In this document: positions 1-64,000 of the stretch, in pieces | How the letters are laid out: each line of letters opens with the position of its first letter | How positions within the stretch are numbered: position 1 is the stretch's first letter | Assembly: GCF_000144695.1 (NCBI RefSeq) | Contig: NC_014378.1 | Location: forward strand, 780,781-844,780 | Origin: Acetohalobium arabaticum DSM 5501 | GTDB lineage: Bacteria > Bacillota > Halanaerobiia > Halobacteroidales > Acetohalobiaceae | Length of the DNA: 64,000 bases | Direction of reading: 5' to 3' | Position numbers and translations under genes: made by a program | Notes under the pieces: model-generated | Seen by the model: the letters and a program-made list of their open reading frames with translations, nothing else | Told to the model about the DNA's origin: nothing | The model's database searches: none

Positions 1-189
1 GACCCAGGAGATAAAGTCTTAATTGTAGATGATCTGTTGGCTACAGGGGGAACAGTTGAAGCAGCAGTTAGCTTAGTAGAAGAATTAGGAGGAGAAGTAG
101 TTGAATTGGCCTTTTTAATAGAACTGTCATTCCTAGAAGGACGTGATGAATTAACAGACCATGATATATATTCAGTAATTATTGAATAA
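1..189 (+). CDS. apt: Adenine phosphoribosyltransferase, C-terminal part (5' end outside window)
   Basis: Open from base 1 to a TAA at 187-189, 62 codons seen. The PRPP-binding loop of type I phosphoribosyltransferases is visible as [13 protein letters not shown], followed by a helix ([14 protein letters not shown]) and the ending DIYSVIIE. The family converts adenine and PRPP to AMP in purine salvage in the cytoplasm. apt directly before rel is the usual Firmicute order, which supports the call. The stop lies 30 bases before the rel start, so the two are probably co-transcribed. Confidence 0.9.
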
Positions 190-219
190 ATTCGAGTTTG
201 AATAAAGGAGATTTAGAGA

Positions 220-2424
220 ATGATAAGAGTAAAAGAGGAGACAGAAGGAGCAGAAAATATGGCTTTAGAAGATTTAATCGAGAAGATAGAATCTTATATT
301 AATGACCCTGACCTTGAATTGATTACTAAAGCCTATAAATTTGCTAAAGATGCTCATGAAGGCCAGTACCGTGTTTCAGGCGAACCTTTTGTAGAGCATC
401 CTTTGGGTGTAGCTTTGATTATGGCAGAGCTTGAACTGGATATAATCTCTATTACTGGTGCTTTACTGCATGATGTAGTTGAGGATACAGAAGTCTCTTT
501 TGCTCAACTTAGGAATGAGTTTGGAGAAGAGATTACTCTGTTGGTTAATGGAGTAACTAAGTTAAGTAAGATTGCCTTTAAATCTCGGGAAGAACAGCAG
601 GCTGAAAGTCTGCGAAAGATGTTTCTGGCTATGTCCAAGGATATTAGAGTAATTTTAATTAAGTTATCAGATAGGCTCCATAATATGAGAACTCTTGAAT
701 ATTTATCCCAACAAAAGCAGGAGCGGATTGCTCGAGAAACTATAGAAATTTATGCTCCTTTAGCCCATAGGCTAGGAATTTCAACCTTGAAGTGGGAACT
801 AGAGGATTTAAGTTTTAAGCATTTAGAACCAAATAAGTATTATGAATTGTCCAATAAAGTAAGTAAGAATCGTGATGAACGGGAAGAGTATATTGATAGA
901 TGTATTTCTAAGGTAGAAAAGAGATTAAATTTAGAAGGAATTGACGCCCATATCTATGGACGTCCCAAGCATCTATACAGTATCTATCAGAAGATGAAGC
1001 GGAAGAATAAAGAGCTATCTGAAATCTATGATTTAGTTGCTCTGCGGGTTATTGTAAATGATGTTCAAGAATGTTATCAGGTATTGGGAAATATCCATGA
1101 AATCTGGAATCCGATACCGGGAAGAATTAAAGATTACATAGCTATGCCTAAGTCGAATATGTATCAATCACTACATACTACAGTTATCGGTCCTAAAGGA
1201 GAACCATTAGAGATTCAGATTAGAACCTGGGATATGCATCGGACTGCTGAATATGGAGTTGCTGCTCACTGGCGCTATAAAGAAGGAAAGAAGAATAATG
1301 AAAAAGCAGCTAAAAAGATTTCCTGGTTAAGACAGCTTCTAGAGTGGCAGAAAGATCTTCAGGATGCTACAGAATTTATGGAGACTTTAAAGGTGGATCT
1401 GTTTGAGGATGAAGTCTTTGTCTTTACTCCTCAAGGAGATGTGATTTCTCTACCTAGGGATGCAACTCCAGTGGATTTTGCTTATAATATTCATACTGAA
1501 GTAGGCCACAGCTGTGTGGGGGCTAAAGTTAATGACAAATTAGTTCCGCTGGAATATAAACTCGAGAATGGCGATATAGTTGAGATTCTTACTTCAAAGA
1601 ACAGCGGTCCTAGCCGGGATTGGCTGAACTTTATTAAGACTTCCCGGGCCAAAAGTAAGATTAAGCGCTGGTTCAAACAGCAGCGGCGTGATGAGGCAAT
1701 TGATAAGGGAAAGGATAGCTTAGAAGAGAAATTAAATAAGTATAATATTCAATTCAAAGAAGAAGAAAAGAAAGCAAAATTAAAGAATATAGCACAGAAG
1801 CTGGGTCGTTCCAGCATTAAGGATCTATATGCTGCCATCGGTTATAATAAAGTTAAGACTTCTCAGGTGATTAGTAAGCTGCGTCCTGAAGATGAGAAGA
1901 AGGATAAGGCTCCAGAAGAGATATTAAAGAAACTTAAAGAAAAAACAAAGACTAAACGCAAAAGTAAGGCAGATAAAGGCATTAAAGTTAAGGGCATGGA
2001 AGGTCTCTTAGTTCGAATTGCTAAATGCTGTAATCCGGTGCCTGGTGATGAGATTGTAGGCTATATCACCAGGGGGCGCGGGGTTTCTATTCACCGCCGT
2101 GACTGCTCCAATATAAAGAATTTATTGGATGAACATGAAGAACGAGAAATAGAAGTGGAATGGAATATTAAACAGGAGACATCTTATGAAGTCGCCTTAG
2201 AGATTGAAGCACTAAATCAGCATGCACTTTTGAATGACTTAACAAATGTGATATCCAATGCCCAATTAAGTATTACAACTATTAATGCTCAGACGACTAA
2301 AGATGGCTTTGCCCATATTTATCTTGTAATTGAGATCAGCAGTTTAGACCATATGAATGATATTATGAATAAACTTAACAGAATTGAAGGAGTTTTGGAT
2401 GTTCAGCGGGCAAATCCTAATTAA
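220..2424 (+). CDS. relA: Bifunctional (p)ppGpp synthetase/hydrolase Rel
   Basis: Makes and hydrolyses the stringent-response alarmone (p)ppGpp. Domains in order: HD hydrolase with the H-D pair at about residues 84-85, a synthetase domain around 240-340 (GRPKHLYSIYQKM), a TGS domain at about 400-460 (VFVFTPQGDVISLP), a CC/zinc-finger region (CCNPVPGDE) and a C-terminal ACT domain. The RIKD motif before YIAMPKSN is the RxKD type found in bifunctional enzymes, and the HD motif is intact, so both activities are expected. AAAGGAG at 205-211 serves the ATG at 220. An ATG at 259 also has an AAGGAG before it and gives the more usual family N-terminus, so the start is not settled. Confidence 0.95.
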   Translation: MIRVKEETEGAENMALEDLIEKIESYINDPDLELITKAYKFAKDAHEGQYRVSGEPFVEHPLGVALIMAELELDIISITGALLHDVVEDTEVSFAQLRNEFGEEITLLVNGVTKLSKIAFKSREEQQAESLRKMFLAMSKDIRVILIKLSDRLHNMRTLEYLSQQKQERIARETIEIYAPLAHRLGISTLKWELEDLSFKHLEPNKYYELSNKVSKNRDEREEYIDRCISKVEKRLNLEGIDAHIYGRPKHLYSIYQKMKRKNKELSEIYDLVALRVIVNDVQECYQVLGNIHEIWNPIPGRIKDYIAMPKSNMYQSLHTTVIGPKGEPLEIQIRTWDMHRTAEYGVAAHWRYKEGKKNNEKAAKKISWLRQLLEWQKDLQDATEFMETLKVDLFEDEVFVFTPQGDVISLPRDATPVDFAYNIHTEVGHSCVGAKVNDKLVPLEYKLENGDIVEILTSKNSGPSRDWLNFIKTSRAKSKIKRWFKQQRRDEAIDKGKDSLEEKLNKYNIQFKEEEKKAKLKNIAQKLGRSSIKDLYAAIGYNKVKTSQVISKLRPEDEKKDKAPEEILKKLKEKTKTKRKSKADKGIKVKGMEGLLVRIAKCCNPVPGDEIVGYITRGRGVSIHRRDCSNIKNLLDEHEEREIEVEWNIKQETSYEVALEIEALNQHALLNDLTNVISNAQLSITTINAQTTKDGFAHIYLVIEISSLDHMNDIMNKLNRIEGVLDVQRANPN

Positions 2425-2448
2425 TCTTACTAGTTAGGAGGGAAAAAA

Positions 2449-2898
2449 ATGCGGGCTATAGTTCAACGCGTTGAAGATGCTGCTGTAAGAGTAGAGAATG
2501 AAGTGATAGCAGATATAGATCAGGGATTACTTGTATTTCTAGGAATTAAAGATGGAGATACTGAAGAGGACATTTCTTATTTGATTGACAAGATAGTTAA
2601 TCTCAGAATCTTTTCCAATCAGAAAGGAAAGATGGATCTTTCCGTTAAGGATTTGGATTTAGAAGTTTTAGTTGTACCTCAATTTACACTTTATGGCGAC
2701 TGCCGGAGCGGCAAACGACCGGATTTTACAGCGGCTGCTTCTCCAAAAGAAGCCAAAGAACTTTTTAAAAAATTTATAGACGAAATAAAAGAAACTTCTA
2801 TAGAAGTTGGAACAGGCGAGTTTGGAGCCATGATGGAAGTTGATTTCATTAATGATGGTCCAGTAACAATTATGTTGGATAGCAATAAGGAGTTTTAA
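2449..2898 (+). CDS. dtd: D-aminoacyl-tRNA deacylase
   Basis: 149 residues, the full family length. Hydrolyses D-amino acids mis-attached to tRNA. Family signatures: the start MRAIVQRV, QFTLYGD at about residue 82, and the Gly-cisPro motif NDGPVTIMLDS near the C-terminus, which rejects L-aminoacyl substrates. An AGGAGGG sits 7 bases before the ATG. It follows rel by 24 bases; rel-dtd is a conserved Firmicute pair. Confidence 0.95.
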   Translation: MRAIVQRVEDAAVRVENEVIADIDQGLLVFLGIKDGDTEEDISYLIDKIVNLRIFSNQKGKMDLSVKDLDLEVLVVPQFTLYGDCRSGKRPDFTAAASPKEAKELFKKFIDEIKETSIEVGTGEFGAMMEVDFINDGPVTIMLDSNKEF

Positions 2899-2930
2899 AA
2901 TTTTTAAAGAGTGGAGGGAATTAATATAGA

Positions 2931-3551
2931 ATGATTGTCAAGAAGATACCAGTAGGTTCTTTAGGTGCAAATTGTTATATGCTAGGAGATGAAGAATCAG
3001 GAAAGGCTATTGTAATAGACCCCGGAGCTGAAGGAGCAAAGATTCTAGATTTAGTTAATGAGTTGAGTTTAGAACTTAAGTATATAGTTAATACTCACGG
3101 TCATTATGACCATATTGGTGCTAATCAATTTCTATTACAGAAAAGTCAGTCTAAACTTTTGATTCATCAAGATGACAGCGAATTTTTGGTTGATCCCAAG
3201 AAGAATTTAAGCTCTCTTAGTATTTCAGGTAAGATTGAAGGGCCAAAAGCGGATAGATTGTTAACTGAAGGGGACGAAATCAGCTGTGGGAAATGGGAGT
3301 TAGAAGTAATCCATACTCCTGGACATACTCCAGGAGGAATAACATTATTAGGTAATGGCAAACTATTTGTAGGTGATACTATATTTGCTAGAGGAGTTGG
3401 CAGGACTGATTTTCCCTACGGTTCTAAAGAAGTATTAATGGAGTCGATTCAGGAAAAGTTATTACCTCTTGCTGATGAATTGGAAGTTTTTCCCGGCCAC
3501 GGTCCGAAGGGAAAGTTAGGTGAGATTAAAGCATCTAATCCGTTTTTATAA
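2931..3551 (+). CDS. Metallo-beta-lactamase fold hydrolase (glyoxalase II-like)
   Basis: 206 residues. The dinuclear-metal motif THGHYDHIG (HxHxDH) is at about residue 56. Further ligands appear in HTPGHTPGG, GDTIFARGVGR and the ending VFPGHGP. This is the short glyoxalase II-like group common behind rel-dtd in Firmicutes, without the C-terminal substrate domain of true GloB. The substrate cannot be read from sequence; thioester hydrolysis is the family expectation. A GGAGGG lies upstream of the ATG. The next gene has its own promoter, so this may end the rel operon. Confidence 0.85.
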   Translation: MIVKKIPVGSLGANCYMLGDEESGKAIVIDPGAEGAKILDLVNELSLELKYIVNTHGHYDHIGANQFLLQKSQSKLLIHQDDSEFLVDPKKNLSSLSISGKIEGPKADRLLTEGDEISCGKWELEVIHTPGHTPGGITLLGNGKLFVGDTIFARGVGRTDFPYGSKEVLMESIQEKLLPLADELEVFPGHGPKGKLGEIKASNPFL

Positions 3552-3562
3552 TTTTTGGAGAG

Positions 3563-3591
3563 TTGACATCTTTAAGAAGATAAGTTACAAT
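3563..3591 (+). promoter_or_regulatory. Sigma-A promoter for the SurA-like/TPR gene and hisS-aspS
   Basis: TTGACA at 3563-3568, a 17-base spacer and TACAAT at 3586-3591. It lies 52 bases before the next ATG and just after the previous stop, so a new transcript probably begins here. Confidence 0.75.
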
Positions 3592-3643
3592 GGGAAGGGA
3601 AAGTTAGTTTGGGTTCATTCATAATCTATAAGGAGGTTAATTA

Positions 3644-4858
3644 ATGATTTTTGATAATTTAAGAAACAATTCTAGAATATTAATTTATATAGTAATTATT
3701 GCATTTGTCGGTGGAGGTGTATTAGTAGGTTTAAGCGGTTACTTTAACGGTTCGAATTCTAATGCCCAATCTCAGAATCAGACTGCTCATGCCCAACAGC
3801 AGAATATTGCTGTAGTTAATGATAAACCGATTAGGTACCAGGATTTTCAGAGGGGATTACAGAGATTTCAGCAGCAGTCTCAAAGACCGATTGGCAATAG
3901 TCAGGTTTTAGCCCTTAAGAATAGAGTTTTACAGCAGATGATTGATCAGGAACTCTTATTACAGAAAGCTAAAGAGGAGAATATAACCGTCAACATTAGT
4001 GATCAAGAAGTGGAAACACAATTAGATAACTGGATTAAGAATACTGGTAGGTCTAGAAAAGAAATTGAAAATCTGTTAAGTGATAGAGGATCTAGTATAG
4101 CCCAGGTTAAGAAACAGTTAAAGGAAGGAATGCACAAACAGAAGTTAATTAATAGAATGGTTCAGCAGGCTCAGGATGGAGTTGAAGTAACTGAAAAAGA
4201 GCTTAAAGATGCTTACGAAAAGTCAACTGAAAAGGAAGCAGCAGGAGAAGAATTTACAAAAATAAAGCCTAAATTAAGAAAGAAGTTAAAGCAGCAGAAG
4301 AAGAAACAGGCCATTAGTCAGATGGTAAATAATTATAGAGAAGAGGCTGATATTGAGATTAATTCTGTAGAAATAAAGGCCTATAGGGCAGCCCAGAATG
4401 AAAACTATGATGAAGCCGTTGCCGGGTATAAAAATGCTTTAGATCAAGGCAACAAGGAAGCTTATATTTACAGCGGTTTAGCTCAGGTCTATCAGCAGCA
4501 GGATAAAACAGATAAGGCAATTGAAACCTATAAGAAAGCTATTGAAAAGAGTCCAAAAGATTCTCAAATGAAACTTGCCCTTGGTAATCTATACCAACAG
4601 GCAGGTAAGGAAGATAAGGCAGTTAAACAGCTGGATAAAGTAGCTGAGTCTGCAGGAAATAATTTATTACTTCATTACCGCCTTCAATCCTTATACAAAA
4701 AGATGGGTTATGAAGAAAAAGCTAAAGCAGAAATGGAGAAGGTTAAGGAACTACAGAAAAAAGCTGCAAAAAAACAAAAGGCACTTCAGAAAAAAGCTAA
4801 AGAACAGCAAAAAGAGAGTGAGGAACAAGAAAGTAAGGAAGAAGAAAATAATAAATAA
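3644..4858 (+). CDS. Membrane-anchored SurA-N-like protein with TPR repeats
   Basis: 404 residues. One transmembrane segment at about 10-32 has only a short cytoplasmic tail, so the rest should lie outside the inner membrane. A SurA/PrsA-like helical chaperone region follows at about 45-190 (QQMIDQELLLQKAKEENI). There is no rotamase (PPIase) domain. TPR repeats occupy about 245-370 (AYIYSGLAQVYQQQDKTDKAIETY), and the C-terminus is Lys/Glu/Gln-rich and low complexity. By family analogy it may be a periplasmic chaperone or scaffold; in a diderm this could concern outer-membrane proteins. That role is inferred. AAGGAGG precedes the ATG. hisS follows by 27 bases. Confidence 0.75.
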   Translation: MIFDNLRNNSRILIYIVIIAFVGGGVLVGLSGYFNGSNSNAQSQNQTAHAQQQNIAVVNDKPIRYQDFQRGLQRFQQQSQRPIGNSQVLALKNRVLQQMIDQELLLQKAKEENITVNISDQEVETQLDNWIKNTGRSRKEIENLLSDRGSSIAQVKKQLKEGMHKQKLINRMVQQAQDGVEVTEKELKDAYEKSTEKEAAGEEFTKIKPKLRKKLKQQKKKQAISQMVNNYREEADIEINSVEIKAYRAAQNENYDEAVAGYKNALDQGNKEAYIYSGLAQVYQQQDKTDKAIETYKKAIEKSPKDSQMKLALGNLYQQAGKEDKAVKQLDKVAESAGNNLLLHYRLQSLYKKMGYEEKAKAEMEKVKELQKKAAKKQKALQKKAKEQQKESEEQESKEEENNK

Positions 4859-4885
4859 TTACGTGTTGGCAGGAGGTTCATTTAG

Positions 4886-6148
4886 ATGAGTATTAAGAAA
4901 CCAAGAGGAACAAATGATATATTACCAGAAGATAGCCTTAAGTGGCAGTATATAGAGGATACTGCCCGGGATATCTGTACTAGGTATAATTATGAAGAGA
5001 TCAGAACACCGATTTTTGAAAATACCGATCTCTTTCAGCGGGGGATTGGTGAAGCAACAGATATTGTAGAAAAAGAGATGTATACCTTCAATGATAAAGG
5101 AGGGCGAAGCATAACGCTTCGTCCTGAAGGTACTGCTTCAGTAGTTAGAGCTTTTTTAGAACATAAAATTTATGGACAGGCCCAGCCGACTAAATACTTT
5201 TATTATGGACCGATGTTTAGGTATGAACGGCCGCAGTCTGGTCGGTACCGACAGTTCCATCAGATGGGAGTTGAGGTATTAGGAACTGATAGCCCGGCTA
5301 TTGATGCTGAAGTTATTAGCCTGGGTTTGCAGATTTTAAAGGAGTTAGGTTTATCTGATCTGGAGGTTCATTTAAATAGCGTTGGCTGTCCGGTATGTAG
5401 AGAAGACTATAGAGAAGAATTAAGAGATCATTTTGCAGATGATCTTGAAGAGTTATGTTCAGACTGCCAGTCGCGGTATGACCGGAATCCATTAAGGATT
5501 CTGGATTGTAAGAATGAGAAGTGTCAGGAATATACTGCTGATGCTCCAGAAATTATCGATTCGCTCTGTGAAGACTGTGCAGACCACTTTAAAGAGGTGC
5601 AGAATTACCTACAGCGGTTGGATATAGACTATATTATAGATTCTAGTCTAGTTCGCGGTCTGGACTATTATACTAAGACAGCCTTTGAGATTATGTATAC
5701 CGGCTTAGGAGCTCAGGATACTATCTTTGGCGGCGGCCGCTATGATGGTTTAGCTGAAGAGATAGGAGGCCGAGAGATTCCTGGTATTGGTTTTGCTATG
5801 GGAATGGAACGGATTATTCTCGCTTTGGAAGAGCAGGATGTAGATCTACCGCTAACAACAGATCTTGACCTCTTTATTACTACTATAGGCCAACCGGCTA
5901 AGGAGACTGCTTTTGAGTATCTATATCAGCTGCGTCAGGCCGGACTTAAAGTAGAGATGGATTATCTAGGTCGCAGTGTTAAAGGGCAGATGAAGTGTGC
6001 TGACCGCACTAACGCCCAGTACAGTATTATTTTAGGTGGTAATGAATTAGAAAAGGGAACAGCTACTGTTAGGAATATGGAAACAGGAGAAGAGACGGAA
6101 ATCAAATTGAATAATTTGGTTGAGGAAATGAATGAATTGATAGCATAG
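4886..6148 (+). CDS. hisS: Histidyl-tRNA synthetase
   Basis: 420 residues, normal for the bacterial enzyme. Class II motifs are clear: PTKYFYYGPMFRYERPQ (motif 2 region), the histidine-specific loops GLDYYTKTAFE and GGGRYDGL, and motif 3 GIGFAMGMERI. The C-terminal anticodon-binding domain covers about 320-420. It attaches histidine to tRNA-His; the matching tRNA gene is at 20911. A cysteine-rich stretch at about 170-230 (CPVCRE, CSDCQ, CEDC) could bind zinc. AGGAGG precedes the ATG. No T-box leader fits in the 27-base gap. Confidence 0.97.
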   Translation: MSIKKPRGTNDILPEDSLKWQYIEDTARDICTRYNYEEIRTPIFENTDLFQRGIGEATDIVEKEMYTFNDKGGRSITLRPEGTASVVRAFLEHKIYGQAQPTKYFYYGPMFRYERPQSGRYRQFHQMGVEVLGTDSPAIDAEVISLGLQILKELGLSDLEVHLNSVGCPVCREDYREELRDHFADDLEELCSDCQSRYDRNPLRILDCKNEKCQEYTADAPEIIDSLCEDCADHFKEVQNYLQRLDIDYIIDSSLVRGLDYYTKTAFEIMYTGLGAQDTIFGGGRYDGLAEEIGGREIPGIGFAMGMERIILALEEQDVDLPLTTDLDLFITTIGQPAKETAFEYLYQLRQAGLKVEMDYLGRSVKGQMKCADRTNAQYSIILGGNELEKGTATVRNMETGEETEIKLNNLVEEMNELIA

Positions 6149-6166
6149 TTTAGGAGGTAATCTTTG

Positions 6167-7957
6167 ATGACAGCCATGAAGGATTTAGAAAGGGATTATT
6201 ACTGTGGTGAATTAAGTAGTGAAGAGATAGATGAAGAAGTTACGCTGATGGGTTGGGTACAGCGCCGCCGCGACCACGGCGGATTGATCTTTGTTGATCT
6301 GCGTGATAGATTTGGTCTAGTACAGGTGGTCTTCAGTCCGCAGGAGGCCAAAGAAGCATTTGAAAAAGCAGAAGATCTACGCAAGGAGTATGTAATTGCT
6401 GTGACCGGTAAGGTAGCTAGACGACCTGAAGGGACGATTAATCCAGAGCTTGCTACTGGAGAGATAGAAGTCAATGTTAAAGAAATAGAAATTTTGAGTG
6501 AAGCCGATACTCCTCCCTTACAGATTGCTGAAGATTCAGAGGTAGGAGAAGATCTTCGTTTAAAGTATAGATACCTGGATCTGCGGAGACCTAATATGCA
6601 GGAAAACATAATCTTAAGACATCAAGTTAAGAAGGCAGTCCGGAATTATTTAGATGAAGAGGACTTTTTAGAGATTGAAACACCAATGTTAACTAAGAGT
6701 ACTCCTGAAGGAGCTCGGGATTATTTAGTACCGAGTCGGGTACATAGAGGTAAGTTTTATGCCTTACCGCAGTCGCCGCAGTTGTTTAAACAGCTATTAA
6801 TGGTTTCTGGTATGGAACGTTATTATCAGATTACGAGATGTTTTAGAGATGAAGATCTAAGGGCTGACCGGCAGCCGGAATTTACTCAGATAGATATGGA
6901 GATGTCCTTTGTAGATGAAGATGATGTTATATCTTTAGTGGAGGGTATGATCCAAGAGATTTTTGCTACTGCTGGTCTAGAGGAGCCGACAGATTTTGCC
7001 CATATGAGTTATCAAGAAGCTATGGATAGATTTGGTACTGATCGACCGGATTTGAGATTTGGTTTAGAATTAGTTGATGTATCCGAAATAGTAGAAGATT
7101 CGGAGTTTAATGTCTTTAGCGGAACTATTGCCGATGGTGGTGAAGTAAAAGGTATCAATGCCAAAGGCTGTGCTGACTTTTCCCGTAAAGATTTAGATGA
7201 TCTGACTGACTATGTAGGGAATTATGGGGCCCAAGGATTAGCCTGGATTGCTTTGAGGGAAGACGGCATCAGTTCTCCAATCAGTAAGTTTTTAAGTGAT
7301 GAAGAATTGGAAGAAATTCAGAATGAAATGGAAGCTGAAGAAGGAGACTTATTATTATTCGTAGCTGACAGGCCTAAAGTAGTAGCTGCTGCATTAGGAC
7401 ATCTAAGATTGAAATTAGCACAGAGGTTGGATTTAATTGATCAGGATGAATTTAATTTTGTCTGGATTACTGATTTTCCATTATTAGAACGGGATGAAGA
7501 TGAAGATAGATTAGTATCGCTCCATCATCCATTTACAGCGCCACAGGATGAAGATATTGATCTATTGGATAGTAAACCTACAGAAGTTAAAGCTAAAGCT
7601 TATGATCTGGTTCTAAACGGTACTGAAATAGGCGGAGGAAGTATTAGAATTCATGACCGTGATCTTCAAGAAAAGATTTTTGAGAATCTTTCCTTAACTG
7701 ATGAAGAGATTGATAATAAATTCGGTTTCTTATTAGAGGCTTTTGATTATGGAACTCCTCCGCATGGCGGAATTGCTTTTGGATTAGATAGGCTGGTTAT
7801 GTTATTAGGGAAGTTAGAAACAATTCGGGATGTAATTGCTTTTCCTAAGACTCAGAATGCTACCTGTCTGTTAACAGAAGCACCGTCAAGAGTTGCAGAA
7901 GAACAGCTTGAAGAGTTGAATTTAAAGGTCCAAGATGATGAAGTCGAGGTTAACTAA
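6167..7957 (+). CDS. aspS: Aspartyl-tRNA synthetase (bacterial type)
   Basis: About 596 residues, the length of the bacterial class with the inserted GAD domain. Features: the N-terminal OB-fold ([24 protein letters not shown]), motif 2 ([23 protein letters not shown], shown in part), the GAD region around 290-410, and motif 3 ([10 protein letters not shown]). AGGAGG at 6152-6157 places the start at ATG 6167 rather than the TTG just before it or the ATG at 6176. hisS-aspS followed by 6S RNA is also the Bacillus order. Confidence 0.97.
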
Positions 7958-7997
7958 TTTAAGATAGAGTAAAGGTCATTTTGATACTTATTGGCAG

Positions 7998-8026
7998 TTG
8001 CAAAGAGAGTAAAAGTATGATACGAT
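7998..8026 (+). promoter_or_regulatory. ssrS: Possible promoter of 6S RNA
   Basis: TTGCAA at 7998-8003, a 17-base spacer and TACGAT at 8021-8026. Each hexamer matches the consensus at four of six positions. The predicted start near 8033 fits the left edge of the 6S structure. Confidence 0.4.
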
Positions 8027-8033
8027 TTATATA

Positions 8034-8270
8034 GATTAATAAGGAAATAATAATCTGTTCTACTGTGTACGTGATAGAATTTATATTTTGCCCAACATCT
8101 AACACACAGGGAGCCTGGTCTCCAGCTGTGGCGTATAAGCCTCCATTGAGTGGACATATAAATCAGCTGGGAGGGCACCCACTTAGCAGAAGGGGAGCAA
8201 AAAATATTAATTCTTGCGGCATGGTGGAACAGATATTATCGATTATTCAGTTCTTAAAAGGAACTGAATT
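8034..8270 (+). ncRNA. ssrS: 6S RNA
   Basis: A closing stem pairs CTGTTC..AC (8055-8063) with GT.GAACAG (8224-8232) and continues with interruptions by G-U pairs. It encloses a long AT-rich, imperfectly paired region, as in 6S RNAs that mimic an open promoter and bind sigma-70 RNA polymerase. A 9-bp terminator hairpin follows. The position between aspS and 5-formyl-THF cyclo-ligase is strong context: 6S lies next to aspS in Bacillus and next to the cyclo-ligase gene in proteobacteria. No good protein is encoded here. Ends are estimates. Confidence 0.8.
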
Positions 8271-8277
8271 TTTTTAT
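8245..8277 (+). terminator. Terminator of 6S RNA
   Basis: Perfect 9-bp stem ATTCAGTTC / GAACTGAAT with a 7-base loop, followed by a run of T. Confidence 0.85.
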
Positions 8278-8347
8278 TGAAAAATAGTAGTCTATTTGAT
8301 ATGATTGATGTAGAAAACTTTTCCAAAATATAATGGGGAGTGGTAAA

Positions 8348-8935
8348 ATGTCGGCACAAGAAGTAGGAATAACTAAACAAGAGCAGCGTGAGGAAGTTAT
8401 GAATTATAGGCAGCGGTTAACGGATAAAGAGTTATTGGATAAGAGTATGGAGATTAAGAAGAAATTATTTGAACTGGATGAATTTATAGAAGCAGAAGTA
8501 ATTATGTTTTATGTGGATTTTAGAAATGAAGTTAAGACTGAATTTATGATTAAAGAAGCCTTGAATGACGGCAAACGGGTTGTTATTCCGATCAGTCAAG
8601 TGGAGGATAGATCTCTCTTATTATCTGAGCTAAAGGATTATGATCAGGAGTTAGAAACAGGCACTTATGATATTTTAGAGCCCAGAGAAGAATATATCAG
8701 GCCGGTTGAGCATAGTGAATTAGATTTAGTGACGGTTCCTGGAGTAGCCTTTGATGAAGACTGTAATCGCTTAGGGTATGGCGGCGGCTATTATGATCGG
8801 TTCTCTGCTGGTTTAGACCCTGATGTTGATAGAATAGCTTTAGCCTTTGAAATTCAGATCGTAGATCAGGTAGTGACTGATGAACATGACCTGCCAGTAG
8901 ATAAAGTTTTGACTGAAAAAAGAGTAATTACATAA
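8348..8935 (+). CDS. fthC: 5-formyltetrahydrofolate cyclo-ligase
   Basis: 195 residues. It converts 5-formyl-THF to 5,10-methenyl-THF using ATP, returning stored folate to one-carbon metabolism. The family C-terminal signature LGYGGGYYDRF is present at about residue 144. GGGGAG at 8335-8340 lies 7 bases before ATG 8348, so this start is better than the in-frame ATG at 8333, which has no binding site. The neighbouring 6S RNA repeats the ssrS-ygfA linkage of proteobacteria. Confidence 0.92.
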   Translation: MSAQEVGITKQEQREEVMNYRQRLTDKELLDKSMEIKKKLFELDEFIEAEVIMFYVDFRNEVKTEFMIKEALNDGKRVVIPISQVEDRSLLLSELKDYDQELETGTYDILEPREEYIRPVEHSELDLVTVPGVAFDEDCNRLGYGGGYYDRFSAGLDPDVDRIALAFEIQIVDQVVTDEHDLPVDKVLTEKRVIT

Positions 8936-8966
8936 TTATGCTTGAAATTTAAGTCTTCTTTTATCT

Positions 8967-9449
8967 GCGTCAACTTAATATAGGTACTTACTTATTATTG
9001 ATATAATGTTGCAATTTAGAGTTGATATCTTGCAAACGCTCCGAAAATCAGCCCTAGTCAACCAGCAATAAATTACCCTTATAGCTACATTTAAAATTAT
9101 AGCTTATATGGTGATTATTCTCTCTTTTGGGGCTGCTTTAAAGTCGCTTTTTGCAAGATATCAACTAATTGTGCAAAATTATCTGAGGTGACGTAAAACC
9201 ATATTAATGAAATTTCTGTGCTGTAACTATAGCCTGGGAAGTTTCTCTGTTCCAGATCTTTTTTCTCCGAAACAGCCCAGGCTGTGATTGAAATGTAATA
9301 CCATGGCAATATCATACTGCAAATGGTCAATATGCGTCTATAGCAACTCTAATTGATGATAACCATATTGACTATCACTGCAATATTTTGAAAGTGCAAC
9401 ATTATATCAACAATGATGCATTTCACCAAAATTTAGCTTAAGTTGACGC
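8967..9449. repeat. Palindromic repeat element, copy A (MITE-like, non-coding)
   Basis: The gap between the cyclo-ligase gene and rarA has no credible gene. An outer perfect 12-bp inverted repeat GCGTCAACTTAA (8967-8978 with 9438-9449) surrounds an inner terminal repeat starting TATTGATATAATGTTGCA (8996-9017 with 9391-9412, 20 of 22 matching). Inside is a perfect 16-bp pair GTTGATATCTTGCAAA (9021-9036) / complement (9150-9165). About 120 bases at 9107-9225 match copy C in reverse orientation. Motifs such as TTGACTATCACTGCAATAT recur in copy B. This looks like a non-autonomous mobile palindrome. Confidence 0.8.
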
Positions 9450-9542
9450 TTATAATTCTTCTTTTTGAATTCATCTGTAATTATTCTGACGAATATGATA
9501 CTATATAGATGATAATTATGTTTAGAAGGGAGCTAATTAAGA

Positions 9543-10862
9543 ATGGACCTTTTTACTCACAGCAGTCAAGAAGAACTTGATGCTTCAGCTCCTTTGGCTG
9601 ATAGAATGCGGCCGACTACTTTGGATGATTTCTTTGGTCAGGAAGAAATTGTCGGTCCTGATCGATTATTACGGCGGGCTATCAAAGCTGATCGGATCCA
9701 GTCTTTAATTCTTTATGGTCCACCGGGAACCGGTAAAACAACTTTGGCTATGATAATTGCTAATACAACCAGTTCAGAATTTGAAAGATTAAATGCTGTT
9801 ACTTCTGGAATAAAGGATATTAGGGAAATAATTAAGCAGGCCAAAGAAAGAAGAAGAATGTATCAGACAAAGACTATTCTGTTTATAGATGAAATACATA
9901 GATTTAATAAGTCTCAGCAGGATGCCTTGCTGCCAGCAGTCGAAAAAGGAATAATTATTTTAATTGGTGCTACTACTGAAAATCCTTATTTTGAAGTTAA
10001 TTCACCTTTAGTTTCAAGATCCAGGGTATTTGAATTAAAGCCGCTTACTAAAGATAACCTAAAACAGATATTATTAAAGGCTCTAGATGATACTGAACAA
10101 GGTTTAGGCGACTATAAAGTTGATGTAACTCAGGAGGCCTTAGAGCATATTGCAGAAATGGCTAATGGAGATGCTAGGATAGCTTTAAATGCTTTAGAAC
10201 TGGCTGTTTTGACTACTCCTGAGAATGGAACAGGGATTAAGGAGATAACCCTCAAAGTAGCAGAGGAGTCGATTCAACAGCGTAGCTTGGATTATGATAA
10301 GACAGGTGATAATCATTATGATACAGTTTCTGCCTTTATTAAGAGTATGCGGGGGTCGGACCCGGATGCAACACTGTATTGGTTAGCCCGTATGATAGAA
10401 GCAGGTGAGGATCCTAAATTTATTGCCCGCCGAATTCTTGTTCATGCAGCTGAAGATGTGGGTAATGCTGATCCCCAAGCATTGACAGTGGCTACTTCAA
10501 CAGCCCGAGCAGTAGAGTATATAGGATTACCAGAAGCTAGAATTCCGTTGGCTCAGGCAGCAGTTTATATTGCTACTGCACCTAAAAGTAATTCTGCTAT
10601 CAAGGGGATTGACCAAGCTCTAAAAGCAGTGCGAAGTGAAACAGTTTCTGGTATTCCTAATCATCTCAAGGATACTCATTATCAAGAGGCTGAAAAACTA
10701 GACCGCGGTATAGGCTATAAGTATCCCTATAATTATCCGCAAAATTATGTAAAACAACAGTATCTTCCAGATGAGTTAGCCAAGAAAAGATTTTATAAAC
10801 CTGAAAATCAGGGCTATGAAAAGAAAATTAAGAAATTTTTAGATGAGTTAAAGAAAGATTAA
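9543..10862 (+). CDS. rarA: Replication-associated recombination protein A (RarA/MgsA AAA ATPase)
   Basis: 439 residues, full length. Walker A GPPGTGKTT is at about residue 59, Walker B LFIDEIHRF at about 117, and sensor GATTENPYFEV follows. The C-terminal tetramerisation part has AEDVGNADPQAL and the ending GYKYPYNYP that marks the family. It acts at stalled replication forks. GGGAG lies upstream of the ATG. It begins a run rarA-yigZ-yczE with small gaps. Confidence 0.95.
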   Translation: MDLFTHSSQEELDASAPLADRMRPTTLDDFFGQEEIVGPDRLLRRAIKADRIQSLILYGPPGTGKTTLAMIIANTTSSEFERLNAVTSGIKDIREIIKQAKERRRMYQTKTILFIDEIHRFNKSQQDALLPAVEKGIIILIGATTENPYFEVNSPLVSRSRVFELKPLTKDNLKQILLKALDDTEQGLGDYKVDVTQEALEHIAEMANGDARIALNALELAVLTTPENGTGIKEITLKVAEESIQQRSLDYDKTGDNHYDTVSAFIKSMRGSDPDATLYWLARMIEAGEDPKFIARRILVHAAEDVGNADPQALTVATSTARAVEYIGLPEARIPLAQAAVYIATAPKSNSAIKGIDQALKAVRSETVSGIPNHLKDTHYQEAEKLDRGIGYKYPYNYPQNYVKQQYLPDELAKKRFYKPENQGYEKKIKKFLDELKKD

Positions 10863-10885
10863 ATTAGGGTTTAGAGGTGGTCAAA

Positions 10886-11512
10886 ATGCAGGATAAATAT
10901 AAAACGATAGCAGAGAATTATCGGGTACAATTAAAGATTGATAAGTGTACATTTGTTGTTTCTGCAGCTAATGTGCAGACAGTAAAGGGTGCCGAAGACT
11001 TTATAGCTCGGGTTGCAGAGGAGTTTCCTGATGTTAAACATAATGATGTCTATGCTTTCAAAATAGGTTTAGGAAGTAATAGTATAGAGAAAGCTAGTGA
11101 TGCTGGAGAACCGGCTGGTTCAGCAGGTCCCCCTCTTTTGCAGGCAATTAATGGTGCTGAAATAACTAATGTAGTTATTGTAGTTACACGTTATTTTGGC
11201 GGAAAACATGGTATCGGTGGTTTAATCAGGGCTTATGGTAAATGTGGACGGGAAGTAATTAAAGAAGCTGGAGTAATAGAGAAGGAACGCCATTTAACTA
11301 TAGGTATTGGGGTTCCTTATGATTCAATGGGAAAGGTGATTAATGATTTAGAAGGCCACCATGGTAAAATCAAAGATACTAAATATACTAATGATGGAGT
11401 AGAGGTTATAGCAGTTATGAAGCCAAGTTATTTGGAAGAATTTAAAGAGAGAATTACTGAAATTACTGGAGGCCAGGCTGAATTTCGGCAGTTAGAGGAA
11501 GAATTTAGGTAA
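10886..11512 (+). CDS. yigZ: YigZ/IMPACT family protein
   Basis: 208 residues. The N-terminal UPF0029 (IMPACT) domain shows FIARVAEEFPDVKHNDVYAF, AGEPAGSAGPPLLQAI and the conserved RYFGGKHGIGGLIRAYG. A C-terminal DUF1949 ferredoxin-like domain follows at about 138-200. The cellular role is poorly known; a link to translation has been proposed for IMPACT relatives. GAGGTGG at 10874-10880 places the start at ATG 10886 rather than the in-frame GTG at 10877, which overlaps that site. Confidence 0.88.
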   Translation: MQDKYKTIAENYRVQLKIDKCTFVVSAANVQTVKGAEDFIARVAEEFPDVKHNDVYAFKIGLGSNSIEKASDAGEPAGSAGPPLLQAINGAEITNVVIVVTRYFGGKHGIGGLIRAYGKCGREVIKEAGVIEKERHLTIGIGVPYDSMGKVINDLEGHHGKIKDTKYTNDGVEVIAVMKPSYLEEFKERITEITGGQAEFRQLEEEFR

Positions 11513-11526
11513 AGTGAGGGTTAAAG

Positions 11527-12141
11527 ATGGAAGAGCTTAAAAAATGGAGTAGATTTATATTAGGACTATCTATAGTTAGTATTGGGATAGTATTGATCAT
11601 TAAAGCAGACCTTGGCGTGGCTCCTTGGGATGTATTCCATATTGGCTTAACAAAGCAATTTGAGTTAACAATAGGTAGAGCAGGACAGTTAACAGGTGGA
11701 GTAATTATTCTGTTTAGTTATTTATTAGGCGGTATAAAGCCTAAAATAGGTACAGTATTAAATATGTTAGTAGTAGGTTTTATGATTGATGGAGTAATGT
11801 TAGTGATTCCTAAACCTCCTGTTGGTCAGATTTTTCAGTATTTATATCTATTCTTTGGAATTATTATTTTTGGTATCGGCGTTGGAATGTATATTTCTGC
11901 TCACTGTGGAACAGGACCACGGGATAGTTTAATGATGGCTTTGGATTATAAATTAAGATTTAATATTGGATTAATTAGAAATGGGATGGAAGTATTAGTC
12001 TTACTTATTGGTTACTGTTTAGGAGGACCGGTAGGCATTGGTACTTTCTGCTTTGCATTAGGGGTAGGTCCAGTAGTAAAGTTTTCATTGGATTTAATGG
12101 ATAGGTTTGATAATTTTTCATCAGTAGGGACAGAATATTGA
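11527..12141 (+). CDS. YczE/YyaS/YitT-type integral membrane protein
   Basis: 204 residues with about five hydrophobic segments (about 10-28, 47-66, 72-90, 103-125, 155-185). Conserved family sequence includes KADLGVAPWDVFHIGL and AHCGTGPRDSLMMAL. Bacillus YczE affects surfactin production, but no general biochemical function is known. It starts 15 bases after the yigZ-family gene, so it shares its transcript. A hairpin with T run follows at 12175. Confidence 0.8.
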   Translation: MEELKKWSRFILGLSIVSIGIVLIIKADLGVAPWDVFHIGLTKQFELTIGRAGQLTGGVIILFSYLLGGIKPKIGTVLNMLVVGFMIDGVMLVIPKPPVGQIFQYLYLFFGIIIFGIGVGMYISAHCGTGPRDSLMMALDYKLRFNIGLIRNGMEVLVLLIGYCLGGPVGIGTFCFALGVGPVVKFSLDLMDRFDNFSSVGTEY

Positions 12142-12174
12142 GAATGAGAACTTGAATATAGAAATGGCTCTAAA

Positions 12175-12205
12175 GTTAGTGCTTAGATAAGCATTAACTT
12201 TTTAT
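12175..12205 (+). terminator. Rho-independent terminator after the membrane protein gene
   Basis: Stem GTTAGTGCTT / AAGCATTAAC (10 bp with one G-U pair), loop AGAT, then TTTTT. Confidence 0.8.
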
Positions 12206-12222
12206 AATTTTAATTTAAATGA

Positions 12223-12251
12223 TTGACAAATGGTATTTCTTGTGTTAATAT
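12223..12251 (+). promoter_or_regulatory. Promoter of the isc operon
   Basis: TTGACA at 12223-12228, a 17-base spacer and TAATAT at 12246-12251, about 50 bases before the iscR start. The new transcript starts just after the preceding terminator. Confidence 0.85.
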
Positions 12252-12265
12252 GAATCTAGATAAAA

Positions 12266-12282
12266 CCAACCATAATGGTCGG
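12266..12282. promoter_or_regulatory. Candidate IscR/Rrf2 operator
   Basis: Inverted repeat CCAACCAT-A-ATGGTCGG (7 of 8 positions pair) lies just after the -10 box, where a bound repressor would block transcription. Autoregulation is usual for IscR; that this site is its operator is inferred. Confidence 0.5.
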
Positions 12283-12302
12283 GATTATAGAAAGGGGATT
12301 AG

Positions 12303-12764
12303 ATGAAGCTATCTACAAAGGGGCGGTATGGAGTTAGAGCAATGGTAGATTTAGCTCTTCATTATGATGATCAAGGGGCTACTCCATTGAATAGTATAGC
12401 AGAACGCCAGAATATTTCTGAACATTATCTAGAACAGTTAATAGCTACTTTACGGAAGGCAGGCCTTGTAAATAGTGTGCGTGGAGCATATGGGGGATAT
12501 CTACTGGCTAGAAAGCCAGCTGAAATTACTGTTAAAGATATTATTCAAGAATTAGAAGGTCCTATTGCACCGTCTGAGTGTGTAGCTAAGGAATCAGAAA
12601 GCAGTTGTGAAAATATAGAAAGCTGTATTACTCGTTTAATCTGGAAGAAATTACGGAATAGTATTAATGAAGTCTTAAACTCCATTACTCTTGAAGATTT
12701 ACGTCAGGAAGCTATTAATGCTAAACAAGAGGGAGAACATCACGGTTATTCATACCATATTTAA
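12303..12764 (+). CDS. iscR: Rrf2-family iron-sulfur regulator, IscR-like
   Basis: 153 residues. The N-terminal winged helix (MKLSTKGRYGVRAMVDLALHY, recognition helix ISEHYLEQLIATLRKAGLV) is typical of Rrf2 proteins. Three cysteines at about 93, 102 and 108 are in the position of the [2Fe-2S] ligands of IscR, so an Fe-S-sensing role is more likely than a CymR-like cysteine regulator, which lacks them. It heads iscS-iscU and probably represses the operon. ATG at 12303 follows AAAGGGG. Confidence 0.88.
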   Translation: MKLSTKGRYGVRAMVDLALHYDDQGATPLNSIAERQNISEHYLEQLIATLRKAGLVNSVRGAYGGYLLARKPAEITVKDIIQELEGPIAPSECVAKESESSCENIESCITRLIWKKLRNSINEVLNSITLEDLRQEAINAKQEGEHHGYSYHI

Positions 12765-12788
12765 AGGGATTGAGGAGGTAATTTGAAA

Positions 12789-13961
12789 ATGGAAAAAGTT
12801 TATTTAGATAATGCTGCTACTACTCCAGTAGCACCAGAAGTTAAAGAAGCTATCGAGCCTTACTTGGCTGAAAAATTTGGTAATGCATCCAGTGTTCATT
12901 CTTTTGGTAGAGAGGTAAGAGAAAAAGTTGAGGCTGTTCGTGAAGAAGTAGCAGAATTAATTGGAGCAGATGATCCAGAGGAAGTTATCTTTACTAGCGG
13001 TGGTACTGAGGCAGATAATCTATCTATTAAAGGAATAGCAATGGAGAATAGAGATAAGGGGCAACATATTATTACTTCTAGTATTGAACATCATGCTGTT
13101 TTACATCCCTGTGAATACTTAGAAGAGTACCATGATTTTGATGTAACTTATCTGCCGGTTGATGAAGATGGATTAGTTGATCCAGCAGATGTAGCTGAGG
13201 CTATTACTGATGAAACGATTTTGGTTACTATTATGTTGGCTAATAATGAAGTAGGGACAATTCAGCCAATTGCTGAAATAGGAGAGATACTAAAGGACAA
13301 AGATATTTATTTTCACACTGATGCTGTCCAGGCTGTAGGTTCCATTCCAGTAGATGTTAATGAATTACAAGTTGATCTTCTTTCTTTGTCGGCCCATAAG
13401 TTTAATGGACCCAAAGGTATTGGAGCCTGTTATATCCGTAAAGGAACTGAAATTATTCCTTTTATGCATGGTGGAGCCCAGGAAAGGGGTCTACGTGCTA
13501 GTACAGAGAATGTGCCAGGGATTGTTGGTTTAGGTAAGGCGGCTGAATTAGCAGCTGAAAATTTGGAAGAAAAGCAGAAAAAGATTACTGAATTAAGAGA
13601 TAGATTAATCAATGGTATTAAAGAGAATATAGATGAAGTTATTTTAAATGGTCATCCAACTAAGCGATTGCCGAATAATGTTAATGTTAGCATCCGTTAT
13701 ATTGAAGGAGAGTCTTTATTGCTTAATTTGGACTTAGAAGGGATTGCAGCTTCTAGCGGTTCTGCCTGTACTTCTGGATCGTTAGATCCTTCTCATGTAT
13801 TATTGGCTATGGACATTCCCCATGAGATTGCTCATGGTTCACTGCGTTTAACTTTAGGAAAGTATACAACTGAAGAAGAGATTGATTATGCATTGGAAAG
13901 ATTATCTAAAGTAGTTGATAAGTTACGTGCAATGTCTCCAATTTATAATAAGGCTAAATAA
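12789..13961 (+). CDS. iscS: Cysteine desulfurase (IscS/NifS)
   Basis: About 390 residues. A PLP enzyme that takes sulfur from cysteine for Fe-S clusters and tRNA thiolation. It has the PLP lysine in LSLSAHKFNGPKG and the mobile-loop catalytic cysteine in SSGSACTSGSLDPSHVL, a group I-like loop. The N-terminus YLDNAATTPV is standard. GAGGAGGT at 12772-12779 favours ATG 12789 over the TTG at 12783. It lies between iscR and iscU, with the start of mnmA downstream, as in many clostridia. Confidence 0.95.
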   Translation: MEKVYLDNAATTPVAPEVKEAIEPYLAEKFGNASSVHSFGREVREKVEAVREEVAELIGADDPEEVIFTSGGTEADNLSIKGIAMENRDKGQHIITSSIEHHAVLHPCEYLEEYHDFDVTYLPVDEDGLVDPADVAEAITDETILVTIMLANNEVGTIQPIAEIGEILKDKDIYFHTDAVQAVGSIPVDVNELQVDLLSLSAHKFNGPKGIGACYIRKGTEIIPFMHGGAQERGLRASTENVPGIVGLGKAAELAAENLEEKQKKITELRDRLINGIKENIDEVILNGHPTKRLPNNVNVSIRYIEGESLLLNLDLEGIAASSGSACTSGSLDPSHVLLAMDIPHEIAHGSLRLTLGKYTTEEEIDYALERLSKVVDKLRAMSPIYNKAK

Positions 13962-14006
13962 ATAAGATGAAAGTTAATTTTTAGATATAAAAGGGAGTGG
14001 GTAAAT

Positions 14007-14411
14007 ATGTATTCTGATAAAGTGATGGATCATTTTCAGAATCCACGAAATGTGGGTGAGATTGAAGATGCAGATGGAGTAGGAGAAGTAGGAAATCCAA
14101 CCTGTGGAGATATTATGAAGATGTATATTACAGTAGAAGATGATGTAATTACAGATATAAAGTTTAAGACTTTTGGCTGTGGAGCAGCTATTGCTACTAG
14201 CAGTATTACTACTGAGATGGTGAAAGGAAAAACACTTGACGAAGCAGAAGAGTTGACTAATTCAGAGGTAGCAGAGGCATTGGACGGTCTTCCACCAGAG
14301 AAGATGCACTGTTCTAATTTAGCAGCTGATGCATTACAGAATGCAATTAATAATTATAAAGGTATTGAAGATGATGATGTCTGTACTCATTGTGAGGATA
14401 TAAGCCATTAA
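14007..14411 (+). CDS. iscU: Iron-sulfur cluster scaffold IscU/NifU N-terminal type
   Basis: 134 residues. The three cluster cysteines are present in GNPTCGD (with the conserved Asp), FGCGAAIATSS and KMHCSNLAADAL. The extreme C-terminus has an extra CTHC pair (about residues 127-130), common in clostridial NifU-like scaffolds. It accepts sulfur from IscS and assembles [2Fe-2S] clusters. GGGAG precedes the ATG, 45 bases after iscS. Confidence 0.93.
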   Translation: MYSDKVMDHFQNPRNVGEIEDADGVGEVGNPTCGDIMKMYITVEDDVITDIKFKTFGCGAAIATSSITTEMVKGKTLDEAEELTNSEVAEALDGLPPEKMHCSNLAADALQNAINNYKGIEDDDVCTHCEDISH

Positions 14412-14434
14412 ATATAAGAAGGAGAGCAAAACTA

Positions 14435-14545
14435 ATGACAGATAAAAAGGTAATGGTAGCCATGAGTGGGGGAGTAGATAGCTCCCTTACTGCTGCTTTA
14501 CTCAACTTTTCCTTGACAAAAGAGCTGATAGATGATAAATTATAA
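14435..14545 (+). pseudogene. mnmA: mnmA remnant: first ~23 codons of tRNA 2-thiouridylase
   Basis: A good GGAG and ATG start a frame reading MTDKKVMVAMSGGVDSSLTA, the PP-loop ATPase start of MnmA. Homology stops after ALL, at about codon 23. The frame then runs through the first rRNA promoter (its TTGACA is codons 27-28) and ends at codon 37. A full enzyme has about 360 residues, so this is a 5' remnant in the place where mnmA normally follows iscU. If mnmA is essential here, a full copy must lie elsewhere. Confidence 0.85.
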
Positions 14546-14553
14546 AGTGTCGC
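14513..14553 (+). promoter_or_regulatory. rRNA promoter P1
   Basis: TTGACA (14513), 17-base spacer, TAAATT (14536-14541), six bases, then TGTCGC (14548). It lies inside the mnmA remnant frame. It has the same layout as P2-P4. Confidence 0.75.
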
Positions 14554-14587
14554 CTCACAGGGGCTGACAAATTAATTCATTTTTTTC

Positions 14588-14628
14588 TTGACAAAGTTAA
14601 GTTTTGATGTTAGAATGTTTAATGTCGC
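14588..14628 (+). promoter_or_regulatory. rRNA promoter P2
   Basis: TTGACA (14588), 17-base spacer, TAGAAT (14611-14616), six bases, TGTCGC (14623). Confidence 0.85.
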
Positions 14629-14681
14629 TTGTAAGAAAGCAGGCTTTTCTGCTGCAAAATCAAATAATTTGAGATTTCTTC

Positions 14682-14722
14682 TTGACAAGTGACTGGATTT
14701 GTGTTAATATATTAATTGTCGC
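14682..14722 (+). promoter_or_regulatory. rRNA promoter P3
   Basis: TTGACA (14682), 17-base spacer, TAATAT (14705-14710), six bases, TGTCGC (14717). Confidence 0.85.
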
Positions 14723-14763
14723 TTGAAAAGAACTGAATCTTCTTGAGATTCTTGAATTTGTTC

Positions 14764-14804
14764 TTGACAAGCTACAAGAAAAATGTTAAAATACTTGATG
14801 TCGC
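14764..14804 (+). promoter_or_regulatory. rRNA promoter P4 (nearest the 16S gene)
   Basis: TTGACA (14764), 17-base spacer, TAAAAT (14787-14792), six bases, TGTCGC (14799). The transcript from here runs into the 16S leader. Confidence 0.85.
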
Positions 14805-14827
14805 TTATTCGCGACTACTGATCTTTG

Positions 14828-14844
14828 AAAACTGAACATTGTCC
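14828..14844 (+). other. 16S precursor processing stem, 5' arm
   Basis: AAAACTGAACATTGTCC is the exact complement of 16518-16534 on the other side of the 16S gene. This is a 17-bp stem of the kind cut by RNase III. A comparable stem flanks the 23S gene (AAAACTGCACAATACC at 16566-16581 with 19551-19566). Confidence 0.85.
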
Positions 14845-14942
14845 ATGCCAACGTCAATTGAGAATGGTAGTAATCCTTTATTCTTATTTGAGCCATATTA
14901 AACTCAACTTTTAGATCTGCTCTGCAGATTTAAATATATTCT

Positions 14943-16486
<1,544 letters not shown>

Positions 16487-16591
16487 AGTACTTTTAAACC
16501 ATTCTATTGCGTTTAACGGACAATGTTCAGTTTTGAGAGATCAATTCTCTCAAACTTGTACTTTGAAAACTGCACAATACCTGCATCAACA

Positions 16592-19543
<2,952 letters not shown>

Positions 19544-19653
19544 TGTGGAAGGTATTGTGCAGTTTTGAAAGTGCAACTAGAAAGCACTTGACAAGAGTCA
19601 ATAGAGATGATATATTGTTAGGTGTGAGTAAAAAATAAACAAGTAAATAAATT

Positions 19654-19772
19654 TTCCGGTGGTAATCGCGGAGGGGCTACACCTGTTCCCATTTCGAACA
19701 CAGCAGTTAAGTCCTCCAGCGCTGATGGTACTATGGGGGTGACCCTATGGGAGAGTAGGTCGCTGCCGGAAA
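19654..19772 (+). rRNA. rrf: 5S ribosomal RNA
   Basis: About 119 bases. Terminal helix TTCCGG / CCGGAA, the loop sequence CCCATTTCGAACACAGCAGTTAAG (shown in part) and GGGAGAGTAGGTCGCTGCC at the 3' end are typical. It follows 23S by about 110 bases and precedes the tRNA cluster. Confidence 0.95.
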
Positions 19773-19799
19773 TTAATTAATAAAGCATATTGAAGATAT

Positions 19800-19873
19800 T
19801 GGGATGTCGCCAAGCGGTAAGGCACAGGGTTTTGGTCTCTGTACCGCAGGTTCGAATCCTGCCATCCCAGCCA
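19800..19873 (+). tRNA. tRNA-Gln (TTG)
   Basis: Cloverleaf with anticodon loop TTTTGGT, T loop GGTTCGAATCC and encoded CCA end. First tRNA of the cluster after 5S. Confidence 0.95.
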
Positions 19874-19882
19874 TTAAGATAT

Positions 19883-19958
19883 GCCCCCATCGTCTAGAGG
19901 CCCAGGATACTAGGTTTTCATCCTAGCGGCAGGGGTTCGAATCCCCTTGGGGGTGCCA
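19883..19958 (+). tRNA. tRNA-Glu (TTC)
   Basis: Anticodon stem CTAGG / CCTAG around TTTTCAT, acceptor GCCCCCA / TGGGGGT, encoded CCA. 76 bases. Confidence 0.95.
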
Positions 19959-20030
19959 CTAAAACTTATTTAAATGCACTTGAATATATTGTAAGTAAGT
20001 AACTTGAACTTAAGTGTAGTAATAGCATAT

Positions 20031-20071
20031 GCCACAGCAAGGCTTGGTTTGTAGCCTGGCTGGGGGTGCCA
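20031..20071 (+). pseudogene. tRNA-like 3' remnant between tRNA-Glu and tRNA-Val
   Basis: The 117-base gap after tRNA-Glu ends in TGGGGGTGCCA, identical to the 3' end of tRNA-Glu, including the CCA. Before it is a hairpin, CAGCAAGGCT / AGCCTGGCTG (9 of 10 pairing). No full cloverleaf can be folded. It is probably a degenerate second tRNA-Glu or a recombination scar. Confidence 0.45.
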
Positions 20072-20075
20072 TTAA

Positions 20076-20151
20076 GGGCGAATAGCTCAGTTGGGAGAGC
20101 ACCTGCCTTACAAGCAGGGGGTCACAGGTTCGAGCCCTGTTTCGCCCACCA
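20076..20151 (+). tRNA. tRNA-Val (TAC)
   Basis: Anticodon stem CCTGC / GCAGG around CTTACAA, T arm CAGGTTCGAGCCCTG, encoded CCA. 76 bases. Confidence 0.95.
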
Positions 20152-20156
20152 TTTAA

Positions 20157-20234
20157 GGGGATGTAGTAGAGCTGGTCAACAACGCCGGCCTGTCACGCCG
20201 GAGGACGCGGGTTCAAATCCCGTCATCCCCGCCA
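20157..20234 (+). tRNA. tRNA-Asp (GTC)
   Basis: Anticodon stem CCGGC / GCCGG around CTGTCAC, acceptor GGGGATG / CATCCCC, encoded CCA. 78 bases. Confidence 0.94.
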
Positions 20235-20237
20235 TGT

Positions 20238-20313
20238 GCTGACGTAGCTCAATTGGCAGAGCAGCTGACTTGTAATCAGCAGGTTACCGGTTCAAGTCCG
20301 GTCGTCAGCTCCA
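20238..20313 (+). tRNA. tRNA-Thr (TGT)
   Basis: Anticodon stem GCTGA / TCAGC around CTTGTAA, acceptor GCTGACG / CGTCAGC, encoded CCA. Confidence 0.95.
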
Positions 20314-20321
20314 AGTAAAGT

Positions 20322-20397
20322 GGGCCATTAGCTCAGCTGGAAGAGCATCGGACTTTTAATCCGAGTGTCGGAGGTTCGATCCCTCCATGGCTCACCA
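20322..20397 (+). tRNA. tRNA-Lys (TTT)
   Basis: Anticodon loop CTTTTAA, acceptor GGGCCAT / ATGGCTC with one G-U pair, encoded CCA. Confidence 0.95.
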
Positions 20398-20414
20398 TTT
20401 AAAAGAATAAATAC

Positions 20415-20491
<77 letters not shown>

Positions 20492-20548
20492 TATAATCTT
20501 TTATAATTGTAGTGCTTGAAAAGTGCAACCAAAATGTTTTATAAATGT

Positions 20549-20624
20549 GGCGAGATAGCTCAGTTGGTAGAGCAGTGGATTGAAAATCCTCGTGTCCCCG
20601 GTTCGAATCCGGGTCTTGCCACCA
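20549..20624 (+). tRNA. tRNA-Phe (GAA)
   Basis: Anticodon loop TTGAAAA, acceptor GGCGAGA / TCTTGCC, encoded CCA. 76 bases. Confidence 0.95.
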
Positions 20625-20640
20625 TCTATTTAATCTTCGT

Positions 20641-20726
20641 GCGAAGGTGGTGGAACTGGCAGACACGCTAGATTTAGGATCTAGTGGGTTAATCCCGTGC
20701 GGGTTCGACTCCCGCCCTTCGCACCA
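20641..20726 (+). tRNA. tRNA-Leu (TAG)
   Basis: Class II tRNA with a long variable arm. Anticodon stem CTAGA / TCTAG around TTTAGGA. Encoded CCA, 86 bases. Confidence 0.95.
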
Positions 20727-20736
20727 TTTTGATTAT

Positions 20737-20813
20737 GCGGGAATAGCTCAGTTGGCTAGAGCACCAGCCTTCCAAGCTGGGTGTCGCCGGTTCGAGTCCG
20801 GTTTCCCGCTCCA
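20737..20813 (+). tRNA. tRNA-Gly (TCC)
   Basis: Anticodon stem CCAGC / GCTGG around CTTCCAA, acceptor GCGGGAA / TTCCCGC, encoded CCA. Confidence 0.95.
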
Positions 20814-20821
20814 ATTTTTTC

Positions 20822-20898
20822 GCGCCTGTAGCTCAGGTGGATAGAGCAATGGACTTCTAATCCATGAGTCGGGGGTTCGATTCCTCCCAGGCGTACCA
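20822..20898 (+). tRNA. tRNA-Arg (TCT)
   Basis: Anticodon stem ATGGA / TCCAT around CTTCTAA, acceptor GCGCCTG / CAGGCGT, encoded CCA. Confidence 0.95.
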
Positions 20899-20910
20899 CT
20901 TTTCTTTTGT

Positions 20911-20988
20911 GGTGGGTGTAGCTCAGATGGTTAGAGCGCAGGATTGTGGCTCCTGAGGTCGTGGGTTCAAATCCCATCACTCACCCCA
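20911..20988 (+). tRNA. tRNA-His (GTG)
   Basis: Anticodon stem CAGGA / TCCTG around TTGTGGC. The extra 5' G (-1) faces C73, as required for histidine tRNA. Encoded CCA. Last tRNA of the cluster. Confidence 0.95.
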
Positions 20989-21014
20989 TTTAAAATTTAA
21001 ATCTGAAATTTACT

Positions 21015-21056
21015 CTCTAATATGTGATAACTATCATATGTTAGAGTTTTTTTATT
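21015..21056 (+). terminator. Terminator of the rRNA-tRNA operon
   Basis: 14-bp stem CTCTAATATGTGAT / ATCATATGTTAGAG (two G-U pairs), four-base loop, then seven T. Confidence 0.88.
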
Positions 21057-21155
21057 TTACGGGGGATATAAATTCTTTATTTTTGCAGGGAATTTATAAT
21101 AATAGACAGAATAAGTAAAATAGAAAGAAAAATAAATAATCAGGTGGTGGTTAAA

Positions 21156-21911
21156 ATGATTAACAGGCGGTCTAAATTTATAATTATTAGTTTAATCGTA
21201 ATTAATTTGTTATGTACCGGTTTTGTGGCGACGGCTTCAAGTTCGAACAAGGAAGTAAGTAATTATAAATTGGGACTAAAGCATTTTAGAGCTGGTGATT
21301 ATCAGTCTGCTGTTCCGAAATTAGCTGCAGCTATTTCAGAAAATCCTGATTTAATGTATCCTCATTATATATTGGGATTGACTTATTATCGTTTAGATAA
21401 GTATAAATTTGCTGAAACTCAATTAAAGAAAGCCCATGAAATTAAGCCGGAGCATTATCGAGTTATGGTTAATCTAGGTAGAGTTTATTTAAAACAAGAT
21501 AAAATAGACCAGGCAATAGAGATTACTAAACAAGCTATTGAAACTAATCAAAAGATTGATGATGCTTATAATGTTTTAGGAAGAGCTTATAGGAAGGCTG
21601 AAAAGATTAAAGAAGCGATTGATAGTTTTAAAAAAGCAGTAGAATTAAATGATGAAAATTATTATGTTCTAAATAATTTAGGATATACGTATATCCAGAC
21701 TAATCAGTATAAAGAGGCTATTTCAGTTTTGAAACAAGCAGTTGCTTTAAACCCGGGGATTCCTTATTTATATAATAATTTAGGGTTTGCTTATGAAAAT
21801 GTGGATGAATTAAAGAAGGCAAAAAAAGCCTATGAAGAAGCTTTGGCTGTGGATAGTACTTACCAGAAAGCAGAAGTTAATTTAGAACGAGTAAAGCGGC
21901 TATTAAAATAA
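21156..21911 (+). CDS. Exported TPR-repeat protein
   Basis: 251 residues. The N-terminus (INRRSKFIIISLIVINLLCTGFVATASS) is a signal peptide or anchor. The rest is six or so tetratricopeptide repeats, about 40-245, for example NYKLGLKHFRAGDYQSAVPK and YNVLGRAYRKAEKIKEAIDSF. TPRs bind proteins, but no partner can be named. AGGTGGT at 21142-21148 serves ATG 21156; the in-frame GTG at 21144 lies within that site. Strong terminators on both sides make it a single-gene transcript. Confidence 0.8.
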   Translation: MINRRSKFIIISLIVINLLCTGFVATASSSNKEVSNYKLGLKHFRAGDYQSAVPKLAAAISENPDLMYPHYILGLTYYRLDKYKFAETQLKKAHEIKPEHYRVMVNLGRVYLKQDKIDQAIEITKQAIETNQKIDDAYNVLGRAYRKAEKIKEAIDSFKKAVELNDENYYVLNNLGYTYIQTNQYKEAISVLKQAVALNPGIPYLYNNLGFAYENVDELKKAKKAYEEALAVDSTYQKAEVNLERVKRLLK

Positions 21912-21919
21912 TAAAACAT

Positions 21920-21964
21920 AAAAACACCTTTAATCAGTCAGTATGATTAGAGGTGTTTTTATAG
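21920..21964. terminator. Bidirectional terminator after the TPR gene
   Basis: 17-bp stem AAAAACACCTTTAATCA / TGATTAGAGGTGTTTTT with one G-U pair. A-run on one side and T-run on the other allow function in both directions. Confidence 0.85.
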
Positions 21965-21970
21965 GTATTC

Positions 21971-22013
21971 GGCTCAGAAAACCCCTATGCTTGTCGTAGG
22001 GGCTGAATGAGCC
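21971..22013. other. Compact hairpin with a symmetrical internal loop, function unknown
   Basis: Lower stem GGCTCA / TGAGCC (6 bp), internal loop GAAAA opposite CTGAA, upper stem CCCCTATG / CGTAGGGG (8 bp, one G-U), loop CTTGT. No T-run follows, so it is not a terminator. It lies about 190 bases before the SIR2-like gene. It could be an RNA element or a protein site; I do not recognise it as a known riboswitch. Bases 22014-22198 hold no clear gene. Confidence 0.4.
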
Positions 22014-22198
22014 TTTAATTTTAAGTTTTGATACCTTGAAATTAAATATTCTTTTGATTTTCATATTTGTTAATAATATGCTCCATGCCTTCTTCAATTA
22101 AATCATTAGCATTTTTGTCTAATTCAATATTAAAGGCATAAATTTTTCTTCTATTACACAGTCTATTAATGGTATTCTTATTAATAGGATGTGTTAAT

Positions 22199-23161
22199 AT
22201 GAATAATAAGTATTCATTTTTATTAGGAGCAGGAGCATCAGTTCCGGCTGGTATACCGCCTTTAGAACAGCTATATGAATTATATGTTGAAAATTTAACT
22301 AAAAGAGAGATAGATTTAATTAGTTTAATGGAAGATAGGTTTGCTAAAGATGATTATAATTTCAATCTAAAATTGTTACTAAAGATATTGAATTTATTTA
22401 AAGAACTTGACCAGGAACCAATTAAATCTTTATTTATCAATACAGATAATGAATTAATAAATAATTTAGATTTAGTTTCGACTATGATCAAAAAATTAAA
22501 GAGATTAATTCGAAAAGAATGTACTGTGGAAAAAAGTAATATAGATTATCTATTGCCTTTAAGGAGATTCATCTATAATATAGATAGTTTACAGGTGTTT
22601 ACCCTAAATTATGATTTGCTTATCGAAACATTATGTGAACTTTACCAAATTAATTATACTGATGGTTTTAGATTAACCTGGCAGCCTGATTTACTTGAAG
22701 ATAAGAGTTTTGATCTGCGATTGTATAAACTACATGGTTCAAGTATGTGGTATGAAACAGAAGATGAGAGGAAATTAAAGATTCCTGTTACTAATTACGA
22801 TGGTAAATTGGAGTATTTTTTAGGTACAGAATTATCCAATTTATTAGTCTATCCTAAAAAGAATAGCTGTGAGCCGTTTCAAAAATTATTACATTATTTT
22901 GGTCTACACCTACTAGAGACAGAAATTTTAATCTGTATTGGATATAGTTTTGGTGATTCTTTAATAAAACAGCAGGTGCTTGAAGGGTTGAAAAATAATC
23001 CTCAATTACATATTTACTTAGTCAGCCCTCATGCAGAACAGACTTTAGAAGAGCATTTTAGCTGCTATAAAGAACGAATTACTTTTTTCAATCTGGGAAT
23101 AGAAGAAGCATTAGCCGATGATTTTTTATATTTCAAAGTGCATGATTTTAGGAATGAATAA
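22199..23161 (+). CDS. SIR2-like (SIR2_2) domain protein
   Basis: 320 residues. Sirtuin-like NAD-binding elements are visible: FLLGAGASVPAGIP at about 6-20, TLNYDLLIETL at about 145 (Asn-Asp of the active site), YKLHGS with the catalytic-type histidine at about 180, and ILICIGYSFGDSL at about 255. There is no zinc-finger Cys set, so it is not a classical protein deacetylase. Stand-alone SIR2-like proteins often act as NADases in phage defence, but no recognised partner gene is nearby, so this role is only possible. ATG 22199 has AGGA nine bases before it. The frame is open upstream to GTG 22169, which lacks a binding site. Confidence 0.7.
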   Translation: MNNKYSFLLGAGASVPAGIPPLEQLYELYVENLTKREIDLISLMEDRFAKDDYNFNLKLLLKILNLFKELDQEPIKSLFINTDNELINNLDLVSTMIKKLKRLIRKECTVEKSNIDYLLPLRRFIYNIDSLQVFTLNYDLLIETLCELYQINYTDGFRLTWQPDLLEDKSFDLRLYKLHGSSMWYETEDERKLKIPVTNYDGKLEYFLGTELSNLLVYPKKNSCEPFQKLLHYFGLHLLETEILICIGYSFGDSLIKQQVLEGLKNNPQLHIYLVSPHAEQTLEEHFSCYKERITFFNLGIEEALADDFLYFKVHDFRNE

Positions 23162-23186
23162 TTCTGAATATAGGAGTGAAAGCAAA

Positions 23187-23474
23187 ATGGCATTAATAAT
23201 TCTTTCCTTATTATTGGGACTATTAATCGGTTATTTTGAAATTCTGCCGAATAAATTATCCAGTTTAACTGATGAATTAATTACTATAGGATTAGTATTG
23301 TTGCTATTCAGTATGGGAGCAGAAATGGGGTTAAATGATAAGATTATATCTAACTTAGATAAGTTAGGTTTTCAAGCTTTAGCCTTAGCAGTAGGAAGTA
23401 TAGCAGGAAGCTTAAGTTTAATTAAGTTAATAGAAGGTATGATAATTGATTTTGGAAAGGAGGATAAGAACTAA
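23187..23474 (+). CDS. LysO-type membrane protein, N-terminal-half subunit
   Basis: 95 residues with three hydrophobic segments (about 2-18, 29-46, 60-82). It matches the first half of the LysO/YbjE (DUF340) lysine exporter: KLSSLTDELITIGLVLLLFSMGAEMG. AGGAG at 23172-23176 supports ATG 23187. The stop is two bases before the next start, so the halves are translationally coupled. Two-gene LysO arrangements are known in Firmicutes; this is a natural split rather than a frameshift, since the second half has its own binding site. Confidence 0.72.
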   Translation: MALIILSLLLGLLIGYFEILPNKLSSLTDELITIGLVLLLFSMGAEMGLNDKIISNLDKLGFQALALAVGSIAGSLSLIKLIEGMIIDFGKEDKN

Positions 23475-23476
23475 AG

Positions 23477-24073
23477 ATGACTATTTTGATCATTTTATCA
23501 GTGGTTGGCGGTATTTTAGCTGGACAATTTTTCTTACCTCAGCAGATAGCTAGTATATTAGATCAAACAACTATGTACTTTTTAGCTCTATTATTATTAG
23601 GGATTGGAATTGATATTGGTCAGAAGAAAGAAGTAATTACTAAAATAAAAAAGATGGGATGGAGAATTATCTTAGTTCCTTTAATGATAGGGGTTGGTAG
23701 TATAATAGGGGCTATTTTAAGCGGTTGGCTACTGGCATTACCACTAAATGAATCAAGTGCTATAGGAGCTGGATTTGGCTGGTATAGTTTGTCCGGAGTA
23801 TTGATAACGGAGATTTATGATGTGCAAATAGGTAGTTTAGCTTTTTTGACTAATGTATTTCGGGAATTATTAGCAGTTATTTTAATACCTATATTAGCTA
23901 AAAGGAAAACTAGTTTGACTTTAATTGCTCCTGGAGGAGCAACTACTATGGATACTACTTTACCTTTAATTGTCAAGAGTTCTACCTCTAAATTAGGGAT
24001 CATTGCTTTTATTAGTGGTGCAGTATTATCTTTTTTAGTACCAGTTTTAGTTCCATTATTAATTAAATTATAA
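23477..24073 (+). CDS. lysO: LysO-family lysine exporter, C-terminal-half subunit
   Basis: 198 residues with about five to six membrane segments. Family motifs: MYFLALLLLGIGIDIGQKKE, SSAIGAGFGWYSLSGVLI and APGGATTMDTTLPLIVK. Escherichia coli LysO is one chain covering both halves and exports lysine. AAAGGAGG ends 15 bases before ATG 23477 and overlaps the end of the first gene. No clear terminator follows; the convergent small gene at 24092 reads toward it. Confidence 0.75.
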   Translation: MTILIILSVVGGILAGQFFLPQQIASILDQTTMYFLALLLLGIGIDIGQKKEVITKIKKMGWRIILVPLMIGVGSIIGAILSGWLLALPLNESSAIGAGFGWYSLSGVLITEIYDVQIGSLAFLTNVFRELLAVILIPILAKRKTSLTLIAPGGATTMDTTLPLIVKSSTSKLGIIAFISGAVLSFLVPVLVPLLIKL

Positions 24074-24091
24074 ATCTTAATCTTAATAAAC

Positions 24092-24211
24092 TTACCTTTT
24101 TAATATTCCTTTAATCCATTTAAGAAAACTCGGTAATTTAAATCCTCCGCCCCATGACTTTAAGTCATCTTCTTCATTTTTAGACCAAGCAAAGAAGAAG
24201 TCAATCTTCAT
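24092..24211 (-). CDS. Small protein of 39 residues, unknown function
   Basis: On the minus strand an ATG (24209-24211) follows the strong ribosome site AAGGAGGGGAG with ideal spacing. The frame reads MKIDFFFAWSKNEEDDLKSW, then GGGFKLPSFLKWIKGILKR and TAA at 24092. The C-terminal part (LPSFLKWIKGILKR) is a basic amphipathic helix, the N-terminus is aromatic and the middle is acidic. This could be a membrane-surface peptide, toxin or leader; I do not recognise a family. A palindrome TTATCATA-TG-TATGATAA lies 36 bases upstream of the start. Confidence 0.6.
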   Translation of the reverse strand: MKIDFFFAWSKNEEDDLKSWGGGFKLPSFLKWIKGILKR

Positions 24212-24246
24212 CTTTCTCCCCTCCTTATTTTACTTCCATTTATTAA

Positions 24247-24264
24247 TTATCATATGTATGATAA
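24247..24264. promoter_or_regulatory. Perfect palindrome upstream of the small minus-strand gene
   Basis: TTATCATA-TG-TATGATAA, 8-bp arms. Location suggests an operator, but no cognate regulator is evident. Confidence 0.4.
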
Positions 24265-24363
24265 ATGAAATAGTGCAGGATGTTAATAACTTTTTATATT
24301 TAGGATAAGATAATAACATATAGCTTTCTAATTAAATTTTTATGTTAGATATTGATGACATAT

Positions 24364-24864
24364 TATTGATATATTGTTGCAGTTTAGAGTTGATATCTTG
24401 CAAACGTTTACCGTTCGTTTGAGATATTGCAGATTATAGTCAACAAATCTCTTACGCTTGCCATTCGCTCGACGTCCTGTCTCACTCACTCTCAAAAAAG
24501 AACTTTCCGCCATAGCCAGCATACAAACCAATGACTGGCTATGGGAGTAACCTTTAGAGCTAAATATGGTAGTATTGAGCAAATCTAAAGGACTAAGAAC
24601 AAAAAGAAATTATTCTACAACCTCCATGGCTCCAAGTTCTTTTTAAGAGTCGCTCCAGAGAAATGTTGACTATTTGTAGTTCAATATATTCTATTATCAA
24701 TAGTCAATATGTGTCCAGAGCGACTCTTAAAACTGGTCCGGAACCACGGACGGTGGAGGGCCAGTTTTTGACAGTGAGCGAAACAGGATGTTGAGCGAAC
24801 GGCAAGCGGCGGATACATATTGACTATCACTGCAATATCTTGAAAGTGACACATAATATCAATA
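24364..24864. repeat. Palindromic repeat element, copy B (MITE-like, non-coding)
   Basis: Starts with TATTGATATATTGTTGCAG (identical to the right end of copy C, reversed) and ends with the partial complement at 24843-24864 (16 of 22). It holds two related modules with GCTTGCCGTTCGCTC, CTCACTCTCAAAAA and AAGAGTCGCTCT-type sequence, in opposite directions, around a hairpin that differs between modules. The same module occurs in copy C at 53040-53165. Short frames here resemble each other only because the DNA repeats; none has a ribosome site. Confidence 0.8.
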
Positions 24865-24943
24865 TTGCAGCAGTTAATAATTAATATTTTCCCCAAAATT
24901 AAAAGGGTTTTATATGTTAGCCTAGAATATTTAAATAATGTAG

Positions 24944-24979
24944 TGGTAGATTGTGGGGAGAAGTGGAGTGATTGTGGTT
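24944..24979 (+). promoter_or_regulatory. MraZ operator: four TGG-type repeats at 10-11 base intervals
   Basis: TGGTA (24944), TGGGG (24954), TGGAG (24964) and TGGTT (24975). TGGGN boxes with five-base spacers are the known MraZ binding sites before the division and cell-wall cluster. They lie 30-65 bases before mraZ. Confidence 0.65.
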
Positions 24980-25008
24980 AATCTGATTAAATAAAGCAGG
25001 GATTTAGT

Positions 25009-25155
25009 ATGTTAATGGGTGAGTATGTACATGCAATGGATAAAAAAGGACGAGTAATTATTCCCTCTAAGTTTCGAAAGGAGCTGGGGAATAAATTTGT
25101 AGTAACCCGTGGATTGGATGAGTGTCTCTTCATTTATCCTATGGTAGGAATATAA
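25009..25155 (+). pseudogene. mraZ: Truncated mraZ (48 codons of about 143)
   Basis: [20 protein letters not shown] and the following KFRKEL match the MraZ N-terminus with its first AbrB-like DxxxR motif. Homology ends at LFIYPM and a stop comes four codons later. The second AbrB-like half is gone, and rsmH begins 26 bases on. The order mraZ-rsmH-ftsL is otherwise standard. MraZ normally represses this cluster as a ring; a half-protein is unlikely to do so, though the operator repeats remain. Confidence 0.85.
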
Positions 25156-25181
25156 TATAAAATATTGGATTAGGTGATAAA

Positions 25182-26117
25182 ATGGATTTTGAACATATAC
25201 CGGTTTTATTGACAGAAACGATTGAATTATTGGATTGTAAAGAAGACGGCATTTATGTTGACTGTACAGTAGGAGGCGGAGGACATGCTGTAGAAATTGC
25301 AGATAAGCTTACGACAGACGGTACTTTAATTGGTATTGATCAAGATTTAGCAGCCATTGAAGCTGCTAAAGAGTCTCTGTCTAATGCTGAATGTAAGGTG
25401 GAGTTAGTTAGGGATAATTATAAAAATATCGATAGAGTTTTGAATAGATTCGGAATAGATTCTGTTGATGGATTATTATTTGATTTAGGGTTTTCATCCC
25501 ATCAGATTGATACTGCTCAACGAGGATTTAGTTACCAATATGAAGCGCCATTAGATATGCGAATGGATCAACGAGCTTCTAGGACTGCTGCTGATTTAGT
25601 AAATGATTTATCCCAATCAGAACTAACAGATATTATTGCTGAGTATGGAGAAGAAAAATGGGCAAGTAGAATTGCAGAATTTATAGTTAGGTACCGTCAA
25701 GATAAGCCGTTTAAATTAACTACGGAGTTAGTAGAAACAATTAAAGCGGCAATTCCTGCTGGTGCTAGACGAAGCGGCCCTCATCCGGCTAAACGGACAT
25801 TCCAGGCATTAAGAATTGCAGTTAATAATGAGTTAGAAGTTTTAACAAAAACTTTAGATAAGATAGTACCTTTATTAAAGTCAGGTGGAAGAATGGCATT
25901 TATTACTTTTCATTCTTTAGAAGATCGAATTGTTAAGCATAAGTTTAAAGAGTTAGCCCAAGACTGTATCTGTCCGCCGGATTTTCCGGTCTGTGCTTGT
26001 GATGAAGAAGCAGAGGTGGAAATTATTACTAAAAAACCTATAACTGCTCAGCAAAAGGAAATAGATGATAATCCGAGAGCTAGGAGCGCAAAGTTAAGAG
26101 CAGCAGAAAAACTTTGA
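25182..26117 (+). CDS. rsmH: 16S rRNA (cytosine-1402-N4)-methyltransferase
   Basis: 311 residues, full length. SAM-binding motif YVDCTVGGGGHAVEI at about residue 24, then LLFDLGFSSHQID, RGFSYQYEAPLDMRMD and FITFHSLEDRIVK, all diagnostic of RsmH (MraW). It methylates C1402 in the ribosomal P site. First intact gene of the division and wall cluster. A CPPDFPVCAC cysteine set near 270 is common in the family. Confidence 0.96.
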   Translation: MDFEHIPVLLTETIELLDCKEDGIYVDCTVGGGGHAVEIADKLTTDGTLIGIDQDLAAIEAAKESLSNAECKVELVRDNYKNIDRVLNRFGIDSVDGLLFDLGFSSHQIDTAQRGFSYQYEAPLDMRMDQRASRTAADLVNDLSQSELTDIIAEYGEEKWASRIAEFIVRYRQDKPFKLTTELVETIKAAIPAGARRSGPHPAKRTFQALRIAVNNELEVLTKTLDKIVPLLKSGGRMAFITFHSLEDRIVKHKFKELAQDCICPPDFPVCACDEEAEVEIITKKPITAQQKEIDDNPRARSAKLRAAEKL

Positions 26118-26140
26118 TTTAGTTCTAAAGTGAGGGGTAG

Positions 26141-26668
26141 GTGAATAAAGTGATAGTAGTAGAAAAGAAAACAAAAGATTATAAAAAAATAAATTCTACT
26201 GCTAGTAATAAAGAAAAGCAGCAGAGACAGCAAAAAAGTAGTAATAATAATAAGTCTGATAGTATTTTGATATATATGATTATCGGTATTTTAATTACTT
26301 TAATTACAGTTATATTTAGTATTTTATATATTAATAAGTATGTTGAACTGAGTAAAATTAATTTAAAGATTAATCAAGTAGAAAAAGAAATTGAAACTTT
26401 GACTGCTAAGAAGCAGAAATTGAAATTAAAAATTTCTCAAAATAAATCTCTAAGCCGGGTAGAGAAAGTAGCTAAGAATGAATTAGGAATGATAAAAGCA
26501 GAAGATATAGAGTATATCGCTATGGGTCAACAGGAAATGTCTAACATTAAAAATAAGCCGTCAGTTGATTCTACAGTTAACAGATTTAGGTTAAGTAGGT
26601 TAAGCCGTAAAGTCATTAGTTGGTTACAGGGACTTACTGAAGTGGAGGCTGGAACCTTGGAAGAATAG
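26141..26668 (+). CDS. ftsL: FtsL-like septum protein
   Basis: About 175 residues: a charged cytoplasmic N-terminus (Lys/Asn/Gln-rich, about 1-42), one membrane span (about 43-65, ILIYMIIGILITLITVIFSI), then an extracytoplasmic coiled coil (about 70-105). Topology and place between rsmH and a PBP fit FtsL. Sequence conservation is weak, as usual. The start is uncertain: GTG 26141 is only three bases from GAGGGG, while GTG 26150 has a twelve-base gap. Confidence 0.8.
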   Translation: MNKVIVVEKKTKDYKKINSTASNKEKQQRQQKSSNNNKSDSILIYMIIGILITLITVIFSILYINKYVELSKINLKINQVEKEIETLTAKKQKLKLKISQNKSLSRVEKVAKNELGMIKAEDIEYIAMGQQEMSNIKNKPSVDSTVNRFRLSRLSRKVISWLQGLTEVEAGTLEE

Positions 26669-26725
26669 AGTTAATGTAGGGCAAAAGTTTTGGCCCCTAG
26701 GGATTATTAGTGAAGGGGGATTTAT

Positions 26726-28807
26726 ATGGGGGAATCTAAACTACAAGTAAGAAAAAGAATTCTAATTCTTTTTCTTATTGTAGTTTTTGTTATGTTAGGA
26801 ATTATTTTGCGATTGGCCTGGATACAGATTTTTAATAATGAATTGTATCAATCAAAGGCTTTAAATCAGCGATTAAGAAAGTTGAAAGTTGAACCTAGGC
26901 GTGGAATTATCTATGATAAAAATGGGGAAGAGCTGGCAATCAGCGGTAGTTCACAGACAGTAGTTGCTGTTCCGGCTGAAATTGAAGATCCGAGTAAAGT
27001 AGCTGATAAATTAACATTGATTTTGGATATGGAACGTAGTGAAATCTATAAAAAGATTACTAAGTCGGCTTATGCTGTTTATTTAGAACGCAAAATTTCA
27101 GAAAAGAAGGCTGCACAGATTAAATCTCTTGACTTATCGGGTATTACTTTTACTGAAGAAACTAAGCGCTTTTATCCTAAAGGAGATTTAGCAGCCCATA
27201 TTTTAGGTTTTGCTGGGATTGATAATCAAGGGCTTAACGGAATAGAATTGGCTTATGATCAGGTTTTACGGGGAGAGCCGGGACGAATAATGATTGAAAA
27301 GGATGCTACTGGACGAATGATGCCGCGGGGGGTAGAGCAGTATTTAGATCCTACGGATGGCAATAATCTCTATCTTACTATTGACCATGTAGTCCAATAT
27401 ATTGCTGAACGGGAATTAGAGAAAGCTTTGCGGGGCAATGAGGCAGAAGGCGGTACAATTATTGTAATGAATCCTCAGACTGGTGGAGTTTTAGCTTTAG
27501 CTAATAGACCTACTTATAATCCTAATCATTTTGCTAAATACTCACCAGGACGATGGCGAAACAGTGCTATCTCTGATTCTTATGAGCCGGGGTCTACTTT
27601 TAAAATTGTTACTATGTCGGCTGCATTAGAGGAAGGAGTCGTTAACCTTGAAGATCAATTTTTCGATCCTGGTTATATTAAAGTAGAAGGTGAACGAATT
27701 AAATGCTGGAAGAATGGAGGCCATGGCAAGCAGACTTTTGCTGAAGTAGTAGCTAATTCATGTAATCCTGGATTTGTGCAGATAGGACAGAGAGTAGGTA
27801 AAGAAGATTTTTATCAGTATGTTAAAGCATTTGGCTTTGGGCAGAAGACTGATATTAATCTACCTGGTGAAGCAGACGGTTTAGTCTATGATTATGATGA
27901 TATAGGACCGGTGGAATTGGCTACTATGTCTTTTGGGCATGGTATTTCGGTAACACCGATGCAGTTAATTACGGCTGTTTCAGCAGTGGCTAGTGATGGA
28001 GTGCTTTTAAACCCCAGGTTAGTGGATAGAATAGAGAATGAGGAAGGAGAGGTAATCAAGGATTTTAAATCTAAAGAAATCCGGAAGGTGGTTTCTGAAG
28101 AAACTGCTAAAACAACCCGAGATTTATTAGAAGGAGTAGTAACTGATGGTTCAGGAGAAAAGGCTCAGGTTAAAGGATATAGAATTGGTGGCAAGACAGG
28201 GACTGCTAAACATTACGGAGTTCAGTCCTATGATTCATCTTTTATTGGAATGCTTCCAATAGATAATCCCCAGCTTGTGGTTTTGGTAGTAATGAAAGGA
28301 GTTTCGAGTTATCCTTATTATGGTTCACAGGTAGCTGCACCTTTATTCCATGATGTAGTTAAAGATACAGTACGTTATTTAGGAATCCCCCCTACTGAAA
28401 GGGAAGAAGTAAGAGATAGAGAACAAGAGGATTCTAAAGAAGTTGAAGTGCCGAATTTAATTAATTATTCCTTTGCTGAAGGCCAGTCTAAATTACGACA
28501 GTTAGGTTTAAATTCTAAATTTGAAGGTAGCGGTGATCAGATAGCAGATCAGATTCCTAAGCCGGGGGCTATGATTAGAAAAGGAAGTACAGTAATTTTC
28601 TTTTCGGATGATGCTTTGGATCATCGAAGCCGTTATGATATTACTGTTCCCAACTTAGAAGGAGAGAGTTTAAAGGAAGCAAGATCACTTTTATCTGAAT
28701 TAGAACTGAAGTTAGAAGGGGAAGGTAAGGGAACAATTACTTCACAACAGCCTAAACCGGGTACAAGGATTGAATCTGGCGATACAATTAAAGTAAAATT
28801 AAATTAA
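26726..28807 (+). CDS. spoVD: Class B penicillin-binding protein with two PASTA domains (SpoVD/FtsI)
   Basis: 693 residues. Short cytoplasmic tail, one membrane span (about 12-32), dimerisation domain from about 55, transpeptidase domain with SxxK STFK (290-293), SxN SCN (345-347) and KTG (490-492), then two C-terminal PASTA domains (about 572-630 and 636-693). It cross-links septal or spore peptidoglycan. With only one such gene in the cluster it may serve both division and sporulation; the PASTA-bearing form resembles Bacillus SpoVD and Pbp2B. GGGGG precedes the ATG. Confidence 0.92.
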   Translation: MGESKLQVRKRILILFLIVVFVMLGIILRLAWIQIFNNELYQSKALNQRLRKLKVEPRRGIIYDKNGEELAISGSSQTVVAVPAEIEDPSKVADKLTLILDMERSEIYKKITKSAYAVYLERKISEKKAAQIKSLDLSGITFTEETKRFYPKGDLAAHILGFAGIDNQGLNGIELAYDQVLRGEPGRIMIEKDATGRMMPRGVEQYLDPTDGNNLYLTIDHVVQYIAERELEKALRGNEAEGGTIIVMNPQTGGVLALANRPTYNPNHFAKYSPGRWRNSAISDSYEPGSTFKIVTMSAALEEGVVNLEDQFFDPGYIKVEGERIKCWKNGGHGKQTFAEVVANSCNPGFVQIGQRVGKEDFYQYVKAFGFGQKTDINLPGEADGLVYDYDDIGPVELATMSFGHGISVTPMQLITAVSAVASDGVLLNPRLVDRIENEEGEVIKDFKSKEIRKVVSEETAKTTRDLLEGVVTDGSGEKAQVKGYRIGGKTGTAKHYGVQSYDSSFIGMLPIDNPQLVVLVVMKGVSSYPYYGSQVAAPLFHDVVKDTVRYLGIPPTEREEVRDREQEDSKEVEVPNLINYSFAEGQSKLRQLGLNSKFEGSGDQIADQIPKPGAMIRKGSTVIFFSDDALDHRSRYDITVPNLEGESLKEARSLLSELELKLEGEGKGTITSQQPKPGTRIESGDTIKVKLN

Positions 28808-28870
28808 TCAGTAATAAAGCAGGCGAGGTTTAAAATAATATATACTAAATGGGTTAAGGAGGAAAGATAA

Positions 28871-30361
28871 GTGAAAAACTTAAACGAAGTAGTAACTGAT
28901 CTGAAGATTGGAGTTTTACAAGGAGATTTAGATAGTAGAATTGCAGGTATAGCCTATGACTCTAGAAATGTAGAAACTGATTATTTATTTGTCTGCATTG
29001 AAGGCTTTACAGATGATGGGCATAATTATATAGAAGAAGCTATCGATTCAGGGGCTACAGCTTTGTTAGTTGAGAAAGAAGTAGAAGTAGATAGTGAAGT
29101 TACAGTTATTAAAACGGATGATACACGGCTAGGGTTAGCTGAAGTTAGTGCTGCTTTTTATGATTATCCGTCTCGGGAGTTAAAAGTGGTTGGAGTTACC
29201 GGAACTAATGGTAAGACTACTAACACATATTTAATTGAGTCTATTCTCAAAAAGGCTGGATATAAATTAGGGCTGATCGGAACTATAAAGAATAAAGTCA
29301 GTGATCAAACGTTTGATTCACAAAGAACAACTCCAGAAGCTTTGGATATAAATAAATTACTGGCTCAGATGATCGATAAAGGAGTTACCCATGTAGTAAT
29401 GGAGGTTTCTTCCCATGCCTTGGACTTAAATCGGGTGGCTAAGATTGATTTTGATGTGGCTATCTTTACCAATATTACTCAGGATCATCTGGATTTCCAT
29501 GATTCCTTCAGTGAATATTTAGCAGCCAAGAAGAAGTTATTTTCCAGTCTTAAGGATAGCAGTGAAAAAACAGCTATAATCAATATTGATGATCCGCATA
29601 GTGATGAATTTTTGGAAGCAGCTAACAGTAAAGTTCTTACCTACGGTATTGAAAAGGATGCTAATTTAAAGGCTAAGGATATTACTATCAGTCCTACAGG
29701 TGTGGAGTTTGGCTTGGAGAGTACGATAGGAGAGATGGAGCTAGATTTAAATATAACCGGTTTATTTAATGTCTATAACACTTTATCGGCTATTGGTGCT
29801 GGATTGAGCTTAGGTGTTGATTTAGATGAGATAAAGGCTGGGTTAGAGGAAATTCAGGGTATAGCTGGCAGATTTGAAATTATTGAAGAGGCTCAAGACT
29901 TTGGAGTGATTGTGGATTATGCTCATACTCCGGATAGCCTGCGCAATATTTTAGAGACAGCTCATGATTTTGTAGAGGGCAGAATTATTGTTGTCTTTGG
30001 CTGTGGTGGAGACCGGGATAAGGATAAGAGGCCTATTATGGGACAGGTAGCTGTTGAATTGGGTGATTTTGCTGTTGTTACTTCTGATAATCCACGTAGT
30101 GAAGAACCAGCAGAGATTATTGCTGATATTGAGGTAGGTATCAAAGAAAAAGATAAAATTAAAGGAGAAGATTGTGATTATATAATTATTGAAGATAGAG
30201 CTGAAGCTATAAATTATGGAATTGAATCAGCTCAACCTGATGATTTAGTCTTTATAGTGGGCAAAGGCCATGAAACATATCAAACCTTTAAAGATAAAAC
30301 TATTCCTTTTGATGACCGAGAAGTAGCTCGTAGGTCTTTAGCTAAAATTAGAGGTGAATAG
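28871..30361 (+). CDS. murE: UDP-MurNAc-tripeptide synthetase MurE
   Basis: 496 residues. Mur ligase ATP site GVTGTNGKTTNTYLI at about 110 and central motifs DHLDFHDSF and NVYNTLSAIGAG. The C-terminal domain has DNPRSEEPAEII; DNPR is the residue set of enzymes that add meso-diaminopimelate, so a DAP-type wall is expected. It starts with GTG behind AAGGAGG. The stop is one base before the murF start. Confidence 0.95.
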   Translation: MKNLNEVVTDLKIGVLQGDLDSRIAGIAYDSRNVETDYLFVCIEGFTDDGHNYIEEAIDSGATALLVEKEVEVDSEVTVIKTDDTRLGLAEVSAAFYDYPSRELKVVGVTGTNGKTTNTYLIESILKKAGYKLGLIGTIKNKVSDQTFDSQRTTPEALDINKLLAQMIDKGVTHVVMEVSSHALDLNRVAKIDFDVAIFTNITQDHLDFHDSFSEYLAAKKKLFSSLKDSSEKTAIINIDDPHSDEFLEAANSKVLTYGIEKDANLKAKDITISPTGVEFGLESTIGEMELDLNITGLFNVYNTLSAIGAGLSLGVDLDEIKAGLEEIQGIAGRFEIIEEAQDFGVIVDYAHTPDSLRNILETAHDFVEGRIIVVFGCGGDRDKDKRPIMGQVAVELGDFAVVTSDNPRSEEPAEIIADIEVGIKEKDKIKGEDCDYIIIEDRAEAINYGIESAQPDDLVFIVGKGHETYQTFKDKTIPFDDREVARRSLAKIRGE

Positions 30362-30362
30362 A

Positions 30363-31760
30363 ATGGAGATTATGACAGTTGATGATTTTATTTCAGAAAT
30401 AGATGGTAGATTGATTAGCGGTAATCTGAAGGAAGAGATTAAGCAGATATCTATTGACTCTAGAACAATTAACAGCGGAGAACTATTCTTTGCTATTAAA
30501 GGGGACAGATTTGACGGCCATGATTTTGTTATGGATGCTCTTAGAGCGGAAGCTGTAGGAGCGGTAGTTGATAATGAACAGGTTGAGAGATATAATAATG
30601 TTGATTCGGATGAAGTCATAATTGGAGTAGAGGATACTACTCGGGCGCTACAGGATTTAGCAGAGTATTATCGCAGTTTATTTGATATTCCAGTTATTGG
30701 AATAACTGGAAGTACTGGAAAAACTACGACTAAAGATTTAGTAGCTTCTGTATTGGAGACTAAATTTAAAACGTTGAAGACAGAAGGCAACTACAATAAT
30801 GAATTTGGGTTGCCTTTAACTCTATTTAGATTAGATTCTACTTATGAAGCAGTAGTGGTAGAACTGGCTATGAGAGGGTTAGGTGATATCAAAACTCTAT
30901 GTCAGATTGCACAGCCTCAGATTGGAGTTGTAACTAATGTAGGTTTAACCCATCTGGAGTGTTTAGGAAGTCAAGAGAATATAGCTAAGGCTAAAAGTGA
31001 ATTAGTAGAGAACCTACCCCCGACAGGAACTGCTATTTTAAATGGGGATGATAAATATGTACGTCAGATGGCAGATGAAACTAAGGCTGAGATCTTATAT
31101 TACGGACGGGAAAGTGGAAATAATCTGCAGGCTAGTAGAGTAGATAATTTAGGAGAGGCTGGTTTAAAGTTTAGAGTAAGTCGGCAGCTAGAGGAATTTA
31201 CAATAGACTTACCTTTAGCTGGAGAATATAATGTTTATAATGCTTTAGCAGCTGTTGGGGTGGGATTAAAGCTTGGATTGAATATAAATGAGATCCAACA
31301 GGGATTAGCTGAACCAGATTTAACGGGGATGAGAGGGGAAATTAAAGAACTTAAAGATGATATTACTCTTATCAATGATGCCTATAATGCCAATCCTACA
31401 TCAATGGAGGCGGGATTGGATTTATTGGTAGATATAGGTACTGATAAGGGAGGTTTGATTGCTGTTTTAGGTGATATGCTGGAGTTGGGTTCTGCTGCTG
31501 AAGAGGCCCACCGCCAAATAGGTAAGAAAGTTATTAACAAGAAAATAGATTATCTTTTAACAGTGGGAGATTTAGCTTCTTTAATTGGACAAGAAGCTAA
31601 AAAGTTAGGAATGGATAGCAGTAGGATATTTATCTGTGATGATAATCAAGAAATCAACCGGCAGTTGTTGCAGTTAATTAAGCCAGATGATACAATTTTA
31701 CTTAAAGGATCAAGAGGTATGAAGCTAGAAGAAGTAGAAAAAGCACTACTCGGAGACTGA
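30363..31760 (+). CDS. murF: UDP-MurNAc-tripeptide D-Ala-D-Ala ligase MurF
   Basis: About 465 residues. ATP-binding GITGSTGKTTTKDLV at about 115, EGNYNNEFGLPLTL and INDAYNANPTSMEAGL mark MurF. AGAGGTG at the end of murE and ATG 30363, one base after the murE stop, indicate translational coupling. It adds D-Ala-D-Ala to the muropeptide precursor. Confidence 0.95.
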   Translation: MEIMTVDDFISEIDGRLISGNLKEEIKQISIDSRTINSGELFFAIKGDRFDGHDFVMDALRAEAVGAVVDNEQVERYNNVDSDEVIIGVEDTTRALQDLAEYYRSLFDIPVIGITGSTGKTTTKDLVASVLETKFKTLKTEGNYNNEFGLPLTLFRLDSTYEAVVVELAMRGLGDIKTLCQIAQPQIGVVTNVGLTHLECLGSQENIAKAKSELVENLPPTGTAILNGDDKYVRQMADETKAEILYYGRESGNNLQASRVDNLGEAGLKFRVSRQLEEFTIDLPLAGEYNVYNALAAVGVGLKLGLNINEIQQGLAEPDLTGMRGEIKELKDDITLINDAYNANPTSMEAGLDLLVDIGTDKGGLIAVLGDMLELGSAAEEAHRQIGKKVINKKIDYLLTVGDLASLIGQEAKKLGMDSSRIFICDDNQEINRQLLQLIKPDDTILLKGSRGMKLEEVEKALLGD

Positions 31761-31776
31761 AGGAGGGGCTAGAATA

Positions 31777-32739
31777 TTGATTAACTTAATATATGCTGCA
31801 GCTACTGCTTTCATTATTACTTTATTGATTGGTCCAGTAATGATTAGCTTATTGCGGAGATTAAAATTTGGGCAGAATATTAGAGAAGTAGGTCCTAGAC
31901 GGCATTTTGAAAAGAGTGGAACTCCAACTATGGGTGGAGTTATTATTTTAGTATCTACTGTAGTTCCAGTTCTATTATTTACTGATATTACTCCAAAATT
32001 ATTTTGGGCTTTATTTGTGACCTTGAGCTATGGCTGTTTAGGGCTGTTGGATGATTCAATTAAGATTGTAGCTGATCGTTCATTAGGACTGCGGGCTATG
32101 CATAAATTATTGATACAGATTTTAATTGGTGGTCTACTTGGCTATAATGTTTTATATAATCTTAATATTAGTTCAGAACTTATAATTCCTTATCTGGGAA
32201 CAGTAATAGATTTAGGGATTTATTTTATTCCGTTTGTAATTTTAGTGGTAGTAGGAACCTCGAATGCTGTTAATTTAACTGATGGTCTTGATGGTTTAGC
32301 AGCCGGGGTGACTATTATAGTGGCCATTACTTATACAGTGATTAATTTAAAATTCGGTAATTATGATTTAGCTATCTTCACTACTTCAATTGTAGGTGCC
32401 TGTTTAGGTTTTGCCTGGTTTAATAGTTATCCAGCTCAGGTGTTTATGGGTGATACTGGTTCTTTGGCTTTAGGAGGAGCAATTGCAGTAGCCGCTGTTT
32501 TAACTCAAACTGAATTATTTTTAGTAATTATCGGTGGTGTTTATGTAATAGAAGCTTTATCAGTAATGATTCAAGTTATTTACTTTAAATTGACTGGTGG
32601 AAAACGGATCTTTAAGATGAGTCCGCTGCATCATCATTTTGAATTGAAAGGCTGGAAAGAGACTAAGGTTGTAATTCGCTTCTGGATTGTAGCAGCTATT
32701 CTATCATTAGTAGGCTTATTAGGTTTACAAGGGATTTAA
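31777..32739 (+). CDS. mraY: Phospho-MurNAc-pentapeptide transferase MraY
   Basis: 320 residues, about ten membrane segments. Catalytic sequence includes LGLLDDSIKI (Asp pair), NAVNLTDGLDGLA and MSPLHHHFELKGWKE. It transfers the precursor to undecaprenyl phosphate, forming lipid I. It starts with TTG 31777, eight bases behind AGGAGGGG; no ATG is better placed. Confidence 0.96.
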   Translation: MINLIYAAATAFIITLLIGPVMISLLRRLKFGQNIREVGPRRHFEKSGTPTMGGVIILVSTVVPVLLFTDITPKLFWALFVTLSYGCLGLLDDSIKIVADRSLGLRAMHKLLIQILIGGLLGYNVLYNLNISSELIIPYLGTVIDLGIYFIPFVILVVVGTSNAVNLTDGLDGLAAGVTIIVAITYTVINLKFGNYDLAIFTTSIVGACLGFAWFNSYPAQVFMGDTGSLALGGAIAVAAVLTQTELFLVIIGGVYVIEALSVMIQVIYFKLTGGKRIFKMSPLHHHFELKGWKETKVVIRFWIVAAILSLVGLLGLQGI

Positions 32740-32763
32740 TAAAAAAAGCAAGGTGGTATTGAG

Positions 32764-34128
32764 ATGAATTTAGCAGATAAAAAAGTAGTAGTTATTGGCT
32801 TAGGTAAAAGAACAGGGGTAGCTGCAGCAGAATTTTTAGTTAAACAGAAAGCAGAAGTTGTAGTTAGTGATATCAAATCGGCTGATGAATTGCAGAATGA
32901 ATTAGGAGAGTTGGCTGATTATGAAATAGATTTTGACTTAGGCGGCCACAGCAGCAAGGTGACTGATAATACTGACTTAATAGTTGTTAGTCCGGGAGTG
33001 CCCAGTGATATTCCAATCTTAGAAAAAGCTCAGAGTCTGGGGATTCCGGTTATCAGTGAAATAGAGTTGGCCTACCATTTTTGTTCAGCACCTATTATGG
33101 CTATTACTGGAACTAACGGTAAAACAACAACTACTACCTTAACTGGTGAGATCTTTACTGTTGCTCAAGAAGAAGTAAAGATTCGAGGAAATATTGGTTA
33201 CCCTTTGATTGAGGATATAACTTCGCTAACTGATAAGGGAGTAGTAGTTGCTGAAATTAGTTCTTTCCAGTTGGAGAATATTAGAGATTTCAGACCTAAA
33301 ATTAGTCTTATTTTAAATTTAACTCCGGACCACTTAAATCGTCACGGTACCTTTGAAGATTATATAGCAGCAAAAAAGAAGATATTTATTAATCAAACAG
33401 AGAGTGATTATACAGTTTTAAATTATGATGATGAATTAACCAGAGGTCTAGCAGATGAGACTGGAGGAGAGGTTATCTATTTTAGTCAACAGAGTAGACT
33501 GAATCATGGAATTTATGCAGCAGAAGGAAAGATAATTAATAATTTAACTGCTGATAATGAACCATTAATTCAGATAGATGAGACTGGAATTAAGGGACCA
33601 CATAATTTAGAGAATGCCTTAGGGGCGGTAGTAATTGCATTACTTAGGGGAATTGATGTGAAAATAATTCGGAAAGTGCTACAGGAGTTTAGCGGAATAG
33701 AACATCGGATTGAAGAAGTAGCAACAATAGAAGGAATAAAGTATATTAATGATTCTAAGGCTACCAATCCAGCAGCGGCAATTAAGGCTTTAGAGACTTT
33801 TTCTGCTCCTATAACCTTAATTGCTGGCGGAATGGATAAGAAGGCTGAACTTACAGATTTTGCTTTTAAGATAGAAGAGAATGTTCAGAATCTAATTCTG
33901 TTAGGAGAAACAGCAGAAAAAATTGAGGAATCAGTTACAGAATTTAGATTTAGTAATATTAAACAGGTTGATTCTATTAGTGAAGCAGTAAAGGAGGCTG
34001 AAGAAGTGAGCGTTAAAGGAAGTATAGTTTTATTAGCTCCTGGCTGTGCTAGTTGGGATATGTTTGGAAGTTATAAAGAAAGGGGTAATAGATTTAAAAA
34101 AGAAGTAATGGAGTTAAGGAGGAAGTAG
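32764..34128 (+). CDS. murD: UDP-MurNAc-L-Ala D-glutamate ligase MurD
   Basis: 454 residues. N-terminal Rossmann-like domain (KVVVIGLGKRTGVAAAEFL), ATP site AITGTNGKTTTTTLTGEI at about 115, LNLTPDHLNRHGTFEDY and NDSKATNPAAAIKAL. Adds D-Glu to UDP-MurNAc-L-Ala. AAGGTGG precedes ATG. Confidence 0.95.
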   Translation: MNLADKKVVVIGLGKRTGVAAAEFLVKQKAEVVVSDIKSADELQNELGELADYEIDFDLGGHSSKVTDNTDLIVVSPGVPSDIPILEKAQSLGIPVISEIELAYHFCSAPIMAITGTNGKTTTTTLTGEIFTVAQEEVKIRGNIGYPLIEDITSLTDKGVVVAEISSFQLENIRDFRPKISLILNLTPDHLNRHGTFEDYIAAKKKIFINQTESDYTVLNYDDELTRGLADETGGEVIYFSQQSRLNHGIYAAEGKIINNLTADNEPLIQIDETGIKGPHNLENALGAVVIALLRGIDVKIIRKVLQEFSGIEHRIEEVATIEGIKYINDSKATNPAAAIKALETFSAPITLIAGGMDKKAELTDFAFKIEENVQNLILLGETAEKIEESVTEFRFSNIKQVDSISEAVKEAEEVSVKGSIVLLAPGCASWDMFGSYKERGNRFKKEVMELRRK

Positions 34129-34129
34129 A

Positions 34130-35215
34130 ATGGAGAAGACAAAACCCCCTGATTTAATTATCTTTTTTACAATGATAACTTTATTGGGAATTGGAATTGT
34201 AATGGTATTTAGTTCTACTTCAATCCGTGCTTATGCTAATTATGGTGATAGCTTTTATTTTCTCAAAAAACAGTTTATCTGGTCAATAATTGGGATTGGA
34301 GCTATGATCTTTTTTATGACTATAAATTACAATTTATACAAGAATTTGGCTAGACTAGGTATTATGATCAGTGTTGGTCTCTTAGTTGCAGTTTTAATCT
34401 TTGGTAAAGTAGTAGGAGGTTCACAGCGCTGGTTGAACCTCGGTTTTATGCGGATGCAGCCTTCGGAAATTATTAAGTTATCTATTGTTATCTATATGGC
34501 CAGATATCTATCGATTAAACAGAATCAATTGGATGATTTTTTGCATGGGTTAGGACCGCCATTATTCATTTTGGCATTAATCTGTGGTTTAATTCTTCTA
34601 CAGCCGGATTTAGGTACAACAGTAGCCATTGGCGGTACAGTAATGGTAATGTTTGTAGCGGCTGGAGTTAGATTTAAACATTTGGCTTGGCTGGCTTCGG
34701 TTGGTTTGTTAGGGGTTATTTATCTAATTCTTAGTGCACCATATCGGATGCAGAGATTTTTAGCCTTTCTCGATCCCTGGAAGGACCCACTAGATTCAGG
34801 CTTTCATATTATCCAGTCGCTTTATGCTCTAGGTTCGGGAGGTTTATTTGGAGTCGGGATTGGTCAGAGCAAGCAGAAATTCTTTTATCTGCCTGAACCA
34901 GGAACTGACTTTATCTTTGCTATTATTGGTGAGGAGTTAGGATTTTTAGGCGCAGTGGTGGTAGTATTATTATTCTTTCTTTTTGCCTGGAGAGGGTTAC
35001 GAATAGCAGCAGAAGCTCCTGATGTCTTCAGTAGTTTACTGGCGGTAGGAATTACTACTATGATTACTCTGCAAGCAGTAATTAATATTGGAGTAGTAAC
35101 CGGTTCAATGCCGGTTACTGGAATGACACTGCCCTTTATCAGTTATGGAGGATCTTCATTGGTTATTATGTTATCAGGAGTAGGAGTTTTATTGAATATA
35201 TCGCGCCATGTTTAA
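34130..35215 (+). CDS. ftsW: Septal peptidoglycan glycosyltransferase FtsW (SEDS family)
   Basis: 361 residues, about ten membrane segments. SEDS family signatures: GGSQRWLNLGFMRMQPSE at about 102, the DLGTTVAI region and the C-terminal PVTGMTLPFISYGGSSL. It polymerises lipid II at the septum, working with the class B PBP upstream. It begins one base after the murD stop. Confidence 0.95.
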   Translation: MEKTKPPDLIIFFTMITLLGIGIVMVFSSTSIRAYANYGDSFYFLKKQFIWSIIGIGAMIFFMTINYNLYKNLARLGIMISVGLLVAVLIFGKVVGGSQRWLNLGFMRMQPSEIIKLSIVIYMARYLSIKQNQLDDFLHGLGPPLFILALICGLILLQPDLGTTVAIGGTVMVMFVAAGVRFKHLAWLASVGLLGVIYLILSAPYRMQRFLAFLDPWKDPLDSGFHIIQSLYALGSGGLFGVGIGQSKQKFFYLPEPGTDFIFAIIGEELGFLGAVVVVLLFFLFAWRGLRIAAEAPDVFSSLLAVGITTMITLQAVINIGVVTGSMPVTGMTLPFISYGGSSLVIMLSGVGVLLNISRHV

Positions 35216-35229
35216 TTAGGAGTGATTAA

Positions 35230-36336
35230 ATGAAAGCTATTATTACTGGCGGAGGCACTGGCGGTCATATTTATCCTGGATTGGCTATTGCTCGCAATAT
35301 TGAAGCGGAATATGAAAATCCAGAGATATTATTTGTAGGTAATGCTGAAGGATTGGAAGCAGAGATTGTTCCTCAGGCTGGCTATGAGCTAAAGACTGTT
35401 CCTTGTCAGGGTCTGCCGCGAGAATTATCGATAAAGATTTTGGAAAGCTTAATTTTAACCGGATTAGGAGTCTGGAAAGCAAGAGAGATAATTACTTCTT
35501 TCCAGCCGGATATAGTGATTGGAACCGGCGGTTATGTCAGCGGTCCAGTAGTATTAGCAGCTGCTTTAATGGGCAAGAAGACAATCATACAAGAACAGAA
35601 TGCTTATCCTGGATTGACCAATAGATTACTTGCCTATCTGGTAGATAAAGTTATGTTGAGCCATCAGGATGCTGAGGATTACTTTACTAGTCGGGCTGAC
35701 TTTATCTGGACTGGAAATCCGATTCGACCGGAAATTATGACGGCTAGAAAGGAAGCAAGCTGTAACAAGTTAGGATTGGATAGTAAGCGGAAAATTATTC
35801 TAAGTTTTGGCGGTAGCCGGGGGGCTAGAAGTATAAATCAGGCTATGGAAGAAGTTTATAGGTTAGCTCAGAGAAATTCTCAGCTACAGATTCTACATAT
35901 AACCGGCAAGAATGAGTTCGACCGGGTCCAAGAGGTTGCTGCCAAGCTGGGTATAACTGAGCTAGATACAGGAAATATTATTATTAAACCTTATCTTTAT
36001 GATATGGCAGCTGGATTAGCAGCGGCTGATTTAGTTATTTCCCGGGCAGGTGCTACAGGATTAGCTGAGATAACTGCCCGGGGTATTCCGGCTATTCTAA
36101 TTCCTTATCCGCATGCTGCTGAAAACCATCAGGTGCATAATGCCCGTGCTTTAGAAAAAGAGGGAGCAGCTAAAGTGATTTTGGACCAGAATTTAACAGG
36201 AAAAAGGCTGGTAGAAGAAGTTAAAAACTTAATCTTTACTGATAAGAAATTAGAAAGAATGGCTCGAGCCAGTAAAAGATTAGGTAAGCCGCAGGCAGGA
36301 GCCAATATACTTCAATTAGTTAAAGAGTTAGTTTGA
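35230..36336 (+). CDS. murG: UDP-GlcNAc lipid I transferase MurG
   Basis: 368 residues. GT-B fold: TGGGTGGHIYPGLAIA at about 6, TGGYVSGPVVLAA, SFGGSRGARSIN and a C-terminal SRAGATGLAEITARGIPAILIP. Forms lipid II on the inner membrane face. A 138-base gap without clear signals follows before murC. Confidence 0.95.
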   Translation: MKAIITGGGTGGHIYPGLAIARNIEAEYENPEILFVGNAEGLEAEIVPQAGYELKTVPCQGLPRELSIKILESLILTGLGVWKAREIITSFQPDIVIGTGGYVSGPVVLAAALMGKKTIIQEQNAYPGLTNRLLAYLVDKVMLSHQDAEDYFTSRADFIWTGNPIRPEIMTARKEASCNKLGLDSKRKIILSFGGSRGARSINQAMEEVYRLAQRNSQLQILHITGKNEFDRVQEVAAKLGITELDTGNIIIKPYLYDMAAGLAAADLVISRAGATGLAEITARGIPAILIPYPHAAENHQVHNARALEKEGAAKVILDQNLTGKRLVEEVKNLIFTDKKLERMARASKRLGKPQAGANILQLVKELV

Positions 36337-36474
36337 TTTTTAATCTGCTCTGGGATATAGTAAATTAAATTGGTTTATTATAAATCTGGACAAGTCTAAT
36401 TTAACGTTTTAATGAATTGCTGCATATTATACCATATGTGATGAGGATAGATAAAAAAGGAGTTGAAAAAGATT

Positions 36475-37884
36475 ATGGAGGATGAGGCCCGGATTCATTT
36501 AATCGGTATTGGTGGCATCGGGATGAGCGGTATTGCCAATCTTTTACTTGATTTAGGATATGAAGTAAGCGGTTCGGATATAAAGGAGTCAGATATTGTT
36601 ACTGATTTACAGCAGAAAGGAGCTAAAGTAAGTATTGGCCATCAGGCTTCCAACATAGAAGGGGCAGATGAAGTTGTTCTTTCTTCGGCAATTCCTGAAG
36701 ATAATCCGGAATTGGTTAAAGCTAAAAAAGAGGGGTTACCTATTTTGAAAAGGGCTGAGATGGTTGGAAAATTAATGTCCAAACAGCAGGGGATATCCAT
36801 TTCGGGAACCCACGGTAAAACAACAACAACTGCAATGGCGGCTACAGTTTTGGAAAAGAATAGTCTGGATTCGACAATATTAGTAGGCGGTAAATTAGAT
36901 TTAATATCTGGCAGTAATGCTAAATTAGGTACTGGTGATTATTTTATAACAGAAGCTGATGAAAGTGACGGTTCTTTATTATTCATGGATCCTAAGATAG
37001 GTGTAGTTACTAATATTGAAGCTGATCATCTGGATTATTATGAATCCTGTAGTGAAATAATAGATACCTTCAGTAAATTTTTAAATAGTCTGCCGTCTGA
37101 TGGAGTAGGAATAGTTTCGTTGGATGATAATGAAATAAGAGACATGGTTGACAGAGTAGATACCGATCTAATAACCTATGGCTTAAATAATAAAGCAGAA
37201 ATAATGGCTAAAGATATTGAACTGCAGGAGTTCGGTTCGAAGTCTGTTATTTATCGTTATCAAGATAGATTAGGTGAATTAAAGCTTAATGTACCCGGAA
37301 AACATAATCTTTCTAATGCTTTAGCTGTTATTGGAATCGGATTACATATCGGTTTAGAATTTTCAAAAATTGCTGAAGCGCTAAAGGATTTTACCGGAGT
37401 AAAACGCCGATTTGAAAAACTGGGTAAGTATCGTGGAGCTGTTTTAGTTGATGATTATGCCCATCATCCAACGGAACTGGAGGCTACTTTAGCAGCAGCC
37501 AATAATATGGATTTTGAACGAATAATTGCTGTCTTTCAGCCGCACCGATATACACGGACTAAGTTTCTGTTAGAAGAGTTCAGCCTGGCTTTTGGTGATG
37601 CTGATGAAGTGATTATTACCGATATCTATGCCAGCGGTGAAGAACCGATTCCGGGAGTAAAAGCAGAGAAGATTGCTGAATTGATTAACCAACGTGTATT
37701 CCAGAAGGCCAAATTCATTGCTGAACTTGATAAAGTTTATGATTATCTAAAGGACCGTATTGGAGCTGGAGACTTAGTTCTAACTTTAGGAGCAGGTGAT
37801 GTCTGGAAAGTAGGAGATAGATTAGCTTCTAATCGGGTAGAGACTATTGTAAATAGTCCTGAGGAATTAACAATGGAGGTTTAA
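36475..37884 (+). CDS. murC: UDP-MurNAc L-alanine ligase MurC
   Basis: About 469 residues. N-terminal LIGIGGIGMSGIANLL, ATP site ISGTHGKTTTTAM at about 110, EADESDGSLL and DDYAHHPTELEATL identify MurC. ATG 36475 is preferred; an in-frame TTG 36463 touches the AAAAGGAG site. The spacing to ATG is about twelve bases, slightly long. Confidence 0.95.
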   Translation: MEDEARIHLIGIGGIGMSGIANLLLDLGYEVSGSDIKESDIVTDLQQKGAKVSIGHQASNIEGADEVVLSSAIPEDNPELVKAKKEGLPILKRAEMVGKLMSKQQGISISGTHGKTTTTAMAATVLEKNSLDSTILVGGKLDLISGSNAKLGTGDYFITEADESDGSLLFMDPKIGVVTNIEADHLDYYESCSEIIDTFSKFLNSLPSDGVGIVSLDDNEIRDMVDRVDTDLITYGLNNKAEIMAKDIELQEFGSKSVIYRYQDRLGELKLNVPGKHNLSNALAVIGIGLHIGLEFSKIAEALKDFTGVKRRFEKLGKYRGAVLVDDYAHHPTELEATLAAANNMDFERIIAVFQPHRYTRTKFLLEEFSLAFGDADEVIITDIYASGEEPIPGVKAEKIAELINQRVFQKAKFIAELDKVYDYLKDRIGAGDLVLTLGAGDVWKVGDRLASNRVETIVNSPEELTMEV

Positions 37885-37887
37885 GCT

Positions 37888-38793
37888 ATGAAAGAATCAA
37901 TTAAACAGGAATTAAAGTCGAAGGTTAAGGGGAAGATAAGCTTTGAGGAATCATTAAAGAATCATACCTCTTTTCAAGTGGGCGGGCCTGCTGAAGTCTT
38001 GATTATTCCTCAGGATATTGATGATTTACAGCAGCTTATGGTCTATTTAAATAGAACCGGAGTTGAACATACAGTAATCGGCAACGGGACTAATTTATTG
38101 GTATCTGACCAGGGAATTTCAGGAGTAGTGATTAAATTAGTTGGCGGAATAGATGGGGTTGAAATTCAGAAGCAAAGAATTACTGCCGGCGGAGGAGCAT
38201 CACTACCAGTAGTTGCTAAACAGGCTGCTAAGGTAGGATTAAGCGGGTTGGAATTTGCCTCTGGACTGCCGGCAACAGTAGGAGGAGCTACAGTGATGAA
38301 TGCTGGTCTTAAGAGTTTAAATCATATTAGTAAAGTTATAGATAAAGTGCGAGTAGTTTCTTCTACTGGAGAATTACAGATATTTGATTCTAGTGAATGT
38401 GAGTTTGGATATAGACAGAGTAGATTTCAGTTAGCAGATTCAGTTATAGTTGGAGTAGAGATGATACTTAAGCCTAAACCTAAAGAAAAAATCCAATCTA
38501 AAATGGAAGAATTGATTGCTAAACGTAAGAAGAGTCAGCCGCTTAAGATGCCTAATGCTGGATGTATTTTTAAGAATCCTAGTTCTGCTTCAGCAGGGAG
38601 ATTAATTGATGAAGCAGGCGGCAAAGGAATGCAGATTGGAGGCGCTGTAGTTTCTTCTAAACATGCTAATTTTATTGTAAATAAAGATAATGCAACAGCT
38701 CAAGATATAATGGATTTGATCGATGAAGTGAAGACTTTAGTTAAGGAGGAGTATGGTTTAGAATTGGTGTGTGAGGTGCAGATTATTTCTTGA
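37888..38793 (+). CDS. murB: UDP-N-acetylenolpyruvoylglucosamine reductase MurB
   Basis: 301 residues, type II length. FAD site GNGTNLLVSDQGISGVVIKL at about 71, GLEFASGLPATVGGATVMNAG at about 127 (shown for location; catalytic Ser in ..GCIFKNPSS), C-terminal HANFIVN. It lies three bases after murC. Reduces the enolpyruvyl group using NADPH. Confidence 0.95.
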   Translation: MKESIKQELKSKVKGKISFEESLKNHTSFQVGGPAEVLIIPQDIDDLQQLMVYLNRTGVEHTVIGNGTNLLVSDQGISGVVIKLVGGIDGVEIQKQRITAGGGASLPVVAKQAAKVGLSGLEFASGLPATVGGATVMNAGLKSLNHISKVIDKVRVVSSTGELQIFDSSECEFGYRQSRFQLADSVIVGVEMILKPKPKEKIQSKMEELIAKRKKSQPLKMPNAGCIFKNPSSASAGRLIDEAGGKGMQIGGAVVSSKHANFIVNKDNATAQDIMDLIDEVKTLVKEEYGLELVCEVQIIS

Positions 38794-38808
38794 TAGGAGG
38801 TGAAATTG

Positions 38809-40074
38809 ATGTCTAGTTTTATAGTTGAAGGCGGTAATCGTTTAACTGGTGAAGTAGAGATTAGTGGGGCTAAGAATGCAGTGCTTCCTATTTTAGCCGG
38901 GACTGCGTTATCGTCGGGGGAAAATTCTATTCATCAAGTTCCTAAGCTGCGTGATGTACGAGTGATGAAAGAGGTTTTAGAAAGCTTAGGAGCTGAAGTT
39001 AGCCAAGAAGATGATGTTATTACTGTTAATTCACGGTTAATAGATTCCTGTGAGATTGCTGAAGCATTAATGCGTAAGATGCGGGCAACTGTTTTCTTAA
39101 TGGGACCGCTGTTGGCTCGATTTAACCAGGTCCGTATTTCTCAACCAGGCGGCTGTAGTATTGGTCCGCGGCCGATTGATCTACATATCAAAGGCTTAAA
39201 GGCATTAGGAGCTAAATTTACAGAGGGGCATGGATATTTAGAAGTAAAGGCTGATAAGTTAGTTGGAGCAGATATTCATCTTGATTTTCCCAGTGTTGGA
39301 GCAACGGAAAATATTATGATGGCTGCGACTAAGGCTAAAGGAACTACTGTTCTTAGGAATGCTGCTAAGGAACCGGAAATTATAGATTTGCAGAATTTTC
39401 TAAACTGTATGGGAGCTGAAATTCGGGGTGCTGGAACGGATATGATTAAGATAAAAGGGGTTGAAAAATTACAGTCAATTAATTATACAGTGATTCCGGA
39501 TCGAATTGAAACGGGTACTTTTATGGTGGCTGCTGCAATAACTAATGGTGAAGTCTTGCTACAGAATGTGATTCCGGAACATATAGAACCTGTAATTGCT
39601 AAATTAATCGAGGCAGGCGTGGAGATTAAGTATGATCAGGATCAGATTAAGGTAACCGGAGTTCCGAAAGTAAAGGCTGTTGATGTTAAGACTCTGCCTT
39701 ATCCTGGATTTCCAACAGATATGCAGCCCCAATTTATGGCTCTGTTATCAGTGGCTGAAGGTACCAGTGTAATTACTGAGACTATCTTCGAGAATAGATT
39801 TAAGCATGCTGATGAATTAAGGAGAATGGGAGCAGATATAAAGATAGAAAGCAGATCTGCTATTATCGAAGGGATTGATAATCTATCAGGAACAGTTGTA
39901 GAAGCAAGTGATCTTAGGGCTGGAGCAGCTTTGGTATTAGCAGGATTAGTAGCAGAAAATAAAACTGAAATCAAAGATATATATCATATTGATCGTGGTT
40001 ATGAAGACTTGGAAGAGAAGATAGATAGATTAGGCGGTCAGATTAGTCGGGTAAAGGAGGAGCCTAATGAATAA
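38809..40074 (+). CDS. murA: UDP-GlcNAc 1-carboxyvinyltransferase MurA
   Basis: About 421 residues. EPSP-synthase fold, SGAKNAVLPILAGTAL at about 18, the fosfomycin-target cysteine in QPGGCSIGPRPIDLH (Cys present), and NRFKHADELRRMGADI. AGGAGG at 38795-38800 points to ATG 38809 rather than GTG 38800. Commits UDP-GlcNAc to wall synthesis. It overlaps ddl by eight bases. Confidence 0.95.
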   Translation: MSSFIVEGGNRLTGEVEISGAKNAVLPILAGTALSSGENSIHQVPKLRDVRVMKEVLESLGAEVSQEDDVITVNSRLIDSCEIAEALMRKMRATVFLMGPLLARFNQVRISQPGGCSIGPRPIDLHIKGLKALGAKFTEGHGYLEVKADKLVGADIHLDFPSVGATENIMMAATKAKGTTVLRNAAKEPEIIDLQNFLNCMGAEIRGAGTDMIKIKGVEKLQSINYTVIPDRIETGTFMVAAAITNGEVLLQNVIPEHIEPVIAKLIEAGVEIKYDQDQIKVTGVPKVKAVDVKTLPYPGFPTDMQPQFMALLSVAEGTSVITETIFENRFKHADELRRMGADIKIESRSAIIEGIDNLSGTVVEASDLRAGAALVLAGLVAENKTEIKDIYHIDRGYEDLEEKIDRLGGQISRVKEEPNE

Positions 40075-41002
40075 GAGAGTAGCTGTTATCCGAGGTGGTA
40101 GATCTAAGGAGCGGGACATTTCTTTAAAGACGGGTAAAGCTGTTTATGAGGCTTTAGAGACAGAAGGAGTAGATGTTATAGCTTTAGATCCTGAGGAGGA
40201 AAATTTTTATCAACAATTAACAACTGAAGAGATAGATGTAGCATTTATTGCTCTTCATGGAAGATATGGAGAAGATGGTACAATTCAAGGCTTATTTGAG
40301 ATGATGGATATTCCCTATACAGGATCTGGAGTTTTAGCCAGTTCACTGGCTATGGATAAGATAATTTCAAAAAAATTATTCCAACAGGAAGGAGTTTTGA
40401 CTCCAGAATTCAAAGTCATAAGTAGGAATAATTGGGATCAACAGGCTGAAAAGTTATTAACAGAATTAAAGATTGAACTGGATCTTCCGGTAGTAGTTAA
40501 ACCGGCTTTAGAAGGTTCGAGTCTAGGTCTATCAATTATAAAAAAGAGAGAAAACTTAGCAACAGCAGTTGATACAGCCTTTGAATATGATAATGAAGTC
40601 TTAGTTGAAAAGTATATTGCAGGAAAAGAGATTACTATAGGAATTTTAGGCAATCAAGATTTATCAGTATTACCGATAATAGAGATTAAGCCTAAAACAG
40701 GGGCTTATGATTTCGAAGCTAAATATACTAAAGGGATGACAGAATTTGTTATTCCAGCCCAATTAGAAGAAGAAATTTATAATCAAGCTCAAAAGATAGC
40801 TAATAAAGCCTATCGAGTTTTAAAGTGTTCAGGAATGGCTAGAGCTGATTTGATTGTTTCTAAAGAAGGTAAACCTTATGTATTGGAGGTTAATACTATT
40901 CCTGGAATGACCGAGACTAGTCTTTTGCCACAGGCTGCACAGGCAGCAGGTATTGACTTTCCGGAGTTAGTACTTGAAATTTTGGAATATGCTGTGAAAT
41001 GA
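40067..41002 (+). CDS. ddl: D-alanine-D-alanine ligase
   Basis: 311 residues. RGGRSKERDISLKTG at the start, ALHGRYGEDGTIQGL, ATP-grasp PVVVKPALEGSSLGLS at about 140 and the metal-binding end VLEVNTIPGMTETSLLPQ. The Tyr in IPYTGSG marks a D-Ala-D-Ala rather than D-Ala-D-Lac preference. It overlaps the murA end, with its AAGGAGG site inside murA. Confidence 0.95.
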   Translation: MNKRVAVIRGGRSKERDISLKTGKAVYEALETEGVDVIALDPEEENFYQQLTTEEIDVAFIALHGRYGEDGTIQGLFEMMDIPYTGSGVLASSLAMDKIISKKLFQQEGVLTPEFKVISRNNWDQQAEKLLTELKIELDLPVVVKPALEGSSLGLSIIKKRENLATAVDTAFEYDNEVLVEKYIAGKEITIGILGNQDLSVLPIIEIKPKTGAYDFEAKYTKGMTEFVIPAQLEEEIYNQAQKIANKAYRVLKCSGMARADLIVSKEGKPYVLEVNTIPGMTETSLLPQAAQAAGIDFPELVLEILEYAVK

Positions 41003-41012
41003 TTCTATATTC

Positions 41013-41060
41013 AGTGCCAAAAGGCGTAGAAGTTTTAGGTTCTACGCCTTTTGGCACTTT
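41013..41060 (+). terminator. Strong hairpin after ddl (terminator or attenuator)
   Basis: Perfect 19-bp stem from AGTGCCAAAAGGCGTAGAA with an 8-base loop, followed by a weak T/A stretch. ftsQ begins 30 bases later, so readthrough or partial termination is likely. Confidence 0.65.
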
Positions 41061-41090
41061 ATAAGGATTTAGTATAGGAGAGTGAATTTA

Positions 41091-41792
41091 GTGGACCGAA
41101 AGGACTATTTTATTTTATCTTTGAGTTTAGTTATAATTATAGCGGTATTAACCTTTATTAATTCAAATTTTTTCTCTTTAAGTAGTGTAGTTGTTAGTGG
41201 CAATAAAGTTTTAACAAATAGGGAAATAATTCAGGCTGCTGGTTTAAATAAAGAGGAGAACATATTTCAGATAGATTTTGAAGATATAAGTGCTAAATTA
41301 ATGGAAAAGCATCAGATTAAAGGAGTGGTGTTAAAAAGGAAACTACCTTCTACAGTAAAGATTAAACTGGATGAGCGAAGACCATTATTGGCTGTTTTGA
41401 GCAATAATAAATATTTATTACTCAATAAAAATGGTTGGATATTAACTAAAATTGAAAAGCTATCTAACGTCACTTATCCGATTTTAAAAGATGTGGAAGT
41501 AAATACAATAAATAATAAAGTTAAGTTAACTGAACATCTACAGACTAGTCTACAATATTTAACTGGGGTCGATAGAAAGATTTTAAATCGGATAGATAGT
41601 ATAGAGTTTGATACAAAGGATAATGTTATCTTTCAGCTTGAATCAGGAATAGTTAAATTTGGACAGCCTCTTAAAATAGATTATAAGATAAAACTGTTTA
41701 ATCAGATTTATCATGACTTAAAGGAAAAAAGAAAAAAGTTAGAGTATATTAATTTAAAATATTATAAAAATCCAGTCGTTAGACTGGAATAG
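41091..41792 (+). CDS. ftsQ: Cell division protein FtsQ/DivIB
   Basis: About 233 residues. One membrane span (about 5-25), then a POTRA domain (LSSVVVSGNKVLTNREIIQA) and the FtsQ beta domain. AGGAG at 41076-41080 favours GTG 41091 over GTG 41082, which is only one base away. It bridges FtsL/DivIC and the septal synthase. The low sequence conservation is usual. Confidence 0.85.
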   Translation: MDRKDYFILSLSLVIIIAVLTFINSNFFSLSSVVVSGNKVLTNREIIQAAGLNKEENIFQIDFEDISAKLMEKHQIKGVVLKRKLPSTVKIKLDERRPLLAVLSNNKYLLLNKNGWILTKIEKLSNVTYPILKDVEVNTINNKVKLTEHLQTSLQYLTGVDRKILNRIDSIEFDTKDNVIFQLESGIVKFGQPLKIDYKIKLFNQIYHDLKEKRKKLEYINLKYYKNPVVRLE

Positions 41793-42022
41793 AGAGGCTT
41801 TTTAATAAAAAACTGCTATAAAAAAAGGAAATTAATTATTTATGTTGAAAATAGCACAATAAAGGTAGTCGGAATTATATACCTTAGTATCTATTTTTAA
41901 TACATAGTTTAGCTAGAAATAATTAAATATTTTGATGATGCTGAGCAAATAACTTTATTTGATATAGAAATTAAGTTATTGTTTAAGTAAAGGTTGATTA
42001 TTTTTAGAGAGGAGGACATTCA

Positions 42023-43309
42023 GTGTCACAACGAAGAATTATAACCGGCTTGGATATAGGGACTACAAAAATATGTGCTATCATAGCTGAAGTCAATGAT
42101 AATGAAATTTTGGATATAATCGGAATCGGAACTAGTCCTTCTGTAGGTCTTCGTAAGGGAGTAGTTGTTGATATTGATGATACTGTTAGCTCAATAGAAT
42201 CAGCAATTGAGAAGGCAGAACGGATGGCTGGAATTGAGGTAGATTCTGTTTATGTGGGAATAGCTGGTTCTCATATTTCTTCTATGAATAGTCAGGGAGT
42301 AGTGGCTATTACTGGTGAGGATAAAGAAATTACTCAAGAAGATATTGATAGAGTAATTGAAGCTTCACAGATTGTAGCTATTCCTCCTGAACGCGAGATT
42401 CTGCATGTTCTGCCGCGGGGTTTTGTAATAGATGGATGCCAGAAGGTAAAGCACCCTCGGGGGATGTCGGGAGTAAGATTAAAGGTTGAGACTCATATTG
42501 TAACCGGCTCTATAACTTCAATCGAAAATTTGGTAAAAAGCGTGAATAAATTGGGGATAGATGTTGAAGATGTAGTTTTAGAACCACTAGCAGCCAGCGA
42601 ATCAGTGCTTTCTAATAGTGAAAAAGAATTAGGGGTTGTATTAGTAGATATCGGCGGTGGAACTACTGATGTTGCTATCTTTAAAGAAGGGAGCATCTGG
42701 TATACTGCTGTTTTACCTGTGGGAGGAGACCATATAACCAATGATATTGCTGTTGGGCTCAGGACTCCGATTAAGAATGCTGAAAAGATTAAAATTAAAG
42801 ATGGAAGTGCGTTAGCTGATGAAGTAAGTGAAAAGGAAAAGATTGATGTTTTGACTACCAGCGGCAAAGAAACTAAAACTGTTTCTCGTAAATTACTCTG
42901 TGAAATTATTGAGCCTAGAATTGATGAAATATTTAGTTTGGTTCAGCAAGAGATTTACGAGTCAGGCTATGATGGCTTGATTCCAGCCGGTTTAGTGGTT
43001 ACTGGAGGAGCTTCATTAATGCCGTTGATTCCAGAACTGGCATCGGAAAAATTGGACTTGCCAGTAAGGCGGGGAATTCCTGATAAGATAGATGATTTAG
43101 CTAATTTTGTGGATGATAATATCTATTCTGTTGGTAATGAAGAAGTCAATATTTCTGAAGACAGTACTGCTATTTTTGCTACAGGAGTTGGGTTAGTCTG
43201 TTATGGAAATCAGCAGGAGCATGAATCTCCTCTTACTTCTCAAAAAGAAGGTAAGGGAATGGGGAATATATTAAATAAAGTTAAAGACTGGTTTGATGGT
43301 ACTTTTTAA
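42023..43309 (+). CDS. ftsA: Cell division protein FtsA
   Basis: 428 residues. Actin-like ATPase fold: TGLDIGTTKICAIIAE at the N-terminus, VLVDIGGGTTDVAIF at about 209, GLVVTGGASLMP at about 322. The C-terminal amphipathic helix NILNKVKDWFDGTF should attach FtsZ to the membrane. It starts with GTG behind GAGGAGG. The 230-base gap before it is AT-rich and has no convincing gene or hairpin. Confidence 0.94.
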   Translation: MSQRRIITGLDIGTTKICAIIAEVNDNEILDIIGIGTSPSVGLRKGVVVDIDDTVSSIESAIEKAERMAGIEVDSVYVGIAGSHISSMNSQGVVAITGEDKEITQEDIDRVIEASQIVAIPPEREILHVLPRGFVIDGCQKVKHPRGMSGVRLKVETHIVTGSITSIENLVKSVNKLGIDVEDVVLEPLAASESVLSNSEKELGVVLVDIGGGTTDVAIFKEGSIWYTAVLPVGGDHITNDIAVGLRTPIKNAEKIKIKDGSALADEVSEKEKIDVLTTSGKETKTVSRKLLCEIIEPRIDEIFSLVQQEIYESGYDGLIPAGLVVTGGASLMPLIPELASEKLDLPVRRGIPDKIDDLANFVDDNIYSVGNEEVNISEDSTAIFATGVGLVCYGNQQEHESPLTSQKEGKGMGNILNKVKDWFDGTF

Positions 43310-43352
43310 TTTTTATTATTTGATAAATTAGATTAAGAAAGGGGTAGTGGCT

Positions 43353-44450
43353 ATGTTTGAATTCTGTGCTGAAACAGATCAGTTTGCTGATATAAAAGTA
43401 GTTGGAGTTGGCGGCGGTGGTAATAATGCTATTAACCGGATGATTGAATCCCAGCTTAAAGGAGTAGAATTTGTAGCTATTAATACTGATGCTCAGGCTT
43501 TAGTTTCATCTGCGGCTAATAGTACAGTTCAAATAGGCGAAAAGTTAACTGAAGGATTAGGTGCTGGTGCTAATCCTGAATTAGGACAGAAAGCTGCTGA
43601 AGAGAGTCGAGAAATGATTGCTGAAACCTTGAAGGGAGCAGATATGGTCTTTATTACTGCCGGTATGGGCGGCGGTACCGGGACTGGAGCAGCTCCTGTT
43701 GTAGCGGAAGTAGCTAAAGAATTAGGGGCTTTGACAGTAGCAGTTGTAACAAAGCCTTTTACTGTTGAAGGTAGAAAACGGATGGAAAAGGCTGAGTATG
43801 GTGTAGATAACTTAAAGGAGAAGGTCGATACCTTAATTGTTATTCCGAATGATAGACTGCTGGAAACAGTAGAAAAGCAGACATCTTTGATGGAGGCATT
43901 TGAAGTTGCTGATGATGTTTTACGTCAGGGAGTTCAAGGAATTTCCGATTTAATTACCATTACTGGTTTGATTAATCTAGATTTTGCTGATGTAAAAACA
44001 ATTATGACTGATGCTGGTTCGGCTTTAATGGGCATTGGAGATGCCGAAGGTGAAGATAGAGCAGCTGAGGCAGCTAGACAGGCAATTGCTTCTCCATTAC
44101 TAGAAGCTTCTATTGAAGGAGCTAAAGGAGTATTATTAAATATTACTGGCGGTGTAGACCTAGGTCTGCATGAAGCTAACGAAGCAGCTAAAACTGTATC
44201 AGAGGTAGCTGATGCTAATGCTAATATTATTCTAGGAGCAGTGGTGGATGAAGACTTAGAAAAAGAAGTAAAGGTAACTGTTATTGCTACAGGTTTTGAT
44301 GAAACCGAAGAACAAGAGGTACAGGTAGAAGAAAGTAAACCTGATGTTGATACAAATGATGAAAAATCCGGTAGGGATCTCGATAATATCGAATCCTTTG
44401 CTAATGATGATTTAGATATACCGGCTTTTTTACGCCAAAAAGAAGGATAA
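43353..44450 (+). CDS. ftsZ: Cell division GTPase FtsZ
   Basis: About 365 residues. [16 protein letters not shown] at the N-terminus, tubulin signature [16 protein letters not shown], and NDRLLE. The acidic linker ends in the conserved peptide DLDIPAFLR that binds FtsA. AAAGGGG at 43338-43344 favours ATG 43353 over GTG 43347. A terminator follows, closing the cluster before the sporulation pair. Confidence 0.97.
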
Positions 44451-44458
44451 ATTATTAC

Positions 44459-44496
44459 ATCTCGATTTCCCAGTATGGGAGATCGGGATTTTTTAT
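44459..44496 (+). terminator. Terminator after ftsZ
   Basis: 14-bp stem ATCTCGATTTCCCA / TGGGAGATCGGGAT (two G-U pairs) with a 3-base loop and a T run. Confidence 0.85.
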
Positions 44497-44506
44497 TTTC
44501 ACAAAT

Positions 44507-44535
44507 AATGACAAGGAAGTCATTCAAATGACAAA
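44507..44535. promoter_or_regulatory. Possible regulatory site before spoIIGA (inverted repeat, Spo0A-like boxes)
   Basis: Inverted repeat AATGAC-6-GTCATT (44507-44524) and two TGACAA-type sequences 20 bases apart (44509 and 44529), loosely like Spo0A boxes. The rest of 44536-44664 is AT-rich. Spo0A control of spoIIGA-sigE is known in Bacillus; here it is only suggested. Confidence 0.3.
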
Positions 44536-44664
44536 GGAGTAATCAAAAATATAAATAATTATAATTTTGCCTATCAACTAAAAATAATTCACAAAAATAA
44601 AATTAATGATAAGAAGGTAATTTTTTCTTATTAATTTAATATATATATATAGAGGAGAAGATGA

Positions 44665-45582
44665 ATGGAATTAACAATTTATCTTGATCTGTTAATCATA
44701 ATAAATTTACTTATGAATTATTTATTACTATGGACTACTGGTAGATTGATAAAGATTGATTATAAGATATGGAGATTAATATTAAGTGCATTTGTTGGGA
44801 CATTATATACTATTTTGATTCTATTTCCCCAATGGCAGTTTTGTAATAATATAGTTACCTACTTTTTTATTTCCATTTTAATGGTCTGTCTTGCTTACTG
44901 GCCTTTATGGTGGAAGCGTCTGCTGAAGGCCTTAGGCTATTTCTATTTAATGACCTTTTTGACTGCTGGAGTATTGATGGCAGGATATAATCTAAATCTG
45001 CAGTCTCAATTCAGAGAAGTAACCAATAGCTTTAATCTTTCGCTGCAGGATAGCTGGATATTATTATTAGGTGCCTTAGTATTAGGATTATTAGGCAAAT
45101 TCGGCTGGAGTATATTCCAAAGAAGGGTTCCCGCAGAGAGTGCAATAATACCATTAGTTATTATATTTGAAGGAAAAAAATTGGAACTGGAGGCCTTAAT
45201 TGATACCGGAAACCGATTATGCGATCCATTGACGGAAGCGCCAGTAATTATTGTAGAATTAAATTCATTATTGACTGTTCTACCTCAAGAGATTGAAGAA
45301 ATCTTTAGTAATTATGATCTGGCATTGAATAGAGAGGAGATAGCGACTGATATAGGTAATACAGCCTGGGCCAATCGGTTTAGATTAATTCCTTTTTCAG
45401 CCATTGGGAGCCAACGAGAATTATTAATTGGTTTGAAACCGGATGAAGTCAGATTTAATTTTAAAGATGAAATATTTATAACTGATCAGGTAATTGTGGG
45501 AGTGGAAGATCAGGAATTTAATCAGATAGAAGACTATACTGCTCTTATGAATCCAGAATTATTTGATAAGGAGGGGGGGTAA
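44665..45582 (+). CDS. spoIIGA: Sporulation sigma-E factor-processing peptidase SpoIIGA
   Basis: 305 residues. Five membrane segments in about 1-150, then an aspartic-protease-like domain with the active-site [15 protein letters not shown] (Asp180). It cleaves pro-sigma-E in the mother cell after septation. It is three bases from sigE, the usual pair. GAGGAG precedes the ATG. Its presence shows capacity for endospore formation. Confidence 0.93.
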
Positions 45583-45584
45583 GT

Positions 45585-46328
45585 TTGTTAGCATTAGCGC
45601 AAAAATTAAAATTATCTTTTAGAATTCAATTTGTAAAGTTATTGCAGAAACTGGGGTTAGATGTAAATAGAAAGATCTTCTATGTAGGAAGCAGTGAGGC
45701 ATTACCGCCGCCACTGTCGAATGAAGAAGAAAGTTATCTACTTTCTAAGCTAAAAGAGGGAGACAAAGCTGTACGCAGTGTTTTAATTGAACGTAATCTA
45801 AGGTTGGTAGTTTATATAGCACGTAAATTTGAGAATACCGGCATAGATATTGAGGATTTAGTATCTATAGGTACTATTGGGTTAATCAAAGCTGTGAATA
45901 CTTTTGATGTCAGTAAAAGAATTAAATTAGCTACTTATGCTTCTCGATGTATTGAGAACGAAATTTTAATGTATCTACGCCGCAATAATAAGAAAAAATC
46001 AGAAATTTCCTTTGATGAACCGCTTAATATCGATTGGGATGGAAATGAGCTTAAATTATCTGATGTATTAGGAACTGATATGGACCTAATTTACCAGTAT
46101 ATAGAAGAGGATGTAGATAGAGAATTATTACTCCAGGCTATGGAAGTTTTAACTGATAGAGAGAGAAAGATTATGATTTTGAGATTCGGTCTAGGAGAAG
46201 ATAGAGAAGAGATGACTCAAAAGGAGGTAGCAGATATTTTAGGAATTTCTCAATCATATATTTCTAGATTAGAGAAAAGAATTATTAAGAAGTTGCAGCA
46301 GGAGATTTCTAAAATGCAGTTGGAATAG
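45585..46328 (+). CDS. sigE: Sporulation sigma factor sigma-E (pro-form)
   Basis: 247 residues. An N-terminal pro-sequence of about 30 residues precedes [14 protein letters not shown], very like the processing region of Bacillus SigE. Region 2 ([34 protein letters not shown]) and region 4 ([26 protein letters not shown]) follow. TTG start behind GAGGGGGGG. Directs early mother-cell transcription. Confidence 0.95.
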
Positions 46329-46352
46329 AGGATGAATTAGGGGGCGGATAAT

Positions 46353-46658
46353 TTGAAGATATCCAGTGACCAGATATGGACTACTACAGAGATAATGCGT
46401 GATTTATTTTCTATGCCTGATAGATTAATCTATAATATGCCGGAGCGAGAAAGATATAATAGAATACATAAATATTTATATCAGCGAGTAAAAGAGGAGA
46501 AAGCTACATCAGTAGGCAGGTCAGAAGTTAATAGTCAGGAATGTTATGGGTTTAATTTCCATAATGAACTGTATATGATACCTATTAAATTTCTAGTTGA
46601 ATCAGAAGGAGAAAAAGAGAATATATCTTCTAGTGGAAAGAAGGTGATTTCTTTATAA
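46353..46658 (+). CDS. Hypothetical protein downstream of sigE
   Basis: 101 residues, start TTG 46353 behind AGGGGGCGG. I recognise no family. It opens SSDQIWTTTEIMRDLFSMPD and continues RLIYNMPERERYNRIHKYLY, a charged helical region that could be winged-helix-like, then a short strand region (CYGFNFHNELYMIPIKFLV) and a polar tail. No signal peptide or membrane span. Lying 24 bases after sigE it is likely co-transcribed; a sporulation link is only positional. The frame is intact and codon use is normal. Confidence 0.6.
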   Translation: MKISSDQIWTTTEIMRDLFSMPDRLIYNMPERERYNRIHKYLYQRVKEEKATSVGRSEVNSQECYGFNFHNELYMIPIKFLVESEGEKENISSSGKKVISL

Positions 46659-46743
46659 ATTAAAAAAATCTTTTTCCAAGCAGGATTTTCTTAGTCTATA
46701 TTGAAATAATAATATAGAGAAAATTTTAAAAGCGAATATATCT

Positions 46744-46970
46744 TGAATGGGTGATCTATCAGTTGGGGAGAAAAGCTCACTAATTGATAGATTTAAAAGG
46801 GAAGTCTGCATGAGGAGAATCTAGGCTGTGAAGTTGAGGATTTCTTGTGACAGCGCGGTCCCGCCACTGTAAACAACATAGACTTTCTTGAGTACTGCCA
46901 CCTGATTATGGTTTAAATAATCGGGGAAGGAAGAAGAAAGGTTGTTGTAGCCAGGAAACCTGCCTATTTA
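46744..46970 (+). promoter_or_regulatory. Cobalamin riboswitch 1 (controls bza operon)
   Basis: B12-box AGCCAGGAAACCTGCC at 46949-46964 and conserved core GCGGTCCCGCCACTGTAA at about 46854. P1 closes by AATGGGT (46746-46752) with GCCTATT (46962-46968). It has an extended arm between GGGAAG and CGGTCC. It senses adenosylcobalamin-type corrinoids and would shut off the downstream genes when these are plentiful. Confidence 0.9.
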
Positions 46971-47003
46971 AGTCAGACATGTTAGTCTGGATGATGGTAA
47001 AGT

Positions 47004-47036
47004 CCACGATTTCCTTAAGGGAATCGTGGGCTTTTT
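47004..47036 (+). terminator. Intrinsic terminator of riboswitch 1
   Basis: 11-bp stem CCACGATTTCC / GGGAATCGTGG (one G-U), loop TTAA, then a T run. It lies between the aptamer and bzaA and so is the expression platform. It also lies inside an upstream extension of the bzaA frame, showing that the extension is not coding. Confidence 0.88.
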
Positions 47037-47071
47037 CTATTTTAAACTTATATCTTAAGGAGGGAGTAACA

Positions 47072-48352
47072 GTGACTCAATTAATTAAAGCTAAGTCAGG
47101 TAAGATAACTTTTGAGATGGAGCAGATAGCTACAAGGGAAGGAATAGCACCGGAGGTTATTAGAAAAAAGGTAGCAGCAGGAGAGCTTGTGATACCCAAA
47201 AATAAGGAGCGTAAAACTAGTTTTAGCCAGGGGTTTGGAGCTGAACTTAAGACTAAAATAAGTACTAGTGTGGGGCTTTATGATAATTATACTGATCTTA
47301 AAACAGAGCTGAATAAAGTGGATCTAGCAGTAGAACTTGGTACTGATGCCATAATGGATCTGAGTAAAGATGGAGATATAGATAATATGCGGCGTCAGGT
47401 CTTAGATAATACTGAACTGCCGGTAGGTACATTACCGATTTATCAGGCAGCTAAAGAAAGTCAGGAAAAAACAGATTCGATTCTGGATATGACAGTAGAT
47501 GATATCTTTAACATAGTAGAGAAACAGGCAGCTGATGGAGTTGATTTCATGGGGATTCATGCTGGATTGAAACGGGATATTCTTGATAGATTGAAGTTTG
47601 AAGGACGAGTAGAGGGACTAGTCAGCCACGGCGGTCAGATCTTAGCCGGCTGGATGCTACATAATGACTGTGAGAATCCTTTTTATGAACATTATGATCG
47701 TCTGTTAGAAATAGCTAAAGAATATGATGTAACTATCAGTTTAGCAGATACCTTTCGGCCAGGAGCAATTGAGGACTCTTTAGACCGAGCACAGGTCCAG
47801 GAGTTGATTATTTTAGGAGAATTAGTAGAAGAAGGCTGGAATGAAGGGGTGCAGATGATGGTTAAAGGGCCGGGCCATATTCCTCTAGATCAGATTGAGA
47901 GTACAGTTCAGCTGCAGAAAGAGCTCTGTCATGGTGCACCTTACTTTACTTTTGGTCCTTTAGTGACTGACTTGGCTACTGGCTATGATGATATTAATTC
48001 TGCTATCGGTGGAGCCCATGCTGCTGCTGCTGGGGCTGATCTTTTATGTTACGTAACACCAGTAGAACATCTTGATTTTCCGACTAAAGAAGATATTCAG
48101 CAAGGAGTTATGGCAGCTAAGATTGCAGCTCAAGTGGGAGATTTATCGAAAGGAGATCAAAGAGCTTGGGAGTTAGAAGAAAAGATGGCTCAAGCTAGAA
48201 AAGAATTAGATTGGAAAGAGGAGATAGAATTAGCTTTAAATCCTAAACACGCAGAAGAAATCAGAAGTAAAAGGAATCCTGCTGGTAGTGATGGTTGTGC
48301 TATGTGTGGAGAGTATTGTGCAATAAAAGTAGTTAATGAATACTTGAATTAA
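47072..48352 (+). CDS. bzaA: ThiC paralogue BzaA (5-hydroxybenzimidazole synthesis)
   Basis: About 426 residues. A radical-SAM ThiC-family protein: AIMDLSKDGD, PVGTLPIYQA, GVDFMGIHAGL, KGPGHIPLDQIE, CYVTPVEHLDFP. The C-terminus has a cysteine cluster CAMCGEYC, spaced C-x2-C-x3-C, whereas ThiC has C-x2-C-x4-C. ThiC's DGLRPG loop reads ADTFRPG here. Cobalamin-riboswitch control, a second ThiC paralogue and cobT downstream identify the anaerobic benzimidazole (bza) pathway, which converts aminoimidazole ribotide to 5-hydroxybenzimidazole, rather than thiamine synthesis. AAGGAGGG and GTG 47072 set the start. Confidence 0.85.
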   Translation: MTQLIKAKSGKITFEMEQIATREGIAPEVIRKKVAAGELVIPKNKERKTSFSQGFGAELKTKISTSVGLYDNYTDLKTELNKVDLAVELGTDAIMDLSKDGDIDNMRRQVLDNTELPVGTLPIYQAAKESQEKTDSILDMTVDDIFNIVEKQAADGVDFMGIHAGLKRDILDRLKFEGRVEGLVSHGGQILAGWMLHNDCENPFYEHYDRLLEIAKEYDVTISLADTFRPGAIEDSLDRAQVQELIILGELVEEGWNEGVQMMVKGPGHIPLDQIESTVQLQKELCHGAPYFTFGPLVTDLATGYDDINSAIGGAHAAAAGADLLCYVTPVEHLDFPTKEDIQQGVMAAKIAAQVGDLSKGDQRAWELEEKMAQARKELDWKEEIELALNPKHAEEIRSKRNPAGSDGCAMCGEYCAIKVVNEYLN

Positions 48353-48381
48353 TTATTAAATAACAACGAGGAGGTATACTA

Positions 48382-49659
48382 ATGACTCAATTGTCAAAGG
48401 CCAAAGAAGGGATTATTACAAACGAAATGGAAGCAGTAGCTGAGAATGAAGGATTGTCACCAGAAGAGATTAGAAGCGGAGTAGCCCAAGGGGAGATTGT
48501 GATTCCCAGCAATGTAAATCGGGATAGAATAGATTATATGGGAATCGGCAGTAATTTACAGACAAAGGTTAATGCCAGTATCGGTTCCTCAAAGGATTAT
48601 CCTGATCCTGAACGGGAGAAGGAGAAGCTGCAGGCGGCTTTAGAAACAGGGGCTGATGCCATTATGGATCTCTCTACTGGCGGTGATATAGATCTAGTGC
48701 GGAAGAATACTCTTGAGATTGCTGATGTACCGGTTGGTACAGTTCCGATTTATCAGGCCGGAATTGAGAGTATAGATAAGTATGGATCAGTAGTAGAGAT
48801 GAAAGAAGAGGATATCTTTACTGAGATTGAACGCCAGGCGGAAGCCGGAGTTGATTTTATGGCTATTCACTGCGGAATGACTCTGGAAGTATTGGAGAGA
48901 TTAAAGAAGGAAGGTCGGACTACAGATATCGTTAGCCGCGGCGGCGGTTTCTTAACTGGCTGGATGTTACATCATAACCGGGAGAATCCACTATATACAG
49001 ATTATGATCGAGTATTAGAGATTGCTAAGAAGCATGATGTTACTTTGAGTTTAGGTGATGGAATTAGACCTGGAGCAGTAGTCGATTCCTTAGATCGAGC
49101 CCAGATACAGGGACTGTTAGTAACTGGTGAGTTAGTACAGAGAGCAAGAGAAGCTGGAGTCCAAGTTATGGTTGAAGGACCCGGCCATGTTCCGCTAGAG
49201 GATATTGATACAACTATCCAGGTCCAGAAGGAGTTATGCCATCAGGCACCGTTCTTCATTTTAGGTATGCTGGTTACTGATTTAGCTGCTGGCTATGATC
49301 ATATTGTGGCTGCTATTGGTGGAGCCAGATCTACCTGGGCCGGTGCTGATTTTGTCTGTTATGTTACTCCGGCTGAGCATTTGGGACTACCGGCTCCAGA
49401 GGATATAGGAGCAGGAGTAACAGCGGCTAAGATTGCTACTCATGCTGGTGATATAGCAAAGTATGGTGAAGAAGTAAAGCAGTTGGACCGCAAGATGGCT
49501 GAAGCCAGGATTAAGGATGATTGGCAGGAACAGATTAAGTTAGCTATTAATGAAGATGAAATAGAGGCTAGAAAAGGTGAAGAATTAAGAGATGAGATGA
49601 AGGTAATGGATCAAAAGAAAGCAGAGCCAATGGAGATTGTAGATAATTATTTACAATAA
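48382..49659 (+). CDS. bzaB: ThiC paralogue BzaB, lacking the C-terminal cysteine cluster
   Basis: 425 residues. ThiC-like throughout: AIMDLSTGGDIDLVRKNTL, GVDFMAIHCGMT, SLGDGIRPGAVVDSLDRAQ, VEGPGHVPLEDID and CYVTPAEHLGLP. The last 60 residues (ending KKAEPMEIVDNYLQ) contain no cysteine, so the CxxC cluster motif of ThiC and of BzaA is absent; the three cysteines left are scattered. In other anaerobes bzaA and bzaB act together. Here BzaA may supply the cluster. GAGGAGG precedes ATG, 29 bases after bzaA. Confidence 0.85.
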   Translation: MTQLSKAKEGIITNEMEAVAENEGLSPEEIRSGVAQGEIVIPSNVNRDRIDYMGIGSNLQTKVNASIGSSKDYPDPEREKEKLQAALETGADAIMDLSTGGDIDLVRKNTLEIADVPVGTVPIYQAGIESIDKYGSVVEMKEEDIFTEIERQAEAGVDFMAIHCGMTLEVLERLKKEGRTTDIVSRGGGFLTGWMLHHNRENPLYTDYDRVLEIAKKHDVTLSLGDGIRPGAVVDSLDRAQIQGLLVTGELVQRAREAGVQVMVEGPGHVPLEDIDTTIQVQKELCHQAPFFILGMLVTDLAAGYDHIVAAIGGARSTWAGADFVCYVTPAEHLGLPAPEDIGAGVTAAKIATHAGDIAKYGEEVKQLDRKMAEARIKDDWQEQIKLAINEDEIEARKGEELRDEMKVMDQKKAEPMEIVDNYLQ

Positions 49660-49678
49660 TTGCAAGGGGATGATGGAG

Positions 49679-50725
49679 ATGGAATTATTAGAGAAAACAG
49701 TAGCAGAAATTGATAAGTTGAATGAAGAAAAGATGGCTGAAGCTAAACAGAGGCTGGATAGCTTAACCAAGCCTCCAGGAAGCCTAGGTAAGCTTGAGGA
49801 GATTGCTATTAAACTGGCGGGAATGAGTGGAGAATTATATCCTAAAGTAGATAAAAAAGTACATATTGTGATGGCTGGAGATCATGGTGTAGTGAGTGAA
49901 GGAGTCAGTGCTGTTTCTCAGGAAGTAACGATTCAGATGGTTTATAATTTCTTGAATGAAGGAGCAGCCATTAATGTACTGGCTAATCAAGTAGGAGTAG
50001 ATGTAACTATTATTGATATAGGAGTAGCTGGTGAGCTAGATGCTGAAGGTCTAATAGATAAAAAAGTAAAGTTAGGAACTGATAATTTAGCTCAGGGACC
50101 AGCTATGGATCGCAAAGAAGCTGTGGCTAGTATCGAAACAGGAATTGAAGTTGTAACTGAAATGATTGAAAATGGAGCTAATTTGATTGGAACTGGAGAG
50201 ATGGGAATTGGTAATACTACTCCTAGTAGTGCTATTTTAGCAGCTATAACTGACTTGTCTCTTGATGATACTGTAGGATTTGGAACGGGTATTGATGATG
50301 ACCAGTTAGAAAAGAAGAAGGAAATAGTTGCTCAAGCATTAGAAGTTAATCAGCCTGATGTAAATGATGGTTTAGATGTTTTAGCCAAAGTAGGTGGTTT
50401 AGAGATAGGAGGAATGGCAGGCGTTATGCTGGGAGCAGCAGCAGCTAATAAACCAGTGATGGTTGATGGTTTTATTTCTGGAGCAGCAGCTTTGATTGCT
50501 CAAAAAATAGAACCTAAAGTAACAGATTATTTGATTCCTTCTCATAAATCTGTAGAACCAGGACATATCAGGATGTATGAAATTTTAGGTTTAGAACCGA
50601 TGCTGGATATGGATATGCGATTAGGCGAAGGTACAGGAGCCGTTTTAGGTATGAATTTAGTAGAATCAGCAACAAGAATTATTAGCCAGATGGCTACTTT
50701 TGAAGAGGCTCAAGTAGAACATTAA
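49679..50725 (+). CDS. cobT: Nicotinate-nucleotide:benzimidazole phosphoribosyltransferase CobT
   Basis: About 348 residues. Conserved: RLDSLTKPPGSLGKLEEIA at about 22, MAGDHGVVSEGVSA, GEMGIGNTTPSSAIL, PSHKSVEPGH and the ending MRLGEGTGA containing the catalytic glutamate. It activates a benzimidazole base to its alpha-ribotide with nicotinate mononucleotide. AAGGGG at 49664-49669 fits ATG 49679 best among three in-frame ATGs. Position after bzaAB makes 5-hydroxybenzimidazole its likely substrate. Confidence 0.94.
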   Translation: MELLEKTVAEIDKLNEEKMAEAKQRLDSLTKPPGSLGKLEEIAIKLAGMSGELYPKVDKKVHIVMAGDHGVVSEGVSAVSQEVTIQMVYNFLNEGAAINVLANQVGVDVTIIDIGVAGELDAEGLIDKKVKLGTDNLAQGPAMDRKEAVASIETGIEVVTEMIENGANLIGTGEMGIGNTTPSSAILAAITDLSLDDTVGFGTGIDDDQLEKKKEIVAQALEVNQPDVNDGLDVLAKVGGLEIGGMAGVMLGAAAANKPVMVDGFISGAAALIAQKIEPKVTDYLIPSHKSVEPGHIRMYEILGLEPMLDMDMRLGEGTGAVLGMNLVESATRIISQMATFEEAQVEH

Positions 50726-50750
50726 AGTTAAGGTAAGGAGATAATATAGA

Positions 50751-51263
50751 ATGTCTTTTAAAACTAATACCAAAGAAAGAGAGGAAAATTTCTGGCAGGC
50801 AAGAAATTTAGTTAAAATGGCTCTCTTTACCGCTTTAAGCGGTATTGGAGCCTGGCTTACCTTTCCTAGTCCCATTGGAACGGTAGCTTTGGATTCAGCG
50901 CCGGGATACTTTTTAGGACTTATGGCTGGAGGATGGCAGGGGGCTATTGTGTTATGTTTAGGCCATCTGCTTTCAGCTGTTAAGATGGGCTTTCCGTTAG
51001 GACCGATTCATCTTTTGGTTGGAATCTTAATGGGCGGCTGTGGATTGGCAGTTAGCTATTTATATCAAAGAGTTAATGTGGTAATTACTATAATTGTAGG
51101 TAGTCTATTAAATGGAGTAGTAGTGAATGCATGCTTAATTCCGCTGTTAGGAATAGGCTTTTTTGCAGGAATGACTCCTATTCTATTATTGGCTTCAGTA
51201 GTCAATATTATATTGGCAGTTCTACTCTATCGATTATTGAAGGGGAAAATTGATCGAATATAG
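50751..51263 (+). CDS. cblT: ECF transporter substrate-binding (S) component, CblT-like
   Basis: 170 residues with about five membrane segments (from about 25 to 165). The N-terminus LVKMALFTALSGIGAWLTFP followed by APGYFLGLMAGGWQGAIV is typical of ECF S components. CblT proteins, found with alpha-ribazole kinase genes, are thought to import alpha-ribazole or its base. No energising EcfAAT genes are here; these are usually shared. The name rests on gene context more than on sequence. Confidence 0.7.
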   Translation: MSFKTNTKEREENFWQARNLVKMALFTALSGIGAWLTFPSPIGTVALDSAPGYFLGLMAGGWQGAIVLCLGHLLSAVKMGFPLGPIHLLVGILMGGCGLAVSYLYQRVNVVITIIVGSLLNGVVVNACLIPLLGIGFFAGMTPILLLASVVNIILAVLLYRLLKGKIDRI

Positions 51264-51274
51264 GAGGAGATGAT

Positions 51275-52009
51275 ATGGAACGTGATGTTTCAGTTATAGA
51301 CTTAACAGTTGATGAGAAATTGGTTATAGCCTGTGATTCTATAGGCCGAATCGGTCCTAAAGAAGAAGATATAGTTGAAACTAGCGGTAGAATAGTAGGA
51401 AAACTGAGTGCTAGAGTAGCCTTGATGGAGGCTTTAGCTGTCAGGGCTACTCCTATCTCTGTGGTTAATACTCTCAGTGTCGAGTATGAGCCGACAGGAA
51501 AAGAGATTATTGCTGGCATTGAGGAAGAGATAGCAGTCCTTGATATGGTTGAAGGAGATATTATAACAGGGAGTACTGAAGAGAATATCCCGACACTTCA
51601 GACAGGGATAGGAATTACTGTTGTTGGTAGAGCAGCTAAAGAAGAATTGCGAGTGGCTGATTCTCAATCCGGGGACCTGATGGTAGCATTAGGGCTGCCT
51701 AAAGTAGGAGATGAGGTATTGGAGTCTATAGAGGAGATAGTTAATTTAGCAGATCTGGAGCAGATATTAGAACTGGATTATATTCATGATATTTTACCGG
51801 TAGGTTCAAAGGGGATTAAATATGAGGCAGAGCTGTTAGCAGAGCTAAATGGATTGGGTTTAGAACTTGAAGAGACTGTAATTGATCTGAAAAAGTCGGC
51901 TGGTCCGGCTACAGCCTTATTGCTAACGCTGCCTGAAGAATACTGGGCTGAGCTAAAGAATTTATTTAGTAAACCGCTTAATCTATTGGGGCGGCTTCAT
52001 TCACCATAA
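51275..52009 (+). CDS. PurM/ThiL-fold protein, candidate alpha-ribazole kinase (CblS-like)
   Basis: 244 residues. The N-terminal half has PurM-superfamily features: LVIACDSIGRIGPKEEDIVE (Asp-containing nucleotide/metal loop), then RVALMEALAVRATPISVVNTL and a repeat of GDIITGSTEENIPTLQTGIG. The C-terminal half has RVADSQSGDLMVALGLPKVG. It is shorter than ThiL or PurM. Alpha-ribazole kinase CblS of Listeria belongs, as I recall, to this fold and pairs with CblT; here the gene follows the CblT-like gene by 12 bases. Another phosphotransfer role is possible. AGGAGG precedes ATG. Confidence 0.6.
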   Translation: MERDVSVIDLTVDEKLVIACDSIGRIGPKEEDIVETSGRIVGKLSARVALMEALAVRATPISVVNTLSVEYEPTGKEIIAGIEEEIAVLDMVEGDIITGSTEENIPTLQTGIGITVVGRAAKEELRVADSQSGDLMVALGLPKVGDEVLESIEEIVNLADLEQILELDYIHDILPVGSKGIKYEAELLAELNGLGLELEETVIDLKKSAGPATALLLTLPEEYWAELKNLFSKPLNLLGRLHSP

Positions 52010-52039
52010 TTTAGCTTAGAATAAGGATGTGACAAGTAG

Positions 52040-52972
52040 ATGAGGGAATTATTTAATTTTAGTGTCTATACTCTAGAGTGGTTTGAGAATGACTGGCAGC
52101 AGGTAGTTGATTTCTGTCAAGAGCAGGGATTTGCTGGAATAGAGCTGTTATCTGCTGGGTTAGATAGAAACCAGGCTAAGGATGAGATACCTAATGATTT
52201 AATAAAGGGGATGCATCTTTCTTATTATTTAAATTGGCTGCCGTTAACAAGTACTGAATATAATAAGCTGGACTTAGATAAAGTTATTGCTGATTATAGA
52301 GAGGAATTGGAATTAGCCTCTGAATTGGATGTGGATTATGTTGTATTTCATGCCAGTAGTGTAAAGTCTGAAGATGTATTTAGAGAGGATTTTACTTATT
52401 CTGATTCGACTATTCTATCTGAGATAGTAGAAGTAGTCAATAAAGTAATGGCTGGCATGGATGTGGAGTTTAAGTTATTATTTGAGAATCTCTGGTGGAG
52501 TGGATTAACTTTTTTGGATAAGAAAGAAGCTTTGGAATTTATTCATCAGGTAGATTACGAAAATGTAGGCTTTTTAGTCGATACTGGACATCTGATGAAT
52601 ACTAATCCTAAACTGAGTACAGAAGCTGAAGGTTTAGATTATCTGGAAAGGATATTAATAGAGTTTCAGGATACGGCTGATTTATTTTATGGAGTTCATC
52701 TACATAAGTCACTTTCAGGATCTTATCGTCAACAGAACCAGGATAGGCTGTATGATGAGTTTAAAAGCAGCCAGGATTATGAAGAAAAGGTTAAGGTAGT
52801 TAGAGAGTTTATTTCTAATGTTGATCAGCATCTTCCTTTTAGAGATGAGTCTCCTATAGAAGTGTTAGATTTAATTAAGCCTGATTATGTTACTCATGAA
52901 TTCACCTGTTATGAGAAAGAGGAGTTTATTCAATTTTTACAGATTCAGAGGGATTTATTAAATCATAATTGA
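52040..52972 (+). CDS. TIM-barrel (AP endonuclease 2/sugar isomerase-like) protein, candidate cobamide-remodelling CbiR
   Basis: 310 residues. AP_endonuc_2 barrel strands are recognisable: GFAGIELLSAG, DVDYVVFHASS, FKLLFENLWW, NVGFLVDTGHLMNTN and DLFYGVHLHKS. Metal ligands fit in FHAS, FEN, DTGH and HLHK. CbiR of Akkermansia, from this superfamily, removes the lower ligand from cobamides so that they can be rebuilt. The place behind bzaAB-cobT under a cobalamin riboswitch makes CbiR the best guess. The TGA stop lies inside the end of repeat copy C, so the last codons may have been set by that insertion. Confidence 0.62.
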   Translation: MRELFNFSVYTLEWFENDWQQVVDFCQEQGFAGIELLSAGLDRNQAKDEIPNDLIKGMHLSYYLNWLPLTSTEYNKLDLDKVIADYREELELASELDVDYVVFHASSVKSEDVFREDFTYSDSTILSEIVEVVNKVMAGMDVEFKLLFENLWWSGLTFLDKKEALEFIHQVDYENVGFLVDTGHLMNTNPKLSTEAEGLDYLERILIEFQDTADLFYGVHLHKSLSGSYRQQNQDRLYDEFKSSQDYEEKVKVVREFISNVDQHLPFRDESPIEVLDLIKPDYVTHEFTCYEKEEFIQFLQIQRDLLNHN

Positions 52973-53474
52973 TATAATTTGTCAATTCCTATTTGCAGCC
53001 AATATAGTTTCATTCATGATATTGCAGGAATAGTCAATATGTATCCGCCGCTTGCCGTTCGCTCAACATCCTGTTTCGCTCACTCTCAAAAAACAGTTTT
53101 CCGCCATCCATGGCTCCAAACTGTTTTTAAGAGTCGCTCTGGACACATATTGACTATTGATAATAGAATAGATTGCTATGGTTATCACCAATAGGAGTTG
53201 CTGTAAGCATATATTGACTATTTGCAATATTACATTGCAATTACAGCATAGAAATTTCATTAATCTGGTTTTAAACGCCCCCTCGGATAATTTTGCATAA
53301 TTAGTTGATATATTTCAAAAAGCAACTTAAAGCAGCCCCATAAGAGAAAATAATTAATATATAAAGTAGGCTCTTTAAATCGTATCTCTAAGATTAGTTT
53401 ATTGCTGATTGACTAGGGCTGATTTTGGCAGCGTTTGAAATATATCAACTCTAAACTGCAACAATATATCAATA
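52967..53474. repeat. Palindromic repeat element, copy C (MITE-like, non-coding)
   Basis: Left end ATTGATATAATTTGTCA overlaps the stop codon of the TIM-barrel gene; right end (53453-53474) is the complement of the left end of copy B. It contains the GCTTGCCGTTCGCTC module (53050-53165) shared with copy B and about 120 bases matching copy A in reverse. A perfect 16-bp pair GTTGATATATTTCAAA (53304-53319) / complement (53434-53449) matches the pair in copy A with two paired changes. The rest of the gap to 53611 is AT-rich without features. Confidence 0.82.
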
Positions 53475-53611
53475 AAGCTGTAAGTTAACTAGACAAATAT
53501 TAATCTATATGCTTAGCTTAAATTTTTTTAATTTAAAAGCAGGATTTTTGGTTTGGGAAAAGAATAATTATAAATGCAGCAAGTTAATGGAAACTAATTA
53601 AAATATAATAT

Positions 53612-53790
53612 CGTAGTGGTTAGGTGCTCTTAGCTACGGTTAAGAGTGAATAGGGAATCAGGTGTAAATCCTGAACGGGTCCGCCGCTGTAATCGGTATG
53701 TTAGACTCAGAATACCACTTGCATATGTTGAGTATTCAGGGAAGGTAGAGGCTAACAGTAAGCCGAAAGTCAGAAGACCTGCCTAATCAT
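53612..53790 (+). promoter_or_regulatory. Cobalamin riboswitch 2, separated from any target gene by IS607
   Basis: Core AATAGGGAATCAGGTGTAAA at 53650, CGGGTCCGCCGCTGTAATC at about 53676 and B12-box GTCAGAAGACCTGCCTAAT at 53769. P1 pairs TGGTTAGG (53617) with CCTAATCA. The core reads CCGCCGCTGT where CCGCCACTGT is usual. It resembles riboswitch 3 over most of its length. The genes directly downstream belong to an insertion sequence. Confidence 0.9.
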
Positions 53791-53842
53791 TACCTACTGA
53801 AGCTTCGGTAACAGGTAAGGTAGGTGATTAGCTAGGCTAATT

Positions 53843-53876
53843 ACCTTAATCTTGCTTTAAGATTAAGGTTTTTTGT
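53843..53876 (+). terminator. Terminator of riboswitch 2
   Basis: 11-bp stem ACCTTAATCTT / AAGATTAAGGT, loop GCTTT, then TTTTTT. Confidence 0.88.
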
Positions 53877-53996
53877 TTTATTCTAGGGATGTTGGTTTCT
53901 TAACACCAGTTTCACACTGGAATTCCGGTAAAAAGGAAGAATTTAAACAATGATTAATCAAAATAGGGCTGAATAACAGTTTATCTAAATTTTATT

Positions 53997-54036
53997 AATA
54001 TTACTTATTATTATTCGATAATAAGTAATATTTTTG
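53997..54036. terminator. Hairpin shielding the IS607 transposase gene
   Basis: Perfect 14-bp stem AATATTACTTATTA / TAATAAGTAATATT with an 8-base loop, followed by TTTTT. A -10 box TATAAT lies just after it at 54039. It may stop transcripts from outside, a common transposon safeguard. Confidence 0.6.
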
Positions 54037-54064
54037 TTATAATATGGATAAACGAGGTGGTTAA

Positions 54065-54670
54065 ATGAAGTTATCTGTTAAAGAGGCAGCTGACTTTTTA
54101 GGTGTTGCAAAATCTACTTTAAGGCGCTGGGATAACGAAGGTAAGCTAGTTGCTGATCGAACTGAAGGCGGACATAGGAGATATCCTAAAGATAAATTAA
54201 TTGCTTTTCAAAAGAAAGATAATAACCAAAGCAAGTTAACTATTGGATACTGTAGAGTATCTAGTCATGGCCAAAAGGATGACCTTAAACGACAAGTAGA
54301 AAATGTATCTAATTATTGTATTGCTAATGGTTATCAGTTTAAAATCATAAGAGATATTGGCAGCGGGCTTAATTATAAAAAGAAAGGTTTAAAAGAGCTT
54401 ATTGAATTAATTGAGAGCAGGAAGATTGAAAGGATTGTAGTTAATTACAAAGATAGACTTATTAGATTTGGTTATGAAATGTTTGAGCAAATTTGTGAGT
54501 TAAATAATGTTGAAATAGAAATTATTAATCACACTGAAAATAAAACTTACCAAGAAGAGTTAGTTGATGATGTATTATCAATCATTACAGTCTTTTCAGC
54601 TAAATTATATGGTAGTCGAAGTAGTAAAGCTAAAAAAATTAAAGAGACTAATAAAGAGCTATTTGATTAG
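54065..54670 (+). CDS. tnpA: IS607-family serine recombinase transposase
   Basis: 201 residues. N-terminal MerR-like DNA-binding helix (VKEAADFLGVAKSTLRRWDN, GGHRRYPK), then a small serine-recombinase catalytic domain starting IGYCRVSSHGQKDDLKRQ with the nucleophilic serine at about 66, GSGLNYKKKGLKELI and VVNYKDRLIRFGYE. The N-terminal binding domain ahead of the catalytic domain is the IS607 arrangement. Intact. GAGGTGG precedes ATG; tnpB follows by 29 bases. Confidence 0.92.
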   Translation: MKLSVKEAADFLGVAKSTLRRWDNEGKLVADRTEGGHRRYPKDKLIAFQKKDNNQSKLTIGYCRVSSHGQKDDLKRQVENVSNYCIANGYQFKIIRDIGSGLNYKKKGLKELIELIESRKIERIVVNYKDRLIRFGYEMFEQICELNNVEIEIINHTENKTYQEELVDDVLSIITVFSAKLYGSRSSKAKKIKETNKELFD

Positions 54671-54699
54671 TCATATGAGCAAAATAAGGAGGTGGTCTA

Positions 54700-56208
54700 A
54701 TGCTTAGAACTAGCAAAATTAGGATTACTGACCAAGAATTTAAAGAGTTTGCTATCGAAAAAGTATATCTGACCAGACATTTCGAAAATATGCTACTGAT
54801 TTTACTAGAACAAGACTACAAACAAGAGATCGGTGATAGAAAGTTAATTTCCAATCCTTATGTAATGAGAGCAGTAATTAGGGATACCAAAGGAGGTCAA
54901 TATGCTGATAAGGTTTCTTATATTAAAGATAAATATCAAGACCATGGCTTAATGCAGGATTTAATTAAAGTAGGTAAACAGCTTAAAAAAGATAATCTAG
55001 TCATGACTATGCGTAAAGTTAGAAAGGATTTTAAGTCTTTTTACACTAAAGTTAAGAATGGTGATAACTCAGCTAATCCACCCAAACCTAAGAAATTATC
55101 TAAAATGAATAGTTACACTTTATTAATTGATAACGATAAAGGAATGTCACTAGCTTATCTTAAGAAAGGACAGAATAAGCTAGGAATTACTCTTGATCAT
55201 GATGAAGGCAGAAAATATCTCTATATTGACCATCAAGCTGTTAGAGATATAGTTGGTGATTTAGATAATATCCAAAGTGTTAATTTACAATACTCCAATG
55301 GTGAATTATATTTGTTGATTACTTACCATCAAGAAGTTGAGACTAACAATGATAGACCGCATAAACTTGCTGGATTAGATATTGGAGTCGATAATCTAGC
55401 AGCTATCTATATAGAAGATGAAGCTAGTCCTAGTTTGATAGTAGCTGGTAAAAAGTATAAAACTTACAATAGTAAATTTAACCGTCAGATAGCTCAAATA
55501 TCTAATAGTATTGATACCTGCAAGTTAGAATCCAGAAAGAACTATCTTCGCAAATATAAAAGTTATTTATTTGAAAAACGAAATAGATTCTTCTATGACC
55601 AATTTCATAAAGTTAGTAAGCGGCTTTTAGAATATTTAGACCAACATGATGTAACCGAACTTGTTATTTCAGATAATCTTAATCATTTAAAGAATAATGG
55701 CAACTGCAAATTACAAAAGAAAACTAAACAGAACTTTATTCAAATTCCATTTGGCAAACTATTAGACTACTTAAAATATAAAGCTAAAGAGTATGGAATT
55801 AAAGTTACTGTTGTAAATGAAGCCTATACTTCAAAATCAAACTCTTTTACTAATGAGGTGCATAAAGTTAAGTCATTGCAGCAAAAGATTGATAGTTTAA
55901 AAGCTCAACAGAAACAAATTGAGTCTGATATTAAATACCAACAATACCAATGCTTAATTGATGCTTACCAAGATTTATTAGATAAATACAACTATCAAGG
56001 TAAGCGAGTTAAGCGAGGATTATACCTTGATTATATTAATGATTTAGCTATGCATAGCGACATTAATGGAGCTAGAAATATTGCTAAGTTAAGCTCTAAT
56101 TATCAAAAGAAGGATTGTAACAATCTTAAAAAGTTATGTAATCCCATTAAAGTAGAAAATGACTATCAATTTTGTCAATTGTTAAAACAAGATAAACAAG
56201 CAGCTTAA
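54700..56208 (+). CDS. tnpB: TnpB RNA-guided nuclease of IS607 (intact, variant RuvC site)
   Basis: 502 residues, long for TnpB (often about 400). RuvC-like parts: GLDIGVDNLAAIY with Asp227, LVISDNLNHL at about 321 where the canonical enzyme has a Glu (IEDLN), NEAYTSKSNSF with Glu374, and HSDINGARNIAK with Asp454. This fits the TnpB group in which the catalytic Glu is relocated. There is no CxxC zinc finger; instead a coiled-coil-like, Gln/Lys-rich insert covers about 388-432. TnpB proteins use an RNA from the element's right end to cut DNA and help retain the element. AAGGAGGTGG precedes ATG. Confidence 0.88.
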   Translation: MLRTSKIRITDQEFKEFAIEKVYLTRHFENMLLILLEQDYKQEIGDRKLISNPYVMRAVIRDTKGGQYADKVSYIKDKYQDHGLMQDLIKVGKQLKKDNLVMTMRKVRKDFKSFYTKVKNGDNSANPPKPKKLSKMNSYTLLIDNDKGMSLAYLKKGQNKLGITLDHDEGRKYLYIDHQAVRDIVGDLDNIQSVNLQYSNGELYLLITYHQEVETNNDRPHKLAGLDIGVDNLAAIYIEDEASPSLIVAGKKYKTYNSKFNRQIAQISNSIDTCKLESRKNYLRKYKSYLFEKRNRFFYDQFHKVSKRLLEYLDQHDVTELVISDNLNHLKNNGNCKLQKKTKQNFIQIPFGKLLDYLKYKAKEYGIKVTVVNEAYTSKSNSFTNEVHKVKSLQQKIDSLKAQQKQIESDIKYQQYQCLIDAYQDLLDKYNYQGKRVKRGLYLDYINDLAMHSDINGARNIAKLSSNYQKKDCNNLKKLCNPIKVENDYQFCQLLKQDKQAA

Positions 56209-56347
56209 AAGCACTCCCGAGTCTATGTTATATGGATAGGGATAGTGGGTAAGGACATCGGAATTTTGATGTCAACGCTGTGGTCTGATTAAATAGGTGA
56301 GTTTATGAGTAAGTTTAATCAAAATTAATCAGATATAAACCAGCGGA
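56209..56347 (+). ncRNA. Candidate omega RNA region at the IS607 right end
   Basis: Two hairpins follow tnpB: GACATC / GATGTC (56254-56273) and TCTGATTA / TAATCAGA (56284-56291 with 56326-56333). TnpB guide RNAs come from this position, and the guide would be the flanking DNA after about 56347. Extent is inferred from the family; the RNA may begin inside tnpB. Confidence 0.45.
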
Positions 56348-56456
56348 AATGAAAAAAATAGCAAAAATATGCAGGAATTTTTCTAGCAGCAGAGAATATA
56401 TCATATATAGATGCTTAAAGTTAAGTTAATCATTGGAGCATAAAAATAAATATATA

Positions 56457-56630
56457 ATGGTTAGATGCCTTTAGCTACGGCTAAAGGAGAATAGGGAATC
56501 AGGTGTGAATCCTGAACGGGCCCGCCACTGTAACTAGCTAACTAGGCTCAATATACCACTTGGATATTTTATATTCAGGGAAGGTAGAACTTAGTATTAA
56601 GGCTAGAAGTCAGGAGACCTGTCTAACCAT
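56457..56630 (+). promoter_or_regulatory. Cobalamin riboswitch 3 (controls cbiMN-btu-tonB)
   Basis: Core AATAGGGAATCAGGTGTGAA at 56490, CGGGCCCGCCACTGTAAC and B12-box GTCAGGAGACCTGTCTAAC at 56609. P1 pairs ATGGTTAGAT with GTCTAACCAT. It lies about 180 bases before cbiM and is followed by its own terminator. Confidence 0.93.
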
Positions 56631-56684
56631 TTACCTACTATTTCTTCGATGGTAAAAAGAGTGGGTGATTAGTATTGACTAATT

Positions 56685-56722
56685 ATTCTCAATCTCTTCT
56701 ATCGAGGTTGAGAATTTTTATT
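56685..56722 (+). terminator. Terminator of riboswitch 3
   Basis: 12-bp stem ATTCTCAATCTC / GAGGTTGAGAAT (one G-U), then TTTTATTTT. Confidence 0.85.
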
Positions 56723-56811
56723 TTAAGGGGGGGATATTAGTTAGCATTTAATATTTATTTAAGATAGGGACTGGATTAAGACGCGTTATTTATAGAAAGG
56801 AGAAGGATAAA

Positions 56812-57567
56812 ATGAATAAAAAGAAGAATACTATTTTAATTGGGCTTTATTTTTTAGTAGGAATAATGTTATTTCCAGATAGGATTTATGCGATGCATAT
56901 TGCTGAGGGATTTTTACCAGTTAAATGGGCTGGTATCTGGTGGATTGCAATGCTGCCTTTCTTAGCATTAGGTATTAAAAAAGTAAAAAGTATAACTCAG
57001 AAAGAAGGTCCAGGAATTAAAATGTTACTAGCTTTAGCTGGAGCTTTTGTGTTTGTTCTTTCCTCACTTAAGTTACCTTCTTTGACTGGAAGCTGTTCTC
57101 ATCCTACCGGAGTAGGTTTGGGCGCTATTCTCTTTGGTCCTTGGCCGATGGTTGTTTTAGGCTGTATTGTCCTAATTTTTCAGGCGGTTTTACTGGCTCA
57201 TGGTGGCTTAACTACTTTAGGGGCAAATGTCTTTTCTATGGCTATTGTAGGTCCCTTTGTAGCCTATGGAGCTTACAGATTGCTAAAAAAACTAAATGCT
57301 CCCAATTGGTTGTCGGTATTTACGGGATCAGCTTTAGGTAACCTATTGACTTATATAACAACAGCTACTCAATTAGCTTGGGCCTTTCCAGGAAAAACTG
57401 GATTCATAGCTTCATTAATTAAGTTTATGGGTGTGTTTGCTACTACCCAGGTACCGCTAGCCGTGACAGAGGGTTTAGTTACAGTTTTAATCTTTAACTT
57501 GTTGTTAGAGTATAGTGAAGGAGAGTTAAAGGAGCTATCAGTTATCTCAAAGGGGGAAACAGTATGA
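56812..57567 (+). CDS. cbiM: Cobalt ECF transporter S component CbiM
   Basis: 251 residues. An N-terminal signal-like segment (about 1-27) is followed by [17 protein letters not shown], the CbiM N-terminus; after cleavage the Met-His start would bind cobalt. About seven membrane segments, with SGS-type loop [20 protein letters not shown] (His). It takes up cobalt for corrin synthesis with CbiN, CbiQ and CbiO; the last two are not in this window. AAGGAGAAGG precedes the ATG. Confidence 0.93.
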
Positions 57568-57857
57568 GCTTAACCAGTAAGAATTTAATTATTTTATGTT
57601 TGATATTAATCGTGACTATTACTCCATTAATTATTAAGCAAAATGCTGGCTTTGGTGGAGCTGATGGAGAAGCTGAAGGTATAATAAAAAAGATGAATTC
57701 TGATTATGAACCTTGGTTTTCTGTTATCTGGTCACCTCCTAGTGGAGAAATTGAGAGTCTATTATTTGCACTACAGGCTGCCTTAGGAGCAGGATTTTTA
57801 GGCTACTATATAGGAAGCAAGCGGGCTGAAGCTAAGTATAAAGATGAATCAGAGTAG
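57564..57857 (+). CDS. cbiN: Cobalt transport protein CbiN
   Basis: 97 residues with two membrane segments (about 7-25, 68-85) and the external loop [21 protein letters not shown] typical of CbiN. It overlaps cbiM by four bases (ATGA). It is the auxiliary component of the cobalt importer; in other bacteria CbiM plus CbiN alone gives basal uptake. Confidence 0.92.
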
Positions 57858-57867
57858 GAGGAAAGCA

Positions 57868-58797
57868 ATGAAATTGAGACAGATACTTATTGGACTTTTG
57901 CTGGCAGCAGTCTTTTTAGCTGGCTGTACAGCAGGGGTAAAGACAACTTATGCTGAGGATTATTTTGCTAAAGTTACTGATGATTTAGGAAGGGAAGTTA
58001 TTATAAAAGAAAAGCCGCAGCGAATAATTTCTCTAGCGCCGAGCCATACTGAAACTTTATTTGCTCTTGAAGCTGGTAATAGAGTTGTAGGTGTAACTGA
58101 GTATGCCGATTATCCCAAGGTAGTTAATGAAATTGATAAAGTCGGTACGATCAAAGAACCGAATGTGGAGAAGATAATCCAGCTGCAGCCGGATTTAGTC
58201 TTAGCAGCGGGAATTACTCCTAAAGAAGTGATAACTAGATTAAATGAGTTAGGTATTGATGTTGTGGGGTTAAATCCTACGGATGTAAGTGAAATTATAG
58301 ATTCTATCTCGTTAATCGATAAGGCAACTGGTCAGGTGGAAGAAGCAGAGATAATTACAACTGAGATGAGAAATAGAGTAGAAGAGATTACTGAAACTGT
58401 AGCAAAGAATGTGGATGAAGCCCAGCGTCCTAAAGTTTTTTATGAGATCTGGAAAAAACCGCTGTATACTGCTGGTCCGGAGACTTTTATCGATGATCTA
58501 ATCCATTTAGCTGGCGGGATCAATATTGCTCATCAGGCAGAGGGAATGTGGCCGCAGTACAGCTTTGAGGTTCTATTAGCTGAGAATCCTGAGGTCTATC
58601 TTGCTTCCTCACACAGCTGGAAGCATCAGGTGAGTAAAGAATCAATTCTACAGCGCGAGAAGTTTCAAGAGATTAAGGCTATACAGAACGAACGAGTATA
58701 TATTATAGATCAGGATATTGTTAATCGGGCTTCACCACGGATTATTACTGCCTTAGAGAAAGTAGCTAAAGCAGTTCATCCTGAATTATTTAATTAA
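57868..58797 (+). CDS. btuF: Corrinoid ABC transporter substrate-binding lipoprotein BtuF
   Basis: 310 residues. Lipoprotein signal with lipobox LAGC (Cys20), so anchored in the membrane. The BtuF/TroA-like fold shows RIISLAPSHTETLFALEAGNRVVGVTEYADYP (in part), LVLAAGITPKEVI and TFIDDLIHLAGGINI. AGGAGG before ATG 57868 rules out the earlier in-frame ATG inside cbiN. Context (riboswitch, cbiMN, receptor) makes corrinoids the likely ligand over siderophores. Confidence 0.88.
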   Translation: MKLRQILIGLLLAAVFLAGCTAGVKTTYAEDYFAKVTDDLGREVIIKEKPQRIISLAPSHTETLFALEAGNRVVGVTEYADYPKVVNEIDKVGTIKEPNVEKIIQLQPDLVLAAGITPKEVITRLNELGIDVVGLNPTDVSEIIDSISLIDKATGQVEEAEIITTEMRNRVEEITETVAKNVDEAQRPKVFYEIWKKPLYTAGPETFIDDLIHLAGGINIAHQAEGMWPQYSFEVLLAENPEVYLASSHSWKHQVSKESILQREKFQEIKAIQNERVYIIDQDIVNRASPRIITALEKVAKAVHPELFN

Positions 58798-58812
58798 AAG
58801 AGTTGATATTAA

Positions 58813-59859
58813 ATGAAGAAGAATAAATTAAAGTGGCGAGGAATTATTGCTAGTTTATTGGTTTTATTGGCTGCAACAGTAGTTGTAGGAACAAGTTTAG
58901 GAGCAACTAAGATTCCTTTTCAGGAAGTAGTCAAGGTATTATCAGCCAAGATTCCTTTTATTAAGGATATAATTGAAGCGGGCCAAGAGGTAGGAGTTAA
59001 TGAAACAATTATTTTTAAGATTCGACTTCCCAGGGTGATACTGGCTGGTTTAGTGGGACTGGCTTTAGCAACTTCCGGGACTGTCTTTCAGGCTCTGCTT
59101 AAGAATCCTATGGCCGATCCCTATGTAATTGGTATCTCTTCTGGCGCTTCGCTGGGAGCAACCTTGGGCATGATCTGTGATCTGCAGGTTAATCTATTGG
59201 GGCTGAACAGCATTCCAATGTTTGCCTTTGCAGGAGCCTTATTGACTACCTTTGTTGTTTATAATCTGGCGAAGGTGGGCAAGAAAATTTCGGTAACTAC
59301 TTTACTGCTGGCCGGAATAGCAGTTGGCTCTACTCTTTCGGCAGTTGTATCTCTATTGATGGTCTTTAATGATCAGAATATGCATCAGATTGTCTTCTGG
59401 ATTATGGGCAGTTTGGCTTCAAAGAGCTGGTCTGATGTGAGTATGGTCTGGATTTATATTTTAATCGGTTATATTATTGTCCATTTTCTGGCACAGGATT
59501 TAAACATTATGCTGCTGGGAGAGGATTCAGCCCAGAGTTTAGGTGTGGAAGTGGAGCGGATGAAGAAGATTCTGTTGGTAACCGGGGCCTTATTGGCCGG
59601 TGCTGCTGTGGCCGGCAGCGGAGTTATTGGTTTTGTAGGCTTGATTATTCCTCATATTGTCCGCTTATTAGTCGGGCCGGATCACAGAATCCTGATTCCG
59701 AGTTCTGCTTTAATAGGGGCAATATTTTTAATTCTAACTGATACCTTTGCTCGAACGGTGATTGCACCAACAGAGATTCCGGTAGGAATTATAACTTCTT
59801 TATTCGGCGGGCCATTCTTTATTTACCTGTTGAATAAGAAGAAAGGAACAGGTTTTTAA
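58813..59859 (+). CDS. btuC: Corrinoid ABC transporter permease BtuC (FecCD family)
   Basis: 348 residues with about ten membrane segments. Family motifs: FKIRLPRVILAGLVGLALA, QALLKNPMADPYVIGISSGA, and the C-terminal SGVIGFVGLIIPHIVRLLVGPDH. It lies 15 bases after btuF with a weak binding site. Forms the inner-membrane channel with BtuD. Confidence 0.9.
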   Translation: MKKNKLKWRGIIASLLVLLAATVVVGTSLGATKIPFQEVVKVLSAKIPFIKDIIEAGQEVGVNETIIFKIRLPRVILAGLVGLALATSGTVFQALLKNPMADPYVIGISSGASLGATLGMICDLQVNLLGLNSIPMFAFAGALLTTFVVYNLAKVGKKISVTTLLLAGIAVGSTLSAVVSLLMVFNDQNMHQIVFWIMGSLASKSWSDVSMVWIYILIGYIIVHFLAQDLNIMLLGEDSAQSLGVEVERMKKILLVTGALLAGAAVAGSGVIGFVGLIIPHIVRLLVGPDHRILIPSSALIGAIFLILTDTFARTVIAPTEIPVGIITSLFGGPFFIYLLNKKKGTGF

Positions 59860-59872
59860 GAGGAGGTCCAAT

Positions 59873-61135
59873 ATGACTGCCAAGCTTGAAGTAGATAAAT
59901 TAAGCTATAAATATGGTAATTTTGAGGTTCTTAAGGAGGTCAGCTTCAGTGTTGCTCAGGGAGAATTTATCGGCCTGATTGGTCCCAATGGATCAGGTAA
60001 GTCGACGCTGCTGAAGAATATAAATTCTATTCTGTATCCTGATGATGGTAAAGTTTATCTCGATAATTTCGATCTCCAGAATTTAGGTAAGAAGGAGATT
60101 GCAAAAAAGTTAGCTGTTGTGCCCCAGAATACTAATGTTAATTTTGACTTTACAGTAGAAGAGATTGTTCTAATGGGGCGGGCTCCTTATATAGGTAGGT
60201 TTGAAAGCGAAAGTGATGAGGATTATGAAGTAGTAAAAGAGGCTATGGAACTGACTAATACTCTAAAGTTGGCAGAAAGGCCGATTAGTCAGTTAAGCGG
60301 TGGCGAAAGACAGCGGGTGATTTTAGCCAGAAGTTTGGCTCAGCAGCCGGAAGTGCTGCTGTTGGATGAACCGACTTCTAATCTGGATATTAATTATCAA
60401 CTAGAGATTATGAATCTGCTTAAGAAGCTCAATCGTGATCATAATCTAACTGTGATAGTAGTACTCCATGATTTGAATCTAGCTTCGGAGTACTGTGATA
60501 AACTATTGTTGCTTGAAGATGGAGAAATCTATGCTCATGGTTCGCCAAAGGAGATAGTTACAGCTGAGAATATAGAGGATGTCTATGGTTCGAAAGTGAT
60601 TATCAAGAAGCATTACCCCAGCGGCCGCCCTTATGTTACGATGCTGGATAATCACTATATTCCGGAAACTCAGTTAGACCATCAAGTACATATCATCTGC
60701 GGCGGTGGAACCGGCAGAGAACTGATTGAAAATCTGGTAGAGCAGGGCTTTCAGGTAAGCTGTGGGGTGCTGAATGAACAGGATTCCGACTGGGAAGTAG
60801 CTAAATCCTGTGATGTTGAGATTGTAGCCGAAGAACCTTTTGCTCCGATCAGCCAGGAGAGCCATGAGGCAAATTTAGCTGCAATTAAAGAGGTTGATAC
60901 CGTAGTCTTAACGGAGATACCTTTTGGGTCCGGTAATCTGTTGAACTTAAAGGCAGCCTTCTGGGCAGCAGAGCAGGGTAAAGAAGTGATAGTTATGGAT
61001 CAAGAGAGACTATCTAAACGGGACTATACTAAAGGAGAAGGAAATAACTTATATAAAAAGCTGTTAGATATGGGGGTAATAGTGGTTGGAGATAATTATG
61101 AAGTTTTGGATAAGTTAGTTAAGGATAGGGAGTAA
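59873..61135 (+). CDS. btuD: Corrinoid ABC transporter ATPase BtuD with C-terminal extra domain
   Basis: 420 residues; usual length is about 255. ABC ATPase in about 1-260: Walker A GPNGSGKST, Q-loop VVPQNTN, signature LSGGERQRVILAR, Walker B VLLLDEPTSNLD, and the H-loop in VVLHDLNLA. An extra domain at about 270-420 begins HIICGGGTGRELIENLVEQG and has PFGSGNLLNLKAAFWAAEQG; it looks Rossmann-like with a glycine loop. Its role is unknown to me; it may bind a nucleotide or ligand and control transport. GAGGAGG precedes ATG. Confidence 0.88.
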   Translation: MTAKLEVDKLSYKYGNFEVLKEVSFSVAQGEFIGLIGPNGSGKSTLLKNINSILYPDDGKVYLDNFDLQNLGKKEIAKKLAVVPQNTNVNFDFTVEEIVLMGRAPYIGRFESESDEDYEVVKEAMELTNTLKLAERPISQLSGGERQRVILARSLAQQPEVLLLDEPTSNLDINYQLEIMNLLKKLNRDHNLTVIVVLHDLNLASEYCDKLLLLEDGEIYAHGSPKEIVTAENIEDVYGSKVIIKKHYPSGRPYVTMLDNHYIPETQLDHQVHIICGGGTGRELIENLVEQGFQVSCGVLNEQDSDWEVAKSCDVEIVAEEPFAPISQESHEANLAAIKEVDTVVLTEIPFGSGNLLNLKAAFWAAEQGKEVIVMDQERLSKRDYTKGEGNNLYKKLLDMGVIVVGDNYEVLDKLVKDRE

Positions 61136-61158
61136 ATTATAAGAAAGGGGCGAGGGAG

Positions 61159-63198
61159 ATGAATAAGAAGTTAGTAACTGCATTAGTATTAGCTTTGGTA
61201 GTGAGTTTAGTAGCAGCGCCAGCTGTAATGGCTGAGGAGACAGATAAGAAAACAGATCAGAAACAGGAAGAAGTTAAGAAGGAGAAAGATGAGGAAGAGA
61301 AGACTTATACGATGGATGAATTAGTAGTGATTGCATCTAAGCATCCGGAGAAATTGTCGGAAGCGTCGGTAAGTGTAGAGAAGATTGATGAAGAGGATAT
61401 TGAACAGAAGAATGCGCATAATGTGGCTGATTTGTTGCGGGGGGCTTCAAGTGTAAATATTAGTGATTATGGTGGACATGGTGGTTCTAAAACAATTAAT
61501 ATTCGTGGTTCAAATGCTAAAAGAGTTTTGATTTTAGTTGATGGGCAAAGGATAAATGACCCACAAACTGGAGGGGTGGATTTATCTCAATTGCCAATTA
61601 AACAAATTAAGAAAATTGAGATATTAAAAGGACCTAGTTCTAGTCTTTATGGTGCTAATGCTTTAGGTGGCGTGGTTAATATTACTACTAAAAGTGGTAG
61701 TGAAAAATCTAAGACTGATGTAGAAGTTAATTTTGGAAGTTTTGAAACTCGAAAATTAAATTTAAATCATAGTGGTAGTACTGAGAGTTTAAAATATATT
61801 CTGTCAGCACTTAAGAAAAAGTCAGATGGTTACAGGATGAATAGTGCAATGGATCAGGAGAGAATTTTTACAAAATTCAGCCATAAATTGGATGAATATT
61901 CTAATTTGATGTTATCATTAAAATGTAATGATTTTTATAGAAGATCACCAGGTGATGTTGAAACGCCAGACCCTAATCACTATCAAAAGGATGAAGATAA
62001 AAATATTAATGTGCAGTTGAAGAAACAATTTAAAAATGCAGATACAAAGATAACAGTTTATTATAATAAACATGAAACTGATAATTATAATAAGTATTAT
62101 AAAAATAGCACTAATCCTATGGATTTTAATAGATATTATTATGATGATGGTAATGCGTATTATTATGATGAGGGAGAAAAAATTCAAGTTAGTGGTATTT
62201 CACTAGATGAAAAAGTAAGTGATTCTGATCATGAAAGAGGAAAATTAGGATTGAATTTTAGTAGAACTCATTATTATCAAGCTCATACATTAACATATGG
62301 AGGCGAATTTTATCAAAAAGAATTTGAAACTGTTCAGACTGGTCCTAGTATAACAGGCAAATATACTACTGAACATGATCAGAAAAACAAAGCATTTTTT
62401 GTTCAGGATGAGTGGCAAGTAAAAGATAAATTAAAAATTAATTTTGGGGGACGTTATGATGATAATGAAAAGTTTGGATCTGAATTTAGTCCTCGTTTAG
62501 GAGCGGTTTATACAATTAATTCTAATCTTAATTTTCATGCTTCAGCTGGAGAAGCTTATAAAGTTCCAACTTTTGATGATTTATATTGGCCAAGTACTCC
62601 TATGGGGGAAGGTAATCCAAATTTAGAGCCAGAAACTGCTAAAGCTTATGAGATGGGATTAAGATATTTAAATAAAGGATTAAAAGGTGAATTTAATTTA
62701 TTTAAGAAAGATATTGATAATTATATTCAGTGGGCTCCAGAAGATCCTACTGCTCAATATAGTGTATGGAAACCATCTAATTTTACTTCAGTTGAAATTA
62801 CAGGTGGAGAATTAATTTTGAATAAAAAATTGACTTCTAATTATTCTGTTAAGTTTAATTATACTTATCTAGATTCCAATAATGAAAAGTATGATAAACG
62901 ATTAAGTTATAAACCATATCATATGGCTAATATTGGATTGAACTATAATAATCAAGATATTAGTTTTGGATTAAATGGTAAATATGTGGGAGATAGGATA
63001 TCAGCTGATGCTACCTATGCTTCTGTAGTGAAAGTACCTGGTTATTTTGTAACAAATCTAAAATTAAGTAAAAAACTTAAAGATAATGCTAAAATTTCAT
63101 TAGAAATTAATAATTTATTTGATCGTGAATATGAGTCAAAGAAAGACTTTTTAATGCCTGGTCGTAACGTAATGTTAAACTTAAGTAGAGAATTTTAA
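61159..63198 (+). CDS. btuB: TonB-dependent outer-membrane receptor, BtuB-like
   Basis: 679 residues. Signal peptide about 1-25 (ALVLALVVSLVAAPAVMA), a charged Lys/Glu linker, TonB-box-like TYTMDELVVIASK at about 50, plug domain about 58-170 (SVNISDYGGHGGSKTINIRG, LKGPSSSLYGANALGGVVNI), then a 22-strand-type barrel ending in a C-terminal Phe, as outer-membrane proteins do. It should import corrinoids, judging from neighbours. The barrel-coding part is much more AT-rich than the first 100 codons. Presence implies an outer membrane. GAGGGAG precedes ATG. Confidence 0.88.
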   Translation: MNKKLVTALVLALVVSLVAAPAVMAEETDKKTDQKQEEVKKEKDEEEKTYTMDELVVIASKHPEKLSEASVSVEKIDEEDIEQKNAHNVADLLRGASSVNISDYGGHGGSKTINIRGSNAKRVLILVDGQRINDPQTGGVDLSQLPIKQIKKIEILKGPSSSLYGANALGGVVNITTKSGSEKSKTDVEVNFGSFETRKLNLNHSGSTESLKYILSALKKKSDGYRMNSAMDQERIFTKFSHKLDEYSNLMLSLKCNDFYRRSPGDVETPDPNHYQKDEDKNINVQLKKQFKNADTKITVYYNKHETDNYNKYYKNSTNPMDFNRYYYDDGNAYYYDEGEKIQVSGISLDEKVSDSDHERGKLGLNFSRTHYYQAHTLTYGGEFYQKEFETVQTGPSITGKYTTEHDQKNKAFFVQDEWQVKDKLKINFGGRYDDNEKFGSEFSPRLGAVYTINSNLNFHASAGEAYKVPTFDDLYWPSTPMGEGNPNLEPETAKAYEMGLRYLNKGLKGEFNLFKKDIDNYIQWAPEDPTAQYSVWKPSNFTSVEITGGELILNKKLTSNYSVKFNYTYLDSNNEKYDKRLSYKPYHMANIGLNYNNQDISFGLNGKYVGDRISADATYASVVKVPGYFVTNLKLSKKLKDNAKISLEINNLFDREYESKKDFLMPGRNVMLNLSREF

Positions 63199-63232
63199 CC
63201 TTGATTAAACCAAGAAGATGGAGGGATGCATA

Positions 63233-64000
63233 ATGAGATTGCTGAAAAAGAGTATAACTCCGCTCAAGGTAGCCTTCATTATAGCAGTGGGGCTTCATCT
63301 GGCGCTCTTTAACTTTGGGTCATCTATAGTTAAACTGGATAATCTGGCCCATTCTCAAGGGAACTTCAGCCAGAAAGTGAGATTCAAGATGGCTGCTGCT
63401 AGCGCGGAGGCTAACCCTTCATCTTCTGCTGATAAAGAGGAAGAGAAAGAAGTCGAGGAGCAGAAAGAGACTCAAGAGGAAAAGCAGGAAGAACAAAAAG
63501 AGTCTGAGGATAAGGTTGAAGAGCAAAAAGAGGTTGAAGAAGAACCAGAGCCTAAAGAAGAAGAGGTTAAAGAAGTAAAAAAAGAGGAACTAAAAGAGCA
63601 GCAGGAGCCTGAACAGGAAGAAGAGACTGAAGAGCAAGAAGAAGAGATGGATAGAGAAACGGAGAAAAAGGAACCGAAGGAAGAAAAAAAGAAGGAACCT
63701 GAACCCAAAGAGCAGAAAGAGGATAAAGAAGAGGAAAAATCGGAATCTAAAGAAGAAAAGAAAGAAGCTCCGCAAGAGAAGAATAAAGAAGAACCTGAAG
63801 AGAAGAAACGAGATGAAGCATCAGAGCCAAATAATGCTACTGAAGCATCCGGTCAGTCCAGCCAGGAAACAAAACAGGTAGACTTAACTGAGGGCAGTAA
63901 ACCAGGAGTTGAAGAGCCGTCGCTGATTGATTATAAACAGCCGGAATATCCCGAACGAATGAAGAAACGAGAGATTGAAGGCAAGGTTGTGTTGAAAGTG
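63233..64000 (+). CDS. tonB: TonB energy transducer (3' end outside window)
   Basis: Open for 256 codons from ATG 63233 (GGAGGG 7 bases before) to the window edge. N-terminal membrane anchor with a histidine, LKVAFIIAVGLHLALFNF at about 12-29. A very long Glu/Lys/Gln/Pro linker covers about 65-205. The TonB C-terminal domain then begins (YKQPEYPERMKKREIEGKVV). It transmits proton-motive force to the receptor encoded upstream; the ExbB and ExbD partners may follow outside. Open frames on the opposite strand here are low-complexity shadows. Confidence 0.88.
   Translation, partial: MRLLKKSITPLKVAFIIAVGLHLALFNFGSSIVKLDNLAHSQGNFSQKVRFKMAAASAEANPSSSADKEEEKEVEEQKETQEEKQEEQKESEDKVEEQKEVEEEPEPKEEEVKEVKKEELKEQQEPEQEEETEEQEEEMDRETEKKEPKEEKKKEPEPKEQKEDKEEEKSESKEEKKEAPQEKNKEEPEEKKRDEASEPNNATEASGQSSQETKQVDLTEGSKPGVEEPSLIDYKQPEYPERMKKREIEGKVVLKV

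Follow-up and report, generated by a model that had tools for sequence, protein, structure and literature searches.

Copies A and C of a 16-bp inverted repeat are probably members of one short, non-autonomous, MITE-like repeat family of Acetohalobium arabaticum, which is characterised by concerted arm subtypes and by recombination between copies. Paired arm changes in two copies can thus arise by subtype switching and recombination rather than by repeated compensation.

Copies of the L element

The analysed window comprises 64,000 nucleotides of the A. arabaticum DSM 5501 genome. In copy C, the left arm GTTGATATATTTCAAA at 53304-53319 is followed after a spacer of 114 nt by its exact complement at 53434-53449, and one additional base also pairs, which extends the inverted repeat to 17 bp. 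Copy A carries GTTGATATCTTGCAAA at 9021-9036 and the complement at 9150-9165, with a spacer of 113 nt. The stems of A and C differ at two positions, each changed in both arms; both the exact inverted repeats and the two paired differences described in the first-pass annotation were thereby confirmed. The two copies represent one element, designated L, in opposite orientations. Arms with C-G and G-C at the two variable pairs, as in A, were designated type 1 and those with A-U and U-A, as in C, type 2. A third copy, B, has an A-like left arm on its own.

9021..9165, + strand: L element, copy A, with arms of type 1 (168.8 bits)
24389..24404, + strand: copy B, left arm only, type 1, in a composite without the L loop
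53304..53449, - strand: L element, copy C, with arms of type 2 and a loop of the type 1 lineage (R2 model, 169.4 bits)

Perfect 16-bp inverted repeats with spacers of 90-140 nt occurred four times in the 64-kb window, whereas 50 shuffles gave 0.0 on average, which excludes an origin by chance. RNA-fold z-scores against shuffles were -7.9 for copy A and -5.1 for copy C.

The genome of this salt-lake bacterium, published in 2010 for strain Z-7288T (PMC3035264), was searched as one contig of 2,469,596 bp. The arm pattern gave 107 matches and the reversed control pattern none. A profile search of the sequence around the arm-pattern sites revealed 61 full and 13 partial copies of L (about 147 nt; 55 distinct copies). 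None of the 61 was located inside an open reading frame of at least 90 amino acids, every one being intergenic. The upstream gene had the same direction in 39 of the 61 copies, a mild bias, and four copies were found between divergent genes. L is short and multicopy, has inverted repeats at both ends and shows no coding capacity. A covariance model of L identified four more copies in a same-genus genome, all with type 2 arms, and no independent copies elsewhere in the order; weak matches in a third genome coincided with the R modules described below. At the site of copy C the element is absent from the same-genus genome, where the intergenic region is too diverged for a clean empty site. A literature search on these A. 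arabaticum repeats found no report. A GC-rich palindrome unlike L, GCCGGGGTTGTTTCAG...GTGAAACTTCCCCGGC, adjoins one type 2 L copy (L047:2116-2162) and recurs near others.

Arm subtypes and their history

Among the 15 arm pairs of the 55 distinct copies, 11 are invariant, two vary on both sides and two show single G-U changes. One hybrid copy, g1316686, combines a left arm of type 1 with a right arm of type 2. A tree of 59 sequences, built from the loop alone, placed type 2 at the base together with all four same-genus copies and indicated a single origin of type 1. Copy C (g834067) as well as g1404057 and g1435930 have type 2 arms, although their loops fall in the type 1 clade with the hybrid g1316686 as their neighbour, and this position marks C and its two relatives as recombinants. 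Along the loop tree, the state of the arm pairs changed three to four times, the half-swapped hybrid included. The history with the fewest changes has two switches of both arms in concert plus one half switch, with the second switch brought about by recombination. As the C group is recombinant and the hybrid half-swapped, the apparently compensatory signal is reduced to about two concerted switches, which provide weak evidence for a folded RNA. The non-complementary segments that adjoin the arms on their inner side, CGCTCCG/CGCTGCCA and TTTAAAGTCGC/TTTAAGTTGC, switch along with the arm type, and this fits exchanged tracts rather than pair-by-pair compensation.

With the 59 sequences, covariation was tested against a tree null in which the inferred substitutions were re-placed on the tree, the history being treated as a tree without recombination. 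None of 21 L pairs was significant, at a power that was low because few pairs vary. The first-pass annotation had taken the covariation between A and C as a sign that pairing of the arms is selected or that gene conversion keeps the arms identical; with no significant pair, the claim of covariation in these arms was not upheld beyond about two concerted switches. The arms underwent 0.23 changes per site as compared to 3.53 in the terminal loop, which is 15-fold less, and singletons per site were also fewer (0.10 versus 0.38, Fisher p 0.017). The arms of L are hence conserved as sequence and look like terminal repeats in this respect. Several two-sided changes were found in the inner stem and the fold z-scores are strong, so folded L may still have a role.

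Pairing of the L arms in a functional RNA, with single changes compensated stepwise under selection, appears quite unlikely. Paired cells amounted to 99.5% versus 95.2% in shuffles, cells with two-sided changes to 40 versus 10, and the inner stem occurs as CAGCCC/GGGCTG, CAGTCC/GGACTG, CAGCTC/GAGCTG and CAGACC/GGTCTG, all of which would agree with such an RNA; however, shuffles ignore relatedness, and no pair remains significant once the tree null is applied. The invariance of 11 of the 15 arm pairs, mismatches without an excess of G-U (four G-T and four A-C), the absence of an Rfam match and the mildness of the orientation bias (39/61) also speak against it. The almost always exact complementarity of the arms and the strand-symmetric mismatches would fit a DNA process as well, namely hairpin- or cruciform-templated correction, by which DNA repair would keep the arms of a copy identical in the absence of selection. 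We consider this similarly improbable, as the hybrid copy and three C-A mismatches of the inner stem remain uncorrected, the arms and the non-complementary internal-loop segments changed jointly, and conservation of the arm sequence itself is not expected from correction alone.

According to the favoured MITE-like reading, GTTGATATNTTNCAAA would be the terminal inverted repeat of a family with two subtypes. The C/G subtype found in A originated a single time from the ancestral A/T-pair subtype found in C, and later recombination returned ancestral arms to either side of a derived loop, leading to C and its two relatives. A putative trans-acting enzyme would recognise the arms by sequence, probably when folded; recognition of both arms would keep those of each copy matched, and recombination among the approximately 60 copies would swap arms and loops. 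The suggestion of a structured RNA or of a hairpin used in mobility is retained in part: the palindrome is dispersed, looks mobile and recombines between copies, whereas repeated covariation of its arms was not found.

Composites holding L and R

The majority of L copies are nested in larger palindromes, here called composites, whose ends are TTGATATWWTGTTGCA or TTGATATWWTGTGTCA; most composites also contain, adjoining L, a second module of 128 nt designated R. Both ends were present in 55 composites, mostly of 278-729 bp. Three composites are located in the window:

8998..9410 (genome 789778-790190), + strand: composite around A, ends TTGATATAATGTTGCA and its exact complement
24366..24862 (genome 805146-805642), + strand: composite around B, with R modules and without the L loop
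52969..53472 (genome 833749-834252), - strand: composite around C, with L and R modules, ends TTGATAT...ATATCAA

Four sites that differ in their flanking sequence carry 532-bp composites sharing 99-100% identity, which indicates recent dispersal. In line with the MITE-like reading, the outer ends of the composites (TTGATAT...), the L arms (GTTGATATCTTGCAAA) and the R arms of one relative (GTTGATATGTTTCAA) resemble one another. The end consensus runs about 10 nt further outward (T at -10). No consistent target-site duplication was detected at the composite ends; further out, a weak 3-nt excess was observed (8 versus 2.2 expected). The composites that were read contain no transposase of their own, and among the ends found, neighbouring pairs are at most 1.9 kb apart. 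Classical cut-and-paste transposition is thus unsupported, as neither an enzyme with these ends, in the composites read, nor a clear target duplication was found. The older type 2 L copies lie outside such composites, and L therefore appears to be a unit of its own, which joined the composites later. The composites at genome positions 639307-641170 and 2130381-2132097 have grown to 1.7-1.9 kb, and both insertions begin with TTGAGGTTCCCCCATTAAATTAGACAC.

L has several features in common with described repeat families. As in MITEs, L has inverted-repeat ends, multiple intergenic copies and no open reading frame, but a partner transposase (in the composites read) and a clear target-site duplication were not found. 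Stem-loop-containing repeat families are, like L and R, dispersed, mostly shorter than 200 bp and defined by a common predicted secondary structure (PMC2267715); the survey covered 40 older genomes and could not include that of A. arabaticum, published in 2010. Bcr1 of the Bacillus cereus group, listed in the same survey and credited with mobile-element characteristics in the title of an article in J Bacteriol 2004, is by its description likewise a short intergenic Bacillota repeat with a conserved predicted fold and traits of mobile elements, but it belongs to another host group, and L and R are nested in composites with common ends. REP elements, defined as palindromes of 20-40 bp with a GTAG or CGTC tag (PMC3733652), are intergenic palindromes as well; L is far longer and has the arms GTTGATAT in place of these tags, and is thus not a REP element.

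The R module

Two R modules and one R-like module were identified in the window:

24436..24567, - strand: second R-like module in composite B, divergent or interrupted (42.7 bits)
24700..24827, + strand: R module in composite B (152.2 bits)
53030..53157, - strand: R module in composite C, structure-conserved (R1 model, 151.2 bits)

Two-sided changes were observed at 19 of 40 pairs among the 30 distinct R copies of A. arabaticum and at 27 of 40 in five genomes from four genera of the family. Across Bacillota, significance under the tree null was reached by 14 of the 40 annotated pairs and by none outside the annotation, and the 40 top-scoring pairs included 28 annotated ones. Paired sites of R changed more often than unpaired sites (1.51 versus 1.04 changes per site), a pattern opposite to that of L. 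R is conserved in its loops, one AYGGAY-like and the other AGGAY, as well as in its GA-rich internal loops. These results provide strong evidence that the fold of R is under selection. The covariation suspected by the first-pass annotation is consequently present in the neighbouring R module, unlike in the L arms, and R is the part worth following, more than these arms. No Rfam family covered L or R at the gathering score, and a relaxed E-value gave nothing credible; as the fold of R is conserved in several families of Bacillota and absent from Rfam, a covariance model could be deposited. Asymmetry between G-U and A-C mismatches (four each in L; 32 versus 9 in R, with 19 of the 32 in one column) was rejected as a decisive test for RNA, since equal numbers would also be expected from decay after insertion.

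Of 398 Bacillota genomes sampled, 13 contained R; these 13 represent seven families and include a MAG of the Halanaerobiales and the genome of an uncultured member of the Clostridia. A search for plasmid and phage carriers gave no match. In one distant genome, R lies downstream of a DDE transposase gene in each of five nearly identical elements of 1.6 kb (L180:1831-3454; L181-L184). The ends of these elements are CAGGGCAAAATCATTT and its complement. They were rejected as the autonomous carrier of R because other R copies of that genome lie outside them, and R was taken as their passenger. In another distant Bacillota genome, an R module is located between the 23S and 5S rRNA genes (L179:1501-1630).

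It is possible, though somewhat short of probable, that L is a diverged opposite-strand relative of R and that both constitute one structured family with a selected fold, which would be compatible with the MITE-like reading. The other strand of L reads AAGCGACTTTAAAGCAGCCCC and R reads AGAGCGACTCTTAAAACTGGCCC, and the L model gives opposite-strand hits (E ~0.003) at seven R loci in one relative, the R arms of which are GTTGATATGTTTCAA. Although such similarities make the kinship plausible, the R model detects L at an E-value of 0.48 only, and the matches of the L model may stem from the common arms alone. One can further speculate that R, and possibly L, are undescribed folded nucleic-acid parasites spread across Bacillota, which can nest within themselves and are copied by a hairpin-recognising trans-acting enzyme. 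This appears unlikely to us; such an enzyme would recognise the fixed loops and purine-rich internal loops and leave the stem sequence free.

Two similar cobalamin riboswitches are located on the + strand of the window at 53605-53800 and 56446-56640. Between them lie two genes, one for a resolvase-type transposase (54065-54670) and one that is OrfB_IS605/TnpB-like (54700-56208), and in the same-genus genome repeated riboswitch matches were found on one contig.
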